In this document: positions 1 to 64,000 of the stretch, one piece after another | Layout: the number at the start of each line of letters is the position of its first letter | Position numbering within the stretch: position 1 is the stretch's first letter | Origin: Candidatus Zhuqueibacterota bacterium | Lineage (GTDB): Bacteria; Zhuqueibacterota; Zhuqueibacteria; Residuimicrobiales; Residuimicrobiaceae | Length of the DNA stretch: 64,000 nucleotides | Direction of reading: 5' to 3' | Assembly: GCA_963169875.1 (NCBI GenBank) | Contig: CAUJEL010000131.1 | Location: 1-64,000 of the forward strand | The notes under the pieces: generated by a model | Told to the model about the DNA's origin: nothing | The model's input: only the letters and a program-made list of their open reading frames with translations | Databases searched by the model: none | Program-made: the position numbers and the translations under genes

Positions 1-184
1 GGAGCCGGTAGCTGAATTGACCGCCTCCGCCAAATCCGGAACCGCTGTCGATACGCTCCTGGTTGAGCACGGTTTGCGCGGAACCGAACAACTGCATTTG
101 CATGGGCTGTTCCTGTCCCTGGACCACCGCTTGGCCGGTGAAGATGCAGAAGACGCTAACGGCACAAATTAATGGGTTACGCAT
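1..184 (-). CDS. secreted protein, N-terminal part only
   Basis: This is the first 61 codons of a minus-strand gene that continues beyond the left edge. The ATG lies at 184 and translation begins MRNPLICAVSVFCIFTGQAV, a short basic start plus hydrophobic stretch that looks like a signal peptide. It is followed by a Gln/Met-rich piece and a Gly-rich FGGGGQFSY stretch. It begins 3 bases after the stop of the PorV-like gene, so it is probably the last gene of the same operon. The visible part is too short to assign a family; a cell-envelope or surface role is inferred from the signal peptide and neighbours. Confidence 0.6.
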   Translation of the reverse strand, partial: MRNPLICAVSVFCIFTGQAVVQGQEQPMQMQLFGSAQTVLNQERIDSGSGFGGGGQFSYRL

Positions 185-187
185 ATG

Positions 188-1162
188 TTAAAACTCCATG
201 GCGAGCGAATACCGCAACGTACTATCGAGTGTTTTATGTTTCATATAGGCGACATCGCAGCGGATGTTTCCCAGCGAACTGTTCACTTTGATGCCCAAAC
301 CGGCGCAAAAATCCTCATGTTCATAACCGGTTTTGTAGCCGCCGCGCAAATAGAGTACATCGAGCAGCAGACTTTCGATGCCAAAATGAATGCGGCCATC
401 GGCATCATTGGGCTGCACAGCTTCCACCAGTACCGTTGCATAGTTGGCAGCCGCACGGTCCCCCCAGATTTCCGCCGAGAGGCCCATTTTCAACTGCTGC
501 GGCATCTTGAATTTTTCCTGGGCATATTTGGCCTCCAGCCCGAAACTCTGCAAAAAGGTCCCGATGCGCAGGCTCCGGTACCCTGTCAGGTAAACAAAAC
601 CGATGTCCGTCACCGCGTTGTCGGCGTGATAGGCATCGATGCTTTCGCGAATGTATTTCACCGAAGCGCCGAAGGCAAAGCGGTCGGTGAGCTGCCGTGC
701 AAAGGTCACGCCGACGGCATAGGCGGCGGCATCAAAGCTCCCCAGACTGATGTAGGAGCCGGTCTGATCCGCGGAAGGATTGATGGTCTTTTCCATGGTG
801 CCGAAATCGAAATAGGTCGCGTGCACACCGAACGTTCCAACCACCGGAACCCGGTAGGTCAAGCCAATGGCCTGATGGCGCGTTTCCACGTACCAGTTCG
901 CATGGGATATCGTGACGGAGAACGGTTTATCGCCCAGGGCTATCAAAGCCGGGTTGGCAAAAAGCCCCTCCGCGCCGGCATCCGGCATGGTGATGCCGGT
1001 CTCCCCCAGCGCGGCAAATCGCGCCGCAGCGGGTATTTCCAGAAAGACAAAACCGGAGGTGCCCACTTTGCTGAATTCCTGCGCAGGTGCGACTTGTGCC
1101 GCCAACAGAATCGCGCCGTACCACGCCGTGATGATCCGATATTTGATGGTTCTATCTGACAT
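188..1162 (-). CDS. PorV/PorQ-family outer-membrane protein
   Basis: The product is about 324 residues, with a signal peptide ending near AQVAPAQEF. It then has the family hallmark near residues 35-75, VGTSGFVFLEIPAAARFAALG followed by a Gly/Asn-Pro-Ala stretch (GLFANPALIA). The remainder alternates short hydrophobic and polar segments as in a FadL-like beta-barrel and ends in Phe. PorV family members carry T9SS cargo to the cell-surface attachment complex or act as barrel shuttles. Several neighbours carry T9SS sorting domains, which fits. An ATG two codons upstream (1168) is possible, but the GAGAAG ribosome site is better spaced for 1162. It follows the T9SS cargo gene by about 28 bases and is likely co-transcribed with it. 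Confidence 0.8.
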   Translation of the reverse strand: MSDRTIKYRIITAWYGAILLAAQVAPAQEFSKVGTSGFVFLEIPAAARFAALGETGITMPDAGAEGLFANPALIALGDKPFSVTISHANWYVETRHQAIGLTYRVPVVGTFGVHATYFDFGTMEKTINPSADQTGSYISLGSFDAAAYAVGVTFARQLTDRFAFGASVKYIRESIDAYHADNAVTDIGFVYLTGYRSLRIGTFLQSFGLEAKYAQEKFKMPQQLKMGLSAEIWGDRAAANYATVLVEAVQPNDADGRIHFGIESLLLDVLYLRGGYKTGYEHEDFCAGLGIKVNSSLGNIRCDVAYMKHKTLDSTLRYSLAMEF

Positions 1163-1190
1163 ATTCATCTCTTCTCATTGGCCTTTGCAC

Positions 1191-3212
1191 TCAGTTGATG
1201 ATGGCGAATTTTCCCGTCTTGGCAGCGCCGGCCGGGCTGGTCACTTTGTAAAAGTACATGCCGCTCTTGACGTACTGACCAAAATCACTGATCTGATTCC
1301 AGGTCGCCACCCCCGACGCGGCGCTGCTGTGTTCGATGGTCTTGACCAGATCACCGCGAACCGTATAGATTTCGATCTTGCACGATTCTGAAAGATTGAC
1401 GAATTGAATCAATTTGCTGTCGCCGGCCAGTTCAAACCCCGAACTGCGATAAAAGGGATTCGGCACCACCGTGACCGCATCCAGCGCGCCGCTGCTGGGC
1501 GTCAACGTGGTGTAAAAAGCGGTTTTGCTGCGGTTGGCGAAAATAGAGCTCTCCAAAGGCGGCACCATGACGCCGGTGTCGATCCCCCAGGCCGGATGCC
1601 CCGTATCATAGGTGGTCAGGGAATAGTAGAATCCATAGCCCAATGGCACATCCGTATCCACGTACGTGTACACCCCCCTGGCGCTGTCATAATAACGGTT
1701 ATCGCCAACCGGAATATCCGCGATCCGTTCCCAGGGACCAAACGGCAGGTATCCGGAACGGTAAATGCGATAGCCGGCGATATCGACCACACCCTGATGG
1801 GGATCGGGAATGGATTCGCTGGCGGCGTCAAAGGTCAATACATTGCCGACCTGGCCCGGTTCCCGGTAAGAGGAGACCGTCAGTGTGGGAGCGGGCGGCG
1901 GCATGGGCACGGTGTAATCATGCTCATAATTGAATTTGATGCGCGCATTGAGATATTGCAGAGCGGAATCGGCGGCAACGCGGACCTGATCGCGGGTCAC
2001 ACCGGGCCGCAAGGCCTTTTCATAGGGCATGCCGCCGACGAATTCCGCCAGGACAATCTTGATCGAATCGCGCACATTGATTTTGAACGGACCGAGTGAA
2101 AAATTGGCGTAGAGACGGCTCTGCCCCATGCGATGGTCATTGGGATCCTTAAAAGCCTCGGAAAGCAGCATCGGATTTTCCATGGCATCATACTTGGCAT
2201 CCAGTCCCGTGACCCCCAAAAAAGGCGCCGCATGATCGTTGGTGGCCGGCGCCGCGGACCAGACGAAATCGTTGATCTTGTCGGCAATGCCGTTGGAATC
2301 GGGCGATATTTTCAAGAATTTGATACCCAGCACGCCGGGCGCCACAAATTCGGGCTTGATGCGATTGCGGTTGCTGATGGGATCATAGATGTAATGCTCA
2401 AAGAAATCGTACGACTCATCAATCCCCGCCATGGTGGACAAATCGCCGGCCCAGGCGGTGACCAGTTTTTCCGCGGCATCATACCGCGAACGGGTATTCT
2501 TGGCGCCCGCGGGGTAATTGGGAAAGGTCAGGTTCCAGCCGCGATGATTGGGCGAGAGCGCATAGGAGAACAGCAGCCACACGCCATTGAGCGCCTTGCG
2601 GCGCTGGGTATTCTTGATGGTGTACTCCACAATGAGATAATCCTCATCCGCCTGCGAACCCGACCATTGCCGCACTGTGCGCTTGACGTTGATGGGGAGA
2701 TTCTGATTGTCCCAGGGCTGGTACCAGGCGCCATTCATCTCAAATTCGGTGTCGATGATCTCTTCGGCTTCGCGCGGATATTTGCGCAGCCAATGGTTGT
2801 CGCCGTTTTTCCAGCGCAGTTGATGGCGCTTCACCAGATAGCGGAACGCGTCCCCTTTCCAGCCTACATCGGTGCCACTGTTGGCAAAATTATCCCAGCC
2901 CCAAGTTCTTCCGGTATCGTTCAAGGCGGTGATGAAAAAACCGCCGGCCACCAGATGGCTGTTGCTGCCGCCTATGTTCTCCTTGACCTCTTCGGTGCTG
3001 TAACCGGGCCAATCCAGGCCATAGGTTTTGCGGTTCCAGTCCGCGTAGGGTTCGCAATCCTGCGAGAAATAAAAGGCATGCCACAAGCGGCCGCGTTGCA
3101 GCGTCACTGTATAATTCTGCTCCTGCGCCATAAGTGTGTCATCCGCAGCTGACAACGCCAGCAGCATGAGAGCGCAAAATGATTTTATGAAATTATTTTT
3201 CATGAGATGCAT
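1191..3212 (-). CDS. secreted protein with C-terminal T9SS sorting domain
   Basis: This 673-residue protein has a signal peptide (NNFIKSFCALMLLALSAAD, cleavage near LMAQ). A large central region (about 30-440) matches no family I can name. A fibronectin III-like segment follows around 460-570 (GYRIYRSGYLPFGPWERI). The final ~90 residues are a T9SS type A / FlgD-like domain, with VVPNPF, IEIYTVRGDLVKTI and GMYFYKVTSPAG as its typical strands. T9SS proteins are secreted and attached to or released from the cell surface. It starts 5 bases after the TonB-receptor stop and precedes the PorV-like gene, so receptor, cargo and PorV form one operon. ATG at 3203 is an alternative start. Confidence 0.8.
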   Translation of the reverse strand: MHLMKNNFIKSFCALMLLALSAADDTLMAQEQNYTVTLQRGRLWHAFYFSQDCEPYADWNRKTYGLDWPGYSTEEVKENIGGSNSHLVAGGFFITALNDTGRTWGWDNFANSGTDVGWKGDAFRYLVKRHQLRWKNGDNHWLRKYPREAEEIIDTEFEMNGAWYQPWDNQNLPINVKRTVRQWSGSQADEDYLIVEYTIKNTQRRKALNGVWLLFSYALSPNHRGWNLTFPNYPAGAKNTRSRYDAAEKLVTAWAGDLSTMAGIDESYDFFEHYIYDPISNRNRIKPEFVAPGVLGIKFLKISPDSNGIADKINDFVWSAAPATNDHAAPFLGVTGLDAKYDAMENPMLLSEAFKDPNDHRMGQSRLYANFSLGPFKINVRDSIKIVLAEFVGGMPYEKALRPGVTRDQVRVAADSALQYLNARIKFNYEHDYTVPMPPPAPTLTVSSYREPGQVGNVLTFDAASESIPDPHQGVVDIAGYRIYRSGYLPFGPWERIADIPVGDNRYYDSARGVYTYVDTDVPLGYGFYYSLTTYDTGHPAWGIDTGVMVPPLESSIFANRSKTAFYTTLTPSSGALDAVTVVPNPFYRSSGFELAGDSKLIQFVNLSESCKIEIYTVRGDLVKTIEHSSAASGVATWNQISDFGQYVKSGMYFYKVTSPAGAAKTGKFAIIN

Positions 3213-3217
3213 CTTTC

Positions 3218-6115
3218 CTAAAACTCAAATCCGAGGGAGAAAAAGATCTGGCGTGGAATATTCTTGAACGTTTGAAAATAATTATAGAGACGGTAATCGC
3301 GATTGGGATCATCATCCGCATCCATATAGGTCACGCTGCGCAACACATAACGGTCCAGTTCTTCCCTGGTATAAATCGAGGTCAGATGTTTGTTGTCGAG
3401 CAGGTTCAAGACGCGGACACTGGCCTTGAAGGCCATGCCGCTCAGGGAAAAGGCTTTTTCGACGCGCAAATCAGTCTGCGACTCCATGGGATAGCGGCGA
3501 TTGCTCTCCACGGTATAGGCGTATTGATACTCCGGCGACCAGTAATAAGAGATGCCGCTGTTCACTTTATAAATCAGACTGACGGATAGATCCTGCAACG
3601 GCCAGGTTCCGAACCAGTTCGGCCCCTGTTTTCCGGGGATGGCGTAAGTCACCATGAAATTGAAGCGGTGGGTGCGATCCTCGGGCGCCAGATAATCAGA
3701 GGCGGAGTACTGATATTTCTGCTCCAGCTCCGGCGTCAGATCGGGCCGTTGCAGATAGATGCCGTAGTAACCGTAATTGGTCTGACTCAGGGTATAGGAA
3801 AGCCGATAGTGCCAGATTGCACTGTTGCGGTTTTGAAAGGTGATCTCGATGCCGCGGGAATTGCCGTACCCGTGATTTTCATAGCTGATATAGCTGCCCT
3901 TGAGATCGCCTTCTTTGTTCTGGCTGCCGGTGGCCGCCTTGACATAAACCGAGGAGATTTGATCCTTGAGGTCATTGTAATAGGTGACCACATCGAGCTG
4001 ATGGGTATCCCAGAGGTTCTGCTGCACGCCCACTTCATAATTGATGCTCAGTTTGGGCTTTAAATTGGGATTGCCATAGCTGCCCCAGCCATTATAGGTC
4101 TGATTGTCCAGGGCCTGATTGATGAGCGGCATGGAACGGAAATGGCCGTACTGGACGCGAAAAGCGGTTTTCTCGCCGATGGGGAAGGAGACGCCCAGCC
4201 GCGGCGACCAGGAGGTGAAGGTCCTGGAGGGTTCCCATCGGGGGGATCCGACATTGGGGCTGCCCAGCGCCGGATAAAACAAATTGTATTTGTCGACCGG
4301 CACATCCACGCCAAAATTGTAGGCATCAAAGCGCATGCCCAGATTGGCCACCATGCCGGCGAATTCCAGCTTGTCCTGCACATAGGCGGCCGCGGTCCAC
4401 GTCTTGGCTTTATAGTTGGTGGCGAAACCGGTGCGCCAGATGAACGCGGAAACACACAGGGACGAGGAGGCGTTATAATCCTGATCCATCAACGAAGTTT
4501 CAAAGCCCGCCTTGAAAAGATTGGTGTTGGTGAGCTGGGAGGTGAAATTGACGCGTCCTTCGTAAAATTTGGTGACCGAGGCCTGATTGTAAACGCTGGA
4601 CCAGGTGTAATAGGCGCGGTATTTTTCAAACCAGGGACCGGGATCTTCCAGAAGACGCTGCTCCTCGGGCAGGCGTTTATCGACATCGGTGGCCGGCGTC
4701 GGCGTCTGCAGGGCATAGAGCGTCTCTTTCTGGTGGCTGAGATTGGCTTCCAGAAAAGAGCGCGCCGAAAAGATATACTTATAGTTGAGGTTTTGCGCGA
4801 AAAGGCGTTCTTCGCGCGGCGAATCGTAGATCAGGGTATATTTGCGTTTGGCGCCATAGCTGCCCCACAAACCCGCCCAGGTGATGTCATCCGAACCCGA
4901 TCCCATACCGGAGTAATAGGTTTGATACAGCCCGGTCAGTTTGATGTTTTGCTGCGCGGTTGGTTTGTAGGAGAGCACCAGGGAATAATTCTGCAGGCGT
5001 TGAATCTTTTCCCGGGTGGGCAAGCGCGTGGGCTTGTTCTTCAACTCGCCGGAGAAAAAGAAACTCAATTTGTCGGCGTTCATTCCCAGCGGACCACCGA
5101 AACTGAACAGATAGCGGGTGTAAGGCGACTGCCGGTAGTCGTAAATGCCGAAAATATTGTCGTCCGCGGGCGTATGGTTTTTCACCCACAGCGCGTAATT
5201 GCGCCGCGCCGCGGCTTCATTGACCACGCCCAGCGAATCCTTGAACTGCGCCTCGGCCAGCCAGGCCTGCACCTGGCCCCAGCGCGCCCATTCATACTGG
5301 TTTTTTGAATAAATATAATCGCCCCAGTGGTACTGGCCGGCCGGGCGGTATTCGGCGATGAAAGCGCCGGAGAATTTGGGTCCACCCTCTTTGGTCACCA
5401 CCTTGACCACGCCGGATTGGGCATTGCCGTACTCGGCGTTGAACCCGCCGGAGATGACTTCCATCTGCGCAATGGCCAGCGGATTGATGTCATATTTCCA
5501 GCTGTTGTCCGATTTGCTGCCGGTGCCATAGGCGGGGACTCCGGTGTTGGTGGTGAGGCTTTTCATGCCGTTGATCTGATAATTGATCTCGTAGGATCCG
5601 CCGCCACGGATGCTGTAGGTGCCATCGGCATTTTTATTGATACCCGCCGACAGTTCGAGTACATTGCGGATGCCTTCCACCGGCAGCGCCTGCAATTCAT
5701 CCGTATCGTAATGAACCGAAGAGGAAGTTTTATCAGCTTCGACGATGGGCCGTGTCGCCGTCACCGTGACGCTCTCGCCCAAATCGACGGTGGTGCTCTT
5801 CATCTGCGCATCGATACTGGTGGTGCGGTCGATGCGCACACTGACGTTCTCCACGGTCACAGCTTGATAACCGATGTAAATGAATTTGAGTTGATGCACG
5901 CCGGGCGGGACGTTGAGGATGACATAGCGGCCGCTGAGATCGGTGGTGGCGCCGATGGCCATGCCGACCACCATGACATTGGCGCCGGCCAGGGGCTCCC
6001 GGCTGGCGGCATCCATGACCTGTCCGGCGATCTTGCCGGTCATCTGCGCCCGCAGGGCTGAAGGGCTTGCCACAAGGAGCAAAGCCAGTAACAGAAAAAG
6101 AATTCTTTTTGTCAT
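3218..6115 (-). CDS. TonB-dependent receptor with carboxypeptidase-regulatory-like N-domain
   Basis: The product is about 965 residues. A signal peptide (MTKRILFLLLALLLVASPSA) is followed by a CarboxypepD_reg-like domain at about 27-110 (GKIAGQVMDAASREPLAGANV ... GRYVILNVPPG). A plug domain lies at about 120-240 (SIRGGGSYEINYQINGM, GGFNAEYGNAQSGVVKVVTKEGG). The rest is a 22-strand-type barrel ending FFSLGFEF with the terminal Phe of outer-membrane proteins. It would import a TonB-energised ligand, which the sequence does not identify. The longer frame upstream to 6229 is rejected because the signal peptide begins at 6115. It is the first gene of a receptor / T9SS cargo / PorV operon. Confidence 0.9.
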   Translation of the reverse strand: MTKRILFLLLALLLVASPSALRAQMTGKIAGQVMDAASREPLAGANVMVVGMAIGATTDLSGRYVILNVPPGVHQLKFIYIGYQAVTVENVSVRIDRTTSIDAQMKSTTVDLGESVTVTATRPIVEADKTSSSVHYDTDELQALPVEGIRNVLELSAGINKNADGTYSIRGGGSYEINYQINGMKSLTTNTGVPAYGTGSKSDNSWKYDINPLAIAQMEVISGGFNAEYGNAQSGVVKVVTKEGGPKFSGAFIAEYRPAGQYHWGDYIYSKNQYEWARWGQVQAWLAEAQFKDSLGVVNEAAARRNYALWVKNHTPADDNIFGIYDYRQSPYTRYLFSFGGPLGMNADKLSFFFSGELKNKPTRLPTREKIQRLQNYSLVLSYKPTAQQNIKLTGLYQTYYSGMGSGSDDITWAGLWGSYGAKRKYTLIYDSPREERLFAQNLNYKYIFSARSFLEANLSHQKETLYALQTPTPATDVDKRLPEEQRLLEDPGPWFEKYRAYYTWSSVYNQASVTKFYEGRVNFTSQLTNTNLFKAGFETSLMDQDYNASSSLCVSAFIWRTGFATNYKAKTWTAAAYVQDKLEFAGMVANLGMRFDAYNFGVDVPVDKYNLFYPALGSPNVGSPRWEPSRTFTSWSPRLGVSFPIGEKTAFRVQYGHFRSMPLINQALDNQTYNGWGSYGNPNLKPKLSINYEVGVQQNLWDTHQLDVVTYYNDLKDQISSVYVKAATGSQNKEGDLKGSYISYENHGYGNSRGIEITFQNRNSAIWHYRLSYTLSQTNYGYYGIYLQRPDLTPELEQKYQYSASDYLAPEDRTHRFNFMVTYAIPGKQGPNWFGTWPLQDLSVSLIYKVNSGISYYWSPEYQYAYTVESNRRYPMESQTDLRVEKAFSLSGMAFKASVRVLNLLDNKHLTSIYTREELDRYVLRSVTYMDADDDPNRDYRLYNYFQTFKNIPRQIFFSLGFEF

Positions 6116-6714
6116 ATCGATTCGCGTCGTCCGGGTTGATTCCTGAGGGAATGGATTTACTGCCATTCCAAGGGTTTTATAGGCGCCATGACAGCTGATG
6201 ACCAGACGATCATCCTGATCGCCCGGCAACGGTTCCGGTTTATTGAAAAATTACTGCTACTCATTTTGATCGCATCGCATGAAACTTGCACTGCCAACTT
6301 TCATCCCATTCCAGGTTCTAAGAATGGCCTTTTTCGCTTCGAAAATAAGCAAGAAACAGGCAAACAAAAGGTTAATTTTTTAATTGGAAAAACAAGGGTA
6401 AAAATCACAAAACTCAGGGTTGATCTGAACAGCAGAAGTACAGAAAAATATAGCGGGCGGGCGGAGTTCTGATGAATCGGTAAAATCATCACGCTCTTTT
6501 GTTAAATTTTGATTCCACACTTATACTCAGGAGCATGCGACACATCATGTTCATGATTCGGGCTAACTTTTTCAGAGTTTAACAAAGATCATCGCTGAAA
6601 ATAACTGTTCCGATGGAGGAATCGTTTTTTAAATAGTAAACAAATATAACCAAATGTAGACATTTAGTCAACAGCAAAATGGCTGCAGATTCGATTTTTC
6701 AGCCCGGGAAAAAT
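6116..6714. other. intergenic region, no gene seen
   Basis: About 600 AT-rich bases separate the TonB-receptor start from the 3' end of the glycosidase gene. No convincing reading frame is present. A short perfect inverted repeat, AAATGT-AG-ACATTT, lies at 6652-6665. The receptor promoter should lie near the left end, but I could not identify it with confidence. Confidence 0.6.
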
Positions 6715-8373
6715 TCACCGCAGCAACAGCAGTTTATCCGTCGCCAGGATCTCCGCGCCGCGCCGCAGCGCGCAAAAATAGAGACCGCTCGCCAGCCCCT
6801 CAGCGCGCAGCGGTATTTGATACGCGCCGGCAGCGTGCCAGGCACGTGCCAGGCACATCACCTCCCGGCCCAGGCGGTCGTAGAGATATATCGACAACGG
6901 CCCCGCCTCGCGCACATGAAACCAGATTCTCGACGCGTCATTGAACGGATTGGGATAGACGCGCAGCGTGGTCGGGCTTTGCGGAGGTTTAACTTGCACT
7001 TGTTCCACCCGCGTCATGGCATCGTAAGAGACGATGCGCAGGGCGTCCACCACGATGTACTGCCCCCGGGTGGCGTTGTCGGCGATGCGGATATACTCTG
7101 TGCCATCGTCATTGAATGCGAAAAGGCCGATCTTGAACCAGGCGCTGCCATTGCTGGTCTGGTTGACGCGCACCGTATCGCTGCGTCCCTGATGATAAAC
7201 GATGAACGGCGTATCCTGGCAGCGGTTCGAGGAAGCGACCCACCAGCCATAGATTTCATACTCGGCGGGGCCCCGCAAATTGGGTTTGAATTCGGCGTAG
7301 CGGCTGCCCTGGCCGATGGTGTTGAGGAGACTGCGGGTGCTGCCATAGTACCCCGTATTGGCCGACTCGAACCAGCCGCTGCCCACCAGGGAACAGGCCG
7401 GATCCGCCGAATCGATCACCTGTTCAAAATAGATGGTCTTTTGTTTGACCACCAGGCTCTCCGCATGCACCACCGCCAGGATGGTCGGCACCTGGCGCAA
7501 CCCGCTGCTCTGTCCCTCGGGCCGGTTGATCAAATTTGCGCCAACGCTCATCTGGCTGGAGCCGCCGCCGTCGAGGTTCATGGCTTCGACACACCCCAAT
7601 TCCTGCATGAGGAGTGCCAATTCCGGCAGAGAGGCGCCCTCGCTCGCCGGCTGGCGGCCGTCGACGACGATCAGGATGACATGATTTTCCGCGGTGTAGC
7701 CCACGGCGGTGCGCGGATCGCGGTTAGTGTTGCCCACGCCGGAGCCCCAAAAAACCTCCTCGTCGTAGCTGATCCGCACCTGTCCATTTTTCAACAGCGT
7801 CGGACCACCGCCGATGCCGGTGAGGATATCGGTGTAGGCAGTGCCAGCCGCTGCCGTGGGCGCCGCCGCCGGCGCGCCGGGGGCATTGGGCGCCGGCTGG
7901 CCGTAGCGGTAGATGTCAAGCGGGCGGCCGCCAAAGTGGTAGATCCAGTCCACCGCGGGCTTGAGTCCCTGATTCAGGGAGAACAGGCTGCGGGTGGCGG
8001 GATAACTCCTGCCGTCGCGATTGAGAACAGCGACGTTCTGCGCCAGCAATTGTCCCGGATAGACCACCGTGGAATAGGAGGTGCCATCGACGGTGCTGAA
8101 GTAGCCGCCATTGACCGCCGCATGGGCTTTGACCCGCGCCGTAAAAGCGGGCACGGCCTCGCGCTTGGCGGCCACGGTGGAAAGATAGGGACGGACTGCA
8201 ACCGCGGGATCATTGAGGTCCACATCGAGGTACCAGGCGCGCAGGGCCGGCTGGGTGCGCGTCCCCGAGAAGAGCCGGGCGCCCGCGGGCAGGCCGGTGT
8301 TCTGCACTTCCTGCCAGGGCACAGTCTGGGCGGCCAGGAGGCCCGCCCATAAGAAAAGAATCAATCGCTTCAT
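6715..8373 (-). CDS. secreted phosphodiester glycosidase (NAGPA-like) with golvesin-like and T9SS domains
   Basis: This 552-residue protein has three parts. After a short signal peptide, residues 45-305 form a phosphodiester glycosidase domain, with AVNGGYFS (86-93), IGGGPTLLKNG (187-197), RDPRTAVGYT (218-227) and NLDGGGSSQM (266-275). That family includes the enzyme that uncovers mannose-6-phosphate by removing GlcNAc from a phosphodiester. Residues 318-450 resemble a golvesin C-terminal-like beta domain (GWFES, YYGSTRSLL, YIVVDALRIV). Residues 465-552 are a T9SS sorting domain (RVYPNPFND ... GLASGLYFCALRRG). The protein should therefore act outside the cell, perhaps on phosphate-linked glycans; the substrate is inferred. 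An AGGTGATCC ribosome site precedes the ATG. It stands alone. Confidence 0.85.
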   Translation of the reverse strand: MKRLILFLWAGLLAAQTVPWQEVQNTGLPAGARLFSGTRTQPALRAWYLDVDLNDPAVAVRPYLSTVAAKREAVPAFTARVKAHAAVNGGYFSTVDGTSYSTVVYPGQLLAQNVAVLNRDGRSYPATRSLFSLNQGLKPAVDWIYHFGGRPLDIYRYGQPAPNAPGAPAAAPTAAAGTAYTDILTGIGGGPTLLKNGQVRISYDEEVFWGSGVGNTNRDPRTAVGYTAENHVILIVVDGRQPASEGASLPELALLMQELGCVEAMNLDGGGSSQMSVGANLINRPEGQSSGLRQVPTILAVVHAESLVVKQKTIYFEQVIDSADPACSLVGSGWFESANTGYYGSTRSLLNTIGQGSRYAEFKPNLRGPAEYEIYGWWVASSNRCQDTPFIVYHQGRSDTVRVNQTSNGSAWFKIGLFAFNDDGTEYIRIADNATRGQYIVVDALRIVSYDAMTRVEQVQVKPPQSPTTLRVYPNPFNDASRIWFHVREAGPLSIYLYDRLGREVMCLARAWHAAGAYQIPLRAEGLASGLYFCALRRGAEILATDKLLLLR

Positions 8374-9024
8374 GGATCACCTGCAACATTTCTTCGGGAT
8401 CGATTTGCAAATAACATAAGGATTTTTTTCAAAAAAATCGACGTTTATCTTATCCTGTTGATTATTTCTCGCCGGGTGTCAGCCGGCGATTACCAGGTGG
8501 AGATTTGCCGGGACGGCGGGTGATGGGAGCAGGATTCACTCATTGGGAACAGGAATACAGCAAAGAGTTATATTTGTGAAAAACTTCCACGCGAGAATAT
8601 TTTTCCCTGTCAGGCTGTTAAAATCAAAAAAGATACCCGGTACTGTCCGGTTACCCCAATAAACGCGCATAACCATAATAAAAAACTGCAAAATTAGCAT
8701 AATTTGATTTCAAATAGATCCCATAAAAAAATGTATTCTATCTTACATGTTATCAATAATCTATTGTACTATTATTTTGGCAACAACCGGACGCTGGTGA
8801 AAGATACCATAAAGTAAAAACAACAAGGTTTGTCTGGAGATAACTCAAGACGATATTGCGCTCTTTCAGAAAGCCAAATGTTCTCCCGCTGCGCTGTGCA
8901 GCAGAAAAAAAAAACACGCCTTCACCTCTTTATCCACGTTGATACATTCGCCGGCCGAGGGTCATAAATGGCCCAAAAGGCAGGCGGCAATTGTGCGTTT
9001 TTATCTGTCTATCAGGAGTAATGC
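8374..9024. other. intergenic region, no gene seen
   Basis: About 650 bases lie between divergently oriented genes. The only structure seen is a small GC-rich hairpin (CGCCGG/CCGGCG) near 8470-8488. The middle is strongly AT-rich and has no reading frame with a ribosome site. Promoters of both flanking genes should lie here. Confidence 0.55.
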
Positions 9025-9585
9025 ATGACAAACGACCACACCATTCATGTGCTGGGCATTTCCGGCAGTTTGCGTCAAAAGTCCTATAATACATCCTTGA
9101 TGCGGAGTGTTTATAAAGTGCTGCCCGAAGGTATGACTTTGGAAATAGCCGATCTGGCGGCGCTGCCTCTGTTCAATGAGGATCATGAAAAGCCATTTCC
9201 GGAAGCGGTAGCGGAATTTCGCGCCCGCATCGCGCAGGCCGATGCCCTGCTCATCGCCACGCCGGAGTACAACAGCTCCATCAGCGGCGTGCTCAAAAAC
9301 GCGCTGGATTGGGCCTCGCGCGCGCCGCAGCAGCCGTTGCGAAACAAACCAGTGGCCATCATGGGCGCCAGCACCGGCCACTTTGGCACCGCGCGCGCAC
9401 AACTGCATCTGCGGCAAATTCTGGCGCATGTCGGCGCCCTGCCCCTGATCAAGCCCGATGTCCTCGTCCCCTATGCAGAACAAGCTTTTAACGCCGATGG
9501 AAGTCTGGTCGATGATAAAGTCCGTGCCGCCCTGCAAAAACTGCTTGAAGCCCTGGCGGATTGGACGCGGCGCGTCAAAATGTGA
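9025..9585 (+). CDS. NADPH-dependent FMN reductase family protein
   Basis: This 186-residue flavodoxin-fold protein matches the NAD(P)H-dependent FMN reductase / quinone reductase family (ChrR/YieF type), whose usual length is 180-190. The N-terminal FMN phosphate loop reads ISGSLRQKSYNTSLMR (residues 12-27). The flavin-ring motif is TPEYNSSISGVLKNALDWASR (about 80-100), and PVAIMGASTGHFGTARAQ follows. Such cytoplasmic enzymes reduce flavins, quinones or oxidised metals using NAD(P)H. The start has a clear AGGAG six bases upstream. It is a single-gene unit with no obvious partner. Confidence 0.88.
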   Translation: MTNDHTIHVLGISGSLRQKSYNTSLMRSVYKVLPEGMTLEIADLAALPLFNEDHEKPFPEAVAEFRARIAQADALLIATPEYNSSISGVLKNALDWASRAPQQPLRNKPVAIMGASTGHFGTARAQLHLRQILAHVGALPLIKPDVLVPYAEQAFNADGSLVDDKVRAALQKLLEALADWTRRVKM

Positions 9586-9604
9586 TGAGCAATTGTTCCA
9601 CCAG

Positions 9605-9632
9605 CTTCCCTTGAGAGTGGGCCGGGGTGAGG
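9605..9632. repeat. remnant of a dispersed GC-rich repeat
   Basis: Downstream of the FMN reductase, this stretch reads on the minus strand as CCTCACCCCGGCCC followed by ACTCTCAAGGGA. It encodes the peptide PHPGPLSRE in one frame, a known signature of a dispersed intergenic repeat found in many bacteria. The rest of 9586-9887 shows no gene. Confidence 0.35.
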
Positions 9633-9887
9633 ATAATTCTTCACTGCTCCACGATTACTGCGGACTCTGTTGCAGATACAGATTCTTTCTGCGATCAGTG
9701 TTGACTCATTAAAATTTGCCCCAGACCCTAAAAGATGCATACAGCATGACATTTTTATATACTTGTGTGTATGCCGCAATCGCGAAGGCCGATCATAGCA
9801 TGCCAAACCCATCAGAAGATAGGGACAGAAACCCGAAACTATTGTATCCGGCCAGGGTGACAATTCACTGCCCGGTCTAAATACAGG

Positions 9888-11072
9888 CTACAATTCCACC
9901 ATATGGATGGCGTCTTCGGGGCACACCAGATAGCAGAGCGAACACCCTGCGCACTTTTCTGCGTGTATGACTGCTTTTTTTCTCTCCATTTTAATGGCCT
10001 GATATCCGCCATCCTGACAGGAAGTATAACATATTTTGCAGCCGTTGCATTTGTCGGCATCCACCCGCGCCTTCACCGCGTAGTGTGGATCCAGGTCGGC
10101 ATAGGCGCGGACCAGAGGATTCATCCGGCCGATAAAATCGCCCGGCTTTGAAAACTGATGCCACGCCATGAACTGCAGCAGTTCTTTTTTCATCCGGGTG
10201 ACCATGGCAAAGCCGTGCAGCATGACGGCCGTGCAAACCTGCACCAGCGGTGCGCCCGCCAGCATGAACTCGGCAGCGTCGCCGCCGGAGCAGATGCCGC
10301 CGCAGGCCATGACGGGCAGTGCGGGGGTTTGGGCCAGGTGCGACACGCATCGCAGCGCAATGGGTTTTATGCCCGCGCCGGAATAGCCGCCTGCCGTGGT
10401 ATAGCCGGCCACCGAGGGCCGCGGTTTGAGGGTTTTCAAGTCAAAACCCATCAGGGAGGGGATGGTGTTGATGGCGCAGAGCCCATCAGCGCCCGCCTCG
10501 GCTACGGCTTCGCCGATATGGGTGATGTCCGTCACCGCCGCCGTCAATTTTGGGATGATGGGAATGGTCAGCTGTTTCTCCTCTTTCAACCAGCGCGTGA
10601 TGACGGCTGAATACTCCGCGTTCTGCCCGATGGCCGCGCCCTTGCCCTTTTCCGGATAACCATGCGGACAGGAAAAGTTGAGTTCAATGAGATCCGCGCC
10701 CGCATCCTGGCAGCCCAAAGCCAATTCCAGCCACTGCGCTCTGTTTTTTGCATCCCCCATGATGCTGCCGATGATTCTTTTTTCGGGGTAATCCCTTTTC
10801 AACGACCGGATGTCGTGATACCACTGCTCCGGCGTCTGTTCGCTCAAGAGTTCAATGTTTGAAAACGCCATGATGTCCTTGCCAAAGCGGATTCCGGCGA
10901 AACGATTTTGCAGGTTCTTGACCGGCTCACGAATGAGCGTCTTGATGACCGCACCGCTCCAGCCGGCCGCAAAAGCGCGGGATAACATTTCGCCGTTGGC
11001 CGTGGGAGGGCCGGAAGCGAGCACAAAAGGGTTTTCAAAGGTCACGCCTAAATAATTCACGGAAAGCTCCAT
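9888..11072 (-). CDS. preA: PreA-type dihydropyrimidine/dihydroorotate dehydrogenase with 2x[4Fe-4S] tail
   Basis: The 394-residue protein starts with a dihydroorotate-dehydrogenase-like TIM barrel (1-320). It has GVTFENPFVLASGP near the N-terminus and the active-site loop LIELNFSCPHGYPEKG with the catalytic Cys. FMN-binding glycine segments are present (VMACGGICSGGDAAEFMLAGA). The last 60 residues hold two 4Fe-4S clusters (CNGCKICYTSC and CAGCSLCYLVCPEDAI). This matches PreA, the catalytic subunit of NAD-dependent dihydropyrimidine dehydrogenase, which reduces uracil or thymine. The electron-input subunit PreT is not adjacent, so it is either encoded elsewhere or this paralogue uses another donor. 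Confidence 0.85.
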   Translation of the reverse strand: MELSVNYLGVTFENPFVLASGPPTANGEMLSRAFAAGWSGAVIKTLIREPVKNLQNRFAGIRFGKDIMAFSNIELLSEQTPEQWYHDIRSLKRDYPEKRIIGSIMGDAKNRAQWLELALGCQDAGADLIELNFSCPHGYPEKGKGAAIGQNAEYSAVITRWLKEEKQLTIPIIPKLTAAVTDITHIGEAVAEAGADGLCAINTIPSLMGFDLKTLKPRPSVAGYTTAGGYSGAGIKPIALRCVSHLAQTPALPVMACGGICSGGDAAEFMLAGAPLVQVCTAVMLHGFAMVTRMKKELLQFMAWHQFSKPGDFIGRMNPLVRAYADLDPHYAVKARVDADKCNGCKICYTSCQDGGYQAIKMERKKAVIHAEKCAGCSLCYLVCPEDAIHMVEL

Positions 11073-11147
11073 GGGATCCTCCAGCTGAGTCTAATTTCTT
11101 CTTACGGATTAACCCGTCTTGATTCAAAGATTTTTGGTAGAGGTCTT

Positions 11148-11323
11148 AACCTGTTCTATTCATAAACCGCCGAGCGCGCCGAGGCCGCCGAGCTATTTTT
11201 ATTATGATTATCGAGATATTTTTGAATATCATCTCAGTCATTTAAGTTGTTATCGATGCCATTTTTATGTTTTTCTTGTCTTTGCGTACCTCTGCGTCCG
11301 CGGCGGTGAATAATTCAGGTTAA
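11148..11323. mobile_element. 176-bp MITE-like element, copy 1
   Basis: This segment starts AACCTGTTCTATTCA and ends TGAATAATTCAGGTT plus AA, so its ends are imperfect inverted repeats (TTAACCTG....ATTCA when the flanking TT is included). It recurs at 50395-50570 with the same length and strong similarity at both ends, and the middle has diverged. Shared internal landmarks are GCCGAGCGCGC, CGATGCCATTTTT and CTTTGCGTA. It has no coding capacity, so a non-autonomous miniature transposable element is the simplest reading. It lies in the spacer upstream of preA. Confidence 0.6.
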
Positions 11324-11590
11324 CTCGATCAAACGCGCAATGCCGGTGCTCTATAGTCCCTGGAGAAAGATAGAGATGTTTGCCTAATTTATCAATCTCT
11401 ATTTGCGCGAAATCGATGATTGTATGCTCTCGTCCCCGCAGCGGGTGCGAGCGTACGCCCGAAGATAACGCCTGCGGCCGGTGAAAGGATCCCCTGCCAA
11501 TCGAGACATTTATCTTGCACGCAAATGCACAATGCGCTATATTACATCATACAGGGAAACTCATTTGCAAAAATTTACGAGGAGACCGCC

Positions 11591-11797
11591 ATGTTTCAAA
11601 AACTCTTCCTGGTCCTTGCGGCCGCGATTTTTTTGTTGATATCGATGCTGCATTTGTTCAGGATCTATGCGCATCTGTCCATCGTCGTCGGCTGTTATAC
11701 GGTTCCGATGTGGTTGTCCTACATCGGCTTCCCCGTATCCTTGGGGCTGAGCATCTGGGCGTATCTCATCTACAGAAGGTCATCCGCTGCAGCATAA
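11591..11797 (+). CDS. small two-helix membrane protein
   Basis: This is a 68-residue protein beginning MFQKLFLVLAAAIFLLISML at an ATG preceded by GAGGAG. Two hydrophobic segments (about 3-24 and 36-60) predict a small inner-membrane protein with a short basic tail (YRRSS). A longer frame starting at 11420 lacks a ribosome site, and its extra N-terminus looks non-coding. I do not recognise a family; similar tiny membrane proteins are common in this group of bacteria. Function is unknown. Confidence 0.6.
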   Translation: MFQKLFLVLAAAIFLLISMLHLFRIYAHLSIVVGCYTVPMWLSYIGFPVSLGLSIWAYLIYRRSSAAA

Positions 11798-11887
11798 TCG
11801 GACCGTTTGCATTTTCACCTCTCCACTCTGCCCATTCACCCCATCCCGAAACCGCAAAAATATTTTTCAAAAATTGAGAAAAAAGGT

Positions 11888-11938
11888 TTGCTTTTAGTAA
11901 AATCTTTTTTATATTTCAAACGTTTGATATATTTGAAA
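11888..11938 (+). promoter_or_regulatory. putative promoter/operator of the acyl-metabolism operon
   Basis: A perfect 12-base palindrome TCAAACGTTTGA (11916-11927) is followed by a second inverted pair TTTCAAA/TTTGAAA (11914-11920 with 11932-11938), 25-50 bases before the regulator start. A TTGCTT and an ATATTT, 17 bases apart (11888-11893, 11911-11916), could be -35/-10 elements overlapped by the palindrome. Autoregulation by the GbsR-like protein is inferred from position only. Confidence 0.45.
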
Positions 11939-11962
11939 CGATCGAAACTTATTGGCGCACAC

Positions 11963-12448
11963 ATGCTCAAAAAAGAATTCATCCAGGATTTTGGCGCCGG
12001 CTACCAGATGTTCGGACTGCCGGTCCTCATGGGGCGCATCATCGGGTTGCTGCTCTACTGGGGCAAACCCATCTCCCTCCCCGATATCACCAAAGAACTC
12101 GGCGTCAGCAAAGGCCCGGCCAGTCAAATTTGCCGCAGACTCCTCGATCACAATCTCATTCAACGCGTCTGGAAACCGGGCAGCCGCAAAGACTACTATC
12201 AAGCCCATCCCAACATCTTCGGCAATGCATTTCTCAACCGCCTTGCCCTGGAGAAGAAAAACCTCGAACTGGCGCGCAAATTTCAAGTCCTTCTCAATGA
12301 AAATGGCTCCGACGAAACCGCCGAATTTAAAAATAACATCGACGAAATGGTGGCTTTCTATACCCTGATGATCGCACATTATCAGGATTTTCACGCCGAA
12401 TGGATCAAACAACACAAAACCCAGATGCCCAAAAAATTGCCCAAATAA
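11963..12448 (+). CDS. GbsR/MarR-like winged-helix transcriptional regulator
   Basis: The 161-residue protein has a winged helix at about 15-75: GRIIGLLLYWGKPISLPDI, then ITKELGVSKGPASQICRRL as helix-turn-helix, then a wing ending GSRKDYYQAHP. A helical C-terminus for dimerisation follows (ALEKKNLELARKFQVLLNE). This matches the GbsR branch of MarR-like regulators, which often control osmolyte or acyl metabolism. The ATG at 11963 is chosen over an upstream extension to 11807 because the conserved domain begins here and palindromic operator-like DNA lies between. It is the first gene of a plus-strand run, 25 bases before the thiolase, so it is probably an autoregulated local repressor. Confidence 0.75.
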   Translation: MLKKEFIQDFGAGYQMFGLPVLMGRIIGLLLYWGKPISLPDITKELGVSKGPASQICRRLLDHNLIQRVWKPGSRKDYYQAHPNIFGNAFLNRLALEKKNLELARKFQVLLNENGSDETAEFKNNIDEMVAFYTLMIAHYQDFHAEWIKQHKTQMPKKLPK

Positions 12449-12473
12449 TATTTTACAATCTGAAGGATACCTT

Positions 12474-13661
12474 ATGTCAACCATTCGTGAAGTCGTCATC
12501 ATCGATGCGGTCCGCACCGCAATCGGCTCCTTCTCTGGCGCCCTGGCCGACATCCCCGCCCCCAAGCTCGGCAGCCAGGTGATCAAATCGCTGTTGACCC
12601 GCAACCAGGTGCCCGCGGAGCAAATTGATGAAGTCATCATGGGCTGTGTGCTGCCCGCCAACACCGGTCAGGCACCCGCCCGCCAGGCCGCCCTCGGCGC
12701 CGGCTTGCCCGATTCCGTGCAGTGCATGACTATCAACAAGGTCTGCGGCTCCGGGCTCAAATCCGTGATGCTCGCCAGCCAGGCCATTCAGGTGGGGGAC
12801 GCCGATATCATCATCGCCGGCGGCATGGAAAATATGAGTCAGGCGCCTCACTATGTACTGGGCTTGCGCAACGGCATCAAAATGGGTCACTCCACCCTCA
12901 TCGACAGCATGCTGCGCGACGGCCTCTGGGATGTCTACGGTGATACCCACATGGGCGATCTCGCCGAACTCTGCGCTGCAGAGTATAAAATATCGCGTGA
13001 AGCCCAGGATGATTTTGCCATCCTGAGCTACACCCGCGCCCAGGAAGCGCAGAAAAAAGGTTTGTTCAAAAACGAAATCGTGCCGGTGGAAATCCCGCAG
13101 AAAAAAGGCGACCCCATCCTGTTTGCTACGGACGAAGAGCCGGCCAAGGTGAATTTTGAAAAACTGAAAACCCTGCGGCCGGTCTTCAAAAAGGACGGCA
13201 CCGTGACCGCCGCCAACGCCTCTTCCATCAATGACGGCGCCGCCGCGGTGCTGCTGATGTCCGCGGAAAAAGCCGCCCGATTGGGTCTCAAGCCCGTGGC
13301 CAGAATCATCGCCCAGGCCTCGGCCGCCAAATCGCCCGCGTGGTTCACCACCGCCCCGACCGATGCCATCAACAAAGTCCTGGCCAAAGCCAATCTTTCA
13401 ACCAAGGATATTGATGTCTATGAAATAAATGAAGCTTTCGCCGTGGTGTCACTGGTCAACAATCAGTTGCTGAATCTCTCCGCGGACAACGTCAACATCA
13501 ACGGCGGCGCCGTGGCCCTCGGACATCCCATCGGCGCCAGCGGCGCGCGTCTCCTCGCCACGTTGCTGAACGTAATGCAGCAGAAGCGTGCGAAACGGGG
13601 TCTGGCCTCGTTGTGCATCGGCGGCGGCGAAGCCACCGCATTGATCGTGGAAGCCCTTTAA
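12474..13661 (+). CDS. acetyl-CoA acetyltransferase (thiolase)
   Basis: This 395-residue protein has normal thiolase length and all catalytic residues: Cys91 in NKVCGSGLKSV, His351 in GGAVALGHPIGASGARLL and Cys381 in LCIGGGEATA. NEAFAV is also conserved. It either condenses two acetyl-CoA to acetoacetyl-CoA or cleaves 3-ketoacyl-CoA. The start has AAGGA at good spacing. It is followed 12 bases later by an SDR reductase, a pairing typical of acetoacetyl-CoA/3-hydroxyacyl-CoA metabolism. The direction of flow cannot be told from sequence, but the symporter and ligase further along suggest substrate uptake and breakdown. Confidence 0.92.
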   Translation: MSTIREVVIIDAVRTAIGSFSGALADIPAPKLGSQVIKSLLTRNQVPAEQIDEVIMGCVLPANTGQAPARQAALGAGLPDSVQCMTINKVCGSGLKSVMLASQAIQVGDADIIIAGGMENMSQAPHYVLGLRNGIKMGHSTLIDSMLRDGLWDVYGDTHMGDLAELCAAEYKISREAQDDFAILSYTRAQEAQKKGLFKNEIVPVEIPQKKGDPILFATDEEPAKVNFEKLKTLRPVFKKDGTVTAANASSINDGAAAVLLMSAEKAARLGLKPVARIIAQASAAKSPAWFTTAPTDAINKVLAKANLSTKDIDVYEINEAFAVVSLVNNQLLNLSADNVNINGGAVALGHPIGASGARLLATLLNVMQQKRAKRGLASLCIGGGEATALIVEAL

Positions 13662-13673
13662 TCCGGAGGAATC

Positions 13674-14417
13674 ATGAAACGTCTTGAAAATAAAGTAGCC
13701 ATCATCACGGGCGGTGCCGCCGGCATCGGCAAAGCCGCGGTGCAGAAATTCGTCGGCGAAGGCGCCATCGTCTCCATCTGGGACGTCAACGCGGAAAAAG
13801 GCCAGCAACTGGTCGCAGAATTGACCGGGGCAGGTGGCAGGTGCGACTTCCGCAAGGTCGATGTCACCAATCTGCAAGAGGTCACGCAAAACATTGCGGA
13901 TCTCGTCGCCAAATACGGCCGCATCGATGTGCTCGTCAACAACGCCGGCATCACCCGCGATGCCACACTGATGAAAATGGATGAAAGTCAATTCGACCAG
14001 GTCATCAATGTCAATTTGAAGGGCGCCTTTAACTGCGCCAAGGCGGCAGGCGCGGTCATGGTCGAGCAGAGATCGGGCGTCATCATCAACACCAGCTCGG
14101 TGGTGGCGGTTTATGGCAATTTCGGCCAGACCAACTACGTCGCCTCCAAATCGGGCATCGTCGGCATGACGAAAGTGTGGGCGCGCGAACTGGGGCGCAA
14201 GGGCGTTCGCGTCAATGCCGTCGCACCCGGGTTCATCGCCACCGAGATGGTGCTCACGGTGCCCGAAAAAGTGCTCGATACGCTCAAGGAGAAAACGCCG
14301 CTGGGCCGGCTGGGCGATCCCATGGATATCGCCAATGCCTACTGCTTCCTCGCCTCGGATGAAGCGGCCTATATCAATGGCGCCCTGATCCAGGTCGATG
14401 GCGGACTGGTACTGTAA
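13674..14417 (+). CDS. SDR-family 3-oxoacyl-(ACP/CoA) reductase
   Basis: This 247-residue classical short-chain dehydrogenase has the nucleotide-binding TGGAAGIGKAA near residue 10, NNAG at about 87, the catalytic Ser in NTSSVVAVYG and the Tyr-x-x-x-Lys in NYVASKSG. The C-terminal GAYINGALIQVDGGL is typical of FabG/PhaB-like enzymes. It would interconvert 3-oxoacyl and 3-hydroxyacyl thioesters with NAD(P)H. GGAGG precedes the ATG. Placement directly after a thiolase favours a CoA-linked role (acetoacetyl-CoA reductase) over fatty-acid synthesis, but both remain possible. Confidence 0.88.
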   Translation: MKRLENKVAIITGGAAGIGKAAVQKFVGEGAIVSIWDVNAEKGQQLVAELTGAGGRCDFRKVDVTNLQEVTQNIADLVAKYGRIDVLVNNAGITRDATLMKMDESQFDQVINVNLKGAFNCAKAAGAVMVEQRSGVIINTSSVVAVYGNFGQTNYVASKSGIVGMTKVWARELGRKGVRVNAVAPGFIATEMVLTVPEKVLDTLKEKTPLGRLGDPMDIANAYCFLASDEAAYINGALIQVDGGLVL

Positions 14418-14448
14418 CGCTCACACGGAAATGGAATTAGAATATAAA

Positions 14449-15438
14449 ATGAAACGAAACGCAGAAATAGCCGCCATCGCCATGCACGTTCCACAGCGGG
14501 TGGTGCCAAATCAATTTTTCAATGAGCTCCTCGGCGAGGACGTGGATACCTGGCTGCGCGAGAATCTTACGATCCGCGAACGGCGCTGGTGCACGGAAAA
14601 CGAAAGCACCGCCGATCTCGCCGTCGCCGCGGCGCAAAAAGCCATGCACCAGGCCGGCGTGGCCGCCGCTGAGATCGATCTCATCATCGTTGCCACGGAC
14701 ACGCCCGAATACATATCGCCCAGCACCGCCGCGGTGGTGCAGCACCGCCTCGGCGCCCTGCGTGCAGGCACCTTTGATGTCAATACCGCCTGCGCCGGTT
14801 TTGTGACGGTCCTTGACATCGGTGCCAAGTACATCCAGGCCGACGAACAGTATCAGAACATCCTGGTCATCGGCGTCTATGCCATGTCCAAATATTTAAA
14901 CATGAAGGACAAAAAGACCGTCACCCTGTTCGCGGACGGCGCCGGTGCCGCCATTTTAAAGGCCACCGGGGAAGAACGCGGTTTTCTCGGCTCCCTGTTG
15001 CACACAGAAGGCCAGTATCACGACTGGATGGGCATCTACGCCGGCGGCACCCGCCAACCCGTCACAGCCGCAGTCCTGGAAAACAATGATCATCTGCTCA
15101 AATTCGTCAAAAAATTTCCCAAAGAGACAAATCCCATCACCTGGACGCAGATGATCCGCGACTTGACCGCAAAAACTGGCCATTCGATTCAGGATATCAA
15201 CATGATCTTTTTCACCCAGATCAACATCAACAGCATTCGCGAGACCCTGGACAATCTCGGCCTGACCATGGCGCGCACGCACACGGTCATGGACCGCTAC
15301 GGTTACACCGGTTCTGCCTGCATCCCCATGGCGCTGGCGGAAGCGGTCGAATTGGGTAAAGTAAAACGCGGCGATCTCATCGTTTTTATGGGCTCGGGCG
15401 GCGGGCTTTCATTTGCCACCGCTGCCTTTCGCTGGTAA
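14449..15438 (+). CDS. KAS III (FabH)-like thiolase-fold protein lacking catalytic His and Asn
   Basis: The 329-residue protein aligns along its whole length with ketoacyl-ACP synthase III. The nucleophile Cys115 is present (FDVNTACAGFV), as are the C-terminal DRYG..GSA..PMALAEAV and MGSGGGLSFATAAFRW blocks. The position of the catalytic His in HQAN reads TQIN (Thr256). The position of the catalytic Asn in GNTS reads GYTG (Tyr286). Decarboxylative condensation needs both, so this is more likely an acyltransferase, acyl carrier or other non-decarboxylating enzyme; that is inference. The ATG at 14449 fits the family N-terminus, and 14431 is an alternative. It sits between the SDR and a symporter. 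Confidence 0.8.
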   Translation: MKRNAEIAAIAMHVPQRVVPNQFFNELLGEDVDTWLRENLTIRERRWCTENESTADLAVAAAQKAMHQAGVAAAEIDLIIVATDTPEYISPSTAAVVQHRLGALRAGTFDVNTACAGFVTVLDIGAKYIQADEQYQNILVIGVYAMSKYLNMKDKKTVTLFADGAGAAILKATGEERGFLGSLLHTEGQYHDWMGIYAGGTRQPVTAAVLENNDHLLKFVKKFPKETNPITWTQMIRDLTAKTGHSIQDINMIFFTQININSIRETLDNLGLTMARTHTVMDRYGYTGSACIPMALAEAVELGKVKRGDLIVFMGSGGGLSFATAAFRW

Positions 15439-15459
15439 CATGTATTCGTGGAGGTTTTT

Positions 15460-16977
15460 GTGAACGGACTGGCCTCGCAGCAAATGGTCACCGCGGGGTG
15501 GATACTCATCCTTTTCTACATGGCGGTGACGCTCTATTTTGTCATCCGCGGCGCTCTGAAAATAAAGACCCTGTCCGACTATGCCGTCGGCAGTGTCACG
15601 TTTTCGCCAGCGGCCGTGGGCCTGGCCCTGGCCGCGTCCATGACCAGCGCCGCCACCTTTATCATCAATCCCGGGCTCATCGCCTTTTATGGCATCAGCG
15701 CCGTCATCTCCTATGCCCTGGTGCTGCCCGCTGCCGCGCTGGTCTCGCTGGTCCTGCTCACCAAAGGGTTCCGCAGACATGGCACCGCGGTCAAAGCCCT
15801 GTCCATGGCGCAATGGATGGGCACGCGCTACCAGAGCAAAGGCTTTGCGCTCTTTTTCGCGTTCCTCTCCCTCCTGTTGATCACCTTCATCGTGCTCATC
15901 ATGGTGGGTCTGGTGCAGGTGCTTTCAAAAACCCTGAACGTCTCGCAGTTCTATATTCTCATCGGCATCTGCGTATTCATCTTTGGCTATATGGCCTTCG
16001 GTGGCGCCAACTCCATGGTGTATACCAACACCATCCAGGCCCTGTTGATGCTGGTGGTCGCCTTCATCCTTCTCGGCTCCGGGTATGAACATTTCAGCCA
16101 GGGCGTCCACGGTTTTCTCGACAAACTGGCGGCTATCGATCCCAGACTGGCGCAGCCGACCAATGCGAGCAGTTTCCTCTTTCGCGATTTTTTCGAAATC
16201 TATATCGCCCAGATCATCGTCGGCATCGCCATCGTATGTCAGCCGCATATCATCACCAAGTCGCTGCTGTTAAAGTCCGACCGGGATGTCAACCGTTATC
16301 TGACCGTCGGCATCATCGTGCAGATGATTTTCTTTTTTGTTGTTTTTGCCGGTTTGTACGCCCGCCTGGCCTTTCCGGACCTGACAGTGAACGGGGCGCC
16401 GCTGAAAGTGGATCAGATCATGTCCGCCTATGTGGTCAAGGAGTTTCCCGTTTTCATTGGCCTGCTGGTGGTCATGGGACTGATCTCGGCCGGCATCTCC
16501 ACGCTGGAAGGGCTGATCCAGTCGCTCTCGACGACGATCACTTCGGATATCATCAAGCCGCTGTTCGGCCAGTTTTTGCCAACGGATGACCAGCGCCGCG
16601 CCAAATTTGAAATCGGCATCAACAAAGGCGTCATTGTCCTGCTGGCCCTGGTATCCATTCTCCTCTCGTACCGCCAATTGACGCATCCCAAACTGAGCGT
16701 GGCCATGTTTGCGCAGAACGGCGTTTACGGCTATTTTGCCGCCGCTTTTGTGCCCATTGTCCTGGGCCTGTTCGTCAAAAAGGTGCCCAAAATCGTGCCC
16801 ATGCTCGCCGCCGTCGCGGCGGTGCTGGTTCACTTTACGATGTACTATGGCAAGGTCATGGTGCCCTTCACCAAATCGAGCGGTGAAAATCCCGGCGTGG
16901 CCGCCGCCGTGGCCATTATGGCTGCCGTAATTACCGGCGCGCTCTCGTATCTGATTTTCAGGGAGAAAAAAGCATGA
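15460..16977 (+). CDS. sodium:solute symporter (SSS family)
   Basis: This protein of about 505 residues has 13 or so hydrophobic helices. It has SSS features early on, DYAVGSVTFSPAAVGLALAASMTSAATFI (the helix-2 Ser-rich cation site), and a GGANSMVYTNTIQALLML segment near residue 180. The start is probably GTG at 15460, preceded by GTGGAGG; an upstream GTG at 15448 overlaps that ribosome site. It overlaps the next gene by four bases (ATGA). Family members import sugars, amino acids, nucleobases or carboxylates with Na+. The adjacent acyl-CoA ligase and thiolase favour a monocarboxylate or fatty acid, by inference. Confidence 0.85.
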   Translation: MNGLASQQMVTAGWILILFYMAVTLYFVIRGALKIKTLSDYAVGSVTFSPAAVGLALAASMTSAATFIINPGLIAFYGISAVISYALVLPAAALVSLVLLTKGFRRHGTAVKALSMAQWMGTRYQSKGFALFFAFLSLLLITFIVLIMVGLVQVLSKTLNVSQFYILIGICVFIFGYMAFGGANSMVYTNTIQALLMLVVAFILLGSGYEHFSQGVHGFLDKLAAIDPRLAQPTNASSFLFRDFFEIYIAQIIVGIAIVCQPHIITKSLLLKSDRDVNRYLTVGIIVQMIFFFVVFAGLYARLAFPDLTVNGAPLKVDQIMSAYVVKEFPVFIGLLVVMGLISAGISTLEGLIQSLSTTITSDIIKPLFGQFLPTDDQRRAKFEIGINKGVIVLLALVSILLSYRQLTHPKLSVAMFAQNGVYGYFAAAFVPIVLGLFVKKVPKIVPMLAAVAAVLVHFTMYYGKVMVPFTKSSGENPGVAAAVAIMAAVITGALSYLIFREKKA

Positions 16978-18470
16978 TCGCATTCGAGACCGACTGGCTG
17001 AAAAAATGGGGACAGTATACGCCGCAGCGGATGGCGCTGCGCGAGCACAGCCGCCAGATCGAATGGACCTATTTCGACATGAACCGGCGCGTCAATGCGC
17101 TGGCCCATTATTTGATCAACGAGCTCAAGTTAAAAAAAGGCGAGCGCATCGCGGTCTATTCCAAGAACCGCGCCGAGTATGTCTTTCTCTTCTTCGCCTG
17201 CATCAAATCCGGATTGATCCTGGTGCCGTTGAATTTCCGCCTCATGCCGCGCGAGCTGGATCATCTCATCCACGACGCAGAACCGCGGCTCTTTCTCTTC
17301 GAAAAGGAATTTGCCGCCATGGTGGAAAAACTGCAAACCTTGAAAAACATCCCCTTGAAGATGGAAGTCGAGGCCCTGCAGCCTTTTCTCACGCAAGCCG
17401 TCGAAGAGAATATTTTTACCCCGGCTGAGCCGGCGACGGAAGAGGATCTGGTCATGATCCTCTACACCGCCGGCACCACCGGGCTGCCCAAAGGCGCCAT
17501 GATCAACAACCGCATGTTGTTCTGGAACGCCGTCAACACCGCCCTGCGCCTCGACATCACCTCCTCGGATCACACCCAGAGCTATGCGCCGTTTTTCCAT
17601 ACCGGCGGCTGGAATGTACTTTTGACGCCCTTTTTCCATCACGGCGCCTCGCACACGCTGCTGGAGCGGTTCGATGCCGACCTGATACTCAAACTGATGG
17701 AAGCGGAAAAAACCACATTGATTTTCGGCGTCCCCACCATGATGCAGATGCTTGCGGATTCGCCGCTGTTCGACCAGGTCGATCTCTCCTCGGCGCGCTA
17801 TGCCATCGTCGGCGGTTCACCCATGCCGATCCCGCTCATCAACAAATGGCACCAGAAAGGCATCTTCATCCGCCAGGGATACGGATTGACAGAGGTGGGA
17901 CCCAACTGCTATTCCCTGCATCAGGATGATGCCGTGCGCAAACGCGGCTCCATCGGATTCCCCAACTTTTATTTCGAGGCAAAGATCACCGATGACAAGG
18001 GCACGGAACTGGGCGCCAATCACGTGGGAGAATTGTGGCTGAAATCGCCGGTGGTGACACCCGGCTACTGGCGCAACGAGGAGGCCACCCGCCAGGCCAT
18101 CAGCGACGGCTGGTTCCACACCGGCGACATGGTGCAGCGCGATGACGAAGGTTATTACTATGTGGTCGACCGCAAAAAAAACATGTTCATCAGCGGCGGG
18201 GAGAACGTCTATCCCGCGGAAGTGGAAAGGTTTTTATACACCCATGAAGCCATCAAGGAAGTGGCGGTCATCGGCGTGCCCGATGAAAAATGGGGCGAAG
18301 TGGGCAAGGCCTGTGTCGTGCTCAAGCCAGGGTTTACTATAACGGCAGAGGAAATCCTGGCCTTTTGTAAGGGAGAGCTGGCCAGATACAAGACCCCCAA
18401 ATATGTCAAGATCATTGCTGAATTGCCCAAAAATGAGGCCGGGAAGATCAATCGCAAGGCGCTCGAATAA
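16974..18470 (+). CDS. AMP-forming acyl-CoA synthetase
   Basis: This 498-residue ANL-superfamily ligase has the AMP-binding P-loop at about 160-172 (MILYTAGTTGLPKGAM), the QGYGLTEVGPN motif, the hinge-region GWFHTGDMVQRDDEGYYYVVDRKK and the C-terminal catalytic Lys region GKINRKALE at the very end. It activates a carboxylic acid with ATP and CoA. It overlaps the symporter gene by 4 bases, so import and activation are translationally coupled. Specificity is not readable from sequence. It is probably the last gene of the operon that starts with the GbsR-like regulator. Confidence 0.9.
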   Translation: MIAFETDWLKKWGQYTPQRMALREHSRQIEWTYFDMNRRVNALAHYLINELKLKKGERIAVYSKNRAEYVFLFFACIKSGLILVPLNFRLMPRELDHLIHDAEPRLFLFEKEFAAMVEKLQTLKNIPLKMEVEALQPFLTQAVEENIFTPAEPATEEDLVMILYTAGTTGLPKGAMINNRMLFWNAVNTALRLDITSSDHTQSYAPFFHTGGWNVLLTPFFHHGASHTLLERFDADLILKLMEAEKTTLIFGVPTMMQMLADSPLFDQVDLSSARYAIVGGSPMPIPLINKWHQKGIFIRQGYGLTEVGPNCYSLHQDDAVRKRGSIGFPNFYFEAKITDDKGTELGANHVGELWLKSPVVTPGYWRNEEATRQAISDGWFHTGDMVQRDDEGYYYVVDRKKNMFISGGENVYPAEVERFLYTHEAIKEVAVIGVPDEKWGEVGKACVVLKPGFTITAEEILAFCKGELARYKTPKYVKIIAELPKNEAGKINRKALE

Positions 18471-18789
18471 AGGCCTGTTCACCGGGCAGTTTTCACGTCC
18501 CGGCGGAATGCGCGATACAGCCGGCCGCATGCGTTTTCTCGCGCAAGCGGCTGCGAACAGAGCGTGTTGCTGGCGCTTCTGCGCCTGGGGACCAGCCGTA
18601 CCACAAACTCACTGCGAACCTTGGCGGCTAAACCTTTGCTCCGTTCCCGGCGGAGGCAGGACTCGAACGCAGGAGCCCCTGCGGGAGCTACTGGAGCGCG
18701 CTGCGCATGGACTTTGCATGAAACTTTAGACAAATGAGACAAATCACAATCACTGCTCCACCCTTCACTTTTATCAAGGAGGCATTACC
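18471..18789. other. intergenic region with repeat debris
   Basis: This 320-base GC-rich spacer has no credible gene. It contains CAGGAGCCCCTGCGGGAGCT near 18680-18700 and CGAACCTTGGCGGCTAAACC near 18615-18634, both resembling fragments of common dispersed intergenic repeats. The ribosome site for the next gene (AAGGAGG) is at its right end. Confidence 0.4.
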
Positions 18790-19290
18790 ATGAAACGTTA
18801 TCTGCTCGTTCTGACCATCCTGTTGGGGATGTTTTTGATGGCATCCTGCGACAAAGATGACGACAACGGCACCAACCCGGTGAAAACAGCCGAAGCCTGG
18901 GTCGGCACCTGGCTCAGCACCGGCGCCAATGTTGCGCCGTTGTTGGCCCTGGCGCCCTTTAATCTCGACAGCGTCCGCGTCGAATTCAAGGATAACCAGA
19001 CCGTCACCACCCAGTCCCATGTCAAAGACGGCGCATGGACTTCGCTCTCCGGCACCTATGTGGTCACCAAGTCGGCCACAGGGGCGATCCATTCCATCCA
19101 GATCGTGTACGCGGCCTATTCGCAGGGCGGCATCATCCAGGTCACCGAAGGAAACCCCGATCAGCTGCAGCTGGAAGTCATCCAGACCGTCCCGGCCATT
19201 CCCTTCACTCCGCGCACACCGGAAACCGGTTTTGGCTCCGATGCGGCGCTGGGCGTCCTGAACCTTCAAAAGTACGTTCGCATCAAGTAA
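18790..19290 (+). CDS. small secreted lipoprotein
   Basis: The 166-residue protein has an SPII signal peptide, MKRYLLVLTILLGMFLMASC, with the lipobox Cys20. An acidic linker (DKDDDNGTN) follows, then a compact beta-rich domain that includes WVGTWLSTG and GAWTSLSGTYVVTKS, a pattern like lipocalin-type or DUF5004-like lipoproteins. I do not assign a family. It has a strong AAGGAGG ribosome site and a strong terminator after it, so it is a separate transcript or an attenuated link to the genes below. Confidence 0.75.
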   Translation: MKRYLLVLTILLGMFLMASCDKDDDNGTNPVKTAEAWVGTWLSTGANVAPLLALAPFNLDSVRVEFKDNQTVTTQSHVKDGAWTSLSGTYVVTKSATGAIHSIQIVYAAYSQGGIIQVTEGNPDQLQLEVIQTVPAIPFTPRTPETGFGSDAALGVLNLQKYVRIK

Positions 19291-19302
19291 TCCGTTATGC
19301 AA

Positions 19303-19361
19303 GGTTATCGATGGCATTGCGAATTCGCGCCATTTTGAATTCGCAATGCCATTTTATAACC
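19303..19361 (+). terminator. long-stem terminator hairpin
   Basis: Perfect 16-base arms ATGGCATTGCGAATTC (19311-19326) and GAATTCGCAATGCCAT (19337-19352) enclose a 10-base loop. GGTTAT and ATAACC extend the stem outward, with TTTTAT after the right arm. It is placed 13 bases past the lipoprotein stop. Confidence 0.75.
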
Positions 19362-19418
19362 ACCCATTCAAACCACTTTCACACATCTTAAAGTTTTTCC
19401 CAAAAAGTGAGTGGATGC

Positions 19419-20960
19419 ATGAAAAAATTAAAACTTTTGCTCATCACGCTGTTGATGGGTGTATTTGCTGTGCAGGCTCAGATTCCCGCCCCCTTTCCTG
19501 AAAAAGAGGAAAAGCCCGATAAAAAAGAGGTGACGCTGATCGGCTATTACTTTATGCGCGGCGAACAGAGCAATACCGCGCCCACCAATGAATTTTTAAA
19601 GGGTCAGGTTGTCGGGCGCATTTTCGGGGGCAACACGGTGCGCACCTCTGATGCGCGCTCCAGCTTTTTTGAACAGCGTTTCATTCCCATGATTGCCTAT
19701 TCGCCGCGGTTGTTCGACGGTTGGGCAACCGTGCGCATGAATCTCGAATTCGACTGGACCCTGGGCGACGCCAATTATGGCGCCGGCGGTAATCTTGGCG
19801 GCGGCTTTGCCGCGGATTTCGTCAACGTCCAGACCCAGAACCTGTTCATCGAATTCCGCCCCAAAAAGACCTTCGTCGTCAACGCCGGCCTCACGCGGCT
19901 TTTCGATAACGTCGCGGTGCCGGCCTACACATCGACCAATCAGCTGCTGCAAACCGGCTATCGCCTCGCTTTCTGGGGCTCGGATGCCAGCGGTATCGCC
20001 ATGCATAACGCCTGGCCCAACCAGCGCATCAAGACCGGCGCCTATCAACTCTATGAAAACAATGTCAATGAGGACGATGATGTCACCCTGTTCGAGGTGG
20101 ATTATGAACGGGACCTGGATATTGTCAACTCCATCGGCGTCTCCTTTTGGCATCTGCGCGACCGCGCCAACGGCGAGGGCGGCGTCTCCATTCTCGGCCA
20201 GGGATTGAACTGCACCCTGAGCGGGTACAACGGCGTCTTCAATTTCGATTTTGGCAATCAGAATTATTCGGCCGATATCAGCTGGCTGGGAACCCATTTT
20301 CACGGCAATCCGCTGTTGAATCAGGGCCGCTTCGGTTACAACGGTTTTGCGGTGATGAATTTCGGTCAGGCCAAAACCGCCACGCAAAAAGTGGATATCA
20401 TGGGTTTTGCCGGCAACCTGCGTATGGCCTACAAATACGGCCGAACCGCCAACGACCACATCGCCATTGATGGCTTGTACACCAGCGGTGACAAACACAA
20501 CATCAGCGACGGCAAATACAGCGGCGTATTGACCGGAAACAACTGGAGCGCGCCAGGCGCCGTCTTTTTCGGGCACGGCCTCTACCTGCTGCTGCCGCAC
20601 GGCAACGTGGTCAACCGCTTCACCGGCGCGGTGCTCGATATTCAGAATATCGGCTACGGCTTTGCCGGCGGATCTGTGACTGCTTCACGCGATCTCATCC
20701 GCAACAAACTCAAGGTCAAGTCCAGCGTCGGCACCGGATTCGCCCCGGTAGCGCCCTATTTGGGTGGCAATATGATCGGAACGGAAGTGAATCTGAATCT
20801 GTGTTATACCCTCCGCGTCTTCATGGATCTGGAGTTGCATGCATCGTATCTGAAATTGGGTGATTTCTTTGATTCGCCGGAGATCAATAATATGGAAACC
20901 CCGGGGCGTCCCCAGGATCCGTGGACCATTTTTGCCACTCTTAAATGGATTATGTTTTGA
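19419..20960 (+). CDS. outer-membrane beta-barrel (porin-like) protein
   Basis: This protein of about 513 residues has a signal peptide (MKKLKLLLITLLMGVFAVQAQ) and then a charged linker (PFPEKEEKPDKKEVTL). A long alternating beta pattern rich in Gly, Asn and aromatics ends ATLKWIMF, with the terminal Phe of barrel proteins. It looks like an alginate-export/porin-like barrel, but I cannot name the family. The ATG at 19419 is preceded by AGTGAGTGGA and starts directly at the signal peptide. It is followed 10 bases later by a lipoprotein hydrolase, suggesting a shared role in acquiring an ester or lipid substrate for the upstream acyl-CoA operon (inference). Confidence 0.72.
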   Translation: MKKLKLLLITLLMGVFAVQAQIPAPFPEKEEKPDKKEVTLIGYYFMRGEQSNTAPTNEFLKGQVVGRIFGGNTVRTSDARSSFFEQRFIPMIAYSPRLFDGWATVRMNLEFDWTLGDANYGAGGNLGGGFAADFVNVQTQNLFIEFRPKKTFVVNAGLTRLFDNVAVPAYTSTNQLLQTGYRLAFWGSDASGIAMHNAWPNQRIKTGAYQLYENNVNEDDDVTLFEVDYERDLDIVNSIGVSFWHLRDRANGEGGVSILGQGLNCTLSGYNGVFNFDFGNQNYSADISWLGTHFHGNPLLNQGRFGYNGFAVMNFGQAKTATQKVDIMGFAGNLRMAYKYGRTANDHIAIDGLYTSGDKHNISDGKYSGVLTGNNWSAPGAVFFGHGLYLLLPHGNVVNRFTGAVLDIQNIGYGFAGGSVTASRDLIRNKLKVKSSVGTGFAPVAPYLGGNMIGTEVNLNLCYTLRVFMDLELHASYLKLGDFFDSPEINNMETPGRPQDPWTIFATLKWIMF

Positions 20961-20970
20961 GGAGCGTGAC

Positions 20971-21918
20971 ATGAAATATTTACTAATCTCTGTGATGGTG
21001 ATTGCCATGATGGTTACAGGCTGCGCGACCTCCAAATATTACCATTTGGAGAAAAAAGAATACGATGACTTTGATTACGGATTTGCCACAAAAAAAATCC
21101 AGGTGCGCAACATCCGCGTCGCGGTCATCGATGAGGGGAGCTCGGAACAGGTGCTGGTGCTCATCCATGGCCTCGGCTCCTATGCCAAGGGCTGGATGAA
21201 AAACATCCCCGAACTCGCGAAAAAGTATCGCGTCATCGCCGTGGATCTGCCGGGCTATGGAAAATCGGACAAGGGATTTTATCCCTATACCCTGCCCTTT
21301 TACGCCCAGGTTTTGACCGAGCTGTTGACAGAATTGAAAATAGAAAAGGCAACATTTGCCGGACACTCCATGGGCGGCCAGATCGCCATGGTGACGTCCC
21401 TGCTCTTTCCGGATCGCGTGGAGCGCCTGGTGCTGGTCTCCCCGGCCGGATTCGAGCGCTTCAGCGATGGCGAGGGCGCCTGGATGTCGAAAGCCATGAC
21501 GCCGGAATTCGTCCACGACACGACCATCCGCAATATCGATGTCAATCTCAAGGCCAATTTCTACAAGTACCCCGAGGATGCCTCATTCATGATCACCGAA
21601 CGCATCCAGATGCGCGGCGCCCGGGATTTCGACAATTATTGCTATGCGGTTTCCAAAAACGTGGCGGCCATGCTGGATTATCCCATGTGGGATAAATTGA
21701 CGCGGATCAAGCACAAAACCCTGATCTTCTTCGGCGAGAATGATGGATTGATCCCCAATCCGTTTCTCCACGGCGGCAAAACCGCGGACGTTGCTGAAAT
21801 CGGGCGCAGCCAGATTCCGGACAATCAGCTCATCATGATTCCAGAATGCGGCCATTTCGCCCAGTTCGAAAAAGCGGATGTGGTGAATCCAGCGATCATC
21901 AAGTTTATGGAAGATTAG
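20971..21918 (+). CDS. alpha/beta-hydrolase lipoprotein
   Basis: The 315-residue protein has a lipoprotein signal (MKYLLISVMVIAMMVTGC, lipobox Cys18). It then has an alpha/beta hydrolase domain with oxyanion loop HGLGSYAKGW, nucleophile elbow GHSMGGQIA, acid FFGENDGLIP and His in PECGHFAQFE. All three catalytic residues are present. Related enzymes cleave esters or C-C bonds, and this one should sit on the outer membrane or in the periplasm. GAGGAG precedes the ATG. It forms a pair with the porin-like gene just upstream. Confidence 0.88.
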   Translation: MKYLLISVMVIAMMVTGCATSKYYHLEKKEYDDFDYGFATKKIQVRNIRVAVIDEGSSEQVLVLIHGLGSYAKGWMKNIPELAKKYRVIAVDLPGYGKSDKGFYPYTLPFYAQVLTELLTELKIEKATFAGHSMGGQIAMVTSLLFPDRVERLVLVSPAGFERFSDGEGAWMSKAMTPEFVHDTTIRNIDVNLKANFYKYPEDASFMITERIQMRGARDFDNYCYAVSKNVAAMLDYPMWDKLTRIKHKTLIFFGENDGLIPNPFLHGGKTADVAEIGRSQIPDNQLIMIPECGHFAQFEKADVVNPAIIKFMED

Positions 21919-22072
21919 GAAGGAAAAGGGGCCATAAAATTTCGCCTGCGCAGCAGCCCGACCGTATCGGGCCGCTGCAGCCCCCTGACAGCATCATCTA
22001 ACATGCTCTGAAAATACAGGATGACCGCCGCGAGGGCTGCCGCTCAGCACGGCGTGTCGCCGGGCCGCGCAA

Positions 22073-22086
22073 ATTTGCCGGCAAAT
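22073..22086. repeat. perfect 14-base palindrome
   Basis: ATTTGCCGGCAAAT lies in the 215-base spacer between the convergent hydrolase and STAS genes. That spacer also holds a GC hairpin near 21955-21985 without a T-run. The role is unknown. Confidence 0.3.
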
Positions 22087-22133
22087 CGCCCAGCTCCGCG
22101 GGCGCCGCGCAACAGCTCACGAAACAGGGCCCC

Positions 22134-22469
22134 TCAAAAATTTTCAATCGCCGTTTCTACGGTCTCGTAACTCTTTAACAATTTGCTAAATCCGGTCACA
22201 TCCAAAATCTGTGCAACTTCGGGCTGAACCGCAGCCAATTTTAATTCACCTTGCGCAACCTTTTGACACTCCTTATAGACGCCCAGCAAAACGCGCAGAC
22301 CAGAACTGCTGATATAGTGTACTCCCGCCATGTCCGCGACCATTTTCGTATGACCGTCAGCAAGTAATTGCTTCAGATGTGTGTCCAAATCGTATGATGT
22401 GACCGCATCGATCCGGCCGCCAAGAGCCACAACCTCAACATCACCTATGGTCTTTGTCGTAATAACCAT
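22134..22469 (-). CDS. STAS-domain anti-sigma factor antagonist (SpoIIAA-like)
   Basis: This 111-residue single-domain STAS protein has VVALGGRIDAVTSYDLDTHL in strand 2/helix 1 and YISSSGLRVLLGVYK around the phosphorylatable Ser (Ser55, equivalent to the DSSG Ser of SpoIIAA). Such proteins switch partners with RsbW/SpoIIAB-type GHKL kinases. It lies about 30 bases after the decarboxylase gene, with a good GGAGG. The permease two genes upstream carries a degenerate GHKL-like tail that could be its partner (inference). Confidence 0.85.
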   Translation of the reverse strand: MVITTKTIGDVEVVALGGRIDAVTSYDLDTHLKQLLADGHTKMVADMAGVHYISSSGLRVLLGVYKECQKVAQGELKLAAVQPEVAQILDVTGFSKLLKSYETVETAIENF

Positions 22470-22501
22470 GCATCCTCCTGCAAATGCGCGTTGTTTTCCA
22501 T

Positions 22502-24370
22502 CTACTCATTTTTCTGTGTGATGGCGCTTAGTTTTTCCTTCATGATATTCATGAAACGGCTGAAAAATTCATCGAAGGGCTGATTACTGTTCAAGAAAGG
22601 GGTCATGATGCAGGAACGCAGCACATAGACGCTGCCCACCCGCTCCCACTCGCTTTGGGGTATGCCAAAACGCCGGGTGAAATGCTCCGGGATGTCCCCG
22701 TAATTCTCCTGATCGAGACTTGTTTTGGAAGTTATGAAATCATTGGTATAGATGCGTCCTGTTTTATAGGAAAAAAATTCAAAAAGAGTCTGATTCAGGC
22801 TGTTCATGTGTTCCAGATTCGTATCGCCGATCTCACAAAATGCAAAATCCACGATATTTATATCCGGTTTGGTCAACGCCCGGACGATATAACGATGTTG
22901 CCCGGTATCGATGGGGTGCGAATTTTCCAGGGCATGGTACAACTGCAGCGCCTTTTCGATGCCGCGCGCGACTATCTGGCCATAGCCGCGTTGATGCAAG
23001 GGGATAACCTGCAGAGCCGTCCATACAGCGGCCACGGTGGCGCCCGCCTTGGAACCCTCCATGATGTAACTGCCGAGCAGCGGATGTACTTCCTTTTTTT
23101 CAAAAACGTAATGGGCGAAAAAGGAAATCAAATCCAGGATGCGCTTGTCTTTGACGGCGATGGCCCCGGTGGCATAAGGGATATAACCCATTTTATGGGG
23201 ATCGATGGTAATGGAGTCGGCTTCCGGCATGGCGGCAAAGGCGCGATAGACCTCTTCTGAAGGATACTCAAGCCGGGCGTCCATCAGATTCAGGTTCTGC
23301 AAATTCTGCTGCAGTTCGGTTTGAGAAGAAAAACTAAAGTCCGTGTTGAGATAAAGGGATCGCACAAATCCGCCATACGCGGCATCGATATGAAAATAGA
23401 ATGAAAGACCTTTTTGTTCGAACGCCTTGCGTATTTCCACGATTCGATGGATATCATCAACCGCGCCTTCTTCGGTCGTGCCGATAATGCCCACCACGGC
23501 CAGCACGTGCTCTTTCTGCTGCTGCAGCTCCGCGAGTTTACGGGAGAGCACCCCGGTATCCATGCGGTATTCATCCGTCACGGGAATGAAAATCAGATTC
23601 TCCTGACCGATCCCCAATATATCGACGGCTTTGAGCCAGGAGTAGTGCTTCGATTGGGGAACGAGCACTTTGCCCGGTTTGAATGCGGCCAGGCCTTTTT
23701 GACCGGCCGATGCGCTTCTGATGGCTGCGAAACGGTTGCTGCGGATGGCTTTTTCGACCAGATCCAAAATGCGTTCGCTGGGCAGGTTCAACAACTGCCA
23801 GGTATCCAGCCCCTGCACCCAATCGGGTTCGATTTCCGCAACAGCCAGCGGGAAGGCCTTGAGGTTTCGCGCCAACCACAATCCTTCATAATTGGCGATG
23901 GTGCCTCCGGATGCAATATGTCCCCAGGAACGCTCGGGATCATAACCCAAAAAGACAGCCAGGCGCTTGCCCACCTCCAACTCCATTTCAGTAGTGACAG
24001 GAGAACCCTCGTAGGCGCAATTATTGGGATTATAGAGCAGGGTGAGCATATAGCCCAGATTGGCAGCCATCAGGGTGTCGGTGGTCATGTGGCCCAGATA
24101 GCGCGTTGAAAACCAGGGCATGGATTTATCCTGCAGCCGGCCCGCCAATTCCACCAGCGCCAGTCTGGTATCCAGCAGGGTCTGTTGAAAGCTGGTCTGG
24201 ATTTGATCGTCAGCGGTGATGGCGGGATGATCCTCCGAATGGTATCCCTTGCGCCATTCCATAAAATCGTCGATCAGATAGTGCAACATCTCCTTGAAGA
24301 AAAGCTCGTTTTCTGATTTGGGTCCTAAAAAGAGGGCATCGACATTGAGTTTTTCCATAGTGCTTTCCAT
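22502..24370 (-). CDS. tyrDC: PLP-dependent tyrosine-decarboxylase-type enzyme
   Basis: The 622-residue size and motifs match the Enterococcus-type tyrosine decarboxylase rather than the shorter archaeal MfnA. They are WGHIASGGTIANYEGLW (149-165), KHYSWLKAVDILGIG (241-255), GTTEEGAVDDIHRI (297-310), FHIDAAYGGF (326-335) and the PLP-binding Lys393 in ITIDPHKMGYIPYATG. The enzyme would release CO2 from tyrosine or a related amino acid to give tyramine in the cytoplasm, which consumes protons. Its ATG shares one base with the permease stop (TAATG), so the two are translationally coupled. An ATG at 24358 is an alternative start. The permease is not of the usual tyrosine/tyramine antiporter type. 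Confidence 0.82.
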   Translation of the reverse strand: MESTMEKLNVDALFLGPKSENELFFKEMLHYLIDDFMEWRKGYHSEDHPAITADDQIQTSFQQTLLDTRLALVELAGRLQDKSMPWFSTRYLGHMTTDTLMAANLGYMLTLLYNPNNCAYEGSPVTTEMELEVGKRLAVFLGYDPERSWGHIASGGTIANYEGLWLARNLKAFPLAVAEIEPDWVQGLDTWQLLNLPSERILDLVEKAIRSNRFAAIRSASAGQKGLAAFKPGKVLVPQSKHYSWLKAVDILGIGQENLIFIPVTDEYRMDTGVLSRKLAELQQQKEHVLAVVGIIGTTEEGAVDDIHRIVEIRKAFEQKGLSFYFHIDAAYGGFVRSLYLNTDFSFSSQTELQQNLQNLNLMDARLEYPSEEVYRAFAAMPEADSITIDPHKMGYIPYATGAIAVKDKRILDLISFFAHYVFEKKEVHPLLGSYIMEGSKAGATVAAVWTALQVIPLHQRGYGQIVARGIEKALQLYHALENSHPIDTGQHRYIVRALTKPDINIVDFAFCEIGDTNLEHMNSLNQTLFEFFSYKTGRIYTNDFITSKTSLDQENYGDIPEHFTRRFGIPQSEWERVGSVYVLRSCIMTPFLNSNQPFDEFFSRFMNIMKEKLSAITQKNE

Positions 24371-26133
24371 TAATGGTCAAAATGCAGACAATAGTGATTT
24401 TCGTCCTGATGATGCGAGACGTGCACCTCATCGGTCTGATAATAGACCATCGACAACGCCATGCTTGAAAAAGCGCTGTCGTCCGCAGTCATCCAGTCGA
24501 TCGAATCTGGTTTCGCAACAGAAAGTAATGGCCCCTTGTAGTAGATATTCACATTGATGCTCAATTCATTATAAATCATCACATACCGGACAGGGGTTCC
24601 GGGGATGCCGGCGCAGATGAGCGCCTCATTGAATTCCAGTACGGCATTCTTGACTTTTTCGATCACGCTGGTCAGAGCGCCCCACGTCCGGCCGCTTTCA
24701 TCGATGAAATCGAACAAAATTTGCCGGCTCTGCGGCGCTGCGGTCAACTCGATCTGGCGCTTTTGCGACAGGCCGATGCGCATGATCAGATTCAGGATCA
24801 ACGCGGACAGGATCGCCAGAGCCAGCGAAGATCTGAAGACAGGCAGAGCCCAGGGATGAACATGACTGTACAAGCCTGGCACCATATCCACGCTCAATCC
24901 AAGCGCCAGGGAAACGCCAACGACCATAATTTTTCTCGCATCCAGCATCCGGGAGGTGATGATCTGCAACCCGGAAACGATCATGAAGGTGGCGGCAAAC
25001 AGGAGCGCCGCACCCATCACCGGCCGGGGCATGACGAGAAAAATCATGGATACCTTGGGCAAAAAGGCCAGAGTGATCAGAATGATGCCATACGAAAAAG
25101 CGATGATCCGGCTCGTCACGCCGGTGGCCAACGACAGGCCGATATGTGTGGAAGAGGTGGATTGACCAAACCCACCCATCACACCGGGCAGCACACCGCC
25201 GAATCCGTCGACTAAAATGCCTTTGGAGATCGAGTTCATATCCGGGAGGCGCCAATTGGCATCGTTAACTTTTTGACAGATGACGAGATCGCCAATGCTT
25301 TTCAGGGTGGAACAGATGGTCGCCACCATGAAAGGAATGATGAGTGAAAAATCAAACGCCCAATGAAAATCACGGATATAGGGTACGTCAAAGAATGACA
25401 CCGCGGAGAATTTTTGCAGATCAGAATTCGGAATCACACCCGCCGCCAGCGCCACAACATAACCGACCGTGATGCCAATCAACGCACAATAGAGCTTGAG
25501 TCCGCCCTTGCCAAAGACATTGAGCCCCATCATCAAGGCCAAAGTGACCAGACCAATGGTCACCTCGGTCGGTGTGCCCATGGCATTGTCCGCATTGACC
25601 GCGAAGAGGTTGCGAACCGCAACCGGAATGATGACGACACCGACCATGGTGACGGCGACGCCGGACACCTCAGCCGGGAAGAGGATGCGCAGTTTATGCA
25701 ACACCCTGGAAAAGAGCATCTCGATCAGGCCGGCCAAGGCGGTCATGCCAAAAATAAGCGGCAATCCCCCTGCCGCCGCGGCAGCCCGCGTGGCATCCAT
25801 ATAGCTTGGTCCGCAGACGGCCGGACAAAGGTATCCGGAACCAAAGGCATTTCTTTTCACCGCCTGCAACATGGTTGTAACGGCGGCGGCAATAAAACTC
25901 AAACTGATAAAAGCCCGGCCATTTTCAGGGGATATGCTGTCTCCCAGGCTTTGCACGATAATCACCGGAAAAACAATCGAGATAAAAAAGACGCTCACAT
26001 GCTGCAGACCGAGCAGGATGATGGTGCGCAGGGGGGGCTTTTCATCAACGCCATAGAGAAGATTGGAAGGTTTTTGTGAAAGCTGGGTCGTCCTTCTGAA
26101 ATTTTTCCAGGGTGCATCCGGTCGGCGCGACAT
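24370..26133 (-). CDS. NCS2-family (xanthine/uracil) permease with C-terminal GHKL-like domain
   Basis: The product is about 587 residues. Residues 30-455 are a nucleobase:cation symporter-2 transporter with 12-14 hydrophobic helices, including AVCGPSYMDATRAAAAAGG and the GGFGQSTSSTHIGLSLATGV loop. Residues 470-587 are a soluble tail with VKNAVLEFNEALICAG, resembling the N-box helix of RsbW/HATPase_c_2 proteins, and a final strand pair EVHVSHHQDENHYCLHFDH. The ATP-lid glycines are missing, so it is probably non-catalytic. The start at 26133 has GGAGG six bases upstream. It is the first gene of a permease / decarboxylase / STAS operon. The transported molecule is unknown. Confidence 0.82.
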   Translation of the reverse strand: MSRRPDAPWKNFRRTTQLSQKPSNLLYGVDEKPPLRTIILLGLQHVSVFFISIVFPVIIVQSLGDSISPENGRAFISLSFIAAAVTTMLQAVKRNAFGSGYLCPAVCGPSYMDATRAAAAAGGLPLIFGMTALAGLIEMLFSRVLHKLRILFPAEVSGVAVTMVGVVIIPVAVRNLFAVNADNAMGTPTEVTIGLVTLALMMGLNVFGKGGLKLYCALIGITVGYVVALAAGVIPNSDLQKFSAVSFFDVPYIRDFHWAFDFSLIIPFMVATICSTLKSIGDLVICQKVNDANWRLPDMNSISKGILVDGFGGVLPGVMGGFGQSTSSTHIGLSLATGVTSRIIAFSYGIILITLAFLPKVSMIFLVMPRPVMGAALLFAATFMIVSGLQIITSRMLDARKIMVVGVSLALGLSVDMVPGLYSHVHPWALPVFRSSLALAILSALILNLIMRIGLSQKRQIELTAAPQSRQILFDFIDESGRTWGALTSVIEKVKNAVLEFNEALICAGIPGTPVRYVMIYNELSINVNIYYKGPLLSVAKPDSIDWMTADDSAFSSMALSMVYYQTDEVHVSHHQDENHYCLHFDH

Positions 26134-26588
26134 GCTGCCCTCCAAGATAAGGTGCGACCATGCATCAATCCCCATTCTGTGTCAGGACGCGCTGTTGGCG
26201 CACTCCATTTTACTGTTTCGGTGCGTGCTTGTGCACTCAATGGAGGATTGACACCAGAATCCGGGATCAAGGATTATTTTGTATCCGTGAGATAAAATAT
26301 ACGAATTCAGCAAACATTTCCTAACATTTTTTATGTCCTGGGCTGTGGAATTCAGAGCGGTCAATGGGGGTTCGCGGGACAATGATATGGTTTTGCAGCA
26401 CCTAAGCGGGGACTGCGATTTATGCCGGCGCGACTCGTTCAAGAGACAATCATGTGGTTTTGCAGTGTGCCAGCTATCGCGAGAAGCTAAAGTGCGTGCT
26501 GGTCAGACATAGGATGGAGCCGGGACCACCCCGGAAATCGCCGTTCCGCTTCGCATAACGCTTGCGCAGGCCGGCCAGACTGGCTGGT
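26134..26588. other. intergenic region with short direct repeats
   Basis: This 455-base spacer holds the permease 5' region. Two near-identical 21-base segments start GACAATGATATGG (26378-26398) and GACAATCATGTGG (26445-26465), and both end TTTTGCAG. Closer to the permease, CTCCATT and AATGGAG form a possible leader hairpin (about 26203-26246). No riboswitch class is recognised. Confidence 0.4.
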
Positions 26589-26921
26589 CTACAATTTGGG
26601 ATTGTTCTTGTGGCGCTCTTTATCCCGGTTGATCTTTTTTTCGAAATTTCGCTGCACCGCCGCGGTCAAATCCACACCGGTCTGATTGGCAATGCAGACC
26701 AGAACAAAAAATACGTCCGCCAACTCATCAGCCAGGTTTACAGCCTGATCCGACGCTTTGAAACTCTGATCGCCATAGGTGCGCGACATCACCCGCGCCA
26801 CCTCGCCCACCTCCTCCACCAGCTGCGCCAGATTGGTCAATTCGGAAAAATAGCGCACGCCATAGGTCTTGATCCAGGCATCCACCTGCTCCTGGTAGGA
26901 GCGGATCGTCAAATTATCCAT
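26589..26921 (-). CDS. MazG-like nucleotide pyrophosphohydrolase
   Basis: This 110-residue all-alpha NTP pyrophosphohydrolase has the metal-binding LVEEVGEVARVMSR (ExxEE-type) near residues 32-45 and ADELADVFFVLVCIAN (ExxD) near 65-80, both typical of single-domain MazG-like/dUTPase-like enzymes. It would hydrolyse a nucleoside triphosphate to monophosphate and PPi as a housecleaning function. It is 25 bases downstream of the DUF6483-like gene, so the two are probably co-transcribed. Confidence 0.85.
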   Translation of the reverse strand: MDNLTIRSYQEQVDAWIKTYGVRYFSELTNLAQLVEEVGEVARVMSRTYGDQSFKASDQAVNLADELADVFFVLVCIANQTGVDLTAAVQRNFEKKINRDKERHKNNPKL

Positions 26922-26946
26922 TTTCAGTCCTCTTTACAAAAACACA

Positions 26947-27381
26947 TCAAGTATCCATCTCATCATAATCCGCCAATCCCTGTTCGACCTTGGCCAGGTA
27001 CTCAGCGTATTCCCGGGTACGAAGATCCGGATCTTCCTGGAAAGCGCGATCATAGAACAGCTTTGCTTTTTTATAAAGAAGCATCGTGGAGATGGGGTGT
27101 GCGCCTGCCGACAGCACGGCTTCGGCCTCCGCCTGCAGCAGCGTGGCCAGCATCAGGTATTTATAAGCCCTTTCACCCTCCACGGTGTCCAGGTGCGCGG
27201 ACAAATCTTCCCCGGGCCTATCGTACAGGTCAGATCGATTGAGATGGAGCCAGTCGTTCAACGCCTTGTCGATCTCGACCATCATCAATTCGGTCTGGCC
27301 GATGCTCCTGTGCAGAATCATGCGCGCGAGAAACGCCGCGAGCTGCTGCACCATACGCATGATATAATCCCGTTCTATCAA
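26947..27381 (-). CDS. DUF6483-like helical protein
   Basis: This is a 144-residue, mostly helical cytoplasmic protein beginning MIERDYIMRMVQQLAAFLARM. The start codon is TTG with GGAG eight bases upstream; the next ATG (27360) would remove the conserved start. The body has a TPR-like pair of helices (LMLATLLQAEAEAVL, LLYKKAKLFYDRAF). The N-terminus resembles what I remember of the DUF6483 family of unknown function. It pairs with the MazG-like gene. Confidence 0.6.
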   Translation of the reverse strand: MIERDYIMRMVQQLAAFLARMILHRSIGQTELMMVEIDKALNDWLHLNRSDLYDRPGEDLSAHLDTVEGERAYKYLMLATLLQAEAEAVLSAGAHPISTMLLYKKAKLFYDRAFQEDPDLRTREYAEYLAKVEQGLADYDEMDT

Positions 27382-27510
27382 GAAAACGTCTCCTTTGCTC
27401 CTGTCAAGGTGATTTACGCCCTTCTCAGGGATATAAATTGGTTCTTACCACGAAGCAGCTCCAAGAATTGGTCGAGCCATTTCCACCTTCTCACCGATAC
27501 GAATTGGGTC

Positions 27511-29028
27511 TCAGCCGAGGATCTCCCTGAATCGTATTCCGGAGTGATCGAGAATCTCCTGGTGCAACGAAGCCCCATGGCTGTCGATGGTTACCACCAC
27601 GGGAAAGTCCTTGACCTGCAGCTCCCAGACCGCTTCCGGGCTGCCAAATTGCTGCAGATAAACGCCCGTCACTGCCGTCACACAGCGCGCATAGATCTGC
27701 GCCGCGCCGCCGATGGCGTGGAGATAGACTGCGCCATGCTCCTGACACGCCTTGCGGGTTTTCTCGCCCATGCCGCCTTTGCCGATGACTGCCTTGAGAT
27801 GATACCTGGCGATGATATCCGCCTGATAGGGTTCTTCCCGGATGGAGGTCGTGGGGCCAGCGGCCATCACGCGGTACTGGCCGCCCTCCTGCAGCACCAC
27901 GGGACCGCAATGATAGATGATGCCGTTCCGCAGCACGTCCAGTTCGCCGCCTTCATGCAAGTACTTGTGCACCGCATCGCGGCCGGTGAAAAGCGTGCCA
28001 TTCAACAGCACGATATCGCCGACGTGCAGGGCGCGAATTGTCTCTTCGTCCACAGGCGTCTGCACTCTTTTGACGCGCGCCGGATCGAAGGGCAGTTCAG
28101 CGGGGGCTGCATGGGGACGATCGAACTCGCCCGGTTCCTGATAGAGCCATTCCAGCAGTTCGCCGGCACCGTTCAGCACCATGCCGCGGCGGCGGTACGC
28201 CCAGCACATATAAGCCACACTGACGAAGAATGAAGCCGGCAGCCGGTTGAGAGCGCCGATTTTGCAACCTCCCAGGGTGAAGCGGCCGCCAAATCCCATG
28301 GGGCCGATCTCGAGCTGATTGGCATCCCGAATAATCCGTGCTTCCAAACGCGCCAGTTCCGGTACCGGATTGAGATCATCCACAGGCCGCAGCAACTGCT
28401 GTTTGGCGTAATCGTAGCCGCTGGCGCGATCGCCGCCAACGCATACGCCGAGGAATCCAGGGCCGCATCCATGTCCCTGCGCCTGCAGCACCGTCTGCAT
28501 GATGCAGGCATAGACGCCCTCGAGATCGCGGTTGTAGCGTTTGCCGGCAAAGGTATTCGGGAGCGTGAACTGGGCGCTGGTATTCTCGCACCCCCCGCCC
28601 TTCAGGATCAAGCGAACGTCGATGGTCTCCTTATCCCACTGCTCGAAATGGAAAACCGGACTGCCAGGACCGAGGTTGTTGCCGGAATTTTGGCCCGTCA
28701 AACTGTCCACGGAGTTTTGGCGCAGGTATCCCCTGGCGGTTGCTTCCTCGACCGCCCGGCAAACCGCGCGTTTGATCTCCGTTTGATTGGCGGCGACGGG
28801 GAGATGGATATAAAACGAGATCGTGCCCGTGTCCTGACAAATGGGCGCGGAGCGTTGTTTGGCGAGGCCGATGTCCAGGGCTACCATGTCAAGGGCCAGC
28901 CTGGCGCGCGAGTCCGCCTCTTCGCGGCCGCGGGCATCCGCGAGAACCAGTTCGACATCCCGGGGCAGAAACGCCGATGTGCGGCGGATCAATTCGAGAA
29001 AATGAGATTGTATTTTTGCGAGATCCAT
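27511..29028 (-). CDS. class I (4Fe-4S) fumarate hydratase
   Basis: This protein of about 506 residues fuses the alpha-type N-terminal half and the beta-type C-terminal half, as in FumA/FumB. The Fe-S ligand cysteines appear in PICQDTGT, KGGGCENTSAQF and LGGCKIGALNRL. The C-terminal half has IGKGGMGEKTRKACQEHGAVY. The enzyme hydrates fumarate to malate in the TCA cycle; related tartrate or mesaconate hydratases cannot be excluded. ATG at 29028 has GGGAGAAAG upstream, so the longer frame to 29067 is not used. Confidence 0.9.
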   Translation of the reverse strand: MDLAKIQSHFLELIRRTSAFLPRDVELVLADARGREEADSRARLALDMVALDIGLAKQRSAPICQDTGTISFYIHLPVAANQTEIKRAVCRAVEEATARGYLRQNSVDSLTGQNSGNNLGPGSPVFHFEQWDKETIDVRLILKGGGCENTSAQFTLPNTFAGKRYNRDLEGVYACIMQTVLQAQGHGCGPGFLGVCVGGDRASGYDYAKQQLLRPVDDLNPVPELARLEARIIRDANQLEIGPMGFGGRFTLGGCKIGALNRLPASFFVSVAYMCWAYRRRGMVLNGAGELLEWLYQEPGEFDRPHAAPAELPFDPARVKRVQTPVDEETIRALHVGDIVLLNGTLFTGRDAVHKYLHEGGELDVLRNGIIYHCGPVVLQEGGQYRVMAAGPTTSIREEPYQADIIARYHLKAVIGKGGMGEKTRKACQEHGAVYLHAIGGAAQIYARCVTAVTGVYLQQFGSPEAVWELQVKDFPVVVTIDSHGASLHQEILDHSGIRFREILG

Positions 29029-29223
29029 AACTTTCTCCCGGATATATGGGGATGCGGCATGCTGCACACGTCTTCAAAAATGAGCTGTCGGGCTCCATCT
29101 CGCAGATGGGACCCGCCTGGGCGTATCTGCAAGGGTGTGCCCCACCACAGGCCGGTGGAGCCCACGGCCGGCTTCAAGGCACGCTGCAAGCTTGCGGACT
29201 GAACCGGCCGGTTTTTCTCCGCG

Positions 29224-29278
29224 CCTCTGTGTCCCTGTGGTTAATCCCTTTCACCACCGCGGCACAGAGACACAGAGG
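29224..29278. repeat. palindromic dispersed-repeat element
   Basis: Arms CCTCTGTGTCCCTGTG (29224-29239) and CACAGAGACACAGAGG (29263-29278) form a long hairpin. This CTCTGTGTC.CTGTG palindrome is a type seen repeatedly in intergenic DNA of many bacteria. The rest of 29029-29642 shows no gene; a second repeat-like stretch (GTAGGAGCCC ... GGAGACTCCTACC) lies at about 29391-29441. Confidence 0.5.
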
Positions 29279-29642
29279 TTTTTTGCGGCCATCCACGTTT
29301 TGCCATCGATGGATTTGCTGCGCTCTCCGGAGCGCGATTGTTGCCCTGTCGGCTTCTGGAGAGGCTTCCTGCCTATTTTGAATGACGCCCGTAGGAGCCC
29401 TCTCCCGAGGGCGATCGGGCGGCCTCTGGAGACTCCTACCCTGGTATTTCGAAATGCATTTGCAGGAGCAATCCATTTGTCACCGCACGCCTCAATATAT
29501 CATCTTGCAGCCATATCCGCAACCAAAATCACACGCAGCATCTATTTACTGCCGGAATCACTTTAAACTTGATTTTTCCGCGCGTCTGAGCTATCTTGAG
29601 ATAATAAAATATGCAACTTTTTTTCACGCAGGAATCTGCTTT

Positions 29643-30926
29643 ATGCCGCCCGACTCTAACGACATGGTAACTCCGGATCAGCTTGATCATCTGGAAAAAA
29701 TATATCAACAGTTGCATGCCGCGCCCGAACTCTCCCATTTTGAAGAAAAAACCGGGCAGTTCATGGCCGCACGGCTGCGCGCACTGGGCTATGCTGTCAC
29801 GGACCAGTTTGGCCACTATGAAAATCCGCACTGGACCTGTCATGGCGTCGTCGCCCTGCTGAAAAACGGTCCGGGGCCCACGGTGCTCTATCGCGCCGAT
29901 ATGGACGCCCTGCCCGTACAAGAGCAGACCGGATTGCCCTATGCCAGCCGGGTGGCCATGCGCAACGAGAATGGCGAAGAGGTGCCGGTCATGCACGCCT
30001 GCGGCCATGACCTGCACTGCACACTTCTTTTGGGCGTTGCAGCGCAGATGCAGCAGCGCGCTGCGCAGTGGTCAGGAACCTTGATGCTGGTGGTGCAGCC
30101 CGCGGAAGAAAGCACAGACACCGGCGCCGCGGCCATGCTGCGCGCCGGGCTTTATGAAAAATTCGCCAGACCCGATTATGTCATCGCTTTTCACAGCCAT
30201 GCCGGCGCAGCAACCGGAACGATCCACTATGTTTCCGGCTACGCCATGGCGGATGTCACCAGTCTGCAAATTACCATTTATGGACACGGAGGCCATGGCG
30301 CAGCGCCCCATTTGTGCAAAGATCCCATCGTCCTGGCAGCGGAAATCATTCTCGCCCTGCAGACCATTGTCAGCCGCGAGATCGATCCCATGGAGCCCGC
30401 AGTCATCACGGTGGGTGCCATTCATGGCGGCCATGCCCGCAACATCATACCTGAGGAAGTAAGTCTGGAACTCACGGTCCGCTGTTATCAACGTTCCGTG
30501 CGGAAACAGATCATCGCGGCCATCAGACGGATCACCACAAACCTGGGCCGGGCAGCCGGTATGCAGGAAGACCGTCTGCCGGTCGTGAAAGTATTGCTCT
30601 GCGGTCCCGCGGTCTATAATGACCCGGATCTCACCAGCCGTGCGGTTCAGGTGTTTCGACGTGTGCTCGGAGAGGAGAGCGTCAAACCGACCAAACCGGT
30701 GATGGGCGCGGAAGATTTTGCGCTGTACGGGATGGAGCAGAAAATCCCTTCGGCCATGTTCTGGCTCGGCGCCGTGGCACCCGAACGGATCAAAACCCAT
30801 GAAGCGTCCGGGACCATGCTGCCGCAGCTGCATGCGCCGGAATACGCCATCGATGTCCGGCCGGCGCTGCGCACCGGCATCAAGGCGGCGACCTCGCTGC
30901 TGCTTGATCTCTTGCAACAAAAATAA
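29643..30926 (+). CDS. M20-family amidohydrolase
   Basis: The 427-residue protein has the M20D/amidohydrolase pattern: YRADMDALPVQEQTGLPY with the metal-binding Asp, HACGHDLH with two His, QPAEESTDTGA with the Glu pair, and a lid domain (SGYAMADVTSLQITIYGHGGHGAAPH). PVMGAEDFALYG is near the C-terminus. The family cleaves N-acyl or peptide amide bonds (indole-acetyl-amino acids, hippurate, N-acetyl-diaminopimelate). No signal peptide is visible. The start at 29643 has AGGA upstream, and the long upstream frame is repeat-rich non-coding DNA. It is followed 24 bases later by an esterase lipoprotein. Confidence 0.88.
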   Translation: MPPDSNDMVTPDQLDHLEKIYQQLHAAPELSHFEEKTGQFMAARLRALGYAVTDQFGHYENPHWTCHGVVALLKNGPGPTVLYRADMDALPVQEQTGLPYASRVAMRNENGEEVPVMHACGHDLHCTLLLGVAAQMQQRAAQWSGTLMLVVQPAEESTDTGAAAMLRAGLYEKFARPDYVIAFHSHAGAATGTIHYVSGYAMADVTSLQITIYGHGGHGAAPHLCKDPIVLAAEIILALQTIVSREIDPMEPAVITVGAIHGGHARNIIPEEVSLELTVRCYQRSVRKQIIAAIRRITTNLGRAAGMQEDRLPVVKVLLCGPAVYNDPDLTSRAVQVFRRVLGEESVKPTKPVMGAEDFALYGMEQKIPSAMFWLGAVAPERIKTHEASGTMLPQLHAPEYAIDVRPALRTGIKAATSLLLDLLQQK

Positions 30927-30950
30927 CCCCCTACATGTAAAGGCAGAAAC

Positions 30951-31640
30951 ATGGCAAAAATGATCCGATGCGGCGCACTGCTGAGCCTCCTGGCTCTGCT
31001 GTTCTGCGGCACCCCGCCTGAACCTGAATTGACTATGACGGGATACAAGTACTTTTTGATCTTGCCCGGAGACTACGATTCCGCGCCGCGCCACCCCTTT
31101 ATTCTTTTTCTCCATGGACGCGGCGGCGCCCACGCCGATGCGGCCGGTTTTTACACCACCGCCATCGGCGATTACATCCAAAAAACGCCCAATTTTCCCT
31201 TCATCGTGCTGGCCCCGCAAACGCCGCTCGATTGGAGCCCTCTTCTTCTAAAAAATTTACTCGATCAGACCATGGAAAAGTATGCGATCGACCCGGAACG
31301 CATGTATCTCACCGGTTACAGCATGGGCGGAGCGGCAAGCTGGGCCATGGCTCTGTCATACCCGGATCTGTTCGCCGCCATTGCCCCGGTTTGTGGTTAT
31401 GGTTCCAGCGAAAACATCTGCGAAATTGCGCACATCCCGCAATGGATTTTTCATAACGAAGGCGATCCCACTATCGAAGTCCAGTATTCATATGACATCG
31501 CAGCCGCCCTGGACAGCTGCGGCGCTGTCGATGTGCGCACCACATTCTATCCTGAATCAAATCATGATGCCTGGACCGCCGCCTACCACACCCCAGGACT
31601 CTATGAATGGTTTCTGAGCCATAAACTGGAGAGACCGTAG
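30951..31640 (+). CDS. esterase/PHB-depolymerase-like lipoprotein
   Basis: The 229-residue protein has a hydrophobic N-terminus ending LLALLFCGTPPEPE, a probable lipobox with Cys19. An alpha/beta hydrolase fold follows: FILFLHGRGG (oxyanion), TGYSMGGAASWAMAL (nucleophile Ser), Asp in HNEGDPTIEVQ and His in ESNHDAWTAAY. The pattern is that of LpqC/PHB-depolymerase-type carboxylesterases that act on polymer or polysaccharide side-chain esters. It belongs to a plus-strand run with the following two envelope genes. Confidence 0.82.
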   Translation: MAKMIRCGALLSLLALLFCGTPPEPELTMTGYKYFLILPGDYDSAPRHPFILFLHGRGGAHADAAGFYTTAIGDYIQKTPNFPFIVLAPQTPLDWSPLLLKNLLDQTMEKYAIDPERMYLTGYSMGGAASWAMALSYPDLFAAIAPVCGYGSSENICEIAHIPQWIFHNEGDPTIEVQYSYDIAAALDSCGAVDVRTTFYPESNHDAWTAAYHTPGLYEWFLSHKLERP

Positions 31641-31651
31641 GAGCCATCAGC

Positions 31652-32239
31652 ATGAGATCGATAACCTTTTTGACCATACTGGGATCACTCTGTCTATTAA
31701 AACCCGCCGCTGCCCAGGAAGACGACTTTATGGTGCAGGAACAGCGCAAAACGCTGCAAAAGCTGGTGTTTTTTGGCAACCTGCACGGACTCGGCGGAGG
31801 ACTGCATTGGGCGCCGCTCTCCTGGCTGGGTGCGGATGGCCTGGCGGGCATTCAGATGCCCTATTCGATGCTCTTCTCAGCACCGTACACGGGCAATCGC
31901 CTGAGCCTGAGCCTGCGTTTGCGCGGCATGCATGGCAGCGGCGCCTATTTGGCCGCCGGCTGCTTTGGCGGCTGGTACGAAGCCGTCAATAAAAGTGAAG
32001 ATCACAAATCCATCGAATACTTTGATGTTCAAGCCCCGCAGGTTGCGCTGGGATTCGCCTGGCCGCCGCCGCCCACCGATGCGCAGGTCCTCGTCGAAAT
32101 CGGCCTTGTTTCCGGATTGCCGCATGATGTGCAGGTTCAAACCGACGGCTATGCAGCTTTCTACACCATCACCACGCGCCGCGCCCGCGGCCTCAGTGAT
32201 GATCTCTTTCCATTTATCTCTTTCATGTTCCAGTTTTAA
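31652..32239 (+). CDS. secreted or outer-membrane protein of unknown family
   Basis: This 195-residue protein has a signal peptide (MRSITFLTILGSLCLLKPAAAQ). Alternating beta segments follow (HGLGGGLHWAPLSWLGADGLAGIQ, NRLSLSLRLRGMHGSGAYLAAGCF), and it ends PFISFMFQF, consistent with a small outer-membrane barrel. I recognise no family. AGGAG precedes the ATG. It lies 11 bases after the esterase and 15 before the large lipoprotein, so all three are likely one transcript. Confidence 0.6.
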   Translation: MRSITFLTILGSLCLLKPAAAQEDDFMVQEQRKTLQKLVFFGNLHGLGGGLHWAPLSWLGADGLAGIQMPYSMLFSAPYTGNRLSLSLRLRGMHGSGAYLAAGCFGGWYEAVNKSEDHKSIEYFDVQAPQVALGFAWPPPPTDAQVLVEIGLVSGLPHDVQVQTDGYAAFYTITTRRARGLSDDLFPFISFMFQF

Positions 32240-32254
32240 AATTCCGGAGTCCTG

Positions 32255-35200
32255 ATGAAAAGGTTATCGCTTGTTTCTGTTCTGCTCGCCTTTGTGCTGC
32301 TCTCCTGCGCCCCCAAAGTGACCATGCGCAAACCCGTCTATGATTATGCCAGGATGGATAAAAAGATAGTTCAGGTGCATAAAAATATCGTCAAGGTCAT
32401 CGATCAGTGCATCCGGCAAAAAACACCGGTCGCCTGGACGCGTGATGTGCGCATCGATTCGCTGCGCATCGATGATAAGAGCCGCTACATCAAGACCTAT
32501 CTCAACAGATCAGCCTCCTTCCCGGCCTATCGTCCGCAAAACGTCGCGGCCCTGTATGCCGGGATGCGCAAGCAACTTGGCAAAAAATACCGCGACTACA
32601 ACCTCACCCTGTACACGCAGCGGCAGCCTCTGCAAGCGTTGATACCCAATTATTTCCAGTCCGATTCGACCACCTGGGATAAATCGCGGTTCCCCGTGGC
32701 GGCGGTGCGCCCCCAACCCGTCGTCCGCCGCATCAGCCGGCCTTTTCAGCCCGAGGAGGGTCTGCTGGGCCGCACCATCGATGTCCGGCCCAGCCACGGT
32801 TGGTATTACAATGGCGCCACGGATCGTTGGGAATGGCAGCGGCCGCGCCTCTTTGAGACCGTGGAAGACCTGCTCCCCTTCACATTCACCATTCCCTACC
32901 TCATCCCCATGCTTGAAAACGCCGGCGCCGTGGTCTTTACGCCGCGGGAGCGCGATACCCAGACCAATGGGGTGGTCATCGACAATGATGCCTCGCCCGG
33001 GGATGGATCACGTTACGGCGAACGCATCACCGTGAACAGTCCGGGTTGGGAAAACGGCCCCAATCCCGGCTTTGCCCCTGGAAATCCGCCCTATGCGGTC
33101 AATCTCAATCCATTTCTGCAGGGCACCTGCCGCCAGATCGTTGCCAAAGAGATCGCCACGGCCGAGGCTTCATGGATTCCGGACATCCCCGAGCGCGGTG
33201 ATTATGCGATCTATGTATCGTGGGGCAGTGTGGAGAATGCCGTCGAGGATGCTCATTATACGGTTTATCATGCCGGCGGGCAAAGCCGCTTTTACGCCAA
33301 TCAGCAGATCGGCGCCGGGACGTGGATTTACCTCGGGACCTTTCATTTCATGGCCGGTGTGCATCCCGATAGCGGCCGGGTTGCGCTCACCGACGAAAGC
33401 GCGACGCCGGGGCGCATCATCAGCGCAGATGGCGTGCGCTTCGGCGGCGGCATGGGCAATGTCCTGCGCAACGGCGCGGTCAGCGGACGGCCCCGATTCG
33501 CCGAAGGCAGCAAATATTATCTCCAATATGCCGGCCTCCCCGATACCCTCATTTATAATCTTTACAACGGCACTGACGATTACAAGGACGATTATAACAG
33601 CCGCAGCGAATATGTCAATTACCTGTATGGTGCGCCTTACGGTCCCAAGAAAAATCGCGGCGTCAAAGGTTTGGGCATTCCCGTGGATCTCTCCCTGGCC
33701 TTTCATACCGATGCCGGCATCACCCATAACGACACCACCGTCGGTACCCTGGCCATCTACAGTCTGGCGGGTTCGGACTCGAGCGATTTCTTTCCCGATG
33801 GCGTCTCCCGCATGGCCAATCGTGATCTGGCCGATGTGATGCAAACCCAGCTCGTCGAGGATTTTCGCCACTTATATGATCCCGCCTGGAACCGCCGTTT
33901 CGTCATGGACGGCCAATATTCCGAAGCCATGCGGCCCAATATGCCCACGGCGCTCATCGAGCTGCTGTCGCATCAAAATTTTCTTGACATGAAATTCGCC
34001 CTGGATCCGCGTTTCCGCTTCGATGCGGCGCGCAGCATGTACAAATCCATGCTCAAATATATCGCCTTTCAAAATCGTACTCCGTACGCCGTGCAACCGC
34101 TGCCGGTGGACCACTTGCAAGCGCAATTCACTGCGCCGCGCCAGGCCGAACTGAGCTGGCAGCCGCGCCTCGATCCGCTGGAACCCACTGCGGTCCCGGC
34201 CGGCTATATCATCTATAGCCGCCGCGAAGAGGGCGGATTCGACAACGGTCTCTACGTCCAGGAACCCCGCTGGGTGACGAACAACCTCAAACCCGGAATC
34301 ATTTACAGCTATCGCGTCAGCGCGGTCAATGCAGGCGGCGAAAGCTTTCCGTCCGAGACGCTCTCCTTGTGCTGGATGGATTCGGCCAAAACGCCGGTGC
34401 TCATCATCAACGGTTTCGACCGTATCTGTGGACCGGCAGCCATCGATGGCGATACCTTTTCGGGATTCGCCAGCTTTCTCGATCCGGGCGTGGCCGATCA
34501 TTATGCCATCAATTACGCGGGGCGGCAGATCGATTTCTCGCCCGCGTCCGCTTTTCGCAGCAACGATGCCCCCGGACACGGCGCCAGCATGGCCACCCAT
34601 GAATGCAAGCGCATCGCCGGAAACACCTTTGATTTCGCCTTTGTGCACGGCCAATCTATCCGCGCCGCAGGCTATTCCTTCCTCTCCTGCAGCGATGAGG
34701 CCGTCACAGACGGCCAGGTGAACCTGCAGCAGTATGCGCTGATTGATCTCCTCCTCGGCGAAGAGCGGGAAACTCATTGGCCGGCGGCTGTCATGGACTC
34801 GCTGCGCGGCTTGCAGTTCAAGACCATGCCGCCCTCCCTGCAGAAAGCGCTGACCGGCTTTTTGCAAAAAGGCGGCGGATTGTTCCTCTCCGGCGCCTAT
34901 ATCGGCAGCGACATGGCAGCCGGCAAGAAAGCGGACGACACAGATGTCAAATTCATCGAGCAGCAGCTCAGATACAAATGGACCGCGGATCATGCGTGCA
35001 GCGATGGCCGCATTTACAGCACCGATGATGCCTTTTGGCCGAAATTCGCACCGTTCGCTTTCAATACCTCCCAGGGACCGGAGATGTACGCCGCCGAAGC
35101 ACCCGACGCCATCGATCCGGGCCTCGGCAGTCATACCATATTGCGCTACGCCGAAAACCAGTACAGCGCAGCCGTGGCCTACAAAAAAAGCTATGCGGTC

Positions 35201-35311
35201 GTGGCACTGGGCTTCCCCTTTGAAACGGTGATCAGCCGCAGCAGCAGGGATCAAATCATGAGCGCCATCCTGAATTTTCTCACCAGCCGGGGAAAAGACA
35301 CAAAATTGTGA
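32255..35311 (+). CDS. large golvesin/amidase-like lipoprotein with Fn3 domain
   Basis: This 1018-residue protein has a lipoprotein signal (FVLLSCAPK, Cys19). Residues 245-395 form a golvesin-like beta domain (VVIDNDASPGDGSRYG ... GRIISADGVRFGGG). Residues 410-610 resemble an N-acetylmuramoyl-L-alanine-amidase-type fold (DLSLAFHTDAG, then MPTALIELLSHQNF), with a His and Glu in the expected places but no clear N-terminal GHGG motif. A fibronectin III-like domain (GYIIYSRREEGGF) comes next, then a C-terminal region of unknown fold. Bacteroidota proteins of this architecture are often labelled xanthan lyase without proof. A periplasmic/surface envelope or glycan role is inferred. Confidence 0.68.
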   Translation: MKRLSLVSVLLAFVLLSCAPKVTMRKPVYDYARMDKKIVQVHKNIVKVIDQCIRQKTPVAWTRDVRIDSLRIDDKSRYIKTYLNRSASFPAYRPQNVAALYAGMRKQLGKKYRDYNLTLYTQRQPLQALIPNYFQSDSTTWDKSRFPVAAVRPQPVVRRISRPFQPEEGLLGRTIDVRPSHGWYYNGATDRWEWQRPRLFETVEDLLPFTFTIPYLIPMLENAGAVVFTPRERDTQTNGVVIDNDASPGDGSRYGERITVNSPGWENGPNPGFAPGNPPYAVNLNPFLQGTCRQIVAKEIATAEASWIPDIPERGDYAIYVSWGSVENAVEDAHYTVYHAGGQSRFYANQQIGAGTWIYLGTFHFMAGVHPDSGRVALTDESATPGRIISADGVRFGGGMGNVLRNGAVSGRPRFAEGSKYYLQYAGLPDTLIYNLYNGTDDYKDDYNSRSEYVNYLYGAPYGPKKNRGVKGLGIPVDLSLAFHTDAGITHNDTTVGTLAIYSLAGSDSSDFFPDGVSRMANRDLADVMQTQLVEDFRHLYDPAWNRRFVMDGQYSEAMRPNMPTALIELLSHQNFLDMKFALDPRFRFDAARSMYKSMLKYIAFQNRTPYAVQPLPVDHLQAQFTAPRQAELSWQPRLDPLEPTAVPAGYIIYSRREEGGFDNGLYVQEPRWVTNNLKPGIIYSYRVSAVNAGGESFPSETLSLCWMDSAKTPVLIINGFDRICGPAAIDGDTFSGFASFLDPGVADHYAINYAGRQIDFSPASAFRSNDAPGHGASMATHECKRIAGNTFDFAFVHGQSIRAAGYSFLSCSDEAVTDGQVNLQQYALIDLLLGEERETHWPAAVMDSLRGLQFKTMPPSLQKALTGFLQKGGGLFLSGAYIGSDMAAGKKADDTDVKFIEQQLRYKWTADHACSDGRIYSTDDAFWPKFAPFAFNTSQGPEMYAAEAPDAIDPGLGSHTILRYAENQYSAAVAYKKSYAVVALGFPFETVISRSSRDQIMSAILNFLTSRGKDTKL

Positions 35312-35430
35312 GAATTTTCGTTTATTTTTCAGAGTTTTTATAGTATATTGGTTGCAGGGATTCAATTGATAGAATAGAGCGATGTCATCCATTATGGATG
35401 TGTGCATTTAACTCAAGACAAGGGTGTCCC

Positions 35431-35949
35431 ATGAAAGGTTTTTTTAAGCAATCACCACAGCACAAAGACAAGCAGGAAGGCGATATCTGTCATGTGCTGA
35501 AAGGCATGCCCATCTTTCAACAATTGACGCGGCGGGAATTGACCGCGGTGGCGCGCATCTTGCATGAGAGAGTGTACCAGCCGGAAGAGATCATCTTTCG
35601 CGAAAATGAACCCGGCATGGGTATGTACATCATCGAATCCGGAAATGTAATCATCTTGTCCGAGGCGGCGAAGATGCAGCTCTCGGAATTAAACGCCGGG
35701 GGATTTTTCGGGGAGATGTCGCTGCTGGACGCGGCGCCGCGCTCGGCCACCGCGAAAGCAAGAACCGAATGCCGCATCTTTGGCTTCTTCCAGCCCGATC
35801 TGTTCGGTCTGATCGAACGCAATCCCCAGCTCGGCATCAAGATCGTTCTCGGTCTGTCACGTTTGATCTGCGAGCGCCTGCGCCAGACCAATCAGCGCGC
35901 TTACGAATTCAATGAAGCCTTGCAGCAGATGAAGCAAAGTCAGAAATAG
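35431..35949 (+). CDS. cyclic-nucleotide-binding-domain protein without HTH
   Basis: The 172-residue protein is nearly all one cNMP-binding domain. It has FQQLTRRELTAVARIL, then YQPEEIIFRENEPGMGMYIIESGNVII, then AGGFFGEMSLLDAAPRSATAKA, the phosphate-binding cassette with the conserved Arg. A helical C-terminus (LICERLRQTNQRAYEFNEALQQMKQSQK) ends the protein where CRP-type regulators would have a helix-turn-helix. It is therefore a stand-alone sensor, probably acting by protein contact. It is 54 bases upstream of an AI-2E-family transporter and may be co-transcribed with it. Confidence 0.82.
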   Translation: MKGFFKQSPQHKDKQEGDICHVLKGMPIFQQLTRRELTAVARILHERVYQPEEIIFRENEPGMGMYIIESGNVIILSEAAKMQLSELNAGGFFGEMSLLDAAPRSATAKARTECRIFGFFQPDLFGLIERNPQLGIKIVLGLSRLICERLRQTNQRAYEFNEALQQMKQSQK

Positions 35950-36003
35950 CCGCAAGAATCGTCAATCATTTGTGAAGAAAGACTATAAACGGGGTTTGGC
36001 GAA

Positions 36004-37044
36004 ATGCTCTCTCTCAAAGATCGCAGCACACAAAAAATGCTATTTCTCCTCATCGGCGCCGCGCTGCTCATCATTCTGATGTTCATCGGCCAGGTCGCCA
36101 AAATGGTGATTGTCGCCGCTCTATTGGCCTATATCCTGGATCCCCTGGTTACCCGCATGGAAGCCAGAGGGATTTCCCGCACCGCGGCCGCATCGATATT
36201 GCTGCTCACCCTGATCACCCTAACCATCGTCGGCCTCATGATCATGGTCCCTACCATCCGCGATCAGGTCAGCAGCATGAGCAGCGGTTCGCAATCGGTG
36301 AAAACCGAACAGGCGTTGATGCGACTGCAGGAAGTGGTGCGCACCAAGCTCGCCTGGCTGGGCTATGGTGACGTGGATCTCAAAGCCAAGCTGGCGGAAT
36401 TCAAGATCACCTTGAGTCAAAAATTCGTCGATTTCATCGTCAGTGATTTCATTGAACTGATCATCACGCTGGTCACCATCCCCTTCCTGATGTTTTTCCT
36501 CATCAAAGATGGCATAGCCCTGAAGAAAACCTTGATCAGCGTCGTGCCCAACCGCTTTTTCGAATTCAGCCTGGATCTGATTTACAAAATGGACCAGCAG
36601 TTGGGCAATTATCTGCGCGGTCAGTTCATCGATGCGGTTTCCTTCGGCACCCTGGCCACCATCTCATTGGGCATCATGGGGGTGCCCTACTTCTTCATCA
36701 TCGGCCCGTTCGCCGGACTGGCCAACCTGATTCCCTATGTGGGACCCTTCGCGGGTGGGCTGCCGGCCGCCATCGCCGCGGTCATGGAAACGGGTGATAT
36801 CTCCCGCGCCGGACATGTGGTGCTGCTCTTTGTTGTCCTGAAGATGATCGACGATTTTGCCATTCAACCCATCGCCGTGTCCACCAGCGTGCATATCCAT
36901 CCGGGCCTCGTGCTGGTGACGTGTCTCATCGGCGGGCACCTCTTTGGCGTCATCGGCATGCTGCTGGCCGTGCCGGTGACCGGTTTCTGCAAGGTGGTTA
37001 TCACAGAAAGTGCCCAGACCCTGAAACAATATCGCTTCACTTGA
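36004..37044 (+). CDS. AI-2E-family membrane transporter
   Basis: This 346-residue integral membrane protein has the family pattern: two N-terminal helix pairs (AALLAYILDPLVTRMEARGI), a cytosolic amphipathic section (about 90-150), then helices including IPFLMFFLIKDG, FIIGPFAGLANLIPYVGPFAGGLPA and the C-terminal GGHLFGVIGMLLAVPVTG. Members export small molecules, are linked to quorum signalling or act as Na+/H+ antiporters; specificity is not evident. A strong terminator follows 20 bases after the stop. Confidence 0.88.
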   Translation: MLSLKDRSTQKMLFLLIGAALLIILMFIGQVAKMVIVAALLAYILDPLVTRMEARGISRTAAASILLLTLITLTIVGLMIMVPTIRDQVSSMSSGSQSVKTEQALMRLQEVVRTKLAWLGYGDVDLKAKLAEFKITLSQKFVDFIVSDFIELIITLVTIPFLMFFLIKDGIALKKTLISVVPNRFFEFSLDLIYKMDQQLGNYLRGQFIDAVSFGTLATISLGIMGVPYFFIIGPFAGLANLIPYVGPFAGGLPAAIAAVMETGDISRAGHVVLLFVVLKMIDDFAIQPIAVSTSVHIHPGLVLVTCLIGGHLFGVIGMLLAVPVTGFCKVVITESAQTLKQYRFT

Positions 37045-37064
37045 GACAGACTGATTATACCCAT

Positions 37065-37104
37065 AAAAAAAGCCAGGTTTTCGATAGATACCTGGCTTTT
37101 TTTT
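37065..37104 (+). terminator. rho-independent terminator
   Basis: Arms AAAAAAGCCAGGT and ACCTGGCTTTTTT enclose an 11-base loop and run into a T tract, directly after the AI-2E transporter gene. The poly-A on the left side makes it potentially bidirectional. No gene is seen between it and 37342. Confidence 0.9.
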
Positions 37105-37341
37105 GATTTTGCGAGCAGAGGAAGTTATTCGCTGTAGAAAGGTCCTCCAGAGGCGCGCGGCGACCAGGGATCTCCGCCGCAAGCGAATAAATACAACTCT
37201 GCGATCGCTCAGGGAATCCCTTGCCGGGCAGAGGAAAGGCCGTCCACTGATGAAGGAGACTCGTCGCTGCGCTCAGGGCGCCACTACCCGAAAATCACGC
37301 CGTTGTGCACACCGCTGCGGGCTATTCACAGATTCATATGA

Positions 37342-38034
37342 TCATCGCGGCACCAGGGCCATAACCCGCGCCGGAGAACCGGTCCCTCCCGTTATGGGCA
37401 AAGCGCCGAGAAACAAATAAAAATCTTTCTCCGGAAGCCGGGTGAGATGGGTCAAGTTTTCGACATGGATCCCACCCCGCTGCGCCAGCAAGAGATCCAC
37501 GGCAAAATCCAAAGAGGCGCCGCCATCCACGCCCGCGGTGTCGATGCCGAGAACCCGGACGCCGCGATCATCGATAAGATACCGTGCCGCTTCCAGGGAG
37601 AGTCCGGGAAAATGCATGCCGCCGTTTTCGTCGCGGCACAGGTAGGCTGTCGCATCGGGCCAAAAGCAATCCCAGCCGGTCTGCAACAGCACCGCCAGGC
37701 CGCTGGCCATTTTCCCATGGAGCGATTCCCAGTTCCTGATCTCGTCAAGGCTGATGAGACTATTGGGCCGTCCGTCATGCACCAATTTAACAGCCGGCAA
37801 AAACAGCTGCGCAACCGGCAGCTCATCGATCGTCTTTCCGGCATCCACGAAATGTCGCGGGGCGCCCACATGCGTGCCCGTGTGCTCGCCGATGCACAAG
37901 CGGTTGAGATTGTAGCCATCCTGTTTCTGTTCGGCCAAACGCTCCACCACAACCGCGGGATCGCCCGGCCAGACCGGCATGCCCGCGGCGATGGGATGGG
38001 TTAAATCAACCACCCCATATTCAGTCAGCAACAT
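37342..38034 (-). CDS. cyclase-family (kynurenine formamidase-like) hydrolase
   Basis: This 230-residue protein of the metal-dependent cyclase family (Pfam 04199 type) starts VVDLTHPIAAGMPVWPGDP and has the metal motif at about 52-62 as GEHTGTHVGAPRHF. The family consensus is HTGTHxDxPxH, so the Asp ligand is Gly here, a variation to note. The C-terminus has VLGIDTAGVDGG and FLGALPITGGTGSPARV. Members hydrolyse N-formylkynurenine, lactones or isatin. ATG at 38034 has AGGGAGAT upstream; the frame start at 38055 is not used. It is divergent from a MATE exporter. Confidence 0.8.
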   Translation of the reverse strand: MLLTEYGVVDLTHPIAAGMPVWPGDPAVVVERLAEQKQDGYNLNRLCIGEHTGTHVGAPRHFVDAGKTIDELPVAQLFLPAVKLVHDGRPNSLISLDEIRNWESLHGKMASGLAVLLQTGWDCFWPDATAYLCRDENGGMHFPGLSLEAARYLIDDRGVRVLGIDTAGVDGGASLDFAVDLLLAQRGGIHVENLTHLTRLPEKDFYLFLGALPITGGTGSPARVMALVPR

Positions 38035-38061
38035 CGTCCATCTCCCTGGATGCATAATTCA

Positions 38062-38078
38062 TTTTGTACAATACAAAA
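38062..38078. promoter_or_regulatory. inverted repeat in divergent promoter region
   Basis: TTTTGTA-CAA-TACAAAA is a perfect 7-base inverted repeat midway between the divergent cyclase and MATE starts. The surrounding 97 bases are AT-rich and must hold both promoters. A regulator binding here could control both genes, which is inferred from symmetry and position. Confidence 0.4.
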
Positions 38079-38131
38079 AAAGTGATATTTTTAATATACA
38101 CAGACAAACCAGATCGGACAAGAATATTCTC

Positions 38132-39580
38132 ATGAAAAATAAAGATCAGGCCCGGGAACCCGCTGCGCCGCTGTATGGCGGTGAATATCCCGCCCCCTCG
38201 GAGAGCACACTCACGGCCATGGAGGCCAGGGCAGCCTCGGAGCTGTTGACAATGCCGGTTGGCCGCGCCACGCTGCAGATCGCCATCCCCGCCATTCTTT
38301 CCATGCTCTCCATCATGGTATTCAACCTGGTCGATGCCTGGTGGGTGAGCAAACTCGGCGCCGCATCCATGGCCGGCGTCAGCGCCGCCTCATTCATCTA
38401 TTGGGCCCTGGAAGGCGTGGGCACGCTGGCGAGCACCGGCGTTGCCGCACTGGTGGCGCGCCATGTCGGCGCCCGGCAGCAGCGCAAAGCCAGCTACGCC
38501 GCAGGCCAGGGAGTGCTTCTCGCCCTCCTGCTCGGCCTGATTTCAGGCGGATTGGTACTGAGCACCGCGAAGATCCTGCTGGCTAAAATGGGTCTGACCG
38601 GTGAAGCCTTCCAGGCGGGCTACGATTATCTCATCATTCTCAATATCGGTTTGGCATTGATGTTTGCCGCGCGGGCGGCGGACGCGGCCTTCCGCGGCAT
38701 GGGCGACACGCGCACGCCGTTGAAAATCATGGGCGGCGCGCTGTTGTTCAACGCCCTGCTCGATCCCTTTTTCATTTTTGGCATCGGCCCATTCCCCCGG
38801 CTCGAAGCGGGCGGCGCCGCGCTGGCCACCGTACTGGCACACATCATCATTCTGGGAACAAGTCTGGTTGTCCTGCGCCGCCGCGGCATGCCGGTAAAGT
38901 TCCGCTTCGCGGTCTGGAAACGCCCGCAGCGCCGGGTGCTTGGACGCATCAGCCGCATCGGCGCACCCGTGGCCATGAGCGCCGTCATGTTCAGCATCAC
39001 TTACACCTTTCTCACCCGCGTCATCACCCGCTACGGCGCCGAGCCTTTGGCAGCGCTGGGATTGGGACATCGCATCGAAGGCTTGGCCTATTTCACCGGG
39101 GTCGGTTTCGCCGTGGCCGCCACCACCTTGATGGGACAAAACCTCGGCGCCGGTAACCTGCACCGCGCCGAAAAAAGCGCCTGGACCGCTCTGGGGTATT
39201 GCAGCCTGGTGCTGGGCCTCTTTTCGCTCTTTTTCTTTTTGGCCGCGGAACCCCTGATCCGCTTTTTCATCAACGATCCGCTGGTGGTTCAGGAAGGCCG
39301 CGCCTATCTGCGCATCATCGCGCTTTTTGAAGTGTTTTTGGGATTTGAACTGGTCATGGAAGGCGCCTTCAGCGGCGCCGGATACAGCCTGCCGCCGATG
39401 CTGGTATCGGTGCCGGTGACCTGGCTGCGCATTCCCCTGGCGGCCTGGCTGGCGGGTCCGCTGGGACTCGGCAGCACCGGCATCTGGTGGGCCATCTCCT
39501 CGACCACGGCGATCAAGGGCATCGTCATCGCCCTGTGGTTCAGAGCCGGGACCTGGAAACACCAGGGGATGAATTCGTAG
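38132..39580 (+). CDS. MATE-family multidrug/metabolite exporter
   Basis: The 482-residue protein has 12 predicted helices in two six-helix halves. An N-terminal soluble tail of about 45 residues precedes PVGRATLQIAIPAILSMLSIMVFNLVDAWWVSKLG. Typical family segments follow, such as RAADAAFRGMGDTRTPLKIM, ALGLGHRIEGLAYFTGVGFAVAATTLMGQNLGAG and GAFSGAGYSLPPM. MATE proteins export drugs or metabolites against Na+ or H+. The ATG is at 38132 with a weak ribosome site; the upstream frame to 37979 overlaps the divergent gene. Confidence 0.9.
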   Translation: MKNKDQAREPAAPLYGGEYPAPSESTLTAMEARAASELLTMPVGRATLQIAIPAILSMLSIMVFNLVDAWWVSKLGAASMAGVSAASFIYWALEGVGTLASTGVAALVARHVGARQQRKASYAAGQGVLLALLLGLISGGLVLSTAKILLAKMGLTGEAFQAGYDYLIILNIGLALMFAARAADAAFRGMGDTRTPLKIMGGALLFNALLDPFFIFGIGPFPRLEAGGAALATVLAHIIILGTSLVVLRRRGMPVKFRFAVWKRPQRRVLGRISRIGAPVAMSAVMFSITYTFLTRVITRYGAEPLAALGLGHRIEGLAYFTGVGFAVAATTLMGQNLGAGNLHRAEKSAWTALGYCSLVLGLFSLFFFLAAEPLIRFFINDPLVVQEGRAYLRIIALFEVFLGFELVMEGAFSGAGYSLPPMLVSVPVTWLRIPLAAWLAGPLGLGSTGIWWAISSTTAIKGIVIALWFRAGTWKHQGMNS

Positions 39581-40176
39581 GGTGCGGCTTGCCGTATTTA
39601 CTGTCGTCGTTCAAGAAAAATTTCCCTTATCGCAGTAAAAGCATGCGCCGGATTTTCAGGACAGACTCGGAATGCAACAGGCCAAGGTGAATGCCGCTGG
39701 CCATCGTACGCCCCGCTCCATCGATACCATCTTATATAACTTCGTTGAATGCGGTAATCGGCCCATCCCTTGAGAAAGGTGCGCATTTTAAGGCCTATCA
39801 CATCATCCACGGCGAACTCGCTTTTTGGGGAGGCTTACTTGACAGGGCCGTGATCCGCTGAAATCCATTTTCAGGCCTGAAAAATGCATTCCACGGAGCC
39901 TTTTTGCTGACGAATTTGATTTGATATATCCGATAAAAAAGTGCAAATATATCCGACCCCATTGCAACACCTATGCAAAATCGCATGGCATAAATTTTGC
40001 GATATGAACCATGCATCTTTTGTTCTTTTTTTTTACATTATTTATTTTATATTTATATCTGAGAAAAGAATTAAACAACAGCAAAGGAGGTAACAAAATT
40101 GTGATAGTGTCATCTTTCAGCGTCAAATAGCATTTTTTTAAAAAGGCTGTTCTCTTTCATGTGGGAGGAAAATGAA
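39581..40176. other. intergenic region with repeated ATATATCCGA motif and a mini-ORF
   Basis: This 596-base region has no sizeable gene. ATATATCCGA occurs at 39924-39933 and 39948-39957, and a variant (AATATATCTGACCCC) recurs near 41338 upstream of the next surface-protein gene. A strong AAAGGAGG at 40083-40090 precedes a nine-codon frame starting GTG at 40101 and ending at 40130, a possible leader peptide. Poly-T runs near 40025 could be part of a promoter region. Confidence 0.4.
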
Positions 40177-40980
40177 ATGCAAAAGTTTGTTGTACAAGGC
40201 ATCATCATGACACTGCTTCTGGCAACCGCTGTCTGCTTTGGACAAATGACCATCAAAAACAGTGGCGGCACCACCATTATGAGCGTTACACAGGATGGCA
40301 GCATGGCAGTTGGAAAAGCGACCTTACCGTCCGATAAGCTGGATGTCTCCGGCAATATCCGCTCAAGCGCCAAGACGACGACCCAGACTCTGCAAGTGAC
40401 AGGCGGCGGTCCCGGTGCGGGCGAAGTGCTCAGCGCCACCAACACTTCCGGCGACGCAACCTGGACCAGCCTGGCGGGGGACGTCTCCGGTCCGGCCAAT
40501 AATCTCAGGGTCACCGGTCTGCAAACCATTCCTGTATCAAATGCGATACCCGCGCCGGGCAACGTGCTCAAGTATGGAAGCGGCGGCTGGGCGCCCGCCA
40601 ATGCGTTGAACTATGTGACGCTCGATCCGATCAACAAAATCAGAGATATCAGTGATGGCGTTCCGGATGCCACCTATACCAAGGCTAACCTGGGCATCCC
40701 CAGCGACGCAAAAGCGGTGCACATCGTCTACGGCTATTGGAAGGATAATGCCAAAACCAGGACGTTCATCCAGGTCAATGGCCAGGACATCGATTCTCAA
40801 TGGGCCTATAATGGCATCTATCCCATCGAACACAAGTCGGCCATCATCCCGTTTCTCAACAATGTCAGCAGTCTCACGGTTTGGGGTGACGGAGGCACCG
40901 ATGCCTATCCTTCCTGTTTGGCCTGTGGCTGCGAAAAGCCGACCAAGGGATATTTCTATGTCCTTGGGTATTTCTTTTAA
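40177..40980 (+). CDS. secreted tail-fibre-like surface protein
   Basis: This 267-residue protein has a signal peptide (MQKFVVQGIIMTLLLATAVCFG). It then has MTIKNSGGTTIMSVTQDGSMAVGKATLPSDKLDVSG, the repeated short-strand pattern seen in fibre or adhesin proteins that precede S74-type chaperone domains. A Ser/Thr/Gly-rich stalk follows (QTLQVTGGGPGAGEVL). The C-terminal globular part (about 150-267) has a Cys pair (CLACGC) and no chaperone domain. It is likely exported and surface-exposed, with unknown function. GGAGG eight bases upstream decides the ATG at 40177. Confidence 0.6.
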   Translation: MQKFVVQGIIMTLLLATAVCFGQMTIKNSGGTTIMSVTQDGSMAVGKATLPSDKLDVSGNIRSSAKTTTQTLQVTGGGPGAGEVLSATNTSGDATWTSLAGDVSGPANNLRVTGLQTIPVSNAIPAPGNVLKYGSGGWAPANALNYVTLDPINKIRDISDGVPDATYTKANLGIPSDAKAVHIVYGYWKDNAKTRTFIQVNGQDIDSQWAYNGIYPIEHKSAIIPFLNNVSSLTVWGDGGTDAYPSCLACGCEKPTKGYFYVLGYFF

Positions 40981-41009
40981 TCAATCCCGCCAGATCATAC
41001 TGTAAAAGC

Positions 41010-41056
41010 AAAACAGCCCGGTATTTTCAACGAAATACGGGGCTGTTTTGTTTTAT
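41010..41056 (+). terminator. rho-independent terminator
   Basis: AAAACAGCCC (41010-41019) pairs with GGGCTGTTTT (41040-41049), with an inner GTATTT/AAATAC stem, then TTTTAT. It lies 30 bases after the fibre-like gene. Confidence 0.85.
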
Positions 41057-41833
41057 ATCGCCCACAGCCGGGTAATGCGCAATAGACCGCGATGACCATA
41101 CTATCCTGATGTGTCGAGCAGCAGCGTGTGCAGTATTTGCTCATGGTGACGTCCGCGCATGAAGGGTGCCTTCATTCCGGCGCACTCCAATATGCTGATT
41201 GAAAAAATCATTAAATCGGCGAGCGATCATTGACAATAATTTTGAAACCGCACAGCGAAGCGTTTTCCATTACGATGGCTGGATTTTAGTCTGATTCAGC
41301 ATCCCTTCATAAACGCCCACACACACCGCTTCTCAATCAATATATCTGACCCCTCTGTCATAAAAATAACACCAGGTGTCGCTAAATCATGACGATCCGG
41401 GGCTGTCGCGCAAAATGCGACACAGAATTATCATTGTAACTTGTTAAAAAATAATAGCGAGATCCGTGATAATCGTACATTTTTTCCTGCATTTACGGCA
41501 TACTTTTTGTAAGGGGTTTGATGAGTATCTTGTGAGCGAGACCATTTAAACTCCATATTTTAAACATTATCTTTCCATACCATAACGCCTCTTTTTCACA
41601 AAAAAAAGGCGGGATGTATTTTTGCGCGTCGCGGGTGGTGTGGCTGTGCTGAGGATGTCTGCGCACTGTTGCTTGAGGCGAAGCGGGACTGTTATGATGT
41701 CGCAGCCGGACTGATCTGGACCAGTATTGCATCACCAGGGTCCTGGTTTCAATTTCCAGGACCGGAGGGACTATCTCCTGCCACGATTTCCGCTCCCCCT
41801 TAAGCCATCTTTATAAATCACTGCGAGGATATC
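41057..41833. other. long intergenic region, no gene seen
   Basis: Nearly 780 bases contain no supported gene. Features seen are a TGTCGC/GCGACA hairpin at 41404-41422, an AATATATCTGACCCC motif near 41338 shared with the previous spacer, and AT-rich DNA after 41440 that may hold the promoter of the giant surface-protein gene. Confidence 0.45.
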
Positions 41834-44800
41834 ATGAATAGGACCACAAATCCGAAAGGCTTTGCTATGAATTGCATAAAGTTCAAGCGGATGGCAGCAA
41901 TACTCGTGTTTTTCATGTCCCTGTTATCTGCAACAGCCCATGCGCAAAACTTGCTCGGACTGAATGTCGTGGCCTCCGCGGACACCATTCCGTCGGGCGC
42001 CAGCATCAGTTATTTGATTCAGATCCGCAATTCCAGTATTATTAACGATGCGGTAAATGCCAAGCTGCAGATCCAGTTGCCGCCGGAGACAGATTACGCT
42101 TTGGTTGAAAGCAACATTTATGTTCAATCCTCCAGCCTGAATACAACCACGGATATATTTACCATCAACCTGGTATCTCCATTTCGAGCGGGCGTCTCCA
42201 CAGAACTCTATGTAACCGCGAAAATCAATCACACAGCAAATCTGCAAAATTTCTCATATGATGTGAGGTTCACTTTAAACGCCGACAATGCCAGTAGTTT
42301 AGAAAGTGTGATTCAGCTGACTATTCGTCCGCCGGGGCTCGCCTTCTCCATTCAGAAATACGGCTCCCGATCGGTCTACTTGAACAGTGAATACAGCTAT
42401 ACATTCAAGATCTACGGGACCTCGGGCCTGTTTGAGGAAATTCAAAGTATCACCCTGGTGGATACCCTGGCTGAAGGCATTGAAATTGTCAGCAAACCCA
42501 GCAGTCTGATCTGGGATCCGGCCACACGAATCTTGACCATGGATAGACCCAAAAGCTCACCGTCGGTTGAATTTGCCATGTCCGTTCGTTTTCCTGACAC
42601 CTATTTTAAAGCAGATCAAAGGATATACAATACCGCTCATTTGATTGTCAAATTCAGCGATGGCACGGAATGGAAATACAAATCGACCTGGTATGTGGAT
42701 CTGGTCTTCCCCATCACCATCGCCCCGACCATCACATTGACCAAACAGGGTCCAAAGAGCAACATCATGGTGGGCGCGAGTGGTGGCAAGTGGAATATCA
42801 GCGCGAGCAACAATGGTGATGTTCCATCCTATCAGATCGTTGTTTCAGATACCTTGCCAGGTGCGGGTAAACCATCTCTTTTGTTTGTCACTGGATTAAT
42901 CGATATAAACGCCACCATCTATTACCAGACCTATGATGCCCCGGGAACCTGGTTCAGTGTGGGCAAAAATTACAGCGACCGCATGTGGTATGTTTCCAAT
43001 AACTTGCCTAATATATATAAAATCAATATCGTCAAGTTGGTCATTCAAAGCCTGCCGGGGAAACGGAGCGTCAACTTTGAGATTCAATTCAACGCATCCG
43101 GATCGGATTGGGATGGCACAAGCTTTCAACTGCCGCTGGTTGTCAATAACTGCGCAACGCTGGACCACCACTGGCCGGATGGGACTATTCATACTATCCG
43201 CAGCTGTTCATGGTTCAATTTGACGCCCATTGCCCTCAAACCCTTCGTCTCCATTTCAGCCAGCAGCGCCACCATCAACGCTGGGGATGTTTTTTCCTAC
43301 ACACTCAATCTGACGGAGCAAACGCAAATCTACACACGACTTATGACACCGGTCACGGCCATCCTTCTGCCGCCACAGGTGGAATATCAGTCCTGGAATC
43401 GCGATCCCTTTTTATGGGGATACAACGGTGTTCCAACTCCACAAGTGGATATCATCAACAACTATAAGGGCAGTGGCCGCACGCTCGTGCGGTTCGATTG
43501 GCGACCTACCAATTGGGGATGGTTGATGATGACCGCTTATCGAAATATCAGAATGACCGTAACAGTAAAAGCCAAACGTAATCTGATTCCGCAAACCTTC
43601 GCTGCCCATTATCATCTGTTGTACATCGGAAACACCGCGGAAGTCATTGAAAGCATGCAGAAAGTTGCCGATCAATACGATCTCAATGACAATGGCCTGA
43701 CCAACGACATTGTCTACCGCTCCAGCCCGATCAGTGTTTCAATTCGGGCGGTGGTCGGTCTGCAGGCGGAAGAATTTGTAAAAGGCCCGCTGGATCCCAC
43801 CTGGACAAAATACCCGGATTACGCCGACACCTATGCCGGTGGCACCGCGGAATACAAAATCGTACTCACCAACACCGGCTCCATCCCCATGGGCAATTTC
43901 AAGATGATGACCATTTTGCCCTACATCGGTGACATCTCCGTCATCGGTAGTCAACCGCGCGAGAGTGCCTGGCGGCCGATTCTCACCGGGCCGGTGACCA
44001 TTGTGCCCGATCTGTCGGGAAATCCCATCCCGGGGGATGTACAGGTATCCTACAGCCTCTCCGGCAATCCGCAACGCACGGAATTCGATCCCACGGGTCC
44101 GGTGGGCGCTGAACCACCCAATTGGACGACCTCGTTCCCGGGTTCCGAGACAAAATCTGTTTATTTCAATCTCGGCAGCCTCATTATATATGGTGGCGAA
44201 TCGGTCATCTTTACCTGGCAGATGCAGGTTCCTGAAGACGCCCCAAAAGGCAGCGTGGCCTGGAGTTCCTTCGCCTATCGCGGCCAGCGCATGGACAACA
44301 ACAGTGTATTGCTGCCCTCCGAGGCGCACAAAGTCGGTGTAGCCAATTTGTGGACCCGGTTGACCAAGACGGATAATCAGGAAGTCATAAATGAGGCTGT
44401 GGGAATCTGGTATACCATCGACTATGCCTATAATGAACTTACAGAGGCCGGGAATGCCTATCTCCTGGAATACGTCCCGCCGTGCATGCATTTATTTTAT
44501 GTAGTGGTCAACAATAATTATAATTCCAATTTTTCAGAGATCTCTCCTGGTGTGATCAAAATTCCGCTCGGACGCCTTGTGCCGGGACAAGTAGGCCAAG
44601 TAAAAGTATACATGGCACCGCGTTGTTTTCAAGAGGTCTTTGAAAATTGTGTCGCCCTGTTTAACAACGATACAGCCATCGTTCAGGCTTGCGATGCTAC
44701 GCGCGTCAACCCGGTGATCATCGGCGATTATGTCTGGTATGATGAAGATGAGGACGGCATTCAAGACATCAACGAAAAAGGCATTCCTAATGCCGTTGTC

Positions 44801-47620
44801 AATCTTTATGTCTACAGTGAAAGCAGTACGGGAATCGACAAAATTATCAGACAGACCACCAAAACCGACGTAAATGGCTACTATCAATTCATGGATTTTC
44901 CATTTAATCTACTCGTGGAAGTCGATGTCAAATCACTCCCGTACGGTTTTAAAAGAACCTCCAGTCAGGATTTATTCAAGTATACCAGTTATTTTCTCAC
45001 CTCGAATCGCCGTGTTGATAACGCGGATTTCGGTTATGTGGCGACCGTGGGCACGATCGGCGACTATGTCTGGTTTGATCGCGACGATGACGGCCTGCAG
45101 GACCCCGAAGAGCAAGGCCTGCCCGGCGTCATCCTGCGGCTGTACACCGACGCGGGAAAATATGTCTCCAAGACTATCACCAATGCGGATGGCCGCTATC
45201 TCTTCAAAAACGTCTTTGAAGGACGCTATCGCGTCGTGATCGACGCCGCCACGGTGCCGGAAGACTTCAGGCTGACCACCGTCAGTGATATCATCGACGT
45301 AACCATGCCGGTGCGCGGATGGTATCGTGATGCCGATTTCGGTTATTATACGGATGCGCCCAACCGCTGCAATAAACGTATCATGGCGTGGTATCAACCC
45401 GGATACGGCGATTCGACGGATACTCCGGCGCAGCGGCTCTGGTCGGCCGCCCATTCCGGCGGCCATGCAGATACCTCCCTGTTTGACGCCTATTCGTGCC
45501 AGTCTGCAGCCATGTGGGAATATCAGATTCTCCAGGCATGGTCTGCCGGCATCGATGGCTTTGTGGTCGACTGGCGCGGCCGCGACAGCTATGAAAATAC
45601 CGCCTTGCGAGGCCTGCTCAATAGCGCTCAGAAACTCCATGATCGCTATCAGCAAAATGGCTTCAATTTCCAAATTGCGGTCTCTTATCATGAAAAATCA
45701 ACCGGCACCCTGGAAGATAATTTCACCTACCTGGCCGATTCAATCCTGGTGCACGACGCTTACTGGGGCCGCCGCAACGGTGACCAGCAACCGCTTTATC
45801 TCTATGACACCGAAATGGATTTGCTGCCCGCAAAACGCTACCGCCAGGTCGCCGACAGCCTGCTGCCGGCACAGACCATTCTTGGCTGGAACCAGGCGGA
45901 TACCTCGGCCTATCCCTATATGGACTTTCTCTACCCCTGGGTCCAGGCACTGCCGGAAGAATGGGACGATGTCCATGGCTTGCACTGGGGTGAGGCCTAT
46001 CTGGACAGCTTTTATATCGCTGCCAACCGGGAAATCCCCATAAACCAGCTGCAATTCGTCGTCGGCTCGGTGTGGCCCGGGTATGATGAACGCGATTGGG
46101 TCGAGTCCAACACGAACCACTGGATGGCACGCCAGGATACCGCTGTCTATGCCGCCACCTGGAAAAAAGCGCTGGATTATAATAAAAATCTGCCGCTGCT
46201 ATGGATTCTGGTTGAATCCTGGAACGATTACAACCGCGGCAGCGAAATTGAATGGAGTCTGGAATGGCAGGATAAATTCCTCGTGGCCACACGTGATTGG
46301 GCTCAGATTTACAAAGAGAGTTGCTATTGGCAAGCACTGCCCAATATGGCGTTGGAGATGCCGCGCCATCTGTACCAGGCGCGGCAACGTGCAAAATTAC
46401 ACGGCACAGATCTGGACGGGACCAAAATTCTGGACTCGTTCTTTGCCGGGAATTATTATGAGGCCGTCAGCATAGCCGATTTGATGGCCGGCATCATGCC
46501 GATGCCGATGGAATCCGTGCAAAATGATACCTGCTGCATCCTGCAGTGGAATGCCAGTGAGATGGCGGAAGGCTATATCCTGCATCATGCCTCCAGCGCG
46601 CTGTCCTTCCTGCCGGGCGCCCCGGTCAAGCCGGATACGATGTGGCTGGGCAACGTGACGCAAATTAACATGCCCGCGTTGGGATTGAAAAATGGTGTCT
46701 GGATCGCGGTCACGGCCGTCGATAAAAAATTGGGCCGCTATGCAAATCAAAGCTGGTTTGAGAATTCGCTCAGCGGCGCTTCAATCCGTCCGTGGACGAA
46801 TTGCAGTCCTATCAGCGCAATTGAATCCGGGCCCGGAAACGCCCTGATCTTTGTCAGCGGCAGTGAAACTTATCAAAAAAGCAAGGAAAGCCGCGACTGG
46901 ACCAAAGCCGTGGACGGCGTTACAGAAGGCTGGGCGGGAACCACCTGGGCGCGCGGCGATGCCTCTGCCGGTACCCCTGCCATGGCCATATTCCGCTTCC
47001 GGGATGGTGGCATCTATCAATTCAACCGGCTGAAATTGACCACCGACAATGGCAGCGACGACGACAAGTCCAAACACCCGAATCAGGTGCGGCTCTTCCG
47101 CGTCTGGGTGTCGACCACCGGCATGGAGGCGCTGGATTTTGCCTCCCTGGGCGATTTTCGGGTTCGCTTCAACGGCGGAGCAGAGGTGTTCAAACTCGGC
47201 CGCATGGTGCAGGCAAGATATCTCCGGCTCGAGCTATTGGATCCAAATTATTATTCGGGTGGATGGATGCAACTGGTGGAATTTGGCGTCGATACCGATA
47301 AAAAACAGGGCGCTGTGCCCGCGACAGAGGAAACGCTGCTCGCTGAAGTGCCAACAGAGTATGCGCTGCTGCAGAATCATCCCAATCCGTTCAATGCCCA
47401 GACGACTATGGAGTTCAGTATTCCTCAGGCTGATCATGTGGAACTCAAAATTTATGATGTTCATGGCAGGGAAGTCGCGGAATTGATCGATGGCGGGATG
47501 CAACCGGGCGAGTACCGTGTGGACTGGCAGGCGGGAAATCTGCCCAGCGGTGTCTATTTCTATCGTCTGCAGACCCAAAGCGGTCAGCGTCTGATGAGAA
47601 AAATGATTCTGGTGAAATGA
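41834..47620 (+). CDS. giant modular T9SS surface protein with SdrD-B and GH99-like domains
   Basis: The product is 1928 residues. A signal peptide ends near ATAHAQN. Residues 40-940 are DUF11/isopeptide-like beta modules (DTIPSGASISYLIQIRN; AEYKIVLTNTGSIPMGNF). Two SdrD-B (Cna-B-like) domains follow at about 960-1065 (IGDYVWYDEDEDGIQDINEKG) and 1073-1170 (IGDYVWFDRDDDGLQDPEEQG), whose acidic DxDxDG loops suggest Ca2+ sites. Residues 1178-1500 resemble GH99/GH71-type glycosidases: KRIMAWYQPGY, AWSAGIDGFVVDWRG and WILVESWNDYNRGSEIEW, with Glu in the expected catalytic loop. A discoidin-like domain (about 1672-1820) and a T9SS sorting domain (1836-1928) end the protein. It probably acts as a surface-bound glycan hydrolase, with alpha-mannan as an inferred substrate. 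Confidence 0.85.
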   Translation: MNRTTNPKGFAMNCIKFKRMAAILVFFMSLLSATAHAQNLLGLNVVASADTIPSGASISYLIQIRNSSIINDAVNAKLQIQLPPETDYALVESNIYVQSSSLNTTTDIFTINLVSPFRAGVSTELYVTAKINHTANLQNFSYDVRFTLNADNASSLESVIQLTIRPPGLAFSIQKYGSRSVYLNSEYSYTFKIYGTSGLFEEIQSITLVDTLAEGIEIVSKPSSLIWDPATRILTMDRPKSSPSVEFAMSVRFPDTYFKADQRIYNTAHLIVKFSDGTEWKYKSTWYVDLVFPITIAPTITLTKQGPKSNIMVGASGGKWNISASNNGDVPSYQIVVSDTLPGAGKPSLLFVTGLIDINATIYYQTYDAPGTWFSVGKNYSDRMWYVSNNLPNIYKINIVKLVIQSLPGKRSVNFEIQFNASGSDWDGTSFQLPLVVNNCATLDHHWPDGTIHTIRSCSWFNLTPIALKPFVSISASSATINAGDVFSYTLNLTEQTQIYTRLMTPVTAILLPPQVEYQSWNRDPFLWGYNGVPTPQVDIINNYKGSGRTLVRFDWRPTNWGWLMMTAYRNIRMTVTVKAKRNLIPQTFAAHYHLLYIGNTAEVIESMQKVADQYDLNDNGLTNDIVYRSSPISVSIRAVVGLQAEEFVKGPLDPTWTKYPDYADTYAGGTAEYKIVLTNTGSIPMGNFKMMTILPYIGDISVIGSQPRESAWRPILTGPVTIVPDLSGNPIPGDVQVSYSLSGNPQRTEFDPTGPVGAEPPNWTTSFPGSETKSVYFNLGSLIIYGGESVIFTWQMQVPEDAPKGSVAWSSFAYRGQRMDNNSVLLPSEAHKVGVANLWTRLTKTDNQEVINEAVGIWYTIDYAYNELTEAGNAYLLEYVPPCMHLFYVVVNNNYNSNFSEISPGVIKIPLGRLVPGQVGQVKVYMAPRCFQEVFENCVALFNNDTAIVQACDATRVNPVIIGDYVWYDEDEDGIQDINEKGIPNAVVNLYVYSESSTGIDKIIRQTTKTDVNGYYQFMDFPFNLLVEVDVKSLPYGFKRTSSQDLFKYTSYFLTSNRRVDNADFGYVATVGTIGDYVWFDRDDDGLQDPEEQGLPGVILRLYTDAGKYVSKTITNADGRYLFKNVFEGRYRVVIDAATVPEDFRLTTVSDIIDVTMPVRGWYRDADFGYYTDAPNRCNKRIMAWYQPGYGDSTDTPAQRLWSAAHSGGHADTSLFDAYSCQSAAMWEYQILQAWSAGIDGFVVDWRGRDSYENTALRGLLNSAQKLHDRYQQNGFNFQIAVSYHEKSTGTLEDNFTYLADSILVHDAYWGRRNGDQQPLYLYDTEMDLLPAKRYRQVADSLLPAQTILGWNQADTSAYPYMDFLYPWVQALPEEWDDVHGLHWGEAYLDSFYIAANREIPINQLQFVVGSVWPGYDERDWVESNTNHWMARQDTAVYAATWKKALDYNKNLPLLWILVESWNDYNRGSEIEWSLEWQDKFLVATRDWAQIYKESCYWQALPNMALEMPRHLYQARQRAKLHGTDLDGTKILDSFFAGNYYEAVSIADLMAGIMPMPMESVQNDTCCILQWNASEMAEGYILHHASSALSFLPGAPVKPDTMWLGNVTQINMPALGLKNGVWIAVTAVDKKLGRYANQSWFENSLSGASIRPWTNCSPISAIESGPGNALIFVSGSETYQKSKESRDWTKAVDGVTEGWAGTTWARGDASAGTPAMAIFRFRDGGIYQFNRLKLTTDNGSDDDKSKHPNQVRLFRVWVSTTGMEALDFASLGDFRVRFNGGAEVFKLGRMVQARYLRLELLDPNYYSGGWMQLVEFGVDTDKKQGAVPATEETLLAEVPTEYALLQNHPNPFNAQTTMEFSIPQADHVELKIYDVHGREVAELIDGGMQPGEYRVDWQAGNLPSGVYFYRLQTQSGQRLMRKMILVK

Positions 47621-47719
47621 TCACAAGATGCCCGGCGTCTGATCTGCGGAGTAAAGCATCCAGCATCAAATAGGATGCTTGCGCAGAAAGGTGCCGGACA
47701 TCTGATCATGCAACTTTTA

Positions 47720-47809
47720 CCTAAACTGAGCGATTGCTTTAACCTTGCGAAGGTTGGGAACCTTCGCAAGGCTGCCTTTTGTGCACCAATCGCTCAATTT
47801 AGGTTTTTC
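47720..47809 (+). terminator. nested palindrome, probable terminator
   Basis: Outer arms CCTAAACTGAGCGATTG (47720-47736) and CAATCGCTCAATTTAGG (47787-47803) differ at one base. An inner pair AACCTTGCGAAGGTT (47741-47755; itself palindromic) and AACCTTCGCAAGG (47759-47771) sits inside. TTTTTCT follows the outer right arm, so it can terminate the giant gene. The inner CCTTGCGAAGGT unit recurs at 51821. It lies between convergent genes. Confidence 0.6.
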
Positions 47810-47911
47810 TATTGGGGGTAGCCATCATTCGGTGTTCCGGCATCCCGGCCGCCTGAAGCCGGAACTACGAACAATGGCATACCGGACTGCTTATTGGACA
47901 ACCACAAGAGA

Positions 47912-49228
47912 TTATTTCCTGTTGGTCTCCAGGGAAAACGACCCATTGTGAAAAGTCTCTTGATTCTTCAGAGCCGACATCATTTCCTGCGTCTCGCGCA
48001 AACCTTGCGTCAGCTCCTGGATCGCACTTTGCTGGCGGTTGAGTTGCGCCTCCAGCCTGGCGATCGTCTCTTTTGCCGATTGCAGGTCACCGGTTCTTTT
48101 CTCCAACGCCTGCAGACAGATCATGATGATGCCATCCATATCCGCCGAGGCCAGCAGCGTGTCATTGCCGATCTTGCCATAGCGATCACTGCCGTAATAG
48201 GCGAATATCTCCTGCGCCATGGGGCCATAATGGCGAAACTCGGCCGGGTCCTGGGTCTTGTAATTCCAGCTGCCAAGGCGGAGCCGGGAGAGGCTGGCGA
48301 GAAAACGCTCACCGTCAGCCGTTAGAAAGTTTTCTTTTCGCGTCGAATCTGAAACAGAAGACCAGCTGCTGCCCCCTGCCACCATTTCAACCCCGCTGGT
48401 GAGGCCTTGATTTGTGTACAGGCGATATCCGCCCACGAACCGCATGGTCATCTGGTTATTGGCGGTGGCGTAAACGCTGTCGCTGGAAAAACTGGCACTG
48501 GCATCGCCAATGACGCAGGAACCCTGCCTGCCAGCGGTGCGGCAATTTTTGCCGATGGCGACGGAAAATTGGCCGTTCGCTTTGTTCTGCAGGCCGATGG
48601 CCACGGCGAAATTTCCACTCGCAATGCTGGGACCGATTGCAATGGAGGCCAGACCGCTGGCGATCGATGAGGGCCCCAGTGCCAGCGCATCGTCATTGGT
48701 CGCCTGGGCGCCGCTGCCCAGCGCAATGGCGCCAACCGCCGATGCGGTTCCATTAAAGGTAAGAGCACGATCTGCACTGGCGGTGCTATAGTTGCCCAGA
48801 GCTACCGATTCATCGCCCGTGGCCGTGGTCGCCAGTCCCAATGCAAACGAGTTATCGCCACTCGCCCGCGTATTGCTGCCCATGGCCACAGAATATTGCC
48901 CGACATTGTTATCGTCCCAATACGTGGCGCCAAAACTGCTGACTGCACCGGCCCGGAAAGCGGCTTTGCCGGGATGCCACATCAACCGGACCCCGGCCCC
49001 GGTCACCGGAATGGTGCCGACATTCAGGGTACCGCTGCTGTAATATCCGCCATCCGCAAACGTCCTGGAAACAGAAGCACCATCGCTTTTCAGGATATCG
49101 AAACTGCTGCTGTTGTCGCTCGTGGGCAACTTGATCGAGGTCGATTGCGCCCAAAGCACTTCGCTGCTCGCAAAAAACGAGAAAAGCGACAAAGTAACAA
49201 ATACCACCAGACGTGATCCGGTTCTCAT
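47912..49228 (-). CDS. YadA-head-like surface protein with S74 chaperone domain
   Basis: This 438-residue protein has a signal peptide (RLVVFVTLSLFSFFASSEVLWAQ). Left-handed-roll YadA head repeats follow, of the form S.A.G..S.A.G (SVAMGSNTRASGDNSFALGLATTATGDESVALG and on). Near residue 287 begins an S74 intramolecular chaperone domain (SDSTRKENF with the conserved Ser and Lys, then HYGPMAQEIFAYYG). The C-terminal helix is a coiled coil (QSAKETIARLEAQLNRQQSAIQELTQ). Such domains trimerise fibres and then cleave themselves. The ATG at 49228 has GAGGAG upstream. It is likely a trimeric surface adhesin; phage origin is possible but no phage genes adjoin. Confidence 0.82.
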   Translation of the reverse strand: MRTGSRLVVFVTLSLFSFFASSEVLWAQSTSIKLPTSDNSSSFDILKSDGASVSRTFADGGYYSSGTLNVGTIPVTGAGVRLMWHPGKAAFRAGAVSSFGATYWDDNNVGQYSVAMGSNTRASGDNSFALGLATTATGDESVALGNYSTASADRALTFNGTASAVGAIALGSGAQATNDDALALGPSSIASGLASIAIGPSIASGNFAVAIGLQNKANGQFSVAIGKNCRTAGRQGSCVIGDASASFSSDSVYATANNQMTMRFVGGYRLYTNQGLTSGVEMVAGGSSWSSVSDSTRKENFLTADGERFLASLSRLRLGSWNYKTQDPAEFRHYGPMAQEIFAYYGSDRYGKIGNDTLLASADMDGIIMICLQALEKRTGDLQSAKETIARLEAQLNRQQSAIQELTQGLRETQEMMSALKNQETFHNGSFSLETNRK

Positions 49229-49489
49229 AGACAAGTCTCCTCTAGAATGAATTTTTCTGCGCGTTGCTGAAAAATTTTTCAAGCCCTGTAAGGGTGATAT
49301 AGGGCTGACAAGTGAAGTTTAATTGCAGGATGCCAACAAAGATGCGGAATCAATCTGGTTGCGGTGCCGGATGGGTGCCTGACAGGATGGATGATGCCTC
49401 ACAGGCGCAAAGATATAAATATTATAGCAAAAATGCAATGAAAAGCGTGTAATACGCCCGTTTTTAAAAAAAATGTGCGGCTGCGATTC

Positions 49490-49523
49490 GAAAAACCCGG
49501 CAGCCACAGCACATGCTGCCGGC
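49490..49523 (-). terminator. rho-independent terminator of the DUF362-DUF6599 unit
   Basis: CCGGCAGC (49497-49504) pairs with GCTGCCGG (49515-49522). Read on the minus strand, the hairpin is followed by a run of five T, 15 bases past the DUF6599 stop. The remaining spacer to 49229 shows nothing else. Confidence 0.8.
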
Positions 49524-49537
49524 CAGCAATTATTACT

Positions 49538-50383
49538 CTATAATTGCCGCAGATGCAGGTTCACTTCCAATACAGCACCACGGCGCACGATGCGGCCATA
49601 CTCGTTTTTATAATCTTTAAACGTCAGACTGTCATCTGCCGTTGAGATTTTCTCCAAATATTCATCCAGATTATCCGATAATTCACGCAAAACCGCGCGC
49701 GCCTCGACGCTGTCCGCGTAGGCTGCGCGCAACCACGTCTGTCTTTTTCCGGTTGAATCAGCGACCCGGGCGCACAAGGCATAGGGCCGGCCGGCCAGCT
49801 GCAAAATATCGCCATCGCCCAGTGTGTACACCATTTGCAGACTGTAAGGCCCGCCAATCAACAATTCAGACCCTGGGATGCGATTTTCCGGAAACTCTTC
49901 CAGGCGCAACACCGCGGTTTCTTCCTCGACGTTCTCCAGAAACTTTTCGAGCAGCTGCACCATGACGGGTAAATGTTCCGCCTCCCCGCTGAGATTGTTC
50001 ACCTGGATGAAGTAAGGCCCCTGCAGCGCGGTGATCTGGTAGATGCCGCCGGTGTTGCGCGCCGAAACGCCAGCCAGCGGCTGCTCCACGCCCTTCTTGG
50101 CCAGATAAATGGCCAACGCGGCCTCCGCATGGACCATCCGGTAAATATCCAGACTCAGTTCTGACTGGCCGTGGTGATAGCGCTGCACCACCAACTCGGC
50201 GAAACCGTACTCGAGATACAATTCTGCGCCGCCGTTGATATAGCCGTACAAATCCTGTTTCTGGAACACCAGCGCGGCTTCACTTCTGCGCCAGCCCGGC
50301 GCGAACTCATCTTTTGGCAGTTCAACCGCAGTGGCAGCAACGACGAATAATAGAATGGCCAGCCATGGAATACGAAAAAACAT
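49538..50383 (-). CDS. DUF6599-like secreted protein
   Basis: This 281-residue protein has a signal peptide (FFRIPWLAILLFVVAATAV). The motif at about 47-60, LYGYINGGAELYLEYGF, is the hallmark I associate with DUF6599. Mixed alpha/beta sequence follows, including SELSLDIYRMVHAEAALAIYLAKKG, and the protein ends VLEVNLHLRQL. It is probably periplasmic, with unknown function. It lies downstream of a Tat-exported DUF362 protein in the same direction, with a MITE-like element in the spacer, and a terminator follows it. Confidence 0.65.
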   Translation of the reverse strand: MFFRIPWLAILLFVVAATAVELPKDEFAPGWRRSEAALVFQKQDLYGYINGGAELYLEYGFAELVVQRYHHGQSELSLDIYRMVHAEAALAIYLAKKGVEQPLAGVSARNTGGIYQITALQGPYFIQVNNLSGEAEHLPVMVQLLEKFLENVEEETAVLRLEEFPENRIPGSELLIGGPYSLQMVYTLGDGDILQLAGRPYALCARVADSTGKRQTWLRAAYADSVEARAVLRELSDNLDEYLEKISTADDSLTFKDYKNEYGRIVRRGAVLEVNLHLRQL

Positions 50384-50394
50384 GATTTTCCTTC

Positions 50395-50570
50395 AACCTG
50401 ATCTATTCATAAACTGCCGAGCGCGCAGAGCCCGCCGAGTTGTTTATTTTATGATTATAGACAAGTTCAAATTTTAATTCTAGATCAATCTTAAAAACTG
50501 CTACCGATGCCATTTTTGTTTTTTTTCTTTGCGTATTACTGCGTCCCTGGCAGTGAATAATTCAGGTTAA
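50395..50570. mobile_element. 176-bp MITE-like element, copy 2
   Basis: It has the same length and ends as the copy at 11148: AACCTGATCTATTCA at the left and TGAATAATTCAGGTT at the right, with shared GCCGAGCGCGC, CGATGCCATTTTT and CTTTGCGTA. It fills the gap between the DUF362 and DUF6599 genes, and its last four bases include the DUF362 stop codon (50567-50569). It may have inserted into an operon. Confidence 0.6.
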
Positions 50571-51775
50571 ACAGTGATATGCTCGATTTTATCCGGCGCT
50601 GCAACCCCCAGTCCCAAACGCTCCGCATAGCGCAAATACTCGGTGAAACGGGGATGCTCATTGACCGTGACATTCATGGCTTTGCGCTTCTCCACGATCA
50701 ACCGGTGTCCGACAGCATCCAGGGCAAAGGGATCCGTGGCGAAAAACAGGGTGTTGAAATCATAGCAGAACTGCGCCGCAGGTCCGGGACCGCCATCATA
50801 CTGCCCGCGCAAGCCATCCAGAATGTTCAAGACCAGCTTGTCGCGCAGGACGGGAAAGGCCAGCACTTCGGTGCAGACGTCAAAGAACAGGGGCCGGTGC
50901 AGACGGCCGGTGTTACAGATGGCGCCATAGCCCAGATTTTTCGTGGCCATGGAAACGCCGTTGCCGGTGTTTTTGAATACCGGAATATTGATGATCTTGG
51001 TCAATATTTGTGTCAGCAGTTTGCCAAAATACGAATGTTTCTCATTGAAGACATGCTGATTCAGATAGGCTGGCTCCTTGTCCGCTTCCACATCCGCCCA
51101 GTAAAAAACCTCCCGGTCGAACAGATCGGCGCTGCGATGCGTGCCATCCGGCTTGAGCCAGCGCGAATTGTCCCCGGTCTTGCCTTCAGCGGCCGCCTCA
51201 TCCATGGTCTGCAGCCCTTCAATGCCGATACCCGGGTAGCGTTCCGGGGTGATGCCCGCGTCGCTCAGCATGTAATCAAAACGGTCCCAGATGATGATAT
51301 TTTCGCGTTTAAGGCCGTTACCAGTCAGCCAGGCAATGACGGCATCGATCACTTCCAAATGGGTGGAGATGATGCCCGGTCCCACGGGATTGACTTTGAT
51401 GCCGACAATATCTTTTTTGCTGAACAACAGCTTGAAGCTTTTCTTCGCATTTTGGCCCGTCAACTTTTCCAGGCCCTGCATCACCATATCCTGGACGACG
51501 CTGGACTGAATGTGCTGCTCTTTCAGTACCTGGTCATTGGTGACCTGGACCACGCGCCCCGGGAAAAGACCTGGCAGGGAAAGCGATGTTTTCGGTACCT
51601 TTAAGGCGTCTTCAATATTGGTTTTAGGTTTGGCAGGCGGCTGTGGTTTTTGTGCTTCTTGTGCCCAGGCCGATGGATTGCCCAGCAGCAGGCCGATGCC
51701 GGCGCCGATTTTCAGCATATCACGACGGTTGACATTGATCATATCATCCAGGGATCGATAGCTCGTCTTTTTCAT
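50567..51775 (-). CDS. Tat-exported DUF362 protein
   Basis: This 402-residue protein has a twin-arginine signal (NRRDMLKIGAGIGLLLG) at residues 16-32, preceded by a 15-residue leader and followed by a Pro-rich linker (QKPQPPAKPKTN). The body carries DUF362-type segments: DIVGIKVNPVGPG, ENIIIWDRFD, INIPVFKNTGNGVSMATKNLGYGAICN and LNILDGLRGQYDGGPG. DUF362 proteins are thought to bind Fe-S clusters or other cofactors, and Tat export implies folding in the cytoplasm. The bacterial function is unknown. Its stop codon lies inside the end of a MITE-like copy. Confidence 0.82.
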   Translation of the reverse strand: MKKTSYRSLDDMINVNRRDMLKIGAGIGLLLGNPSAWAQEAQKPQPPAKPKTNIEDALKVPKTSLSLPGLFPGRVVQVTNDQVLKEQHIQSSVVQDMVMQGLEKLTGQNAKKSFKLLFSKKDIVGIKVNPVGPGIISTHLEVIDAVIAWLTGNGLKRENIIIWDRFDYMLSDAGITPERYPGIGIEGLQTMDEAAAEGKTGDNSRWLKPDGTHRSADLFDREVFYWADVEADKEPAYLNQHVFNEKHSYFGKLLTQILTKIINIPVFKNTGNGVSMATKNLGYGAICNTGRLHRPLFFDVCTEVLAFPVLRDKLVLNILDGLRGQYDGGPGPAAQFCYDFNTLFFATDPFALDAVGHRLIVEKRKAMNVTVNEHPRFTEYLRYAERLGLGVAAPDKIEHITV

Positions 51776-51820
51776 TCTTGTCTCCTTAGAAGGCCGGTCT
51801 GAACCGGACTATTGCTCTAT

Positions 51821-51849
51821 CCTTGCGAAGGTCTGAAACCTTCGCGAGC
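51821..51849. repeat. CCTTGCGAAGGT palindrome, second copy
   Basis: CCTTGCGAAGGT-CTGAA-ACCTTCGCGAG repeats the inner palindrome found at 47743-47771. It lies in the 5' region of the DUF362 gene. Confidence 0.55.
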
Positions 51850-52000
51850 GCATCTCAACGTACCATTGAGTATACGAAATCTTGTCCTGCTTCGCAAGAA
51901 ATAAAAGAGATTAATATCCACACCCCTGGTCGAACGGGATGACCAGAAGGAATCGCAGGTAAAATCAACAACCTGATGAGTACATAATCGGGAACAAAAC

Positions 52001-52321
52001 ATGCAAACAGTCTTGGAATGCATAAAACATGGTAAAAAATGCGTACCAAGGCTGTTTTTTGATAATAAAAACACCAATCCGTTCAACAATGCCACGGCCA
52101 TTCGCTACGATTTGAAAGCGAATGCACGGATGAGAATCGCCCCATATGATGTGCGCGGCATTGAAGTGGCGGTGTTGAAGGATGGTTTTGAAAACGCGGG
52201 AACGCATGTGATCCATTGCGATGGACAGCAGTTGCCTTCCGGCTTGTACGTCTATCAGATCACCGCGACCAGCGACAAAGAGACCTTCCAGTCGCAGCGG
52301 CAGATGGTTTTGATAAAATAG
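52001..52321 (+). pseudogene. orphan T9SS sorting-domain remnant
   Basis: The 106-codon frame encodes NTNPFNNATAIRYDLKANAR, then YDVRGIEVAVLKDGFENAGTHVI, then LPSGLYVYQITATSDKE and MVLIK. This is an almost complete C-terminal sorting domain with no cargo and no signal peptide. The first 24 codons (MQTVLECIKHGKK...) have no ribosome site. It is probably the 3' end of a surface-protein gene whose front was lost. A strong terminator still follows it. Confidence 0.7.
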
Positions 52322-52341
52322 TTCAAACAGGGCTGTATGTG

Positions 52342-52374
52342 AAAAAGGCTCCATCTTGTGATGGAGCCTTTTTT
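52342..52374 (+). terminator. rho-independent terminator
   Basis: AAAAGGCTCCATC and GATGGAGCCTTTT enclose a TTGT loop and are followed by T residues. It sits 20 bases after the T9SS remnant. Confidence 0.92.
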
Positions 52375-52454
52375 GTTGGGGGTATATGTGAAATTGCCAC
52401 GAGTTTTAATGCGTGGATTGCTTGATAATAGTATTTATGGCTTTAGTCTAATAT

Positions 52455-52535
52455 GTACATAACCAGGAGTAGCACATGCAAACGGCTTTAGAACGCAAAA
52501 AATATGGCAAACAATAGTTTATAAAACCGTTGCTT
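52455..52535 (+). repeat. degenerate direct repeat of the T9SS-remnant 5' end
   Basis: GTACATAACCAGGAGTAGC then ACATGCAAAC matches GTACATAATCGGGAACAAA then ACATGCAAAC at 51980. The following 40 bases also align and would encode MQTALERKKYGKQ then a stop, against MQTVLECIKHGKK in the first copy. It appears to be a second, more decayed duplicate. Confidence 0.55.
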
Positions 52536-52677
52536 GGCAATAAGGTTAGCCTATACTTATTATAATCATGAATTTATTTCGGTCTGCCCCCATTAAAAGG
52601 CTGTGTAGGCGACTGGGGGATTCGTGCCCTATCCGTGCATATTTTCGAGTGTCCGTTTTTAATAAAGGAGAAATCTG

Positions 52678-52692
52678 ATGGACAAAGCCTAA
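52678..52692 (+). other. possible four-codon minigene or leader
   Basis: ATG-GAC-AAA-GCC-TAA is preceded by AAAGGAG at good spacing in otherwise empty AT-rich DNA, 224 bases upstream of the TIR gene. It may be a leader peptide or the start of a lost gene. Apart from the duplicate and this site, 52375-52915 holds no gene; a TTGACA at 52820-52825 may belong to the TIR operon promoter, though no well-spaced -10 was found. Confidence 0.25.
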
Positions 52693-52915
52693 ATTCCCTT
52701 GATTTTTGACGATAATTATATATATTTAAATATTGATTTAATCATAATTTGCCAGAATATTTTATCAGTTGATCTAGAGCGAAAACGGTAACCAGATACT
52801 TTCTCTCCAACACAAAATCTTGACAGAACATCCTATTGATATAAACACAATGTTTAGGTATAGGAACTAATTTCCCAAAATTTGACATCTTTTCACCTCA
52901 AATGGGAGTTGCATA

Positions 52916-55261
52916 ATGTCAGCAGACGCAGATGTATTTATTTGTTACAACCACAAAGATAGAGAAGAAGTTCATCAAATTGTTTCGATAATTAAAAATA
53001 ATTGCAAAGTTGGGGTGTGGTTTGATGAAGAAGATGCACATAAAAAAACGGGATGGATCGCCCAGGTCGAAGAGAAGCTTCGCAAATCCAAGATATTCTT
53101 GATTATTTATGGGCCGAGTGGACTCGGAGAGTATCAAAAAATCGAACGAGATGCTGCAATTGAACTGAACAAGCAGAACAACAATACTCCGATCATCGTG
53201 GGCATAGCTCTACAGGCGACGAAAAAAGAATCCATTCCAACGTTCGCCTATCATTATCCTATCATATTTAAAGAAAACGACAGCGCTTTTGTGGCAGAGT
53301 TAAAAAAAACATGTGATTTGGTAAAAAGCCCTCGTAATAAATCATTGCATCATTATTGGGATGGAGGAATCTTATATTGTAATTTTGATAAATTTTCAAT
53401 GGCCAAGATCGGCACACAAGAAAAAATGACCCTGTTCCTGCAGCACCATGTCGAAAGTTTCCTTCGAAATGTTCCATATGATAAATATGTCGATTTAAGA
53501 GAAGGTGAGGCACTGATATTTTTAAGGAAGCCTGATGATATAAACCAACGAGATGTATTAAGGCGATTATTATTCTTTGGTTTGGGATTACAGTTATCAG
53601 CCTCCACCAATGAATTCTTTATTGGTATTACCTTGCATACAGGACGAGATGCGGTATTTTTGGCGGTAGGTGGCAGTAAAACCCTTACAGGTGTATCCCT
53701 GTCTGAGGCGAGGAGATACATGTCGTTCTCAAATGGAAGGCATTTCTTAATTTCCAGCGATGCACACAAAATACTGGAACATGATTTGCACCCCTCCTCC
53801 ACGGCAAAAAGTAATTTCGCCGACCTCTTTGGAGACGAATTTTCAAAATTTCCAGATTATCCAAAGCTCGAAGGTGAATTCGATTGCAAGGAATTTGTTT
53901 TTCATGATCGCCATAGGCGCAAAGTTTCATTGCATAATCTCTCGTTTCAGAAACAGGATTGCATGATAGGCGATCCCAATTTGCCGAATTATCTGGTAGC
54001 CATCGAGTTTCGTGATAGAAGCCGCGAGTTAAAGCGAGGCCAGGTTTTTATAGAAAGATTAATAGCGGCGGATAGTGTGTTTCTAATTGGTCTTACGGGT
54101 GAATTGACTAAGGATTTTTTGAAATTTGCCCATGAGGAAAGGCTAAAAGAAAATAAAAGTTTTTGGAACAGCATATCTATCATCTTCCCGAGTGAAGATA
54201 CGATCAGGCGCATCCACGAACCTCGGCCTATCGAAGAACGTATTAAAAAATGGCAAGACGGCCGCCGGACAACCTTCAGTTATCTGTATTCATTAGGTCC
54301 GGAACACCTGGACAAATGGAAGTGCCTTGAATTTGATGGCAATTTGCCATTCACAGGTGATCAAATTGTTGATAATGGCATTAGCTCCATACGAATCTCA
54401 CCCGTACTTCCCGGCACTGACATGAGGAAATCTTACAATACGGAAATATTTCAAGACACGCCTGCTTTTGACCTCCTCTCCCAATCGTTTGAGGAAATCC
54501 GAAAACATTCAAAACCTTATGTAGAATGGATTGTCCACGGAGACTTTGATATCGACACAAAAAGACTGAAATACGCGGGTGTGGTTCGCCTCGAAGAAAT
54601 TAGCAATCTCGAACAAAACCGGCAGCGCATCATATGCCAACCTATTGCTCTGGTCATCCTGCATGGTAGAAAAAGTGGCCAGAAAAAAATATATTTGCAA
54701 AAGCGGACAGAATTTAATTCTACGAGCGATATCGGCAAATATTCAAATATTGCGGGGAGGGTCACTGATAAAGATTTAATTGATTCGTTCAAAAATAAAT
54801 TTCCAAAGGCAAAAATTGCGAAAATTATTCACGAATCAGATAATTATATAAAGTTACCAAGTGACGGTTACACAGAAAAATTGATGGCTGAACTTGAACT
54901 TGGATCAAATAAATATCTTCCCGATGAAATGTGGAAACTTGCCGCGCAACGCGAAATTCAGGAAGAGCTTGGATTGATCGTTGATGTCAGCAGGCTAATA
55001 CATCATACGAATATCTATCATCAAAGACAAGACCGGCAAAGTGCCCAGCTATTTCATATCTTTTCACTGGAACTTAAACTGGATAACGACCCGGAAATTA
55101 ACCAGATCGTAAAATTTCGCCCGAACGCCAGTTTAGAACCTTTTACCTTGGCAGATATTGAAAATTTATGGAAGACTAACCAACTCAATTCACTGCTTCA
55201 GGTCCACTTAAAGGATCTATTTATACCGATTTATCAACAGATCATTGGAATCCAAGATTAA
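52916..55261 (+). CDS. TIR / nucleotide-cyclase-like / Nudix multidomain protein
   Basis: The product is 781 residues. Residues 5-130 are a TIR domain (ADVFICYNHKDREEV, GWIAQVEEKLRKSKIFLIIY, GPSGLGEYQKIERDA); Glu77 is a candidate catalytic residue of NAD-cleaving TIRs. Residues 150-290 resemble a class III nucleotide-cyclase fold (ILYCNFDKFS, LREGEALIFL, IGITLHTGRDAVFL, GVSLSEARRYMSFSNGRHFLIS), but the first metal Asp appears as Asn155. Residues 330-575 are unassigned. Residues 577-781 are a Nudix hydrolase with the box core REIQEELGL (679-687) and Glu671 seven residues before it; the usual leading Gly is not in place. GGGAG precedes the ATG. It is the first gene of a four-gene operon. It could make and destroy an ADP-ribose-type nucleotide, by inference. 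Confidence 0.82.
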   Translation: MSADADVFICYNHKDREEVHQIVSIIKNNCKVGVWFDEEDAHKKTGWIAQVEEKLRKSKIFLIIYGPSGLGEYQKIERDAAIELNKQNNNTPIIVGIALQATKKESIPTFAYHYPIIFKENDSAFVAELKKTCDLVKSPRNKSLHHYWDGGILYCNFDKFSMAKIGTQEKMTLFLQHHVESFLRNVPYDKYVDLREGEALIFLRKPDDINQRDVLRRLLFFGLGLQLSASTNEFFIGITLHTGRDAVFLAVGGSKTLTGVSLSEARRYMSFSNGRHFLISSDAHKILEHDLHPSSTAKSNFADLFGDEFSKFPDYPKLEGEFDCKEFVFHDRHRRKVSLHNLSFQKQDCMIGDPNLPNYLVAIEFRDRSRELKRGQVFIERLIAADSVFLIGLTGELTKDFLKFAHEERLKENKSFWNSISIIFPSEDTIRRIHEPRPIEERIKKWQDGRRTTFSYLYSLGPEHLDKWKCLEFDGNLPFTGDQIVDNGISSIRISPVLPGTDMRKSYNTEIFQDTPAFDLLSQSFEEIRKHSKPYVEWIVHGDFDIDTKRLKYAGVVRLEEISNLEQNRQRIICQPIALVILHGRKSGQKKIYLQKRTEFNSTSDIGKYSNIAGRVTDKDLIDSFKNKFPKAKIAKIIHESDNYIKLPSDGYTEKLMAELELGSNKYLPDEMWKLAAQREIQEELGLIVDVSRLIHHTNIYHQRQDRQSAQLFHIFSLELKLDNDPEINQIVKFRPNASLEPFTLADIENLWKTNQLNSLLQVHLKDLFIPIYQQIIGIQD

Positions 55262-55266
55262 GCAGA

Positions 55267-56715
55267 ATGGAATTCTTCCCTGGATTACATATTAACTCTG
55301 AGCTGATCATCGAGCCCATAACCATTAAAGGCACTAAACCTGCTTTTAGTTATCCTTTCACTCTGCTGGACGTTTATCCCCTCATACCATCCCTCAGGAT
55401 GCAGGAAGTAATGAAAATCGTCCTGGCGAGATTGGACCGCTTGCATGCAAAATTGGAGCACAGGACGGGACAAATGCCCAAATCCCCTCTCGGAGGTTTC
55501 CTTAAGCACGACGCGGGCATACTGTTTTTTCATCTTTTCAATCCAACCAAACCCCTCAAAACAACAATTGATTCTTCTGATTTAAATCCTTTTGATTTTG
55601 ACCATCGTCAACATATCTACCCTTATTCCTTTGAGCATGCCTCCCCAGCGAAAATAGTGCATTCCATGTACTGGATAGATTGCAATCTGAAAACTCAAAT
55701 AGAGAGCATCGGAATCAAAAACAACCTTCCCAAAGGATTAATCATTGAACTGGTTGAATCAGCGCTACATTTCTATTCACTTTTGATCAAAATGAATGAT
55801 TATGAGCTGGCGCGACGCATGAATTTTAATTTCTCGATTTTTCTTCAAGACAGGATCGTCGAAGTGATCTTTGGTGAACTGGTAAAAATGGATCAAGAGA
55901 CGCTGTGGTTACGCGGCAAACTGTCCAATGAAATTGCATTACAATACCTTAAAAATTTTTCTTCCCTGGACGGATCAAAACTCCTGGAAATGAGCGCGTT
56001 CATGGGCGTAGTCTGGTATTCGACTGCTGAGATACAAAACGATTTTCTATCCCAAACTGCTGCAGGACTGCAAAGAGTGGAAGAACAATTTCATAAAAAA
56101 CGACATGTTTGGGCTATCAATGATTACAGCCTTTTTTTATCTGATCTCGAATCCTGCGCCAACGGCTCTATCACGGTGATACTGGATGATAATGGAGAAA
56201 CCGTATTCGATCTCGCTCTCTTCCAACTCATCCATACAATGTATCCTCAACTGAAAATCTCTTTTATTGTGAATCAATTCCCGATTAGTAATAATATTTC
56301 TATCGAGATTTTTAACGCAATCTTGGAAGATCCATTTTTTTCGCAACTGAAGCATTCAATTGTGGAAAGTCAAATAAAAATATTTATAGAAAAGCAGCTA
56401 TTCAGATCATTCGAAATCGATTTGTTGCAGACTCAAACGCGCGCCATTCTGGATCGATCAGATATTGTCTATATCAAAGGCGCTAATTTTTTTGAAACCT
56501 TTCAGTTGGAGAACTCAAAACGATACCATTGTTTTACCGTATGGGGCGAAGGAAGTGAACGATTAACCGGTTTTTCTGAAGGCGAGGGGGTTTTTGTGCG
56601 GTTGAATCCGGGTGAGCTCGGATTCAGAGTTGCAAACACAGCCGAGAAACTGACCTTAAAAGATATCATAGCTAAAAGGATGATGAATGAAAAAACAAGC
56701 CCTTCTCATAATTGA
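55267..56715 (+). CDS. DUF89/ARMT1-like metal-dependent phosphatase-fold protein
   Basis: This 482-residue protein has a helical N-terminal half and a C-terminal half resembling the DUF89 damage-control phosphatase fold. It has SITVILDDNGETVFDLALF (301-319, the Asp-Asn metal motif), then FIVNQFPISNNIS (333-345), then SDIVYIKGANFFET (398-411, the KGxxNxE-like motif). In DUF89 enzymes these motifs bind a divalent metal and a sugar phosphate. The Asp expected near residue 344 appears to be Asn, which may alter catalysis. It begins 5 bases after the TIR-Nudix stop and overlaps the next gene by 29 bases. A phosphosugar product of ADP-ribose breakdown is one possible substrate (inference). Confidence 0.72.
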   Translation: MEFFPGLHINSELIIEPITIKGTKPAFSYPFTLLDVYPLIPSLRMQEVMKIVLARLDRLHAKLEHRTGQMPKSPLGGFLKHDAGILFFHLFNPTKPLKTTIDSSDLNPFDFDHRQHIYPYSFEHASPAKIVHSMYWIDCNLKTQIESIGIKNNLPKGLIIELVESALHFYSLLIKMNDYELARRMNFNFSIFLQDRIVEVIFGELVKMDQETLWLRGKLSNEIALQYLKNFSSLDGSKLLEMSAFMGVVWYSTAEIQNDFLSQTAAGLQRVEEQFHKKRHVWAINDYSLFLSDLESCANGSITVILDDNGETVFDLALFQLIHTMYPQLKISFIVNQFPISNNISIEIFNAILEDPFFSQLKHSIVESQIKIFIEKQLFRSFEIDLLQTQTRAILDRSDIVYIKGANFFETFQLENSKRYHCFTVWGEGSERLTGFSEGEGVFVRLNPGELGFRVANTAEKLTLKDIIAKRMMNEKTSPSHN

Positions 56716-57226
56716 CATGCAAAAAGATCTTTGCTACGACAAGAGGAGACACAAAAAAGTAGTCAAGCTCTTACCGCATTTGCAAACTGCAATCCAACAC
56801 GCAGACGAGAATGGATTTGCTATTTATTATATTTGTTTTGAATTGAAACCGGATGACATTCAATTTAAGCGATATGGTGACCAGTATTGTATTGAAGGCA
56901 CTCCTGGCGCAGAGATCATCGATGAATTGCAGCCGGTGAAAGGCACCATTATAAAAAAAAGAAAACATAGCGCTTTCTTTGAAACAGAACTCGACGATTT
57001 GCTCAAACAATCAAAAATTGATAAAATTTATATGACGGGGATGCAGACACAATTGTGTATCATGACGACAGCCGCAGATGCCTCTTTTCGCGGCTACGAC
57101 GTCAGCGTAATAGCTGACTGCGTACTTTCGACCAGAGAAAAAAACAAGACTTGGGCGCTTAATTGGATTGACAAACATGTTGGTAAGGTCATCACCTTGG
57201 ACGAATTCTGCAGTGGTTCAGTATGA
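56687..57226 (+). CDS. isochorismatase-fold cysteine hydrolase
   Basis: The 179-residue protein has the complete Asp-Lys-Cys triad of the isochorismatase/nicotinamidase superfamily: Asp10 in LLIIDMQKD, Lys93 in KKRKHSAFFET and Cys124 in TGMQTQLCIMTTAADASFRGY. YCIEGTPGAEI (67-77) is the shared substrate-loop motif. The DxHxxxH metal site of true nicotinamidases is not visible, so amide specificity is open. AAGGA lies six bases before the ATG. It overlaps the genes on both sides (29 and 4 bases), showing tight coupling. Hydrolysis of nicotinamide or another small amide from the TIR reaction is an inference. Confidence 0.85.
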   Translation: MKKQALLIIDMQKDLCYDKRRHKKVVKLLPHLQTAIQHADENGFAIYYICFELKPDDIQFKRYGDQYCIEGTPGAEIIDELQPVKGTIIKKRKHSAFFETELDDLLKQSKIDKIYMTGMQTQLCIMTTAADASFRGYDVSVIADCVLSTREKNKTWALNWIDKHVGKVITLDEFCSGSV

Positions 57227-58236
57227 ATCACAAAATTGAATTGGCACATGGCGATGGCTGTCGAGCAACCTTGGAATTCGTTAAAAATGAGATTTTAGCG
57301 CGTTTCTCAAATCCTATCCTGGATCCATGTGACGACAGCAGTATTATCGATATTACATCCAAAGAAATCGCGGCAACAACGGATTCATACATTGTTGATC
57401 CGATCATCTTCCCGGGCGGCGATATTGGCAAATTGTCCATGTGTGGGACTATCAATGATCTGGTCGCATCTGGCGCCAAACCTCTGTACATCACACTTGG
57501 TTTGGTTCTGGTGGAAGGTATCGAATGGCATCAGGTTAGCACTATTTTAGACTCGATCAACCAGGTTATCACTGAAGCAAACGTGAAGATTATAGCCGGC
57601 GATACGAAAGTGCTGCCCAAACAATACCAGGGCAGCATAATCATCAATACAACCGGGATAGGAATCCCCGTTCAGCAAGGCAAGTATTATCAAGTCTCGC
57701 AAGCGCAGACTGGTGATGACGTCATAATTACAGGTACGATTGCAGATCATGGTCTAGCGGTGATCTCTGCACGCGAGGGTCTGGGTTTTGAACAAAAGAT
57801 CAAGTCTGATTGCGCACATCTCGATGAGTTGCTTCTACCCATTTTAACTCAAGAGAATGGCATAACCTGTATGCGCGATCCAACACGTGGTGGGATTTCC
57901 AATGCGTTGATTGATATTGCCGAATCTTCTCAAAAACAAATTGAAATTGATTGGGATTTGATTCCGATTCAACCAGAGACAAAATTTGGTTGTGAAATGC
58001 TTGGAATTGACCCCCTCTTTTTAGCCAATGAAGGGAAAATGATCATCGTGACAAATAGTAATTACTCCGCTTCATTGCTGAAACAGATCAGAGCACATCC
58101 ACTCGGTGTTGCGAGCGCTTTGATTGGTAAAGTTAAAAAGAAAACCGATACCGGCATGGATTTGCTCATGGTAAAAGGCAGAAAAAAAATAAATATTCAG
58201 CGGACCTGGGGGATGCCGATACCCCGGTTATGCTGA
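57223..58236 (+). CDS. hypE: HypE-type carbamoyl dehydratase homologue
   Basis: This 337-residue protein is similar along its whole length to HypE: IELAHGDGCRAT at the start, TDSYIVDPIIFPGGDIGKLSMCGTINDLVASGAKP (53-87), IAGDTKVLPKQ, RDPTRGGISNALIDIAE and NEGKMIIVT. It ends PIPRLC, matching the conserved Pro-Arg-Ile-Cys tail whose Cys is carbamoylated by HypF and dehydrated to thiocyanate during NiFe-hydrogenase maturation. The N-terminal GSGG loop reads GDGC. No hypC, D, F or hydrogenase gene is in the window. It is the last gene of the TIR-Nudix operon (ATGA overlap), so a role outside hydrogenase assembly is likely. Confidence 0.88.
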   Translation: MNHKIELAHGDGCRATLEFVKNEILARFSNPILDPCDDSSIIDITSKEIAATTDSYIVDPIIFPGGDIGKLSMCGTINDLVASGAKPLYITLGLVLVEGIEWHQVSTILDSINQVITEANVKIIAGDTKVLPKQYQGSIIINTTGIGIPVQQGKYYQVSQAQTGDDVIITGTIADHGLAVISAREGLGFEQKIKSDCAHLDELLLPILTQENGITCMRDPTRGGISNALIDIAESSQKQIEIDWDLIPIQPETKFGCEMLGIDPLFLANEGKMIIVTNSNYSASLLKQIRAHPLGVASALIGKVKKKTDTGMDLLMVKGRKKINIQRTWGMPIPRLC

Positions 58237-58343
58237 TCGAGAGTCAATTTGGATGGATCCCTATTCTCTCTTTTCTTTTTTCACAAGCAGATTTTGCGGA
58301 TAAATGATCGGCAAAATGAACCGGCTTAGGTATTGATACACCA

Positions 58344-58649
58344 TTAGTCGGCTGAGGTCTTGAATACATGTTCCAATTTGGGGGGCACATCTGATATTAC
58401 CACAATTTCTTCATTCAGCGCCGTCTCAATCTTGACAATGGTTTTAAGCGTAAGATTGGCGTTGGCCGCTAAGATTTTGCACAACTGTGATTCTTTCATC
58501 CCCAATTGTTGCGCAAATTCCTTCTGCGTCAGATTGCGCTGCTTCAACAACCGGTAGATTTTATCCGCGATTTCTTTTTGTTTTCTGACCAATGTTTTGG
58601 TCGCGGGGGAAACAGTGTCGAGCAATTTGCCGAACTTGGATTTTGCCAT
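58344..58649 (-). CDS. XRE-family antitoxin-like regulator
   Basis: The product is about 101 residues. An N-terminal helical arm is followed by a helix-turn-helix at about 42-95: LLKQRNLTQKEFAQQLGMKESQLCKILAANANLTLKTIVKIETAL, then a short acidic tail. This is the layout of HigA-type antitoxins that follow their toxin. The ATG at 58649 begins one base after a stop codon of a decayed upstream frame, matching a toxin-antitoxin operon whose toxin is broken. Upstream TTG (58661) is an alternative start. Confidence 0.75.
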   Translation of the reverse strand: MAKSKFGKLLDTVSPATKTLVRKQKEIADKIYRLLKQRNLTQKEFAQQLGMKESQLCKILAANANLTLKTIVKIETALNEEIVVISDVPPKLEHVFKTSAD

Positions 58650-58650
58650 A

Positions 58651-58920
58651 CTAATCTTCAACTGTAAAATAAAAGTTGCCTTTCAGAGTAGTACCGGAAA
58701 TGATCAATTCCCGGGTACGGATTCTTTCATCAATTTGCGCCAACAATTCGTCAAGTTTTGATGAGTGGATACTTCTTTACCACCCAGGAATTTGTCCAAT
58801 TCTATTTCAAGCCAGCAAAACCTTTTCGAGCTTTCTGAAAGCAACTCTAAAAAAGAAAAAATCCGTGGACATAAACGATTACTCTGCACAATTTCTTTGA
58901 CTTGGTAAAACTAAATGGTT
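58651..58920 (-). pseudogene. decayed small gene upstream of the antitoxin
   Basis: Two minus-strand frames each look coding in part. One gives CPRIFSFLELLSESSKRF and WLEIELDKFLGGKEVSTHQN, ending at a stop near 58704. The other continues as SKLDELLAQIDERIRTREL and IISGTTLKGNFYFTVED, ending one base before the antitoxin ATG. A frameshift joining them would give one small protein in the toxin position. The family is not recognised. Confidence 0.4.
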
Positions 58921-58964
58921 AAATTTAGCCAGATAACAGCGCGAATGATAGCATCATTCGTTTG

Positions 58965-58988
58965 ACGCCTCTGCGCATGCAGGGGCGT
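58965..58988. repeat. short hairpin in intergenic region
   Basis: ACGCCTCTGC pairs with GCAGGGGCGT (one wobble) around a 4-base loop, with TTTCTATTT to the right. It could be a weak plus-strand terminator, but no plus-strand gene ends close by. Confidence 0.35.
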
Positions 58989-59038
58989 TTCTATTTCATG
59001 TTTATGTAAAATTTATCCTATTCCAGCAGTGTCAGGAG

Positions 59039-59117
59039 GTGCCCAAAATGCACCATCCAAGCGCCCTCAGAGAGGGGTAATATTCAACTGCCCGCACCCG
59101 GTGCACTTTTGGTGCCC
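59039..59117. repeat. imperfect inverted repeat 3' of the CBM gene
   Basis: GGTGCCCAAAATGCACC (59039-59055) and GGTGCACTTTTGGTGCCC (59100-59117) are imperfect inverted copies around a 44-base centre. No T-run follows on the minus strand, so a simple terminator is unlikely. It may be a tiny repeat element. Confidence 0.4.
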
Positions 59118-59142
59118 TTTTAAAGAATAGCACAACTCGTCA

Positions 59143-60681
59143 TTATCTGACCATTACTATTTTTTTTGTTATTGAAAAAATGTCTGTGTTGAGTCGATAA
59201 AAATAAATGCCTGTTGCAAGGATCTGTTGATTGGAATCACGTCCATCCCAGACCAATGTGTATTCACCGGCATTCTGGTGTCCATGGGCCAACGTTTTGA
59301 CCTTTTTACCCTCCATATTGAAAACGCTCAAATCTATAGTTTGAGAATTCATGAGTGAATAGCGGATCGTTGTTGTTGGATTTGCTGGATTGGGATAATT
59401 CTGCTCAAGTTTATACGACACCACCTGCGAATTTTGCCTGGCATTTGTGTGAGTTGGAGAAGACTTTTCGATCAGCACGACGTCATCAATCCACACCTCG
59501 CCCGTTTGCGAGCCTAGTTGGAAATTGAACTTGTTATTTGCGATTATATCCGGCGTTGTTTTAAAATCAATCACCGTTTGTATCCAATTGCCAGTCAGAT
59601 TTATCGTATGATCAAGTCCTGCGACTGACCAATCCCATTCATTCTTGCCAATAGAAGCCTTTATCCAGGGTATAGTTCCCTTGCTTTTAAATTGCAGCCG
59701 ATATTCCGTATCTGGTTTTAGTATTGAAAGATACTGCTTCACCTGCACCCTATATGGATGATAATTTGAATCGGACGCAAGTTGGGAAATGTGAACATAT
59801 AATTCACTGTTCTGATACTGCCAGGCTGCAGCGCATCCATCGTGAATTTCAAGAAACCATCGGTCGCGACCATTGCTAAAATCACCATTGACCAACAAGT
59901 TTTCATGAACAAGAAGAGCAGGATCCAGGGTATGATCGCCTTGGAACGGAGGGGGATTTTCATGAACTATGGTATACGGTATGGTGATTAAATTAAAAGC
60001 CTGCCACTCCGGTTTGACAAATTTGAACCTGCCTATGCCGATATCTGTATTGGTCTTAAAATTGTCCCAAACGGCGGTGATGGATTTCCACCAGTCAGCG
60101 CCTACGTTGAGCAAATAGCGCGCCTGCTCCCTGTCATCGACACCCGCGGCATTATCTAAAATCAGTCGTGCTTGCACGGTGACAAACCAGCCGGCAATCG
60201 AGTCCTTGGGCAAAGTAGTTCGCCCCTTATTCGGCCAAAAATGAAAATTGTAGCCATCACCCGCCTTGACCGAGATCCCGCCGTCTGCTTCTACACGGTA
60301 ATCAGCCGCTTTGCTCGTATTACCGGCAAAATCCTCAACATATGCCAAGCCAAACACTTTAACATCATTTTGTAACTGATGCCATTGATGATCCGTTCCG
60401 CTTAGATACCAGGTTTCCATGTTTTTCAAATGAACCCGGGTGTTGCGGGCCGGATTACCATTAGACCACTCGTAAACTTGACCCCATCCGGTCATTGCTG
60501 TCCAGCCGACAGGGCAAATGGTGGTTCCCAGACGAGGCCCCCAAAACCAGGTAAATGAATCAGGAACGCCGTGAGGATAGCCCTCATGCGGAAAACGCAT
60601 ATCCTGAATGATATCATTAAGCGAATTTTGCGCATTAACAAATTGTAATAAGCCAAGAATCAACAGGATCGCAATTTTCAT
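59143..60681 (-). CDS. secreted carbohydrate-binding-like protein with T9SS sorting domain
   Basis: The 512-residue protein has a signal peptide (MKIAILLILGLLQFVNAQ). The N-terminal domain (about 20-260) is rich in Trp, Gly and Asn and of unknown family. Residues 265-405 form a CBM4/9-like jelly-roll (LLVNGDFSNGRDRWFLEIHDG ... QLGSQTGEVWIDDVVLIEK). The final 85 residues are a T9SS sorting domain (LEQNYPNPANPTTTIRYSL, LATGIYFYRLNTD). It would bind or process a polysaccharide outside the cell. Base composition is intermediate between the core genes and the AT-rich island. Confidence 0.8.
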   Translation of the reverse strand: MKIAILLILGLLQFVNAQNSLNDIIQDMRFPHEGYPHGVPDSFTWFWGPRLGTTICPVGWTAMTGWGQVYEWSNGNPARNTRVHLKNMETWYLSGTDHQWHQLQNDVKVFGLAYVEDFAGNTSKAADYRVEADGGISVKAGDGYNFHFWPNKGRTTLPKDSIAGWFVTVQARLILDNAAGVDDREQARYLLNVGADWWKSITAVWDNFKTNTDIGIGRFKFVKPEWQAFNLITIPYTIVHENPPPFQGDHTLDPALLVHENLLVNGDFSNGRDRWFLEIHDGCAAAWQYQNSELYVHISQLASDSNYHPYRVQVKQYLSILKPDTEYRLQFKSKGTIPWIKASIGKNEWDWSVAGLDHTINLTGNWIQTVIDFKTTPDIIANNKFNFQLGSQTGEVWIDDVVLIEKSSPTHTNARQNSQVVSYKLEQNYPNPANPTTTIRYSLMNSQTIDLSVFNMEGKKVKTLAHGHQNAGEYTLVWDGRDSNQQILATGIYFYRLNTDIFSITKKIVMVR

Positions 60682-60720
60682 CGATTGTCCTCCCCGAATT
60701 TAAATAAAATTAATCGATAA

Positions 60721-63700
60721 TCATTTCTTCATACGACGAATAACAGCTTCCACGTTTTCGATCGACACATCCAATCGTTCGGCTATTCTTATTGGCGCGA
60801 ACTTATTAGATTTTGCCCAAACTTCTATCATCTCTATAGTTTCTTCAGATAAATCGATAGTAACATCATCTTCAATCTCATTTATTGACAATTCAGTTGA
60901 GTCAATTGTTGGGTATTCAGGAATTTTATCAACGTCAATTCTCCATGCCTTGGACCATTTATCCAAATCAACAAGGACCTTTTCGAATTTTCTGTTTTGC
61001 TTTTTTTCGTAATAGTCTGCAAGACGTTTTAAATTTTTTATCCAGCGATCCTTTGCAAATTGGATCTCTGTATTAGTTGCTGGAATTGGTAATTTGTCGT
61101 TTTTGAATGCTCTTACATAAAATTCAAGGGCATAAACTATCTTTGTTGTTCTTTCAATGGCTAACCCCACAGCTGTAAAACCGACGATATTTTCCCAAGC
61201 CGTATCAATAACATGCTTTTTAATTATGGCTGCGATTTCATCCCTATTTTTAATAGTAGTCACATTGTAGAAATCTTTACAACTTGCAACATTAATTATT
61301 AGTATCCTAAGAACTTGTGAATAGATGGTTTTTATTTTCTTAGCGGCATGGTATGTTTCGATTGCTTCACTCCAATGCTCTTGATCTAAGTTATGCTTTA
61401 ATAAGATTGGGTATAGTTTAGCAAGTACATCAATGGATTTTTGACCTTCTTCTCTAATCAGAGTTTCCAAAATGTTAGTATCAGGATATTTCCTTAGCAT
61501 CTCTATCGCTGATGCAATATCCCCTTGATGTATAAATGATTCTATTATAAGATTGGCGTTTTGCTGCGAAATTGTTTCATTTTTATGATCTTGCCAAATC
61601 TTGAGAATGCTTTCATTTTTACCAATTTTTGCCAACCACTCTAGATTTTCAGGAAAGTCCAGGACGTCCGCTTTTGCAGTCTTGTAATCATCGGTATTCG
61701 GTTTAATATGCATTCTATCCCATCTGTCAACAGCCTCTTTATATTGTTTGGCTCTGTATGCTATGAGTCCAATATCATAGGAGTCCTGGATTAGTAAGCC
61801 ATTTTTTTCAATCTTTACAAGTTTTGAGTATACAACACTAAAGTTAGTGTAATTTTCTAATTTTGAGAAAGCGTGAATCAGATTTTGGATGACCACTTTA
61901 CTCCATTTTTCATCACAAATAATTTCATAGCTATTTGAGCCTTGCATTTCTGTGAGAATAAAATCAAGGAAGCTCTCACAGTTTGAGGCATTTTGGTTGT
62001 CATTTAAGAAATAGGCAGCGCGATGTTTTAAAGAATTTATGAAATGATTATTATTTAATATTTTATCGTAGTTACTAGCATTCCAATAGCAGTCTAATGC
62101 TTTTGCATATTCTGCTAACTGCAGATAAGTATCTCCTGCTTCTTCTATAGAACCCTCTATTTCGCATCGGATTGCTTTGCACAGCAAAGCTTTTTGTTTT
62201 TGATTTGCCCTAATAAAATTGTCTTCGGCAAGCTTTAATTTGTATGGGTCTTTTTCTAATACCCCAACCGACATAAATTGTTCAGCTATTGCTGCTGGGT
62301 CATCTTGGTCGCCGCTAAAAGTCTCCTCTCTGCCAGGTTGCCAAAAGTTACAATCATCTGCTTCCCATGTATATTGGGTATTTTTCTGGTAACGATTAAT
62401 AAGATCCTCAAGCTTTGTGAGTAAATGATTGTTCCAGAAAGAATCAATCCCTTCTGTAGTATCCACTAAGATCAATCGTCTAATTGGCCTACTTGCACCA
62501 ACATAAAGTCTGTTTAAAAAGTACTCTAGTGAGACTGACTTCTCTCGTTCATCATTAACAGCATCCTCATCATCAAGAGGTTTCAGTAATTCGGGATAGT
62601 CATTAAGACAGCACTCTCCAAATTTATATAGAACAACGCGTGAGAATTCCAAGCCTTTCGCACTCATAGCGCTTAAAAAATTTCGGTTTGAAATAGAAGA
62701 TTTCCTTTGGAGCGTTTGCAGAAACTCATCGTCATTGACAAAATCCTCCTCTTCACCTTCTTGACAGGGCAAAATAATAACTAGTTCTTCTTGTTTTAAC
62801 AAAGCATCCTGGCAGACTGGATTTTTAATATCAAATAATGCTACGACAGGTGCATCATTCATAAAATACGTTTTTTGCGGCCGTAAATCCTTGATCTCAA
62901 ATAAGAGTCCTCTAATAATCTGAATAAAGTTGCAGAAGCCAACAATCTGTTTTGAGGATCTGTAATTCAACTTTAATTCTTGAAAATTAAATTGCAGATT
63001 TGCATACCCAAAGGCGTCTAATTCCTGGACGATTTTTTCGTGAAATGCAGATTTTACAGCATTCCAGTCAAATCCAGTAGGATTAAGTGTTTGATAGGGA
63101 TCCCCAGCGAATGCAAAGGGCAAATATTTGAGCACTTCTGATGGTATTTTACGATTAGAGTAGATCGTCAATTTCAAGATCAATTCAAGTTCATTTCGTG
63201 TAAAATCCTGTGCCTCATCACAAAAAATAGCAGTCCCTTGTGAAAGCTTTTCAAGTGGTAAGTCTAGTACGCAACGAGCCAAGTCCTGATCATCCCAGTA
63301 TCCTTCGTTCTCACAAAGCTTTTTAAACCATTGCTCCCACACAATGGTATACACTTTTTCAAATGTCTCGGGTAGAACAGTCAATTGCTTTGCTGGAAGC
63401 TCTTTATAAACATCAAGATCGCAATAACTGCCAAAATCGTCACGCATACCTTTGATATACGTTCTTATGATATGCCATGCAAATTCGGCCGTAGTATGCT
63501 TCATGGTCATATCAGAGGTTTTTGTATATTTGTTATTAAATAGCAGTTTAAATTTTTTAAAATCCACCCGTTTTTCAGGATTAAAATGATTTCTTTGGTT
63601 TAATGGCAGTAAGTTAAGTAAATAGTGCTGGAATTCAGCAAAACAGCTATCAATGGAAACCTCTTTGCTTTTAAGCTGATAATCAAATCCATCGACTCTT

Positions 63701-64000
63701 AAATGCGGATTTGTACTCAATATAGTAGTCACAATATATCTAGCCCGTTCCACAAGTTTGGAACTATATGTCAAATAAATCGGTCTTTTAGTTGATGCCC
63801 CCGTACTTTTAACTAAATATGTATAAACCCTATCTGTGAACAGATATAAGAGTATGGTCGTTTTTCCACTTCCCGGACGTCCGTTAATAAACAATGGAAA
63901 AATGTGCTCCCTATTCCGAAGACGGATGTTTTCAAGTATCTCAATTTCTTCCGGCGAAAGTGCGATGTTGCCTTCGGTGTTTGTTTCAATATCAATCCAC
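60721..64000 (-). CDS. SF1 (UvrD-like) helicase with helical-repeat C-terminus, 5' end beyond window
   Basis: At least 1092 codons, open to the right edge. Helicase motifs run in order: NGRPGSGKTTILLYL (I), AIFCDEAQDF (II), AFAGDPYQTLNP (III), LKLNYRSSKQIVGF (IV), SAMSAKGLEFSRVVLYKFG (V) and FLNRLYVGASRPIRRLILV (VI). The last ~550 residues are TPR-like helical repeats (AGDTYLQLAEYAKALDCYWNA; AYRAKQYKEAVDRW), and the end has a small HTH-like segment (IAERLDVSIENVEAVIRRM). The frame extends upstream of the TTG at 63894 without interruption (ALSPEEIEILENIR). It is AT-rich and next to the TIR operon, so a defence or repair role is inferred. Confidence 0.85.
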   Translation of the reverse strand, partial: WIDIETNTEGNIALSPEEIEILENIRLRNREHIFPLFINGRPGSGKTTILLYLFTDRVYTYLVKSTGASTKRPIYLTYSSKLVERARYIVTTILSTNPHLRVDGFDYQLKSKEVSIDSCFAEFQHYLLNLLPLNQRNHFNPEKRVDFKKFKLLFNNKYTKTSDMTMKHTTAEFAWHIIRTYIKGMRDDFGSYCDLDVYKELPAKQLTVLPETFEKVYTIVWEQWFKKLCENEGYWDDQDLARCVLDLPLEKLSQGTAIFCDEAQDFTRNELELILKLTIYSNRKIPSEVLKYLPFAFAGDPYQTLNPTGFDWNAVKSAFHEKIVQELDAFGYANLQFNFQELKLNYRSSKQIVGFCNFIQIIRGLLFEIKDLRPQKTYFMNDAPVVALFDIKNPVCQDALLKQEELVIILPCQEGEEEDFVNDDEFLQTLQRKSSISNRNFLSAMSAKGLEFSRVVLYKFGECCLNDYPELLKPLDDEDAVNDEREKSVSLEYFLNRLYVGASRPIRRLILVDTTEGIDSFWNNHLLTKLEDLINRYQKNTQYTWEADDCNFWQPGREETFSGDQDDPAAIAEQFMSVGVLEKDPYKLKLAEDNFIRANQKQKALLCKAIRCEIEGSIEEAGDTYLQLAEYAKALDCYWNASNYDKILNNNHFINSLKHRAAYFLNDNQNASNCESFLDFILTEMQGSNSYEIICDEKWSKVVIQNLIHAFSKLENYTNFSVVYSKLVKIEKNGLLIQDSYDIGLIAYRAKQYKEAVDRWDRMHIKPNTDDYKTAKADVLDFPENLEWLAKIGKNESILKIWQDHKNETISQQNANLIIESFIHQGDIASAIEMLRKYPDTNILETLIREEGQKSIDVLAKLYPILLKHNLDQEHWSEAIETYHAAKKIKTIYSQVLRILIINVASCKDFYNVTTIKNRDEIAAIIKKHVIDTAWENIVGFTAVGLAIERTTKIVYALEFYVRAFKNDKLPIPATNTEIQFAKDRWIKNLKRLADYYEKKQNRKFEKVLVDLDKWSKAWRIDVDKIPEYPTIDSTELSINEIEDDVTIDLSEETIEMIEVWAKSNKFAPIRIAERLDVSIENVEAVIRRMKK

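Follow-up and report, generated by a model that had tools for sequence, protein, structure and literature searches.

The window, a 64,000-nt stretch of a Candidatus Zhuqueibacterota contig, carries three genes on the minus strand that together make up the locus studied here. These encode an NCS2/SLC23-type permease (24373..26133, or 26133-24370 including the stop; 587 aa without the stop), a tyrosine-decarboxylase-like PLP decarboxylase (22502..24370; 622 aa), and a STAS protein of the anti-anti-sigma type (22134..22469; 111 aa). An ATG further upstream, at 26175 (-), is an alternative permease start and would yield a 601-aa product. The decarboxylase ATG shares one base with the permease stop codon TAA (24372-24370), and the STAS gene follows 32 bp past the decarboxylase with an AGGAGG-type ribosome site. 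The coordinates thus bear out the preliminary description, which placed all three genes in one operon with the permease stop overlapping the decarboxylase start. Freeing sigma factors is the main role known for partner switching. At the window locus, STAS is the sole partner-switch gene, with no kinase or phosphatase gene; RsbW kinases, SpoIIE phosphatases, and further STAS proteins are encoded elsewhere in the same genome.

The transmembrane transporter domain of the permease (residues 1-453; 24775..26133, -) belongs to the NCS2/SLC23 family, based on its match to PF00860 (Xan_ur_permease; residues 38-419, E 1.2e-53, 182.7 bits vs. a gathering score of 27) and on fold searches. The full-length AlphaFold model (pLDDT 88.4) is most similar by Foldseek to UapA/UraA (5i6c, 6e-16), with SLC26 chains ranking after SLC23. 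While the fold and Pfam family are common to the nucleobase carriers UapA, UraA, and PbuX, the window permease differs from them in its extra GHKL tail, in Lys and Ser/Thr at the substrate site, and in scoring below the NCBIfam cut-offs for pbuX (241/414 bits) and ncs2 (185/292 bits). In the alignment to 5i6c and 8omz, it lacks both the acidic TM8 residue and the Gln/Glu of the TM10 base-binding motif: the nucleobase-site Glu is replaced by Lys278 (25300..25302, -; Lys in 52/61 tailed relatives), and the Gln/Glu by Thr329 (25147..25149, -; Ser/Thr in the tailed family). We take these columns to be UapA Glu356/UraA Glu241 and UapA Gln408/UraA Glu290, respectively. Classic NCS2 paralogues recovered by these searches retain E and Q/E, respectively. 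Because these two residues are replaced, the cargo of the window permease is probably not a nucleobase, judging from the alignment; annotation as a purine permease was rejected on the same replacements and the missed cut-offs. An initial genome-wide scan that used the permease alone as query found no homologue.

The C-terminal region of the permease (residues ~456-587; 24373..24768, -) was described preliminarily as an RsbW-type GHKL domain with a damaged ATP lid. No Pfam model matches the window tail itself at E<=1, and the tail profile, used as a HMMER query against the PDB, gave low-scoring matches to designed or helical proteins. Among 63 homologous tails, HATPase_c_2 is the most recurrent Pfam family (6/63, best 1.7e-4). 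Profile-profile comparison (hhalign) between the tails and genuine RsbW domains gave a probability of 95.5% and a score of 53.4; the 60 column-shuffled controls scored at most 20.6, and a STAS profile 9.6. Modeled by AlphaFold (pLDDT 88.3, pTM 0.83), the tail best matches SpoIIAB/RsbW structures (Foldseek 5e-7; VIA-align Z 15.1, rmsd 2.1 over 118 aa), and its top PDB matches, SpoIIAB-SpoIIAA, RsbW-RsbV, and UsfX-RsfB, are kinase domains whose structures were determined together with STAS or sigma partners. As modeled, and by profile comparison, the tail is a SpoIIAB-type GHKL fold, so this part of the description stands. The lid is also altered, but the change is not confined to it. The tails lack the ATP/Mg motifs of RsbW/SpoIIAB serine kinases (N-box Asn, G1 Asp-x-Gly, G2 GxG): the N-box Asn is found in 0/65, the G1 Asp is Tyr in 62/65, and GxG is absent, while the N-box Glu is retained in 63/65. 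The N-box Asn, G1 Asp, and GxG are all intact in 15/15 genuine RsbWs. Since the loss extends throughout the tail family, the sequences indicate that the tail is a catalytically dead pseudokinase module, and local decay of the lid was rejected.

The STAS protein has the features of a SpoIIAA/RsbV-type protein with a phosphorylatable serine. Its STAS domain (E 8e-22) scores 84.8 bits against ant_ant_sig (cut-off 53.45), and it carries the SpoIIAA/RsbV-type phosphosite serine in a YISSSGL loop (Ser54-56). The phosphosite Ser is present in 24/25 STAS proteins linked to tailed permeases, and the window STAS is only marginally nearer to these proteins than to its paralogues in the same genome.

A search with alignment A3 yielded 78 loci. 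Permeases with an RsbW-like tail number about 60 and occur in both bacteria and archaea, across many phyla. Partner-switch genes (STAS, SpoIIE phosphatase, or RsbW kinase) account for 41 of the 217 genes one or two positions from the tailed permease but for 6 of the 210 that lie four or more positions away (p 4e-8), and 39 of the 41 near genes are co-directional with the permease. In total, 32/61 tailed loci have partner-switch genes, as opposed to 0/11 tail-less loci; about half of the tailed permeases have none in the fetched DNA, in which some contigs are short. Among 200 neighbors of tailed permeases there are 19 SpoIIE, 17 STAS, and 11 HATPase_c_2 proteins, none of which is listed among 30 neighbors of the tail-less sisters. 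This tailed vs. tail-less contrast is not independent evidence, as the tree shows no more than about three changes in tail presence; the independent-pairs comparison of tail and partner-switch genes comprises only 2 pairs. Several loci encode full circuits: four (L022, L025, L034, and L037) have the permease, a dCache-HAMP-SpoIIE-RsbW fusion, and STAS, and one (L061) has the permease, STAS, SpoIIE, and RsbW.

The trio itself also recurs. A genome of the same family encodes, in order, SpoIIE, NHLP, NHLP-STAS, decarboxylase, and permease (L145), with a translational overlap of permease and decarboxylase, as in the window, and on a Cloacimonadota contig (L028) a STAS-decarboxylase fusion adjoins a tailed permease. 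A decayed remnant of the trio is found at L022/L147. The trio proposed at the outset is therefore kept in a second genome of the family and echoed in Cloacimonadota, and neither of the two conditions named beforehand as refuting the proposal, a tail lacking the GHKL fold or a trio lacking conservation, holds. Random juxtaposition was rejected because the neighbor signal, 19% for genes one or two places away, drops to 3% from the fourth gene on, and because the trio recurs. Altogether, the proposed tie to partner switching is well supported, given that tailed permeases of many phyla adjoin SpoIIE/RsbW/STAS genes.

Our best explanation, to which we give even odds as a whole (probability about 0.5), is that the permease is regulated by STAS docking on its tail under phosphorylation control. 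The NCS2-fold secondary transporter carries a catalytically dead RsbW/SpoIIAB-type domain as its cytosolic C-terminus, on which the unphosphorylated STAS protein of the same operon would most likely dock, altering transporter activity by gating or locking. The phosphorylation state of STAS would be set by the RsbW-type kinases and SpoIIE phosphatases that the window genome encodes away from this locus; at other loci the genes of these enzymes directly adjoin the permease gene, often as fusions to a Cache sensor. The decarboxylase, translated together with the permease, would provide or use up the solute that is carried, plausibly a carboxylate or an amino acid swapped for its amine. That tailed transporters adjoin genes of the same switch in bacteria and archaea suggests control by protein docking. 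Of the separate steps, direct STAS-tail binding is somewhat more likely than not, and control of transport, rather than sensing, has somewhat less than even odds.

The opposite direction is that of a transceptor, in which the tail reports transport state by sequestering or releasing STAS, which in turn works on a genuine RsbW kinase and so changes gene expression or signaling. Tailed permeases adjoin Cache-HAMP-SpoIIE sensors and further sensor kinases that bear 5TM-LytS or PAS domains, and the tail-less sisters pair with Cache proteins too (10/30 neighbors), which ties the permease family to sensing even without the tail. However, the top neighbor families contain no recurrent sigma factor or other output gene, and a dead kinase with a retained binding face fits the receiving end as well as the sending end; we regard this direction as unlikely. 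It is less likely still that STAS serves as a scaffold tethering the decarboxylase to the permease tail, channeling substrate and product. The Cloacimonadota fusion and the overlapping genes of the window and its same-family counterpart are what such a scaffold would have in its favor, but most tailed loci have STAS or no decarboxylase, and the window STAS is a separate protein without a known decarboxylase-binding part. Finally, RsbW-type domains dimerise, and the tail may be a mere dimerisation or folding module, with STAS a general regulator sharing the operon by chance. The tailed loci without partner-switch genes in the DNA seen agree with this, but the strong clustering of such genes, fading with distance, and their absence beside tail-less sisters make it the most improbable of these explanations.

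Docking of STAS on the permease tail, as we favor, would resemble several known systems. The wider tailed-permease family has the same three parts (STAS, RsbW-fold, SpoIIE) as Bacillus RsbV/RsbW/RsbU and SpoIIAA/SpoIIAB/SpoIIE, but here the RsbW-fold is fused to a transporter, lacks ATP motifs, and has no sigma factor at the locus. SLC26/SulP carriers are of the same fold superfamily, and their cytosolic C-terminal domain likewise comes from the partner-switch pair; SulP has the STAS half in cis, whereas the tailed NCS2 family has the RsbW half in cis and STAS in trans. The STAS protein MlaB binds the ABC ATPase MlaF (PMC7367683). MlaB is similarly a STAS-only protein that regulates a transporter post-translationally, but its partner is an active ATPase of another transporter class rather than an RsbW-like pseudokinase. 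We found no precedent in open-licence papers for NCS2/SLC23 combined with RsbW, STAS, or partner switching. There is a slightly less than even chance that the tailed permeases of bacteria and archaea form a widespread, as yet undescribed type of secondary transporter under the direct control of partner switching, in which a fused RsbW-like pseudokinase receives a phosphorylatable STAS, with Cache-SpoIIE-RsbW sensors upstream. If so, partner switching would regulate membrane transport without transcription, as a mirror image of the STAS-bearing SLC26 carriers, and a degenerate anti-sigma domain would be the regulatory tail of a transporter family in many phyla, with transport set post-translationally. 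This would give a function to many "solute carrier family 23" proteins currently annotated as purine permeases, make the tail and STAS a two-protein system for tests in purified form, and offer a comparison for human SLC26 carriers, whose STAS domain remains poorly understood.

The decarboxylase bears on the cargo. It matches tyr_de_CO2_C (E 2.4e-43) and the solved TyrDC 7cwx (phmmer 7e-167 over residues 7-617) and conserves DPHKMGYIPY, including the PLP-binding DPHK lysine, while its 659 bits fall short of the 905-bit cut-off of the tyrosine decarboxylase equivalog TIGR03811. The lactic-acid-bacterial tyrosine decarboxylase locus is tyrS-tdcA-tyrP (PMC3315439); the enzymes share ~43% identity and both are encoded together with a carrier, but the window has neither tyrS nor TyrP, its carrier is NCS2-type, and its partner is STAS. 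The early suggestion that an NCS2 protein may replace the usual antiporter, here that of tyrosine/tyramine, is no more than compatible with the loss of the nucleobase residues and with the window genome, in which the best TyrP match reaches 42.6/630 bits; it sits less well with the sub-cut-off enzyme score and with the decarboxylase being missing beside most tailed permeases. Tyrosine/tyramine exchange by the window permease is only weakly supported, and an amino acid/amine pair in general is a doubtful substrate. Many neighbors of tailed permeases are enzymes with no relation to decarboxylation (acyl-CoA hydrolase/transferase, PALP-family, amidohydrolase), so cargo may vary across the family. 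In an 82-genome sample of the phylum, close homologues of the decarboxylase are confined to two genomes, that of the window and one other (G004), and adjoin a tailed permease in both. NHLP peptides, which we sought at all loci, are present at L145 and L017 only.

The window, part of a metagenome-assembled genome, contains a compact three-gene operon on the minus strand, with genes taken simply as the longest ORFs. The first gene encodes an NCS2-type permease (26133-24370); the second, overlapping it by one base, encodes a tyrosine-decarboxylase-type PLP decarboxylase (24370-22502); and the third, 32 bp further on, encodes a STAS protein (22469-22134). A MazG-type gene (26589-26921) lies upstream of the permease across a gap of ~455 bp; downstream, an alpha/beta hydrolase gene (20860-21918, plus strand) is oriented toward the operon.

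The preliminary description had claimed a GHKL-like tail on this permease, and profile and structural comparisons bear this out. Residues 456-587 have no direct Pfam matches; across 63 homologous tails, HATPase_c_2 is the commonest family (6/63; the runner-up has 2). Profile-profile comparison matched the tails to true RsbW domains with 95.5% probability and a score of 53.4, versus 20.6 for the shuffled maximum and 9.6 for a STAS control. The AlphaFold model (61 aligned sequences; pLDDT 88.3, pTM 0.83) has the topology strand-helix-helix-strand-strand-helix-strand-strand, with confidence lowest at the expected ATP-lid position, and its closest PDB structures are those of SpoIIAB, RsbW, and UsfX, many of them determined together with a STAS or sigma partner. 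The tail is a conserved pseudokinase domain: the N-box Asn, G1 Asp, and GxG are all kept in 15 of 15 true RsbW domains, while the N-box Asn occurs in 0/65 tails, Tyr replaces the G1 Asp in 62/65, and GxG is absent. The N-box Glu is retained in 63/65 tails.

Partner-switch genes cluster beside the tailed permeases. Among 200 proteins within two genes, Pfam identified 19 SpoIIE, 17 STAS, and 11 HATPase_c_2 proteins, along with numerous Cache sensors; the families listed for 30 neighbors of ten tail-less sister permeases include none of the first three and 10 occurrences of Cache proteins. Partner-switch genes make up 41/217 genes at offsets 1-2 (39 of the 41 co-directional) versus 6/210 at offsets of at least 4 (p = 4e-8). 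By locus, they accompany 32/61 tailed and 0/11 tail-less permeases, a contrast that is not phylogenetically independent because the tail-less rows fall almost all in one clade; the distance effect is unaffected by it. The tree requires at least 18 changes of the partner-switch label. Among the clearest circuits are the order permease, dCache-HAMP-SpoIIE-RsbW fusion, STAS (L022, L025, L034, L036, L037) and the order permease, STAS, SpoIIE, RsbW (the methanogen locus L061). In the window genome, RsbW kinases and SpoIIE phosphatases are encoded elsewhere; four SpoIIE domains stand together with a single RsbW-type kinase and a single STAS gene in one cluster (G000:C157:17817-24388), a candidate source of kinase and phosphatase for the operon. 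The ten tail-less sisters (L076, L079, L081, L082, L085-L089, L091) have ten dCache_2/sCache_2 proteins among their neighbors, the Cache gene mostly encoding ~310 aa and lying immediately upstream, possibly forming a Cache-carrier pair of its own.

Searching other genomes for the trio that the preliminary description had singled out located it in the same-family genome G004, where it is conserved in a different order: SpoIIE, NHLP-leader protein, NHLP-STAS fusion, decarboxylase (64% identical to that of the window), and tailed permease. G004 and the window genome are the only two in the phylum sample with close decarboxylase homologs. On the Cloacimonadota contig L028, a STAS-PLP decarboxylase fusion precedes a tailed permease and, after it, the first part of a sensor gene resembling the Cache-SpoIIE gene of L022. 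In L022, from a second Cloacimonadota genome, a remnant of the last 84 residues of an L028-type decarboxylase (L022:5423-5674, = L147:8451-8702; 64% identical, one stop) stands right after the STAS gene of the partner-switch cluster; the decarboxylase part appears to have been lost in this lineage. All loci were checked, and the decarboxylase was not found at the remaining ones; it is therefore only an occasional third member, and STAS, SpoIIE, and RsbW are the recurrent partners. The STAS domain of L028 forms the decarboxylase N-terminus (L028:1195-3189), an architecture seen at no other fetched locus. The two G004 proteins with NHLP (nitrile-hydratase-like RiPP) leaders, one fused to STAS, precede the decarboxylase at L145:2488-3265 (minus strand); an NHLP-like gene is also present in the Thiodictyon locus L017.

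Regarding cargo, when the family profile is aligned to UapA and UraA, Lys278 and Thr329 fall on the two base-binding residues. Lys occupies the first position in 52/61 tailed proteins, and ordinary NCS2 paralogs keep Glu and Gln/Glu at the two positions. A carboxylate would suit such a positively charged site. Acetyl-CoA hydrolase/transferase genes adjoin tailed permeases at L040:7330-10024 and L026:7224-8522, and a 3-oxoacid CoA-transferase and a 3-hydroxybutyrate dehydrogenase precede the Azospirillum one (L016). These CoA-transferase-type neighbors hint at carboxylate cargo and, together with the window decarboxylase, point to organic or amino acids. A tyrosine/tyramine role for the window operon is possible and weakly supported: the decarboxylase scores 659 bits versus a tyrosine-decarboxylase cut-off of 905. 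A genome-wide search of the window genome found no convincing TyrP antiporter.

Altogether, the system is read as partner switching with the transporter as its likely target. The STAS serine, presumably an RsbV-type phosphosite, is conserved; unphosphorylated STAS would dock on the permease tail and alter transport, phosphorylation by a kinase would release it, and SpoIIE would restore docking. Rival explanations assign the tail other roles: as part of a transceptor, it would sequester STAS to report transport; as part of a scaffold, it would hold a decarboxylase tethered by STAS; or it may be purely structural. Published work includes STAS-only proteins that act via anti-sigma factors and MlaB, a STAS-only protein that acts on an ABC ATPase (PMC7367683). 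In the open-licence literature we found no secondary transporter described as carrying an RsbW-like domain, an absence that is not proof.

The genome scan yielded 78 related loci, ~60 with the tail and many on incomplete metagenome contigs, from Cloacimonadota, Armatimonadota, Bacteroidales, Ignavibacteriales, Deltaproteobacteria, Bacillota, Chloroflexi, Rhodospirillales, Methanothrix, and Methanoculleus, among others; plasmid records added Azospirillum and Thiodictyon. Full-length relatives are 33-51% identical to the window permease. The Thiodictyon plasmid (L017:4788-12031) carries two intact tailed permeases and a fragment resembling the tail of a third, immediately before a STAS gene that is followed by SpoIIE and an RsbW-like gene.

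Follow-up and report, generated by a model that had tools for sequence, protein, structure and literature searches.

The closest described defence systems are Thoeris (ThsA/ThsB) and other TIR-based NAD+ systems, namely SpbK, CBASS-TIR and SPARTA. Features in common with the locus described here are a TIR protein that retains the catalytic Glu and a short operon carried by transferred DNA. A further point of comparison is NARP1, a phage NAD-rebuilding pathway that reuses the products of NAD depletion. NARP1 and the Nudix/ADP-ribose conflict networks resemble it in that TIR and Nudix proteins act, in the locus by prediction, on NAD-derived compounds (PMC9503650, PMC12774641).

We analysed a four-gene locus located in a 64,000-nucleotide stretch of a Candidatus Zhuqueibacterota contig (the window). 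Major differences from the TIR systems can be observed. ThsA (SIR2-SLOG), CD-NTase and Argonaute are all absent, the Nudix domain lies within the TIR protein itself, and three metabolic enzymes are encoded alongside it. Thoeris membership was rejected, as there is no ThsA-like neighbour next to the TIR gene and the ThsB profile match is weak (2e-4). CBASS and Pycsar were likewise rejected, since Pfam and PADLOC find neither a CD-NTase nor an active class III cyclase gene in the operon. None of the NARP1 or Nudix/ADP-ribose networks in the literature searched joins TIR-Nudix to DUF89, isochorismatase and HypE. The same search, which covered few subscription papers, returned no matching four-gene system, and PADLOC reports no system at the locus; this agrees with the original prediction, which knew of no described system with this composition.

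Locus organisation and a second copy

The ORF coordinates place the four genes on the same strand as had been claimed (Table 1). Genes 1 and 2 are separated by a 5-bp gap, genes 2 and 3 overlap by 29 bp and genes 3 and 4 by 4 bp, which agrees with the proposal of one tightly packed unit. The start of gene 3 is backed by alignment with its relative in the second copy described below. Rfam and tRNA scans gave no match.

Table 1. Coordinates of the locus features in the window.
Feature	Position	Strand	Basis
Gene 1: TIR - (palm/cyclase-like?) - conserved middle domain - Nudix protein, 781 aa	52916-55261	+	ORF; Pfam
TIR domain, aa 7-120	52934-53275	+	Pfam
Putative catalytic Glu77 of TIR	53144-53146	+	Aligned with Cat1 TIR Glu; invariant in L052
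Possible degenerate nucleotidyl-cyclase-like (palm) domain, aa 140-290, doubtful	53333-53785	+	Low-confidence model; weak Foldseek
Middle region, aa 360-540, most conserved part of gene 1	53993-54535	+	Alignment with L052
Nudix domain with insert	54638-55258	+	Pfam NUDIX 2e-5
REIQEELGL half of Nudix box	54950-54976	+	RE..EELGL invariant in L052
Gene 2: ARMT1-like / DUF89 phosphatase-fold protein, 482 aa	55267-56715	+	Pfam; model
DDNGETVFD motif (canonical DNxGE)	56185-56211	+	Motif table over DUF89 homologues
Partner Asn342-Asn343 (canonical Asn-Asp)	56290-56295	+	Motif table over DUF89 homologues
Gene 3: isochorismatase-fold cysteine hydrolase, 179 aa	56687-57226	+	Pfam; nearest solved structure
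Gene 4: HypE-like PurM-superfamily protein, 337 aa	57223-58236	+	TIGR02124; clade with L052 copy
GDGC replacing canonical GSGG	57250-57261	+	HypE alignments
C-terminal PRLC (canonical PR[I/V]C; Leu for Ile/Val)	58222-58233	+	Same PIPRLC end in L052

A search for conserved co-occurrence of the four families in this order, suggested with the original prediction, was successful. In a gammaproteobacterial tubeworm-symbiont MAG (L052), all four genes recur with order and strand unchanged and with tight junctions. This copy was found by a scan steered with a gene 2 alignment and designed rows conserved solely at the DDNGE and KG motifs; these rows are artificial and served only to choose search patterns. 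Because the same families and order recur in another phylum, the linkage is not due to chance, and the four genes are almost certainly a real cassette. The proteins are only 28, 35, 55 and 47% identical for genes 1 to 4 (57% was also obtained for gene 3), and therefore their linkage has persisted over a long divergence or through repeated joint transfer. The G+C content of the cassette is about 40% against 54-57% in the surroundings in both hosts, which marks it as horizontally transferred. A UvrD/Schlafen-like helicase is encoded within the same low-G+C island; we counted it for the conflict-cassette reading developed below.

The cassette is rare, with two copies known, both in MAGs. No further copy was found in ~730 genomes of related groups, in plasmids or in phages, and 84,980 species genomes scanned by motif gave none beyond the window and the symbiont. 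Searches of plasmids by tblastn with genes 1 and 2, of phages by tblastn with gene 2, and of viral contigs with the paired alignments gave no match, and the bare DDNGE pattern had only chance matches in viral contigs. Scans that used the single sequences of genes 1, 2 and 4 were also empty, because the automatic patterns landed on unconserved stretches. By its low G+C content and its absence from sampled relatives, the cassette is mobile and sporadic, like defence genes.

It could be argued that the genes serve not immunity but house-keeping or stress, repairing metabolites or salvaging carbamoyl/amide compounds, with the TIR domain used for NAD-linked regulation. The DUF89 family consists of damage-control phosphatases, enzymes are encoded by three of the four genes, and the symbiont cassette adjoins, in our reading of its neighbours, biotin-synthesis genes rather than a defence island, with no known defence genes seen in its neighbourhood. 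However, the sporadic presence of the cassette on low-G+C transferred DNA in both hosts, its absence from the sampled relatives of either host and the TIR-Nudix fusion speak against this explanation, to which we give little credence.

The TIR-Nudix protein

The N-terminal part of gene 1 matches Pfam TIR_2 (4e-14; 3.9e-12 for the symbiont copy, which aligns over the full length). The C-terminal region matches NUDIX with 2e-4, or with the value given in Table 1 when searched alone. In the Nudix box (GX5EX7REUXEEXGU), the REUXEEXGU half is kept in both proteins; the Gly is replaced by Asn in the window and the upstream Glu by Lys in the symbiont. The putative catalytic Glu of the TIR domain is retained as well, and NAD+ cleavage by this domain and a Nudix activity are predicted.

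The same protein had also been proposed to contain a cyclase-like domain. The TIR and Nudix assignments hold, but this third part finds no Pfam or profile-profile support. The order of strands and helices in aa 140-290 is cyclase-like in a poor AlphaFold model (pLDDT 36, weak evidence only), with weak Foldseek hits (E ~1e-3) on class III cyclases, and hhalign of the middle of gene 1 against the host's own cyclases gave no support with a very shallow alignment. The presence of a cyclase-like part is thus weakly supported. The middle region, aa 360-540, matches no Pfam family and nothing in PADLOC. By eye, it resembles PLD-like sensor domains.

The enzymes encoded by genes 2–4

Gene 2 belongs to the ARMT1-like/DUF89 family (Pfam 6e-11), and all Foldseek matches of its model with E<=0.001 are DUF89 structures; the model has a pLDDT of 48.7 and served for the fold class only. 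The protein shares with the damage-control phosphatases the fold, the motif positions and the nucleophile Asp. It differs in that DNxGE...ND is DDNGE...NN, and in sharing an operon with a TIR protein. The pattern at the metal-ligand positions of DUF89 proteins is Asp-Asp ... Asn in the window, in the symbiont and in a stand-alone DUF89 homologue from Termititenax (L053, 27% identical), as opposed to the canonical Asp-Asn ... Asp of distant homologues. The fold stated in the original prediction is retained, but with these changes in the metal ligands its sugar-phosphatase step cannot be taken for granted.

Gene 3 is an isochorismatase-fold protein (Pfam 1e-37), and the predicted triad is present as Asp10, Lys91 and Cys124, invariant with the symbiont. 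Its nearest solved structure is 3eef, an N-carbamoylsarcosine amidase-related protein (1.7e-20). With the branch of N-carbamoylsarcosine amidase, RutB and biuret hydrolase, gene 3 has in common the Asp-Lys-Cys triad and the conserved stretches around it, but it is set apart from this branch by low identity. Plasmid homologues among the matches listed are at most 36% identical, against 55-57% for the symbiont partner. The positions of the nicotinamidase metal ligands, Asp/His/His, are occupied by Glu52, Lys54 and Tyr67, and a nicotinamidase role was rejected on this basis.

These residues bear on a reading in which the cassette dismantles NAD. The TIR domain would release ADP-ribose and nicotinamide, the Nudix domain would yield AMP and ribose-5-phosphate, DUF89 would dephosphorylate, and gene 3 would deamidate nicotinamide, so that NAD rebuilding of the NARP1 type is blocked. 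While the order of activities fits and the TIR and Nudix residues are kept, the DUF89 metal ligands are rearranged and the HypE-like protein has no part in the scheme. The nicotinamide route of the original prediction is unsupported, given that gene 3 has none of the nicotinamidase metal ligands and is similar instead to N-carbamoyl amidohydrolases. We consider NAD dismantling improbable.

Gene 4 matches TIGR02124 (HypE) over its whole length with 352.5 bits, above the curated cut-off of 251.6, so the identification as a full HypE stands. HypE is not known to act on free carboxamides; the group that it dehydrates is a thiocarboxamide attached to its own C-terminal Cys. The carboxamide dehydration proposed originally is unsupported, and the Cys is kept in gene 4. 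This Cys, in the PR(I/V)C motif, carries the carbamoyl/thiocyanate group (PMC4506123, PMC12130793). The second defining motif, the ATP motif DX4GAXP (PMC4506123), is kept as DLVASGAKP, as are 59 of the 72 invariant columns of canonical HypE. With the ATP motif and the C-terminal Pro-Arg-x-Cys kept, carbamoyl/cyano chemistry is plausible.

The protein nevertheless differs from canonical HypE. The window and symbiont copies form their own clade (support 100/99), and the GSGG loop is absent, with GDGC and GDGS in the two copies. No hyp or hydrogenase genes lie next to gene 4, and both host genomes encode an ordinary HypE and a HypF elsewhere than in the cassette. A role in hydrogenase maturation was rejected on this context and the second, ordinary HypE.

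The retained cyano-donor tail, the resemblance of gene 3 to carbamoyl amidohydrolases, the share of metabolic enzymes in the operon and the joining of Nudix and TIR in one polypeptide would all suit a biosynthetic pathway. Genes 2–4 would synthesize a new carbamoyl- or cyano-bearing nucleotide or sugar, used as an alarm signal or warhead, and TIR-Nudix would be the receptor/effector or the off-switch, similar to CBASS or Thoeris with another ligand. This is a more serious contender than NAD dismantling, though still rather unlikely, as no cyclase, CD-NTase or transferase is present to place the group on a nucleotide and the cyclase-like part is weak.

A candidate conflict cassette

Our preferred reading, with a probability of roughly 45%, is that the four genes are a conflict cassette acquired by horizontal transfer, most likely directed against phages and centred on NAD or nucleotides, in which genes 2–4 would act as a small-molecule line that tailors or degrades a nucleotide-derived compound. 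An immune role is likely, although the evidence for it is indirect. Gene 1 would act as both sensor and effector, its middle region detecting an infection cue, upon which the TIR domain would cleave NAD+ or a related dinucleotide. The substrate of the Nudix domain could be the resulting product of ADP-ribose type or a different nucleoside diphosphate compound. Genes 2–4 may act on the product, or make a group that is placed onto it. The HypE-like protein would receive carbamoyl from the host HypF on its C-terminal Cys and turn it by dehydration into a thiocyanate/cyano donor. Hydrolysis of a carbamoyl/amide compound would fall to the isochorismatase-fold enzyme, and removal of a phosphate to the DUF89-type phosphatase. 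We infer the TIR and Nudix activities, the HypF dependence, the carbamoyl chemistry and the defence role.

Several points count against the conflict-cassette reading. The two known copies both come from MAGs, PADLOC reports no system, and the symbiont copy adjoins biotin-synthesis genes rather than a defence island. HypF is common, so its presence in both hosts is weak evidence; homology to TIR and HypE is no proof of activity; and the action of genes 2–4 on the TIR product is a proposal alone.

A bolder version of the conflict cassette, which we hold only tentatively and consider unlikely, is that it represents the first immune system with hydrogenase-type carbamoyl-to-cyano chemistry. A HypE paralogue charged by the host HypF would supply a cyano or carbamoyl group and, together with the DUF89-type phosphatase and the carbamoyl-amidohydrolase-like enzyme, would make or break a modified nucleotide that is sensed or destroyed by TIR-Nudix. 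To our knowledge, HypE chemistry serves hydrogenase maturation only, and such a system would give it a second role. E. coli K-12 carries hyp genes of its own, so the predicted dependence on hypF lends itself to a direct test in this strain. If true, TIR/NAD-type immunity would extend beyond simple NAD cleavage and include a multi-enzyme small-molecule pathway.

Distribution of the four-gene cassette

The four genes are closely packed on one strand, with a 5 bp spacer at the first junction followed by a 29-bp and a 4-bp overlap. Pfam and NCBIfam searches identify TIR_2 (4e-14) and NUDIX (2e-4) domains in gene 1, an ARMT1-like/DUF89 protein in gene 2 (6e-11), an isochorismatase in gene 3 (1e-37) and HypE in gene 4 (352 bits against a cut-off of 251.6). 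The coordinates, junctions and family matches thus bear out the four-gene unit of the original prediction. PADLOC returned no system of this composition, and its sole matches to the four genes were weak and of the ThsB-type TIR.

When 84,980 species genomes were scanned in a motif-directed search, which rested on essentially one motif, two relatives of gene 2 were found. One belongs to locus L052, from a MAG named gamma proteobacterium endosymbiont of Lamellibrachia anaximandri. The system idea had been staked on homologues of the four genes being neighbours in other genomes; in L052 all four adjoin, in the order and on the strand seen in the window. The identities between the two copies are 28, 35, 55 and 47 % for genes 1–4 (MAFFT alignments), and tblastn matches to L052 were obtained for gene 1 (8e-52, residues 257-773), gene 2 (2e-84), gene 3 (2e-63) and gene 4 (3e-98). 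The other relative, in a Candidatus Termititenax locus (L053), occurs without the other cassette genes. A second cassette was not found among 82 genomes of the window's phylum. Neither 369 Gammaproteobacteria, 210 genomes of the L052 order and 74 genomes of the L053 phylum, nor the plasmids, phages and viral contigs searched, yielded a third. Because the L052 copy is divergent but keeps the gene order, and no third copy appeared in the further searches, we regard it as a genuine cassette that is both old and rare. The idea that the four genes constitute a system is strengthened.

Features of the cassette loci and their surroundings
Feature	Location	Strand	Remarks
Four-gene cassette	window 52916-58236	+	products of 781, 482, 179 and 337 aa
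Second cassette	L052		products of 800, 492, 183 and 347 aa; gaps of 7 and 13 bp; genes 3 and 4 overlap
YadA-head repeat protein	window 47912-49282	-	Peptidase_S74 chaperone domain
106-aa fragment	window 52001-52321	+	resembles a type IX secretion sorting tail
HTH gene	window 58344-58661	-	matches PADLOC candidate PDC-M64B/C (7e-20)
Large UvrD/Schlafen-like helicase	window 60721-63894, on into L095 2-1795	-	in low-G+C part
185-aa protein	L095 1927-2484	-	adjoins helicase; nuclease-like DPDIVI...IEVKA segment (our reading)
DUF89 protein	L053 9692-11044		stand-alone

The low-G+C island

The window operon has a G+C content of 40.9 %, against 54.3 % over the initial 51.9 kb of the window. The L052 operon shows a similar offset, with 39.9 % against 57.4 % in the remainder of its stretch. 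In the window, the low-G+C part begins at about 52.3 kb and continues to the end of the contig (65862), spanning positions 52300-64000 and L095, the stretch in which the right-hand DNA continues. Near 52.3 kb the G+C content drops sharply, from about 54 % to 40 %, and this drop marks the border of a transferred island. The 106-aa fragment lies at this edge and may be the remnant of a gene that the insertion disrupted. Further to the left, the YadA-head repeat protein is either an adhesin or a tail-fibre-like protein.

The island also contains an HTH gene, with no obvious toxin partner beside it, and encodes a secreted protein whose tail is a type IX sorting signal. The UvrD/Schlafen-like helicase and the adjoining 185-aa protein may form a second undescribed defence-type pair.

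Conserved residues of the cassette proteins

In gene 1, the TIR domain retains Glu77. The Nudix half-box REIQEELGL is also retained, with the box Gly replaced by Asn. While the predicted TIR and Nudix domains are confirmed by Pfam, the proposed cyclase-like domain finds no support from profile methods; a cyclase-like palm at residues 140-290 is suggested solely by a poor structural model. The best-conserved region of the protein is its middle part (residues 360-540), which matched no Pfam family.

The fold class of gene 2 is DUF89, as every Foldseek match of its low-confidence model with E<=0.001 belongs to this family. Ordinary DUF89 proteins carry DN[A/S]GE ... ND, whereas gene 2 of the window, L052 and L053 has DDNGE ... 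NN, so that Asn and Asp have changed places at the two sites where metal ligands are expected. Asp307, the presumed nucleophile, is retained. Phosphatase activity is therefore possible, but not assured. Many stand-alone DUF89 proteins of 410-475 aa occur in Margulisbacteria (L053 and the further loci L060, L062, L065 and L068); the L053 protein shares the ligand swap of the cassette, and L060 has DDIPE/ND.

Gene 3 retains the triad Asp10, Lys91 and Cys124. It lacks the nicotinamidase metal ligands, and the deamidation of nicotinamide suggested originally is accordingly not supported. Among solved structures, the closest is that of an N-carbamoylsarcosine amidase-related protein, and the top partial NCBIfam match is biuret amidohydrolase.

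Both cassette hosts carry HypF and, besides gene 4, an ordinary HypE (G000:C104 and G082:C112). A tree built from 38 HypE sequences groups the two cassette proteins as one clade (support 100/99), which sits apart from every ordinary HypE on a long stem (1.8); the end branches are long and leave the depth uncertain. Both copies retain 59 of the 72 columns invariant in ordinary HypE. The GSGG loop of ordinary HypE is changed to GDGC and GDGS, as are a few other columns, while DX4GAXP, the ATP motif, and PRxC at the C-terminus are common to both groups, with PIPRLC ending both cassette copies. In HypE, PRxC bears the carbamoyl and then the thiocyanate (PMC4506123, PMC12130793). This pattern argues for an active enzyme that would perform HypE-type chemistry on a different acceptor, possibly in dependence on HypF. 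The proposed conversion of a free amide to a nitrile is not supported.

Implications for cassette function

Since gene 3 resembles N-carbamoylsarcosine and biuret enzymes and gene 4 is of the HypE type, the two may share a carbamoyl theme, which in our view is the best pointer to how the cassette works chemically. The grounds for a putative defence function are the TIR-Nudix fusion, the mobility of the cassette and its sporadic occurrence. We favour a TIR/NAD-type conflict cassette that is combined with a three-enzyme small-molecule line.

Follow-up and report, generated by a model that had tools for sequence, protein, structure and literature searches.

The window, that is, the whole stretch of 64,000 nucleotides that was analyzed, contains an ORF which starts with the ATG at 52916, ends with its stop codon at 55261 and encodes a protein of 781 aa, as originally predicted. 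It is the first gene of a tightly spaced four-gene operon, in which it is followed by genes for an ARMT1/DUF89-like protein, an isochorismatase-like protein and HypE (Table 1). The G–C content by codon position of this ORF (0.48/0.32/0.39) is coding-like and similar to that of its operon neighbors. Two significant Pfam domains were detected in the 781-aa protein, and nothing significant was found between them. The predicted union of an N-terminal TIR domain and a C-terminal Nudix domain in one chain was thereby confirmed (PF13676, E-value 4e-14; PF00293, E-value 2e-4 in the whole protein). An AlphaFold model of the full-length protein, built without an alignment, had a mean pLDDT of 33 and was unusable.

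Table 1. Genes and protein regions of the operon and of the surrounding low-GC stretch (positions are those of the window).
Feature	Position	Strand	Evidence
TIR/putative pseudo-cyclase/Nudix protein, 781 aa	52916–55261	+	ORF list; Pfam TIR_2 and NUDIX
TIR domain, residues 7–120	52934–53275	+	Pfam PF13676 (TIR_2); E77 at the catalytic Glu position
Degenerate class III cyclase-like domain, residues ~148–291	53357–53788	+	hhalign with controls, MAFFT placement, low-confidence segment model
Region without family match, residues 300–575	53813–54640	+	Pfam, PHROG, PDB sequence and profile comparisons
Nudix domain, residues ~576–781	54641–55258	+	Pfam on the cut-out domain; PHROG nudix
ARMT1/DUF89-like protein, 482 aa	55267–56715	+	PF01937, 5.9e-11
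Isochorismatase-like cysteine hydrolase, 179 aa	56687–57226	+	PF00857, 1.1e-37
Second HypE, 337 aa	57223–58236	+	TIGR02124, 1.9e-105
HTH antitoxin-like protein	58344–58661	-	PADLOC candidate PDC-M64C, 7e-20
UvrD-like/Schlafen-helicase-like ATPase, 1357 aa	60721–64794 (L114:8722–12795)	-	

At about 52.0 kb, the G–C content drops abruptly from ~0.52 to 0.36–0.44 and remains in this range throughout the rest of the window; the contig itself continues to 65862. It is likely that this low-GC stretch, in which the operon lies together with a large ATPase gene, is acquired DNA. Neither the operon nor the stretch had been pointed out in the original prediction. At the island, neither an Rfam family nor a tRNA was found, and there were no informative repeats. 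The product of the large ATPase gene has TPR-like repeats, with the signs of both the ATPase and the repeats lying below the Pfam cut-offs, and it is possible that this UvrD-like protein is encoded by a defense gene. Beside the HTH antitoxin-like gene, the ORF list holds no intact partner ORF of at least 100 aa.

The ARMT1-like gene starts 5 nt after the stop codon of the TIR gene. The metal motif of its product reads DDNGE in place of DNxGE, and the N-terminal half of the protein has no Pfam match. The isochorismatase-like gene begins within the ARMT1-like gene, with an overlap of 29 nt, and the residues D10, K91 and C124 are present in its product. The idea that this protein is a nicotinamidase that completes NAD breakdown was dropped because the Asp-x-His metal motif of PncA is missing; residues 45–92 of the 179-aa protein contain no histidine. 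The HypE gene, in turn, overlaps the isochorismatase-like gene by 4 nt. Its product is divergent, with HGDGC for HGSGG, keeps the C-terminal PRLC with its Cys, and is ~35–41% identical to 12 other HypE proteins of the phylum. Since the canonical hypD and hypE genes of this genome sit together on another contig (C104), the HypE of the operon is a second copy. To our knowledge, neither HypE nor isochorismatase has a place in NAD immunity.

The match of the TIR domain to PF13676 passes the Pfam cut-off. Within Y73-x3-E77 (Y73QKIE77), E77 occupies the catalytic Glu position of the W/Y-x3-E motif, and its alignment column is common to the TIRs of related genomes. A profile made of four TIRs (that of the 781-aa protein and three from its own and a related genome) had its best solved-structure matches in BtTir, AbTir, which is an NAD+ hydrolase, and Cat1. 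It is likely that the TIR of the 781-aa protein is an NAD-cutting domain. Six TIR matches were found in the source genome, among them two further TIR genes that lie ~9 kb apart on contig C62. According to PADLOC, the TIR weakly resembles ThsB (1.9e-4). This similarity, as well as the 5-nt spacing or overlaps by which the four genes look co-translated, would be in line with a Thoeris-like system, where the TIR produces a cyclic or variant form of ADP-ribose as a signal to the ARMT1-like or HypE product, and the Nudix domain resets it. Such a system is nevertheless unlikely, as no recognized SLOG, macro or SAVED domain was found in any neighbor.

At the other end of the chain, PF00293 matches residues 669–729, and with the domain cut out the match (E-value 1.9e-5) is above the gathering score. 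The PHROG nudix family was also matched (4e-5), and the named Nudix matches, YfcD and MutT, were weak. The catalytic helix EX7REUXEEXGU is intact and reads E671-x7-R679-E680-I-Q-E683-E684-L-G686-L (residues 671–687). The leading Gly of the complete Nudix box, GX5EX7REUXEEXGU, is apparently G614, which is separated from E671 by an insertion of ~50 residues. As both the TIR and the Nudix active site look intact in sequence, it is possible that a signal-maker and an eraser are joined in one chain. The Nudix domain could instead be a ligand-binding sensor (NrtR-type, for ADP-ribose) that controls the TIR effector, with the cyclase-like segment merely dimerizing. Nudix domains that sense ADPr have been described (PMC9503650), and the long G614–E671 insertion splits the Nudix box, unlike in simple hydrolases. 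However, R679, E680, E683 and E684 are all kept, which a pure sensor would not need, and we consider this role of the Nudix domain doubtful.

For residues 150–290, in which the order of class III cyclase signatures had been predicted, no match was found in Pfam, PHROGs or PDB sequences, even at E = 10. A profile was built from 25 real class III cyclase domains encoded by relatives' genomes, and hhalign aligned the segment with it collinearly over 99 columns (residues 187–288), with a score of 28.3 and a single-comparison E-value of 7e-4. The maximum score was 20.1 for 150 shuffles and 23.1 among 500 slices taken from the translations of other ORFs, which averaged 13.1 (sd 2.5), and the reversed segment scored 10.4. 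HMMER with the same cyclase sequences gave 4.9 bits on the same stretch, a value reached by 2 of 2000 shuffles. Since the hhalign score tops all of the shuffles and slices, the resemblance to cyclases is more than chance. The placement by MAFFT spans the entire domain, including ILYCNFDKFS aligned to ILFADIKDFT, and retains the order of the motifs. The model of the segment alone was of low confidence (pLDDT 52, pTM 0.48), and its order of strands and helices (beta-alpha-alpha-beta-beta-alpha-beta-beta-alpha) is that expected for a cyclase fold. Adenylyl cyclases align with this low-confidence model over ~113–124 residues (Z 6–7.4), but unrelated ferredoxin-like folds have equal scores, and GGDEF proteins also align across most of the model (Foldseek, VIA-align; Z 6–7.4). 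The many unrelated folds at similar scores, the hhalign probability of just 26% and the lack of an HMMER match of PF00211 to the segment, which was not reported by the search of its own genome with this family either, would agree with a shared ferredoxin-like topology in the absence of common descent. This explanation appears improbable in view of the profile score above all of the shuffles and slices and of the motif order conserved along the whole domain. Based on these alignments, it is likely that residues ~148–291 descend from a class III cyclase.

The first metal-binding Asp of the cyclase-like segment is replaced by Asn (N156), in agreement with the original prediction. The earlier reading of the GD motif as RE turned out to be out of register: both alignments (hhalign and MAFFT) give G197-E198 at this position, with E198 in place of the second metal Asp. 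In the MAFFT alignment, the base-recognition Lys corresponds to L194 and the base-recognition Asp to S254 or a gap, and S263 takes the position of the transition-state Asn. Hence, among the functional residues of an active class III cyclase (two metal Asp, the base Lys/Asp, and Asn/Arg), the transition-state Arg, kept as R267, is the sole survivor. Judging from these residues, canonical cyclase catalysis by the segment is unlikely, and it is most likely a pseudo-cyclase. The suggestion that it senses or binds a nucleotide rather than makes one was thus supported with respect to synthesis, for which N156 and E198 are unfavorable, but ordinary ATP/GTP binding is doubtful too because the base-recognition Lys and Asp are lost. 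Class III cyclases act as dimers, and a dimerization or regulatory role of the segment is at least as likely as nucleotide sensing or binding.

The ~245–280 residues separating the cyclase-like and Nudix parts, described as unassigned in the original prediction, have no Pfam, PHROG or PDB sequence match, and residues 300–575 gave no match to the PLDc_2, cyclase and TIR profiles. A PLD-like domain, suspected in this region from a sequence pattern, was not supported by a PLDc_2 profile (score 10.7 versus a shuffle mean of 12.7), and the TIR profile gave no support for a TIR domain there either. A weak-similarity search for the middle region in the genomes of the phylum returned chance-level matches only.

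Searches of 63 genomes of the class and 82 of the phylum revealed no relatives of the non-TIR part of the 781-aa protein, and none were found in plasmids, phages or viral contigs or by a limited pattern scan of genome contigs; the query for the genome and viral contigs was the full protein. Viral contigs scanned with the ARMT1-like protein, with HypE or with a motif-steered alignment yielded no relatives, and tblastn against plasmids and phages returned nothing relevant. In the phylum sample, the ARMT1-like protein likewise lacks close relatives. In genome contigs, 38 stretches matched a DNA pattern for the DDxGE-type motif of ARMT1, none of them an ARMT1-like protein, and a search of 395 genomes from another phylum with the ARMT1-like protein yielded just a generic DUF89. 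Since the genome-contig scans reach close relatives only, the rarity applies to the phylum rather than to bacteria in general. In the open-access literature, no paper joining TIR, Nudix and DUF89/isochorismatase was found, which does not prove absence, nor were the terms TIR-Nudix and TIR-cyclase. With three of the four genes coming from metabolic enzyme families, and with the C-terminal cysteine retained in the HypE of the operon, a non-immune operon might be considered, with a role in metabolism or maturation linked to nucleotides or NAD, in which TIR and Nudix would serve metabolite turnover or scaffolding. The low-GC island, the lack of any trace in related genomes and the NADase type of the TIR argue against such an operon, which we regard as a rather unlikely explanation.

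The reading preferred here, plausible rather than probable, is that the 781-aa protein is a TIR NAD-consuming conflict effector with built-in modules for control (the pseudo-cyclase and residues 300–575) and clearance (Nudix). The analysis shows the domains with their residues, the operon and the island; the NADase activity, the trigger, the Nudix substrate and the immune role are what we infer. It is established that TIRs act as effectors or make signals and that Nudix proteins process ADPr (PMC9503650). This reading is favored because the TIR has a Glu at the catalytic position and is closest to the NADase TIRs BtTir, AbTir and Cat1, because the Nudix catalytic helix is intact, and because a gene of a phosphatase family (ARMT1/DUF89-like) comes next. 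The homology of the segment to cyclases, with the metal and base residues lost, points to a regulatory pseudo-cyclase, and the drop in G–C content and the patchy occurrence (no relatives in 82 phylum genomes) fit a mobile conflict gene. On the other hand, no known defense system was recognized at the operon by PADLOC, which counts against this reading, as do the weak named matches of the Nudix domain and the lack of a known role of HypE and isochorismatase in NAD immunity. Under the preferred reading, the pseudo-cyclase and the middle region would form a regulatory or assembly part that senses a trigger; several chains would be brought together, and the TIR would cleave NAD+. The Nudix domain may then hydrolyze an ADP-ribose-type product to AMP and ribose-5-phosphate, a step that would either limit the signal or render the NAD loss irreversible. 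Such a conflict operon would probably be anti-phage.

If both the TIR and the Nudix domain are active, an ADP-ribose-type molecule would be made and destroyed by the same chain, and the timing of NAD-based immunity would be directly testable via point mutation. A more elaborate version is a single-chain NAD cycle, in which the TIR makes an ADP-ribose-type signal, the pseudo-cyclase and the middle region read the trigger or the signal, and the Nudix domain erases it. Working alongside an ARMT1-like enzyme and a HypE paralogue dedicated to it, such a chain would amount to a new kind of conflict system, which seems distinctly unlikely.

We judge the 781-aa protein to be a new form among TIR-based NAD systems. 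AbTir, BtTir and the CRISPR-associated TIR Cat1 likewise have a TIR with the catalytic Glu position, but their sensor parts differ, and none of them is known to us to share a chain with a cyclase-like or Nudix domain. The catalytic helix is shared with ADP-ribose-type Nudix hydrolases, from which the protein is distinguished by the long insertion inside the Nudix motif. The signal maker of Thoeris, the TIR protein ThsB, is weakly similar to the TIR described here, but no ThsA-type SLOG, SIR2 or macro effector lies alongside; no ThsA-like gene was found among the scanned neighbors, and the pair of ThsB and ThsA is thus incomplete. With class III nucleotidyl cyclases (PF00211), the segment shares the collinear profile alignment and the topology of the low-confidence model; it differs in the replacement of both metal Asp residues, the base Lys and the transition-state Asn (D1 to N156, D2 to E198, Lys to L194, Asn to S263), and stays below Pfam detection. 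TIR and class III cyclase domains also occur together in Pycsar, which consists of a separate active cyclase protein and a TIR (or TM) effector with a cNMP-binding domain. The 781-aa protein departs from this arrangement, as its cyclase part is fused and devoid of catalytic residues, and no cNMP-binding domain was detected by Pfam. A TIR protein whose regulatory part derives from a worn-down class III cyclase would link two signaling superfamilies that are otherwise found, as in Pycsar, in separate proteins.
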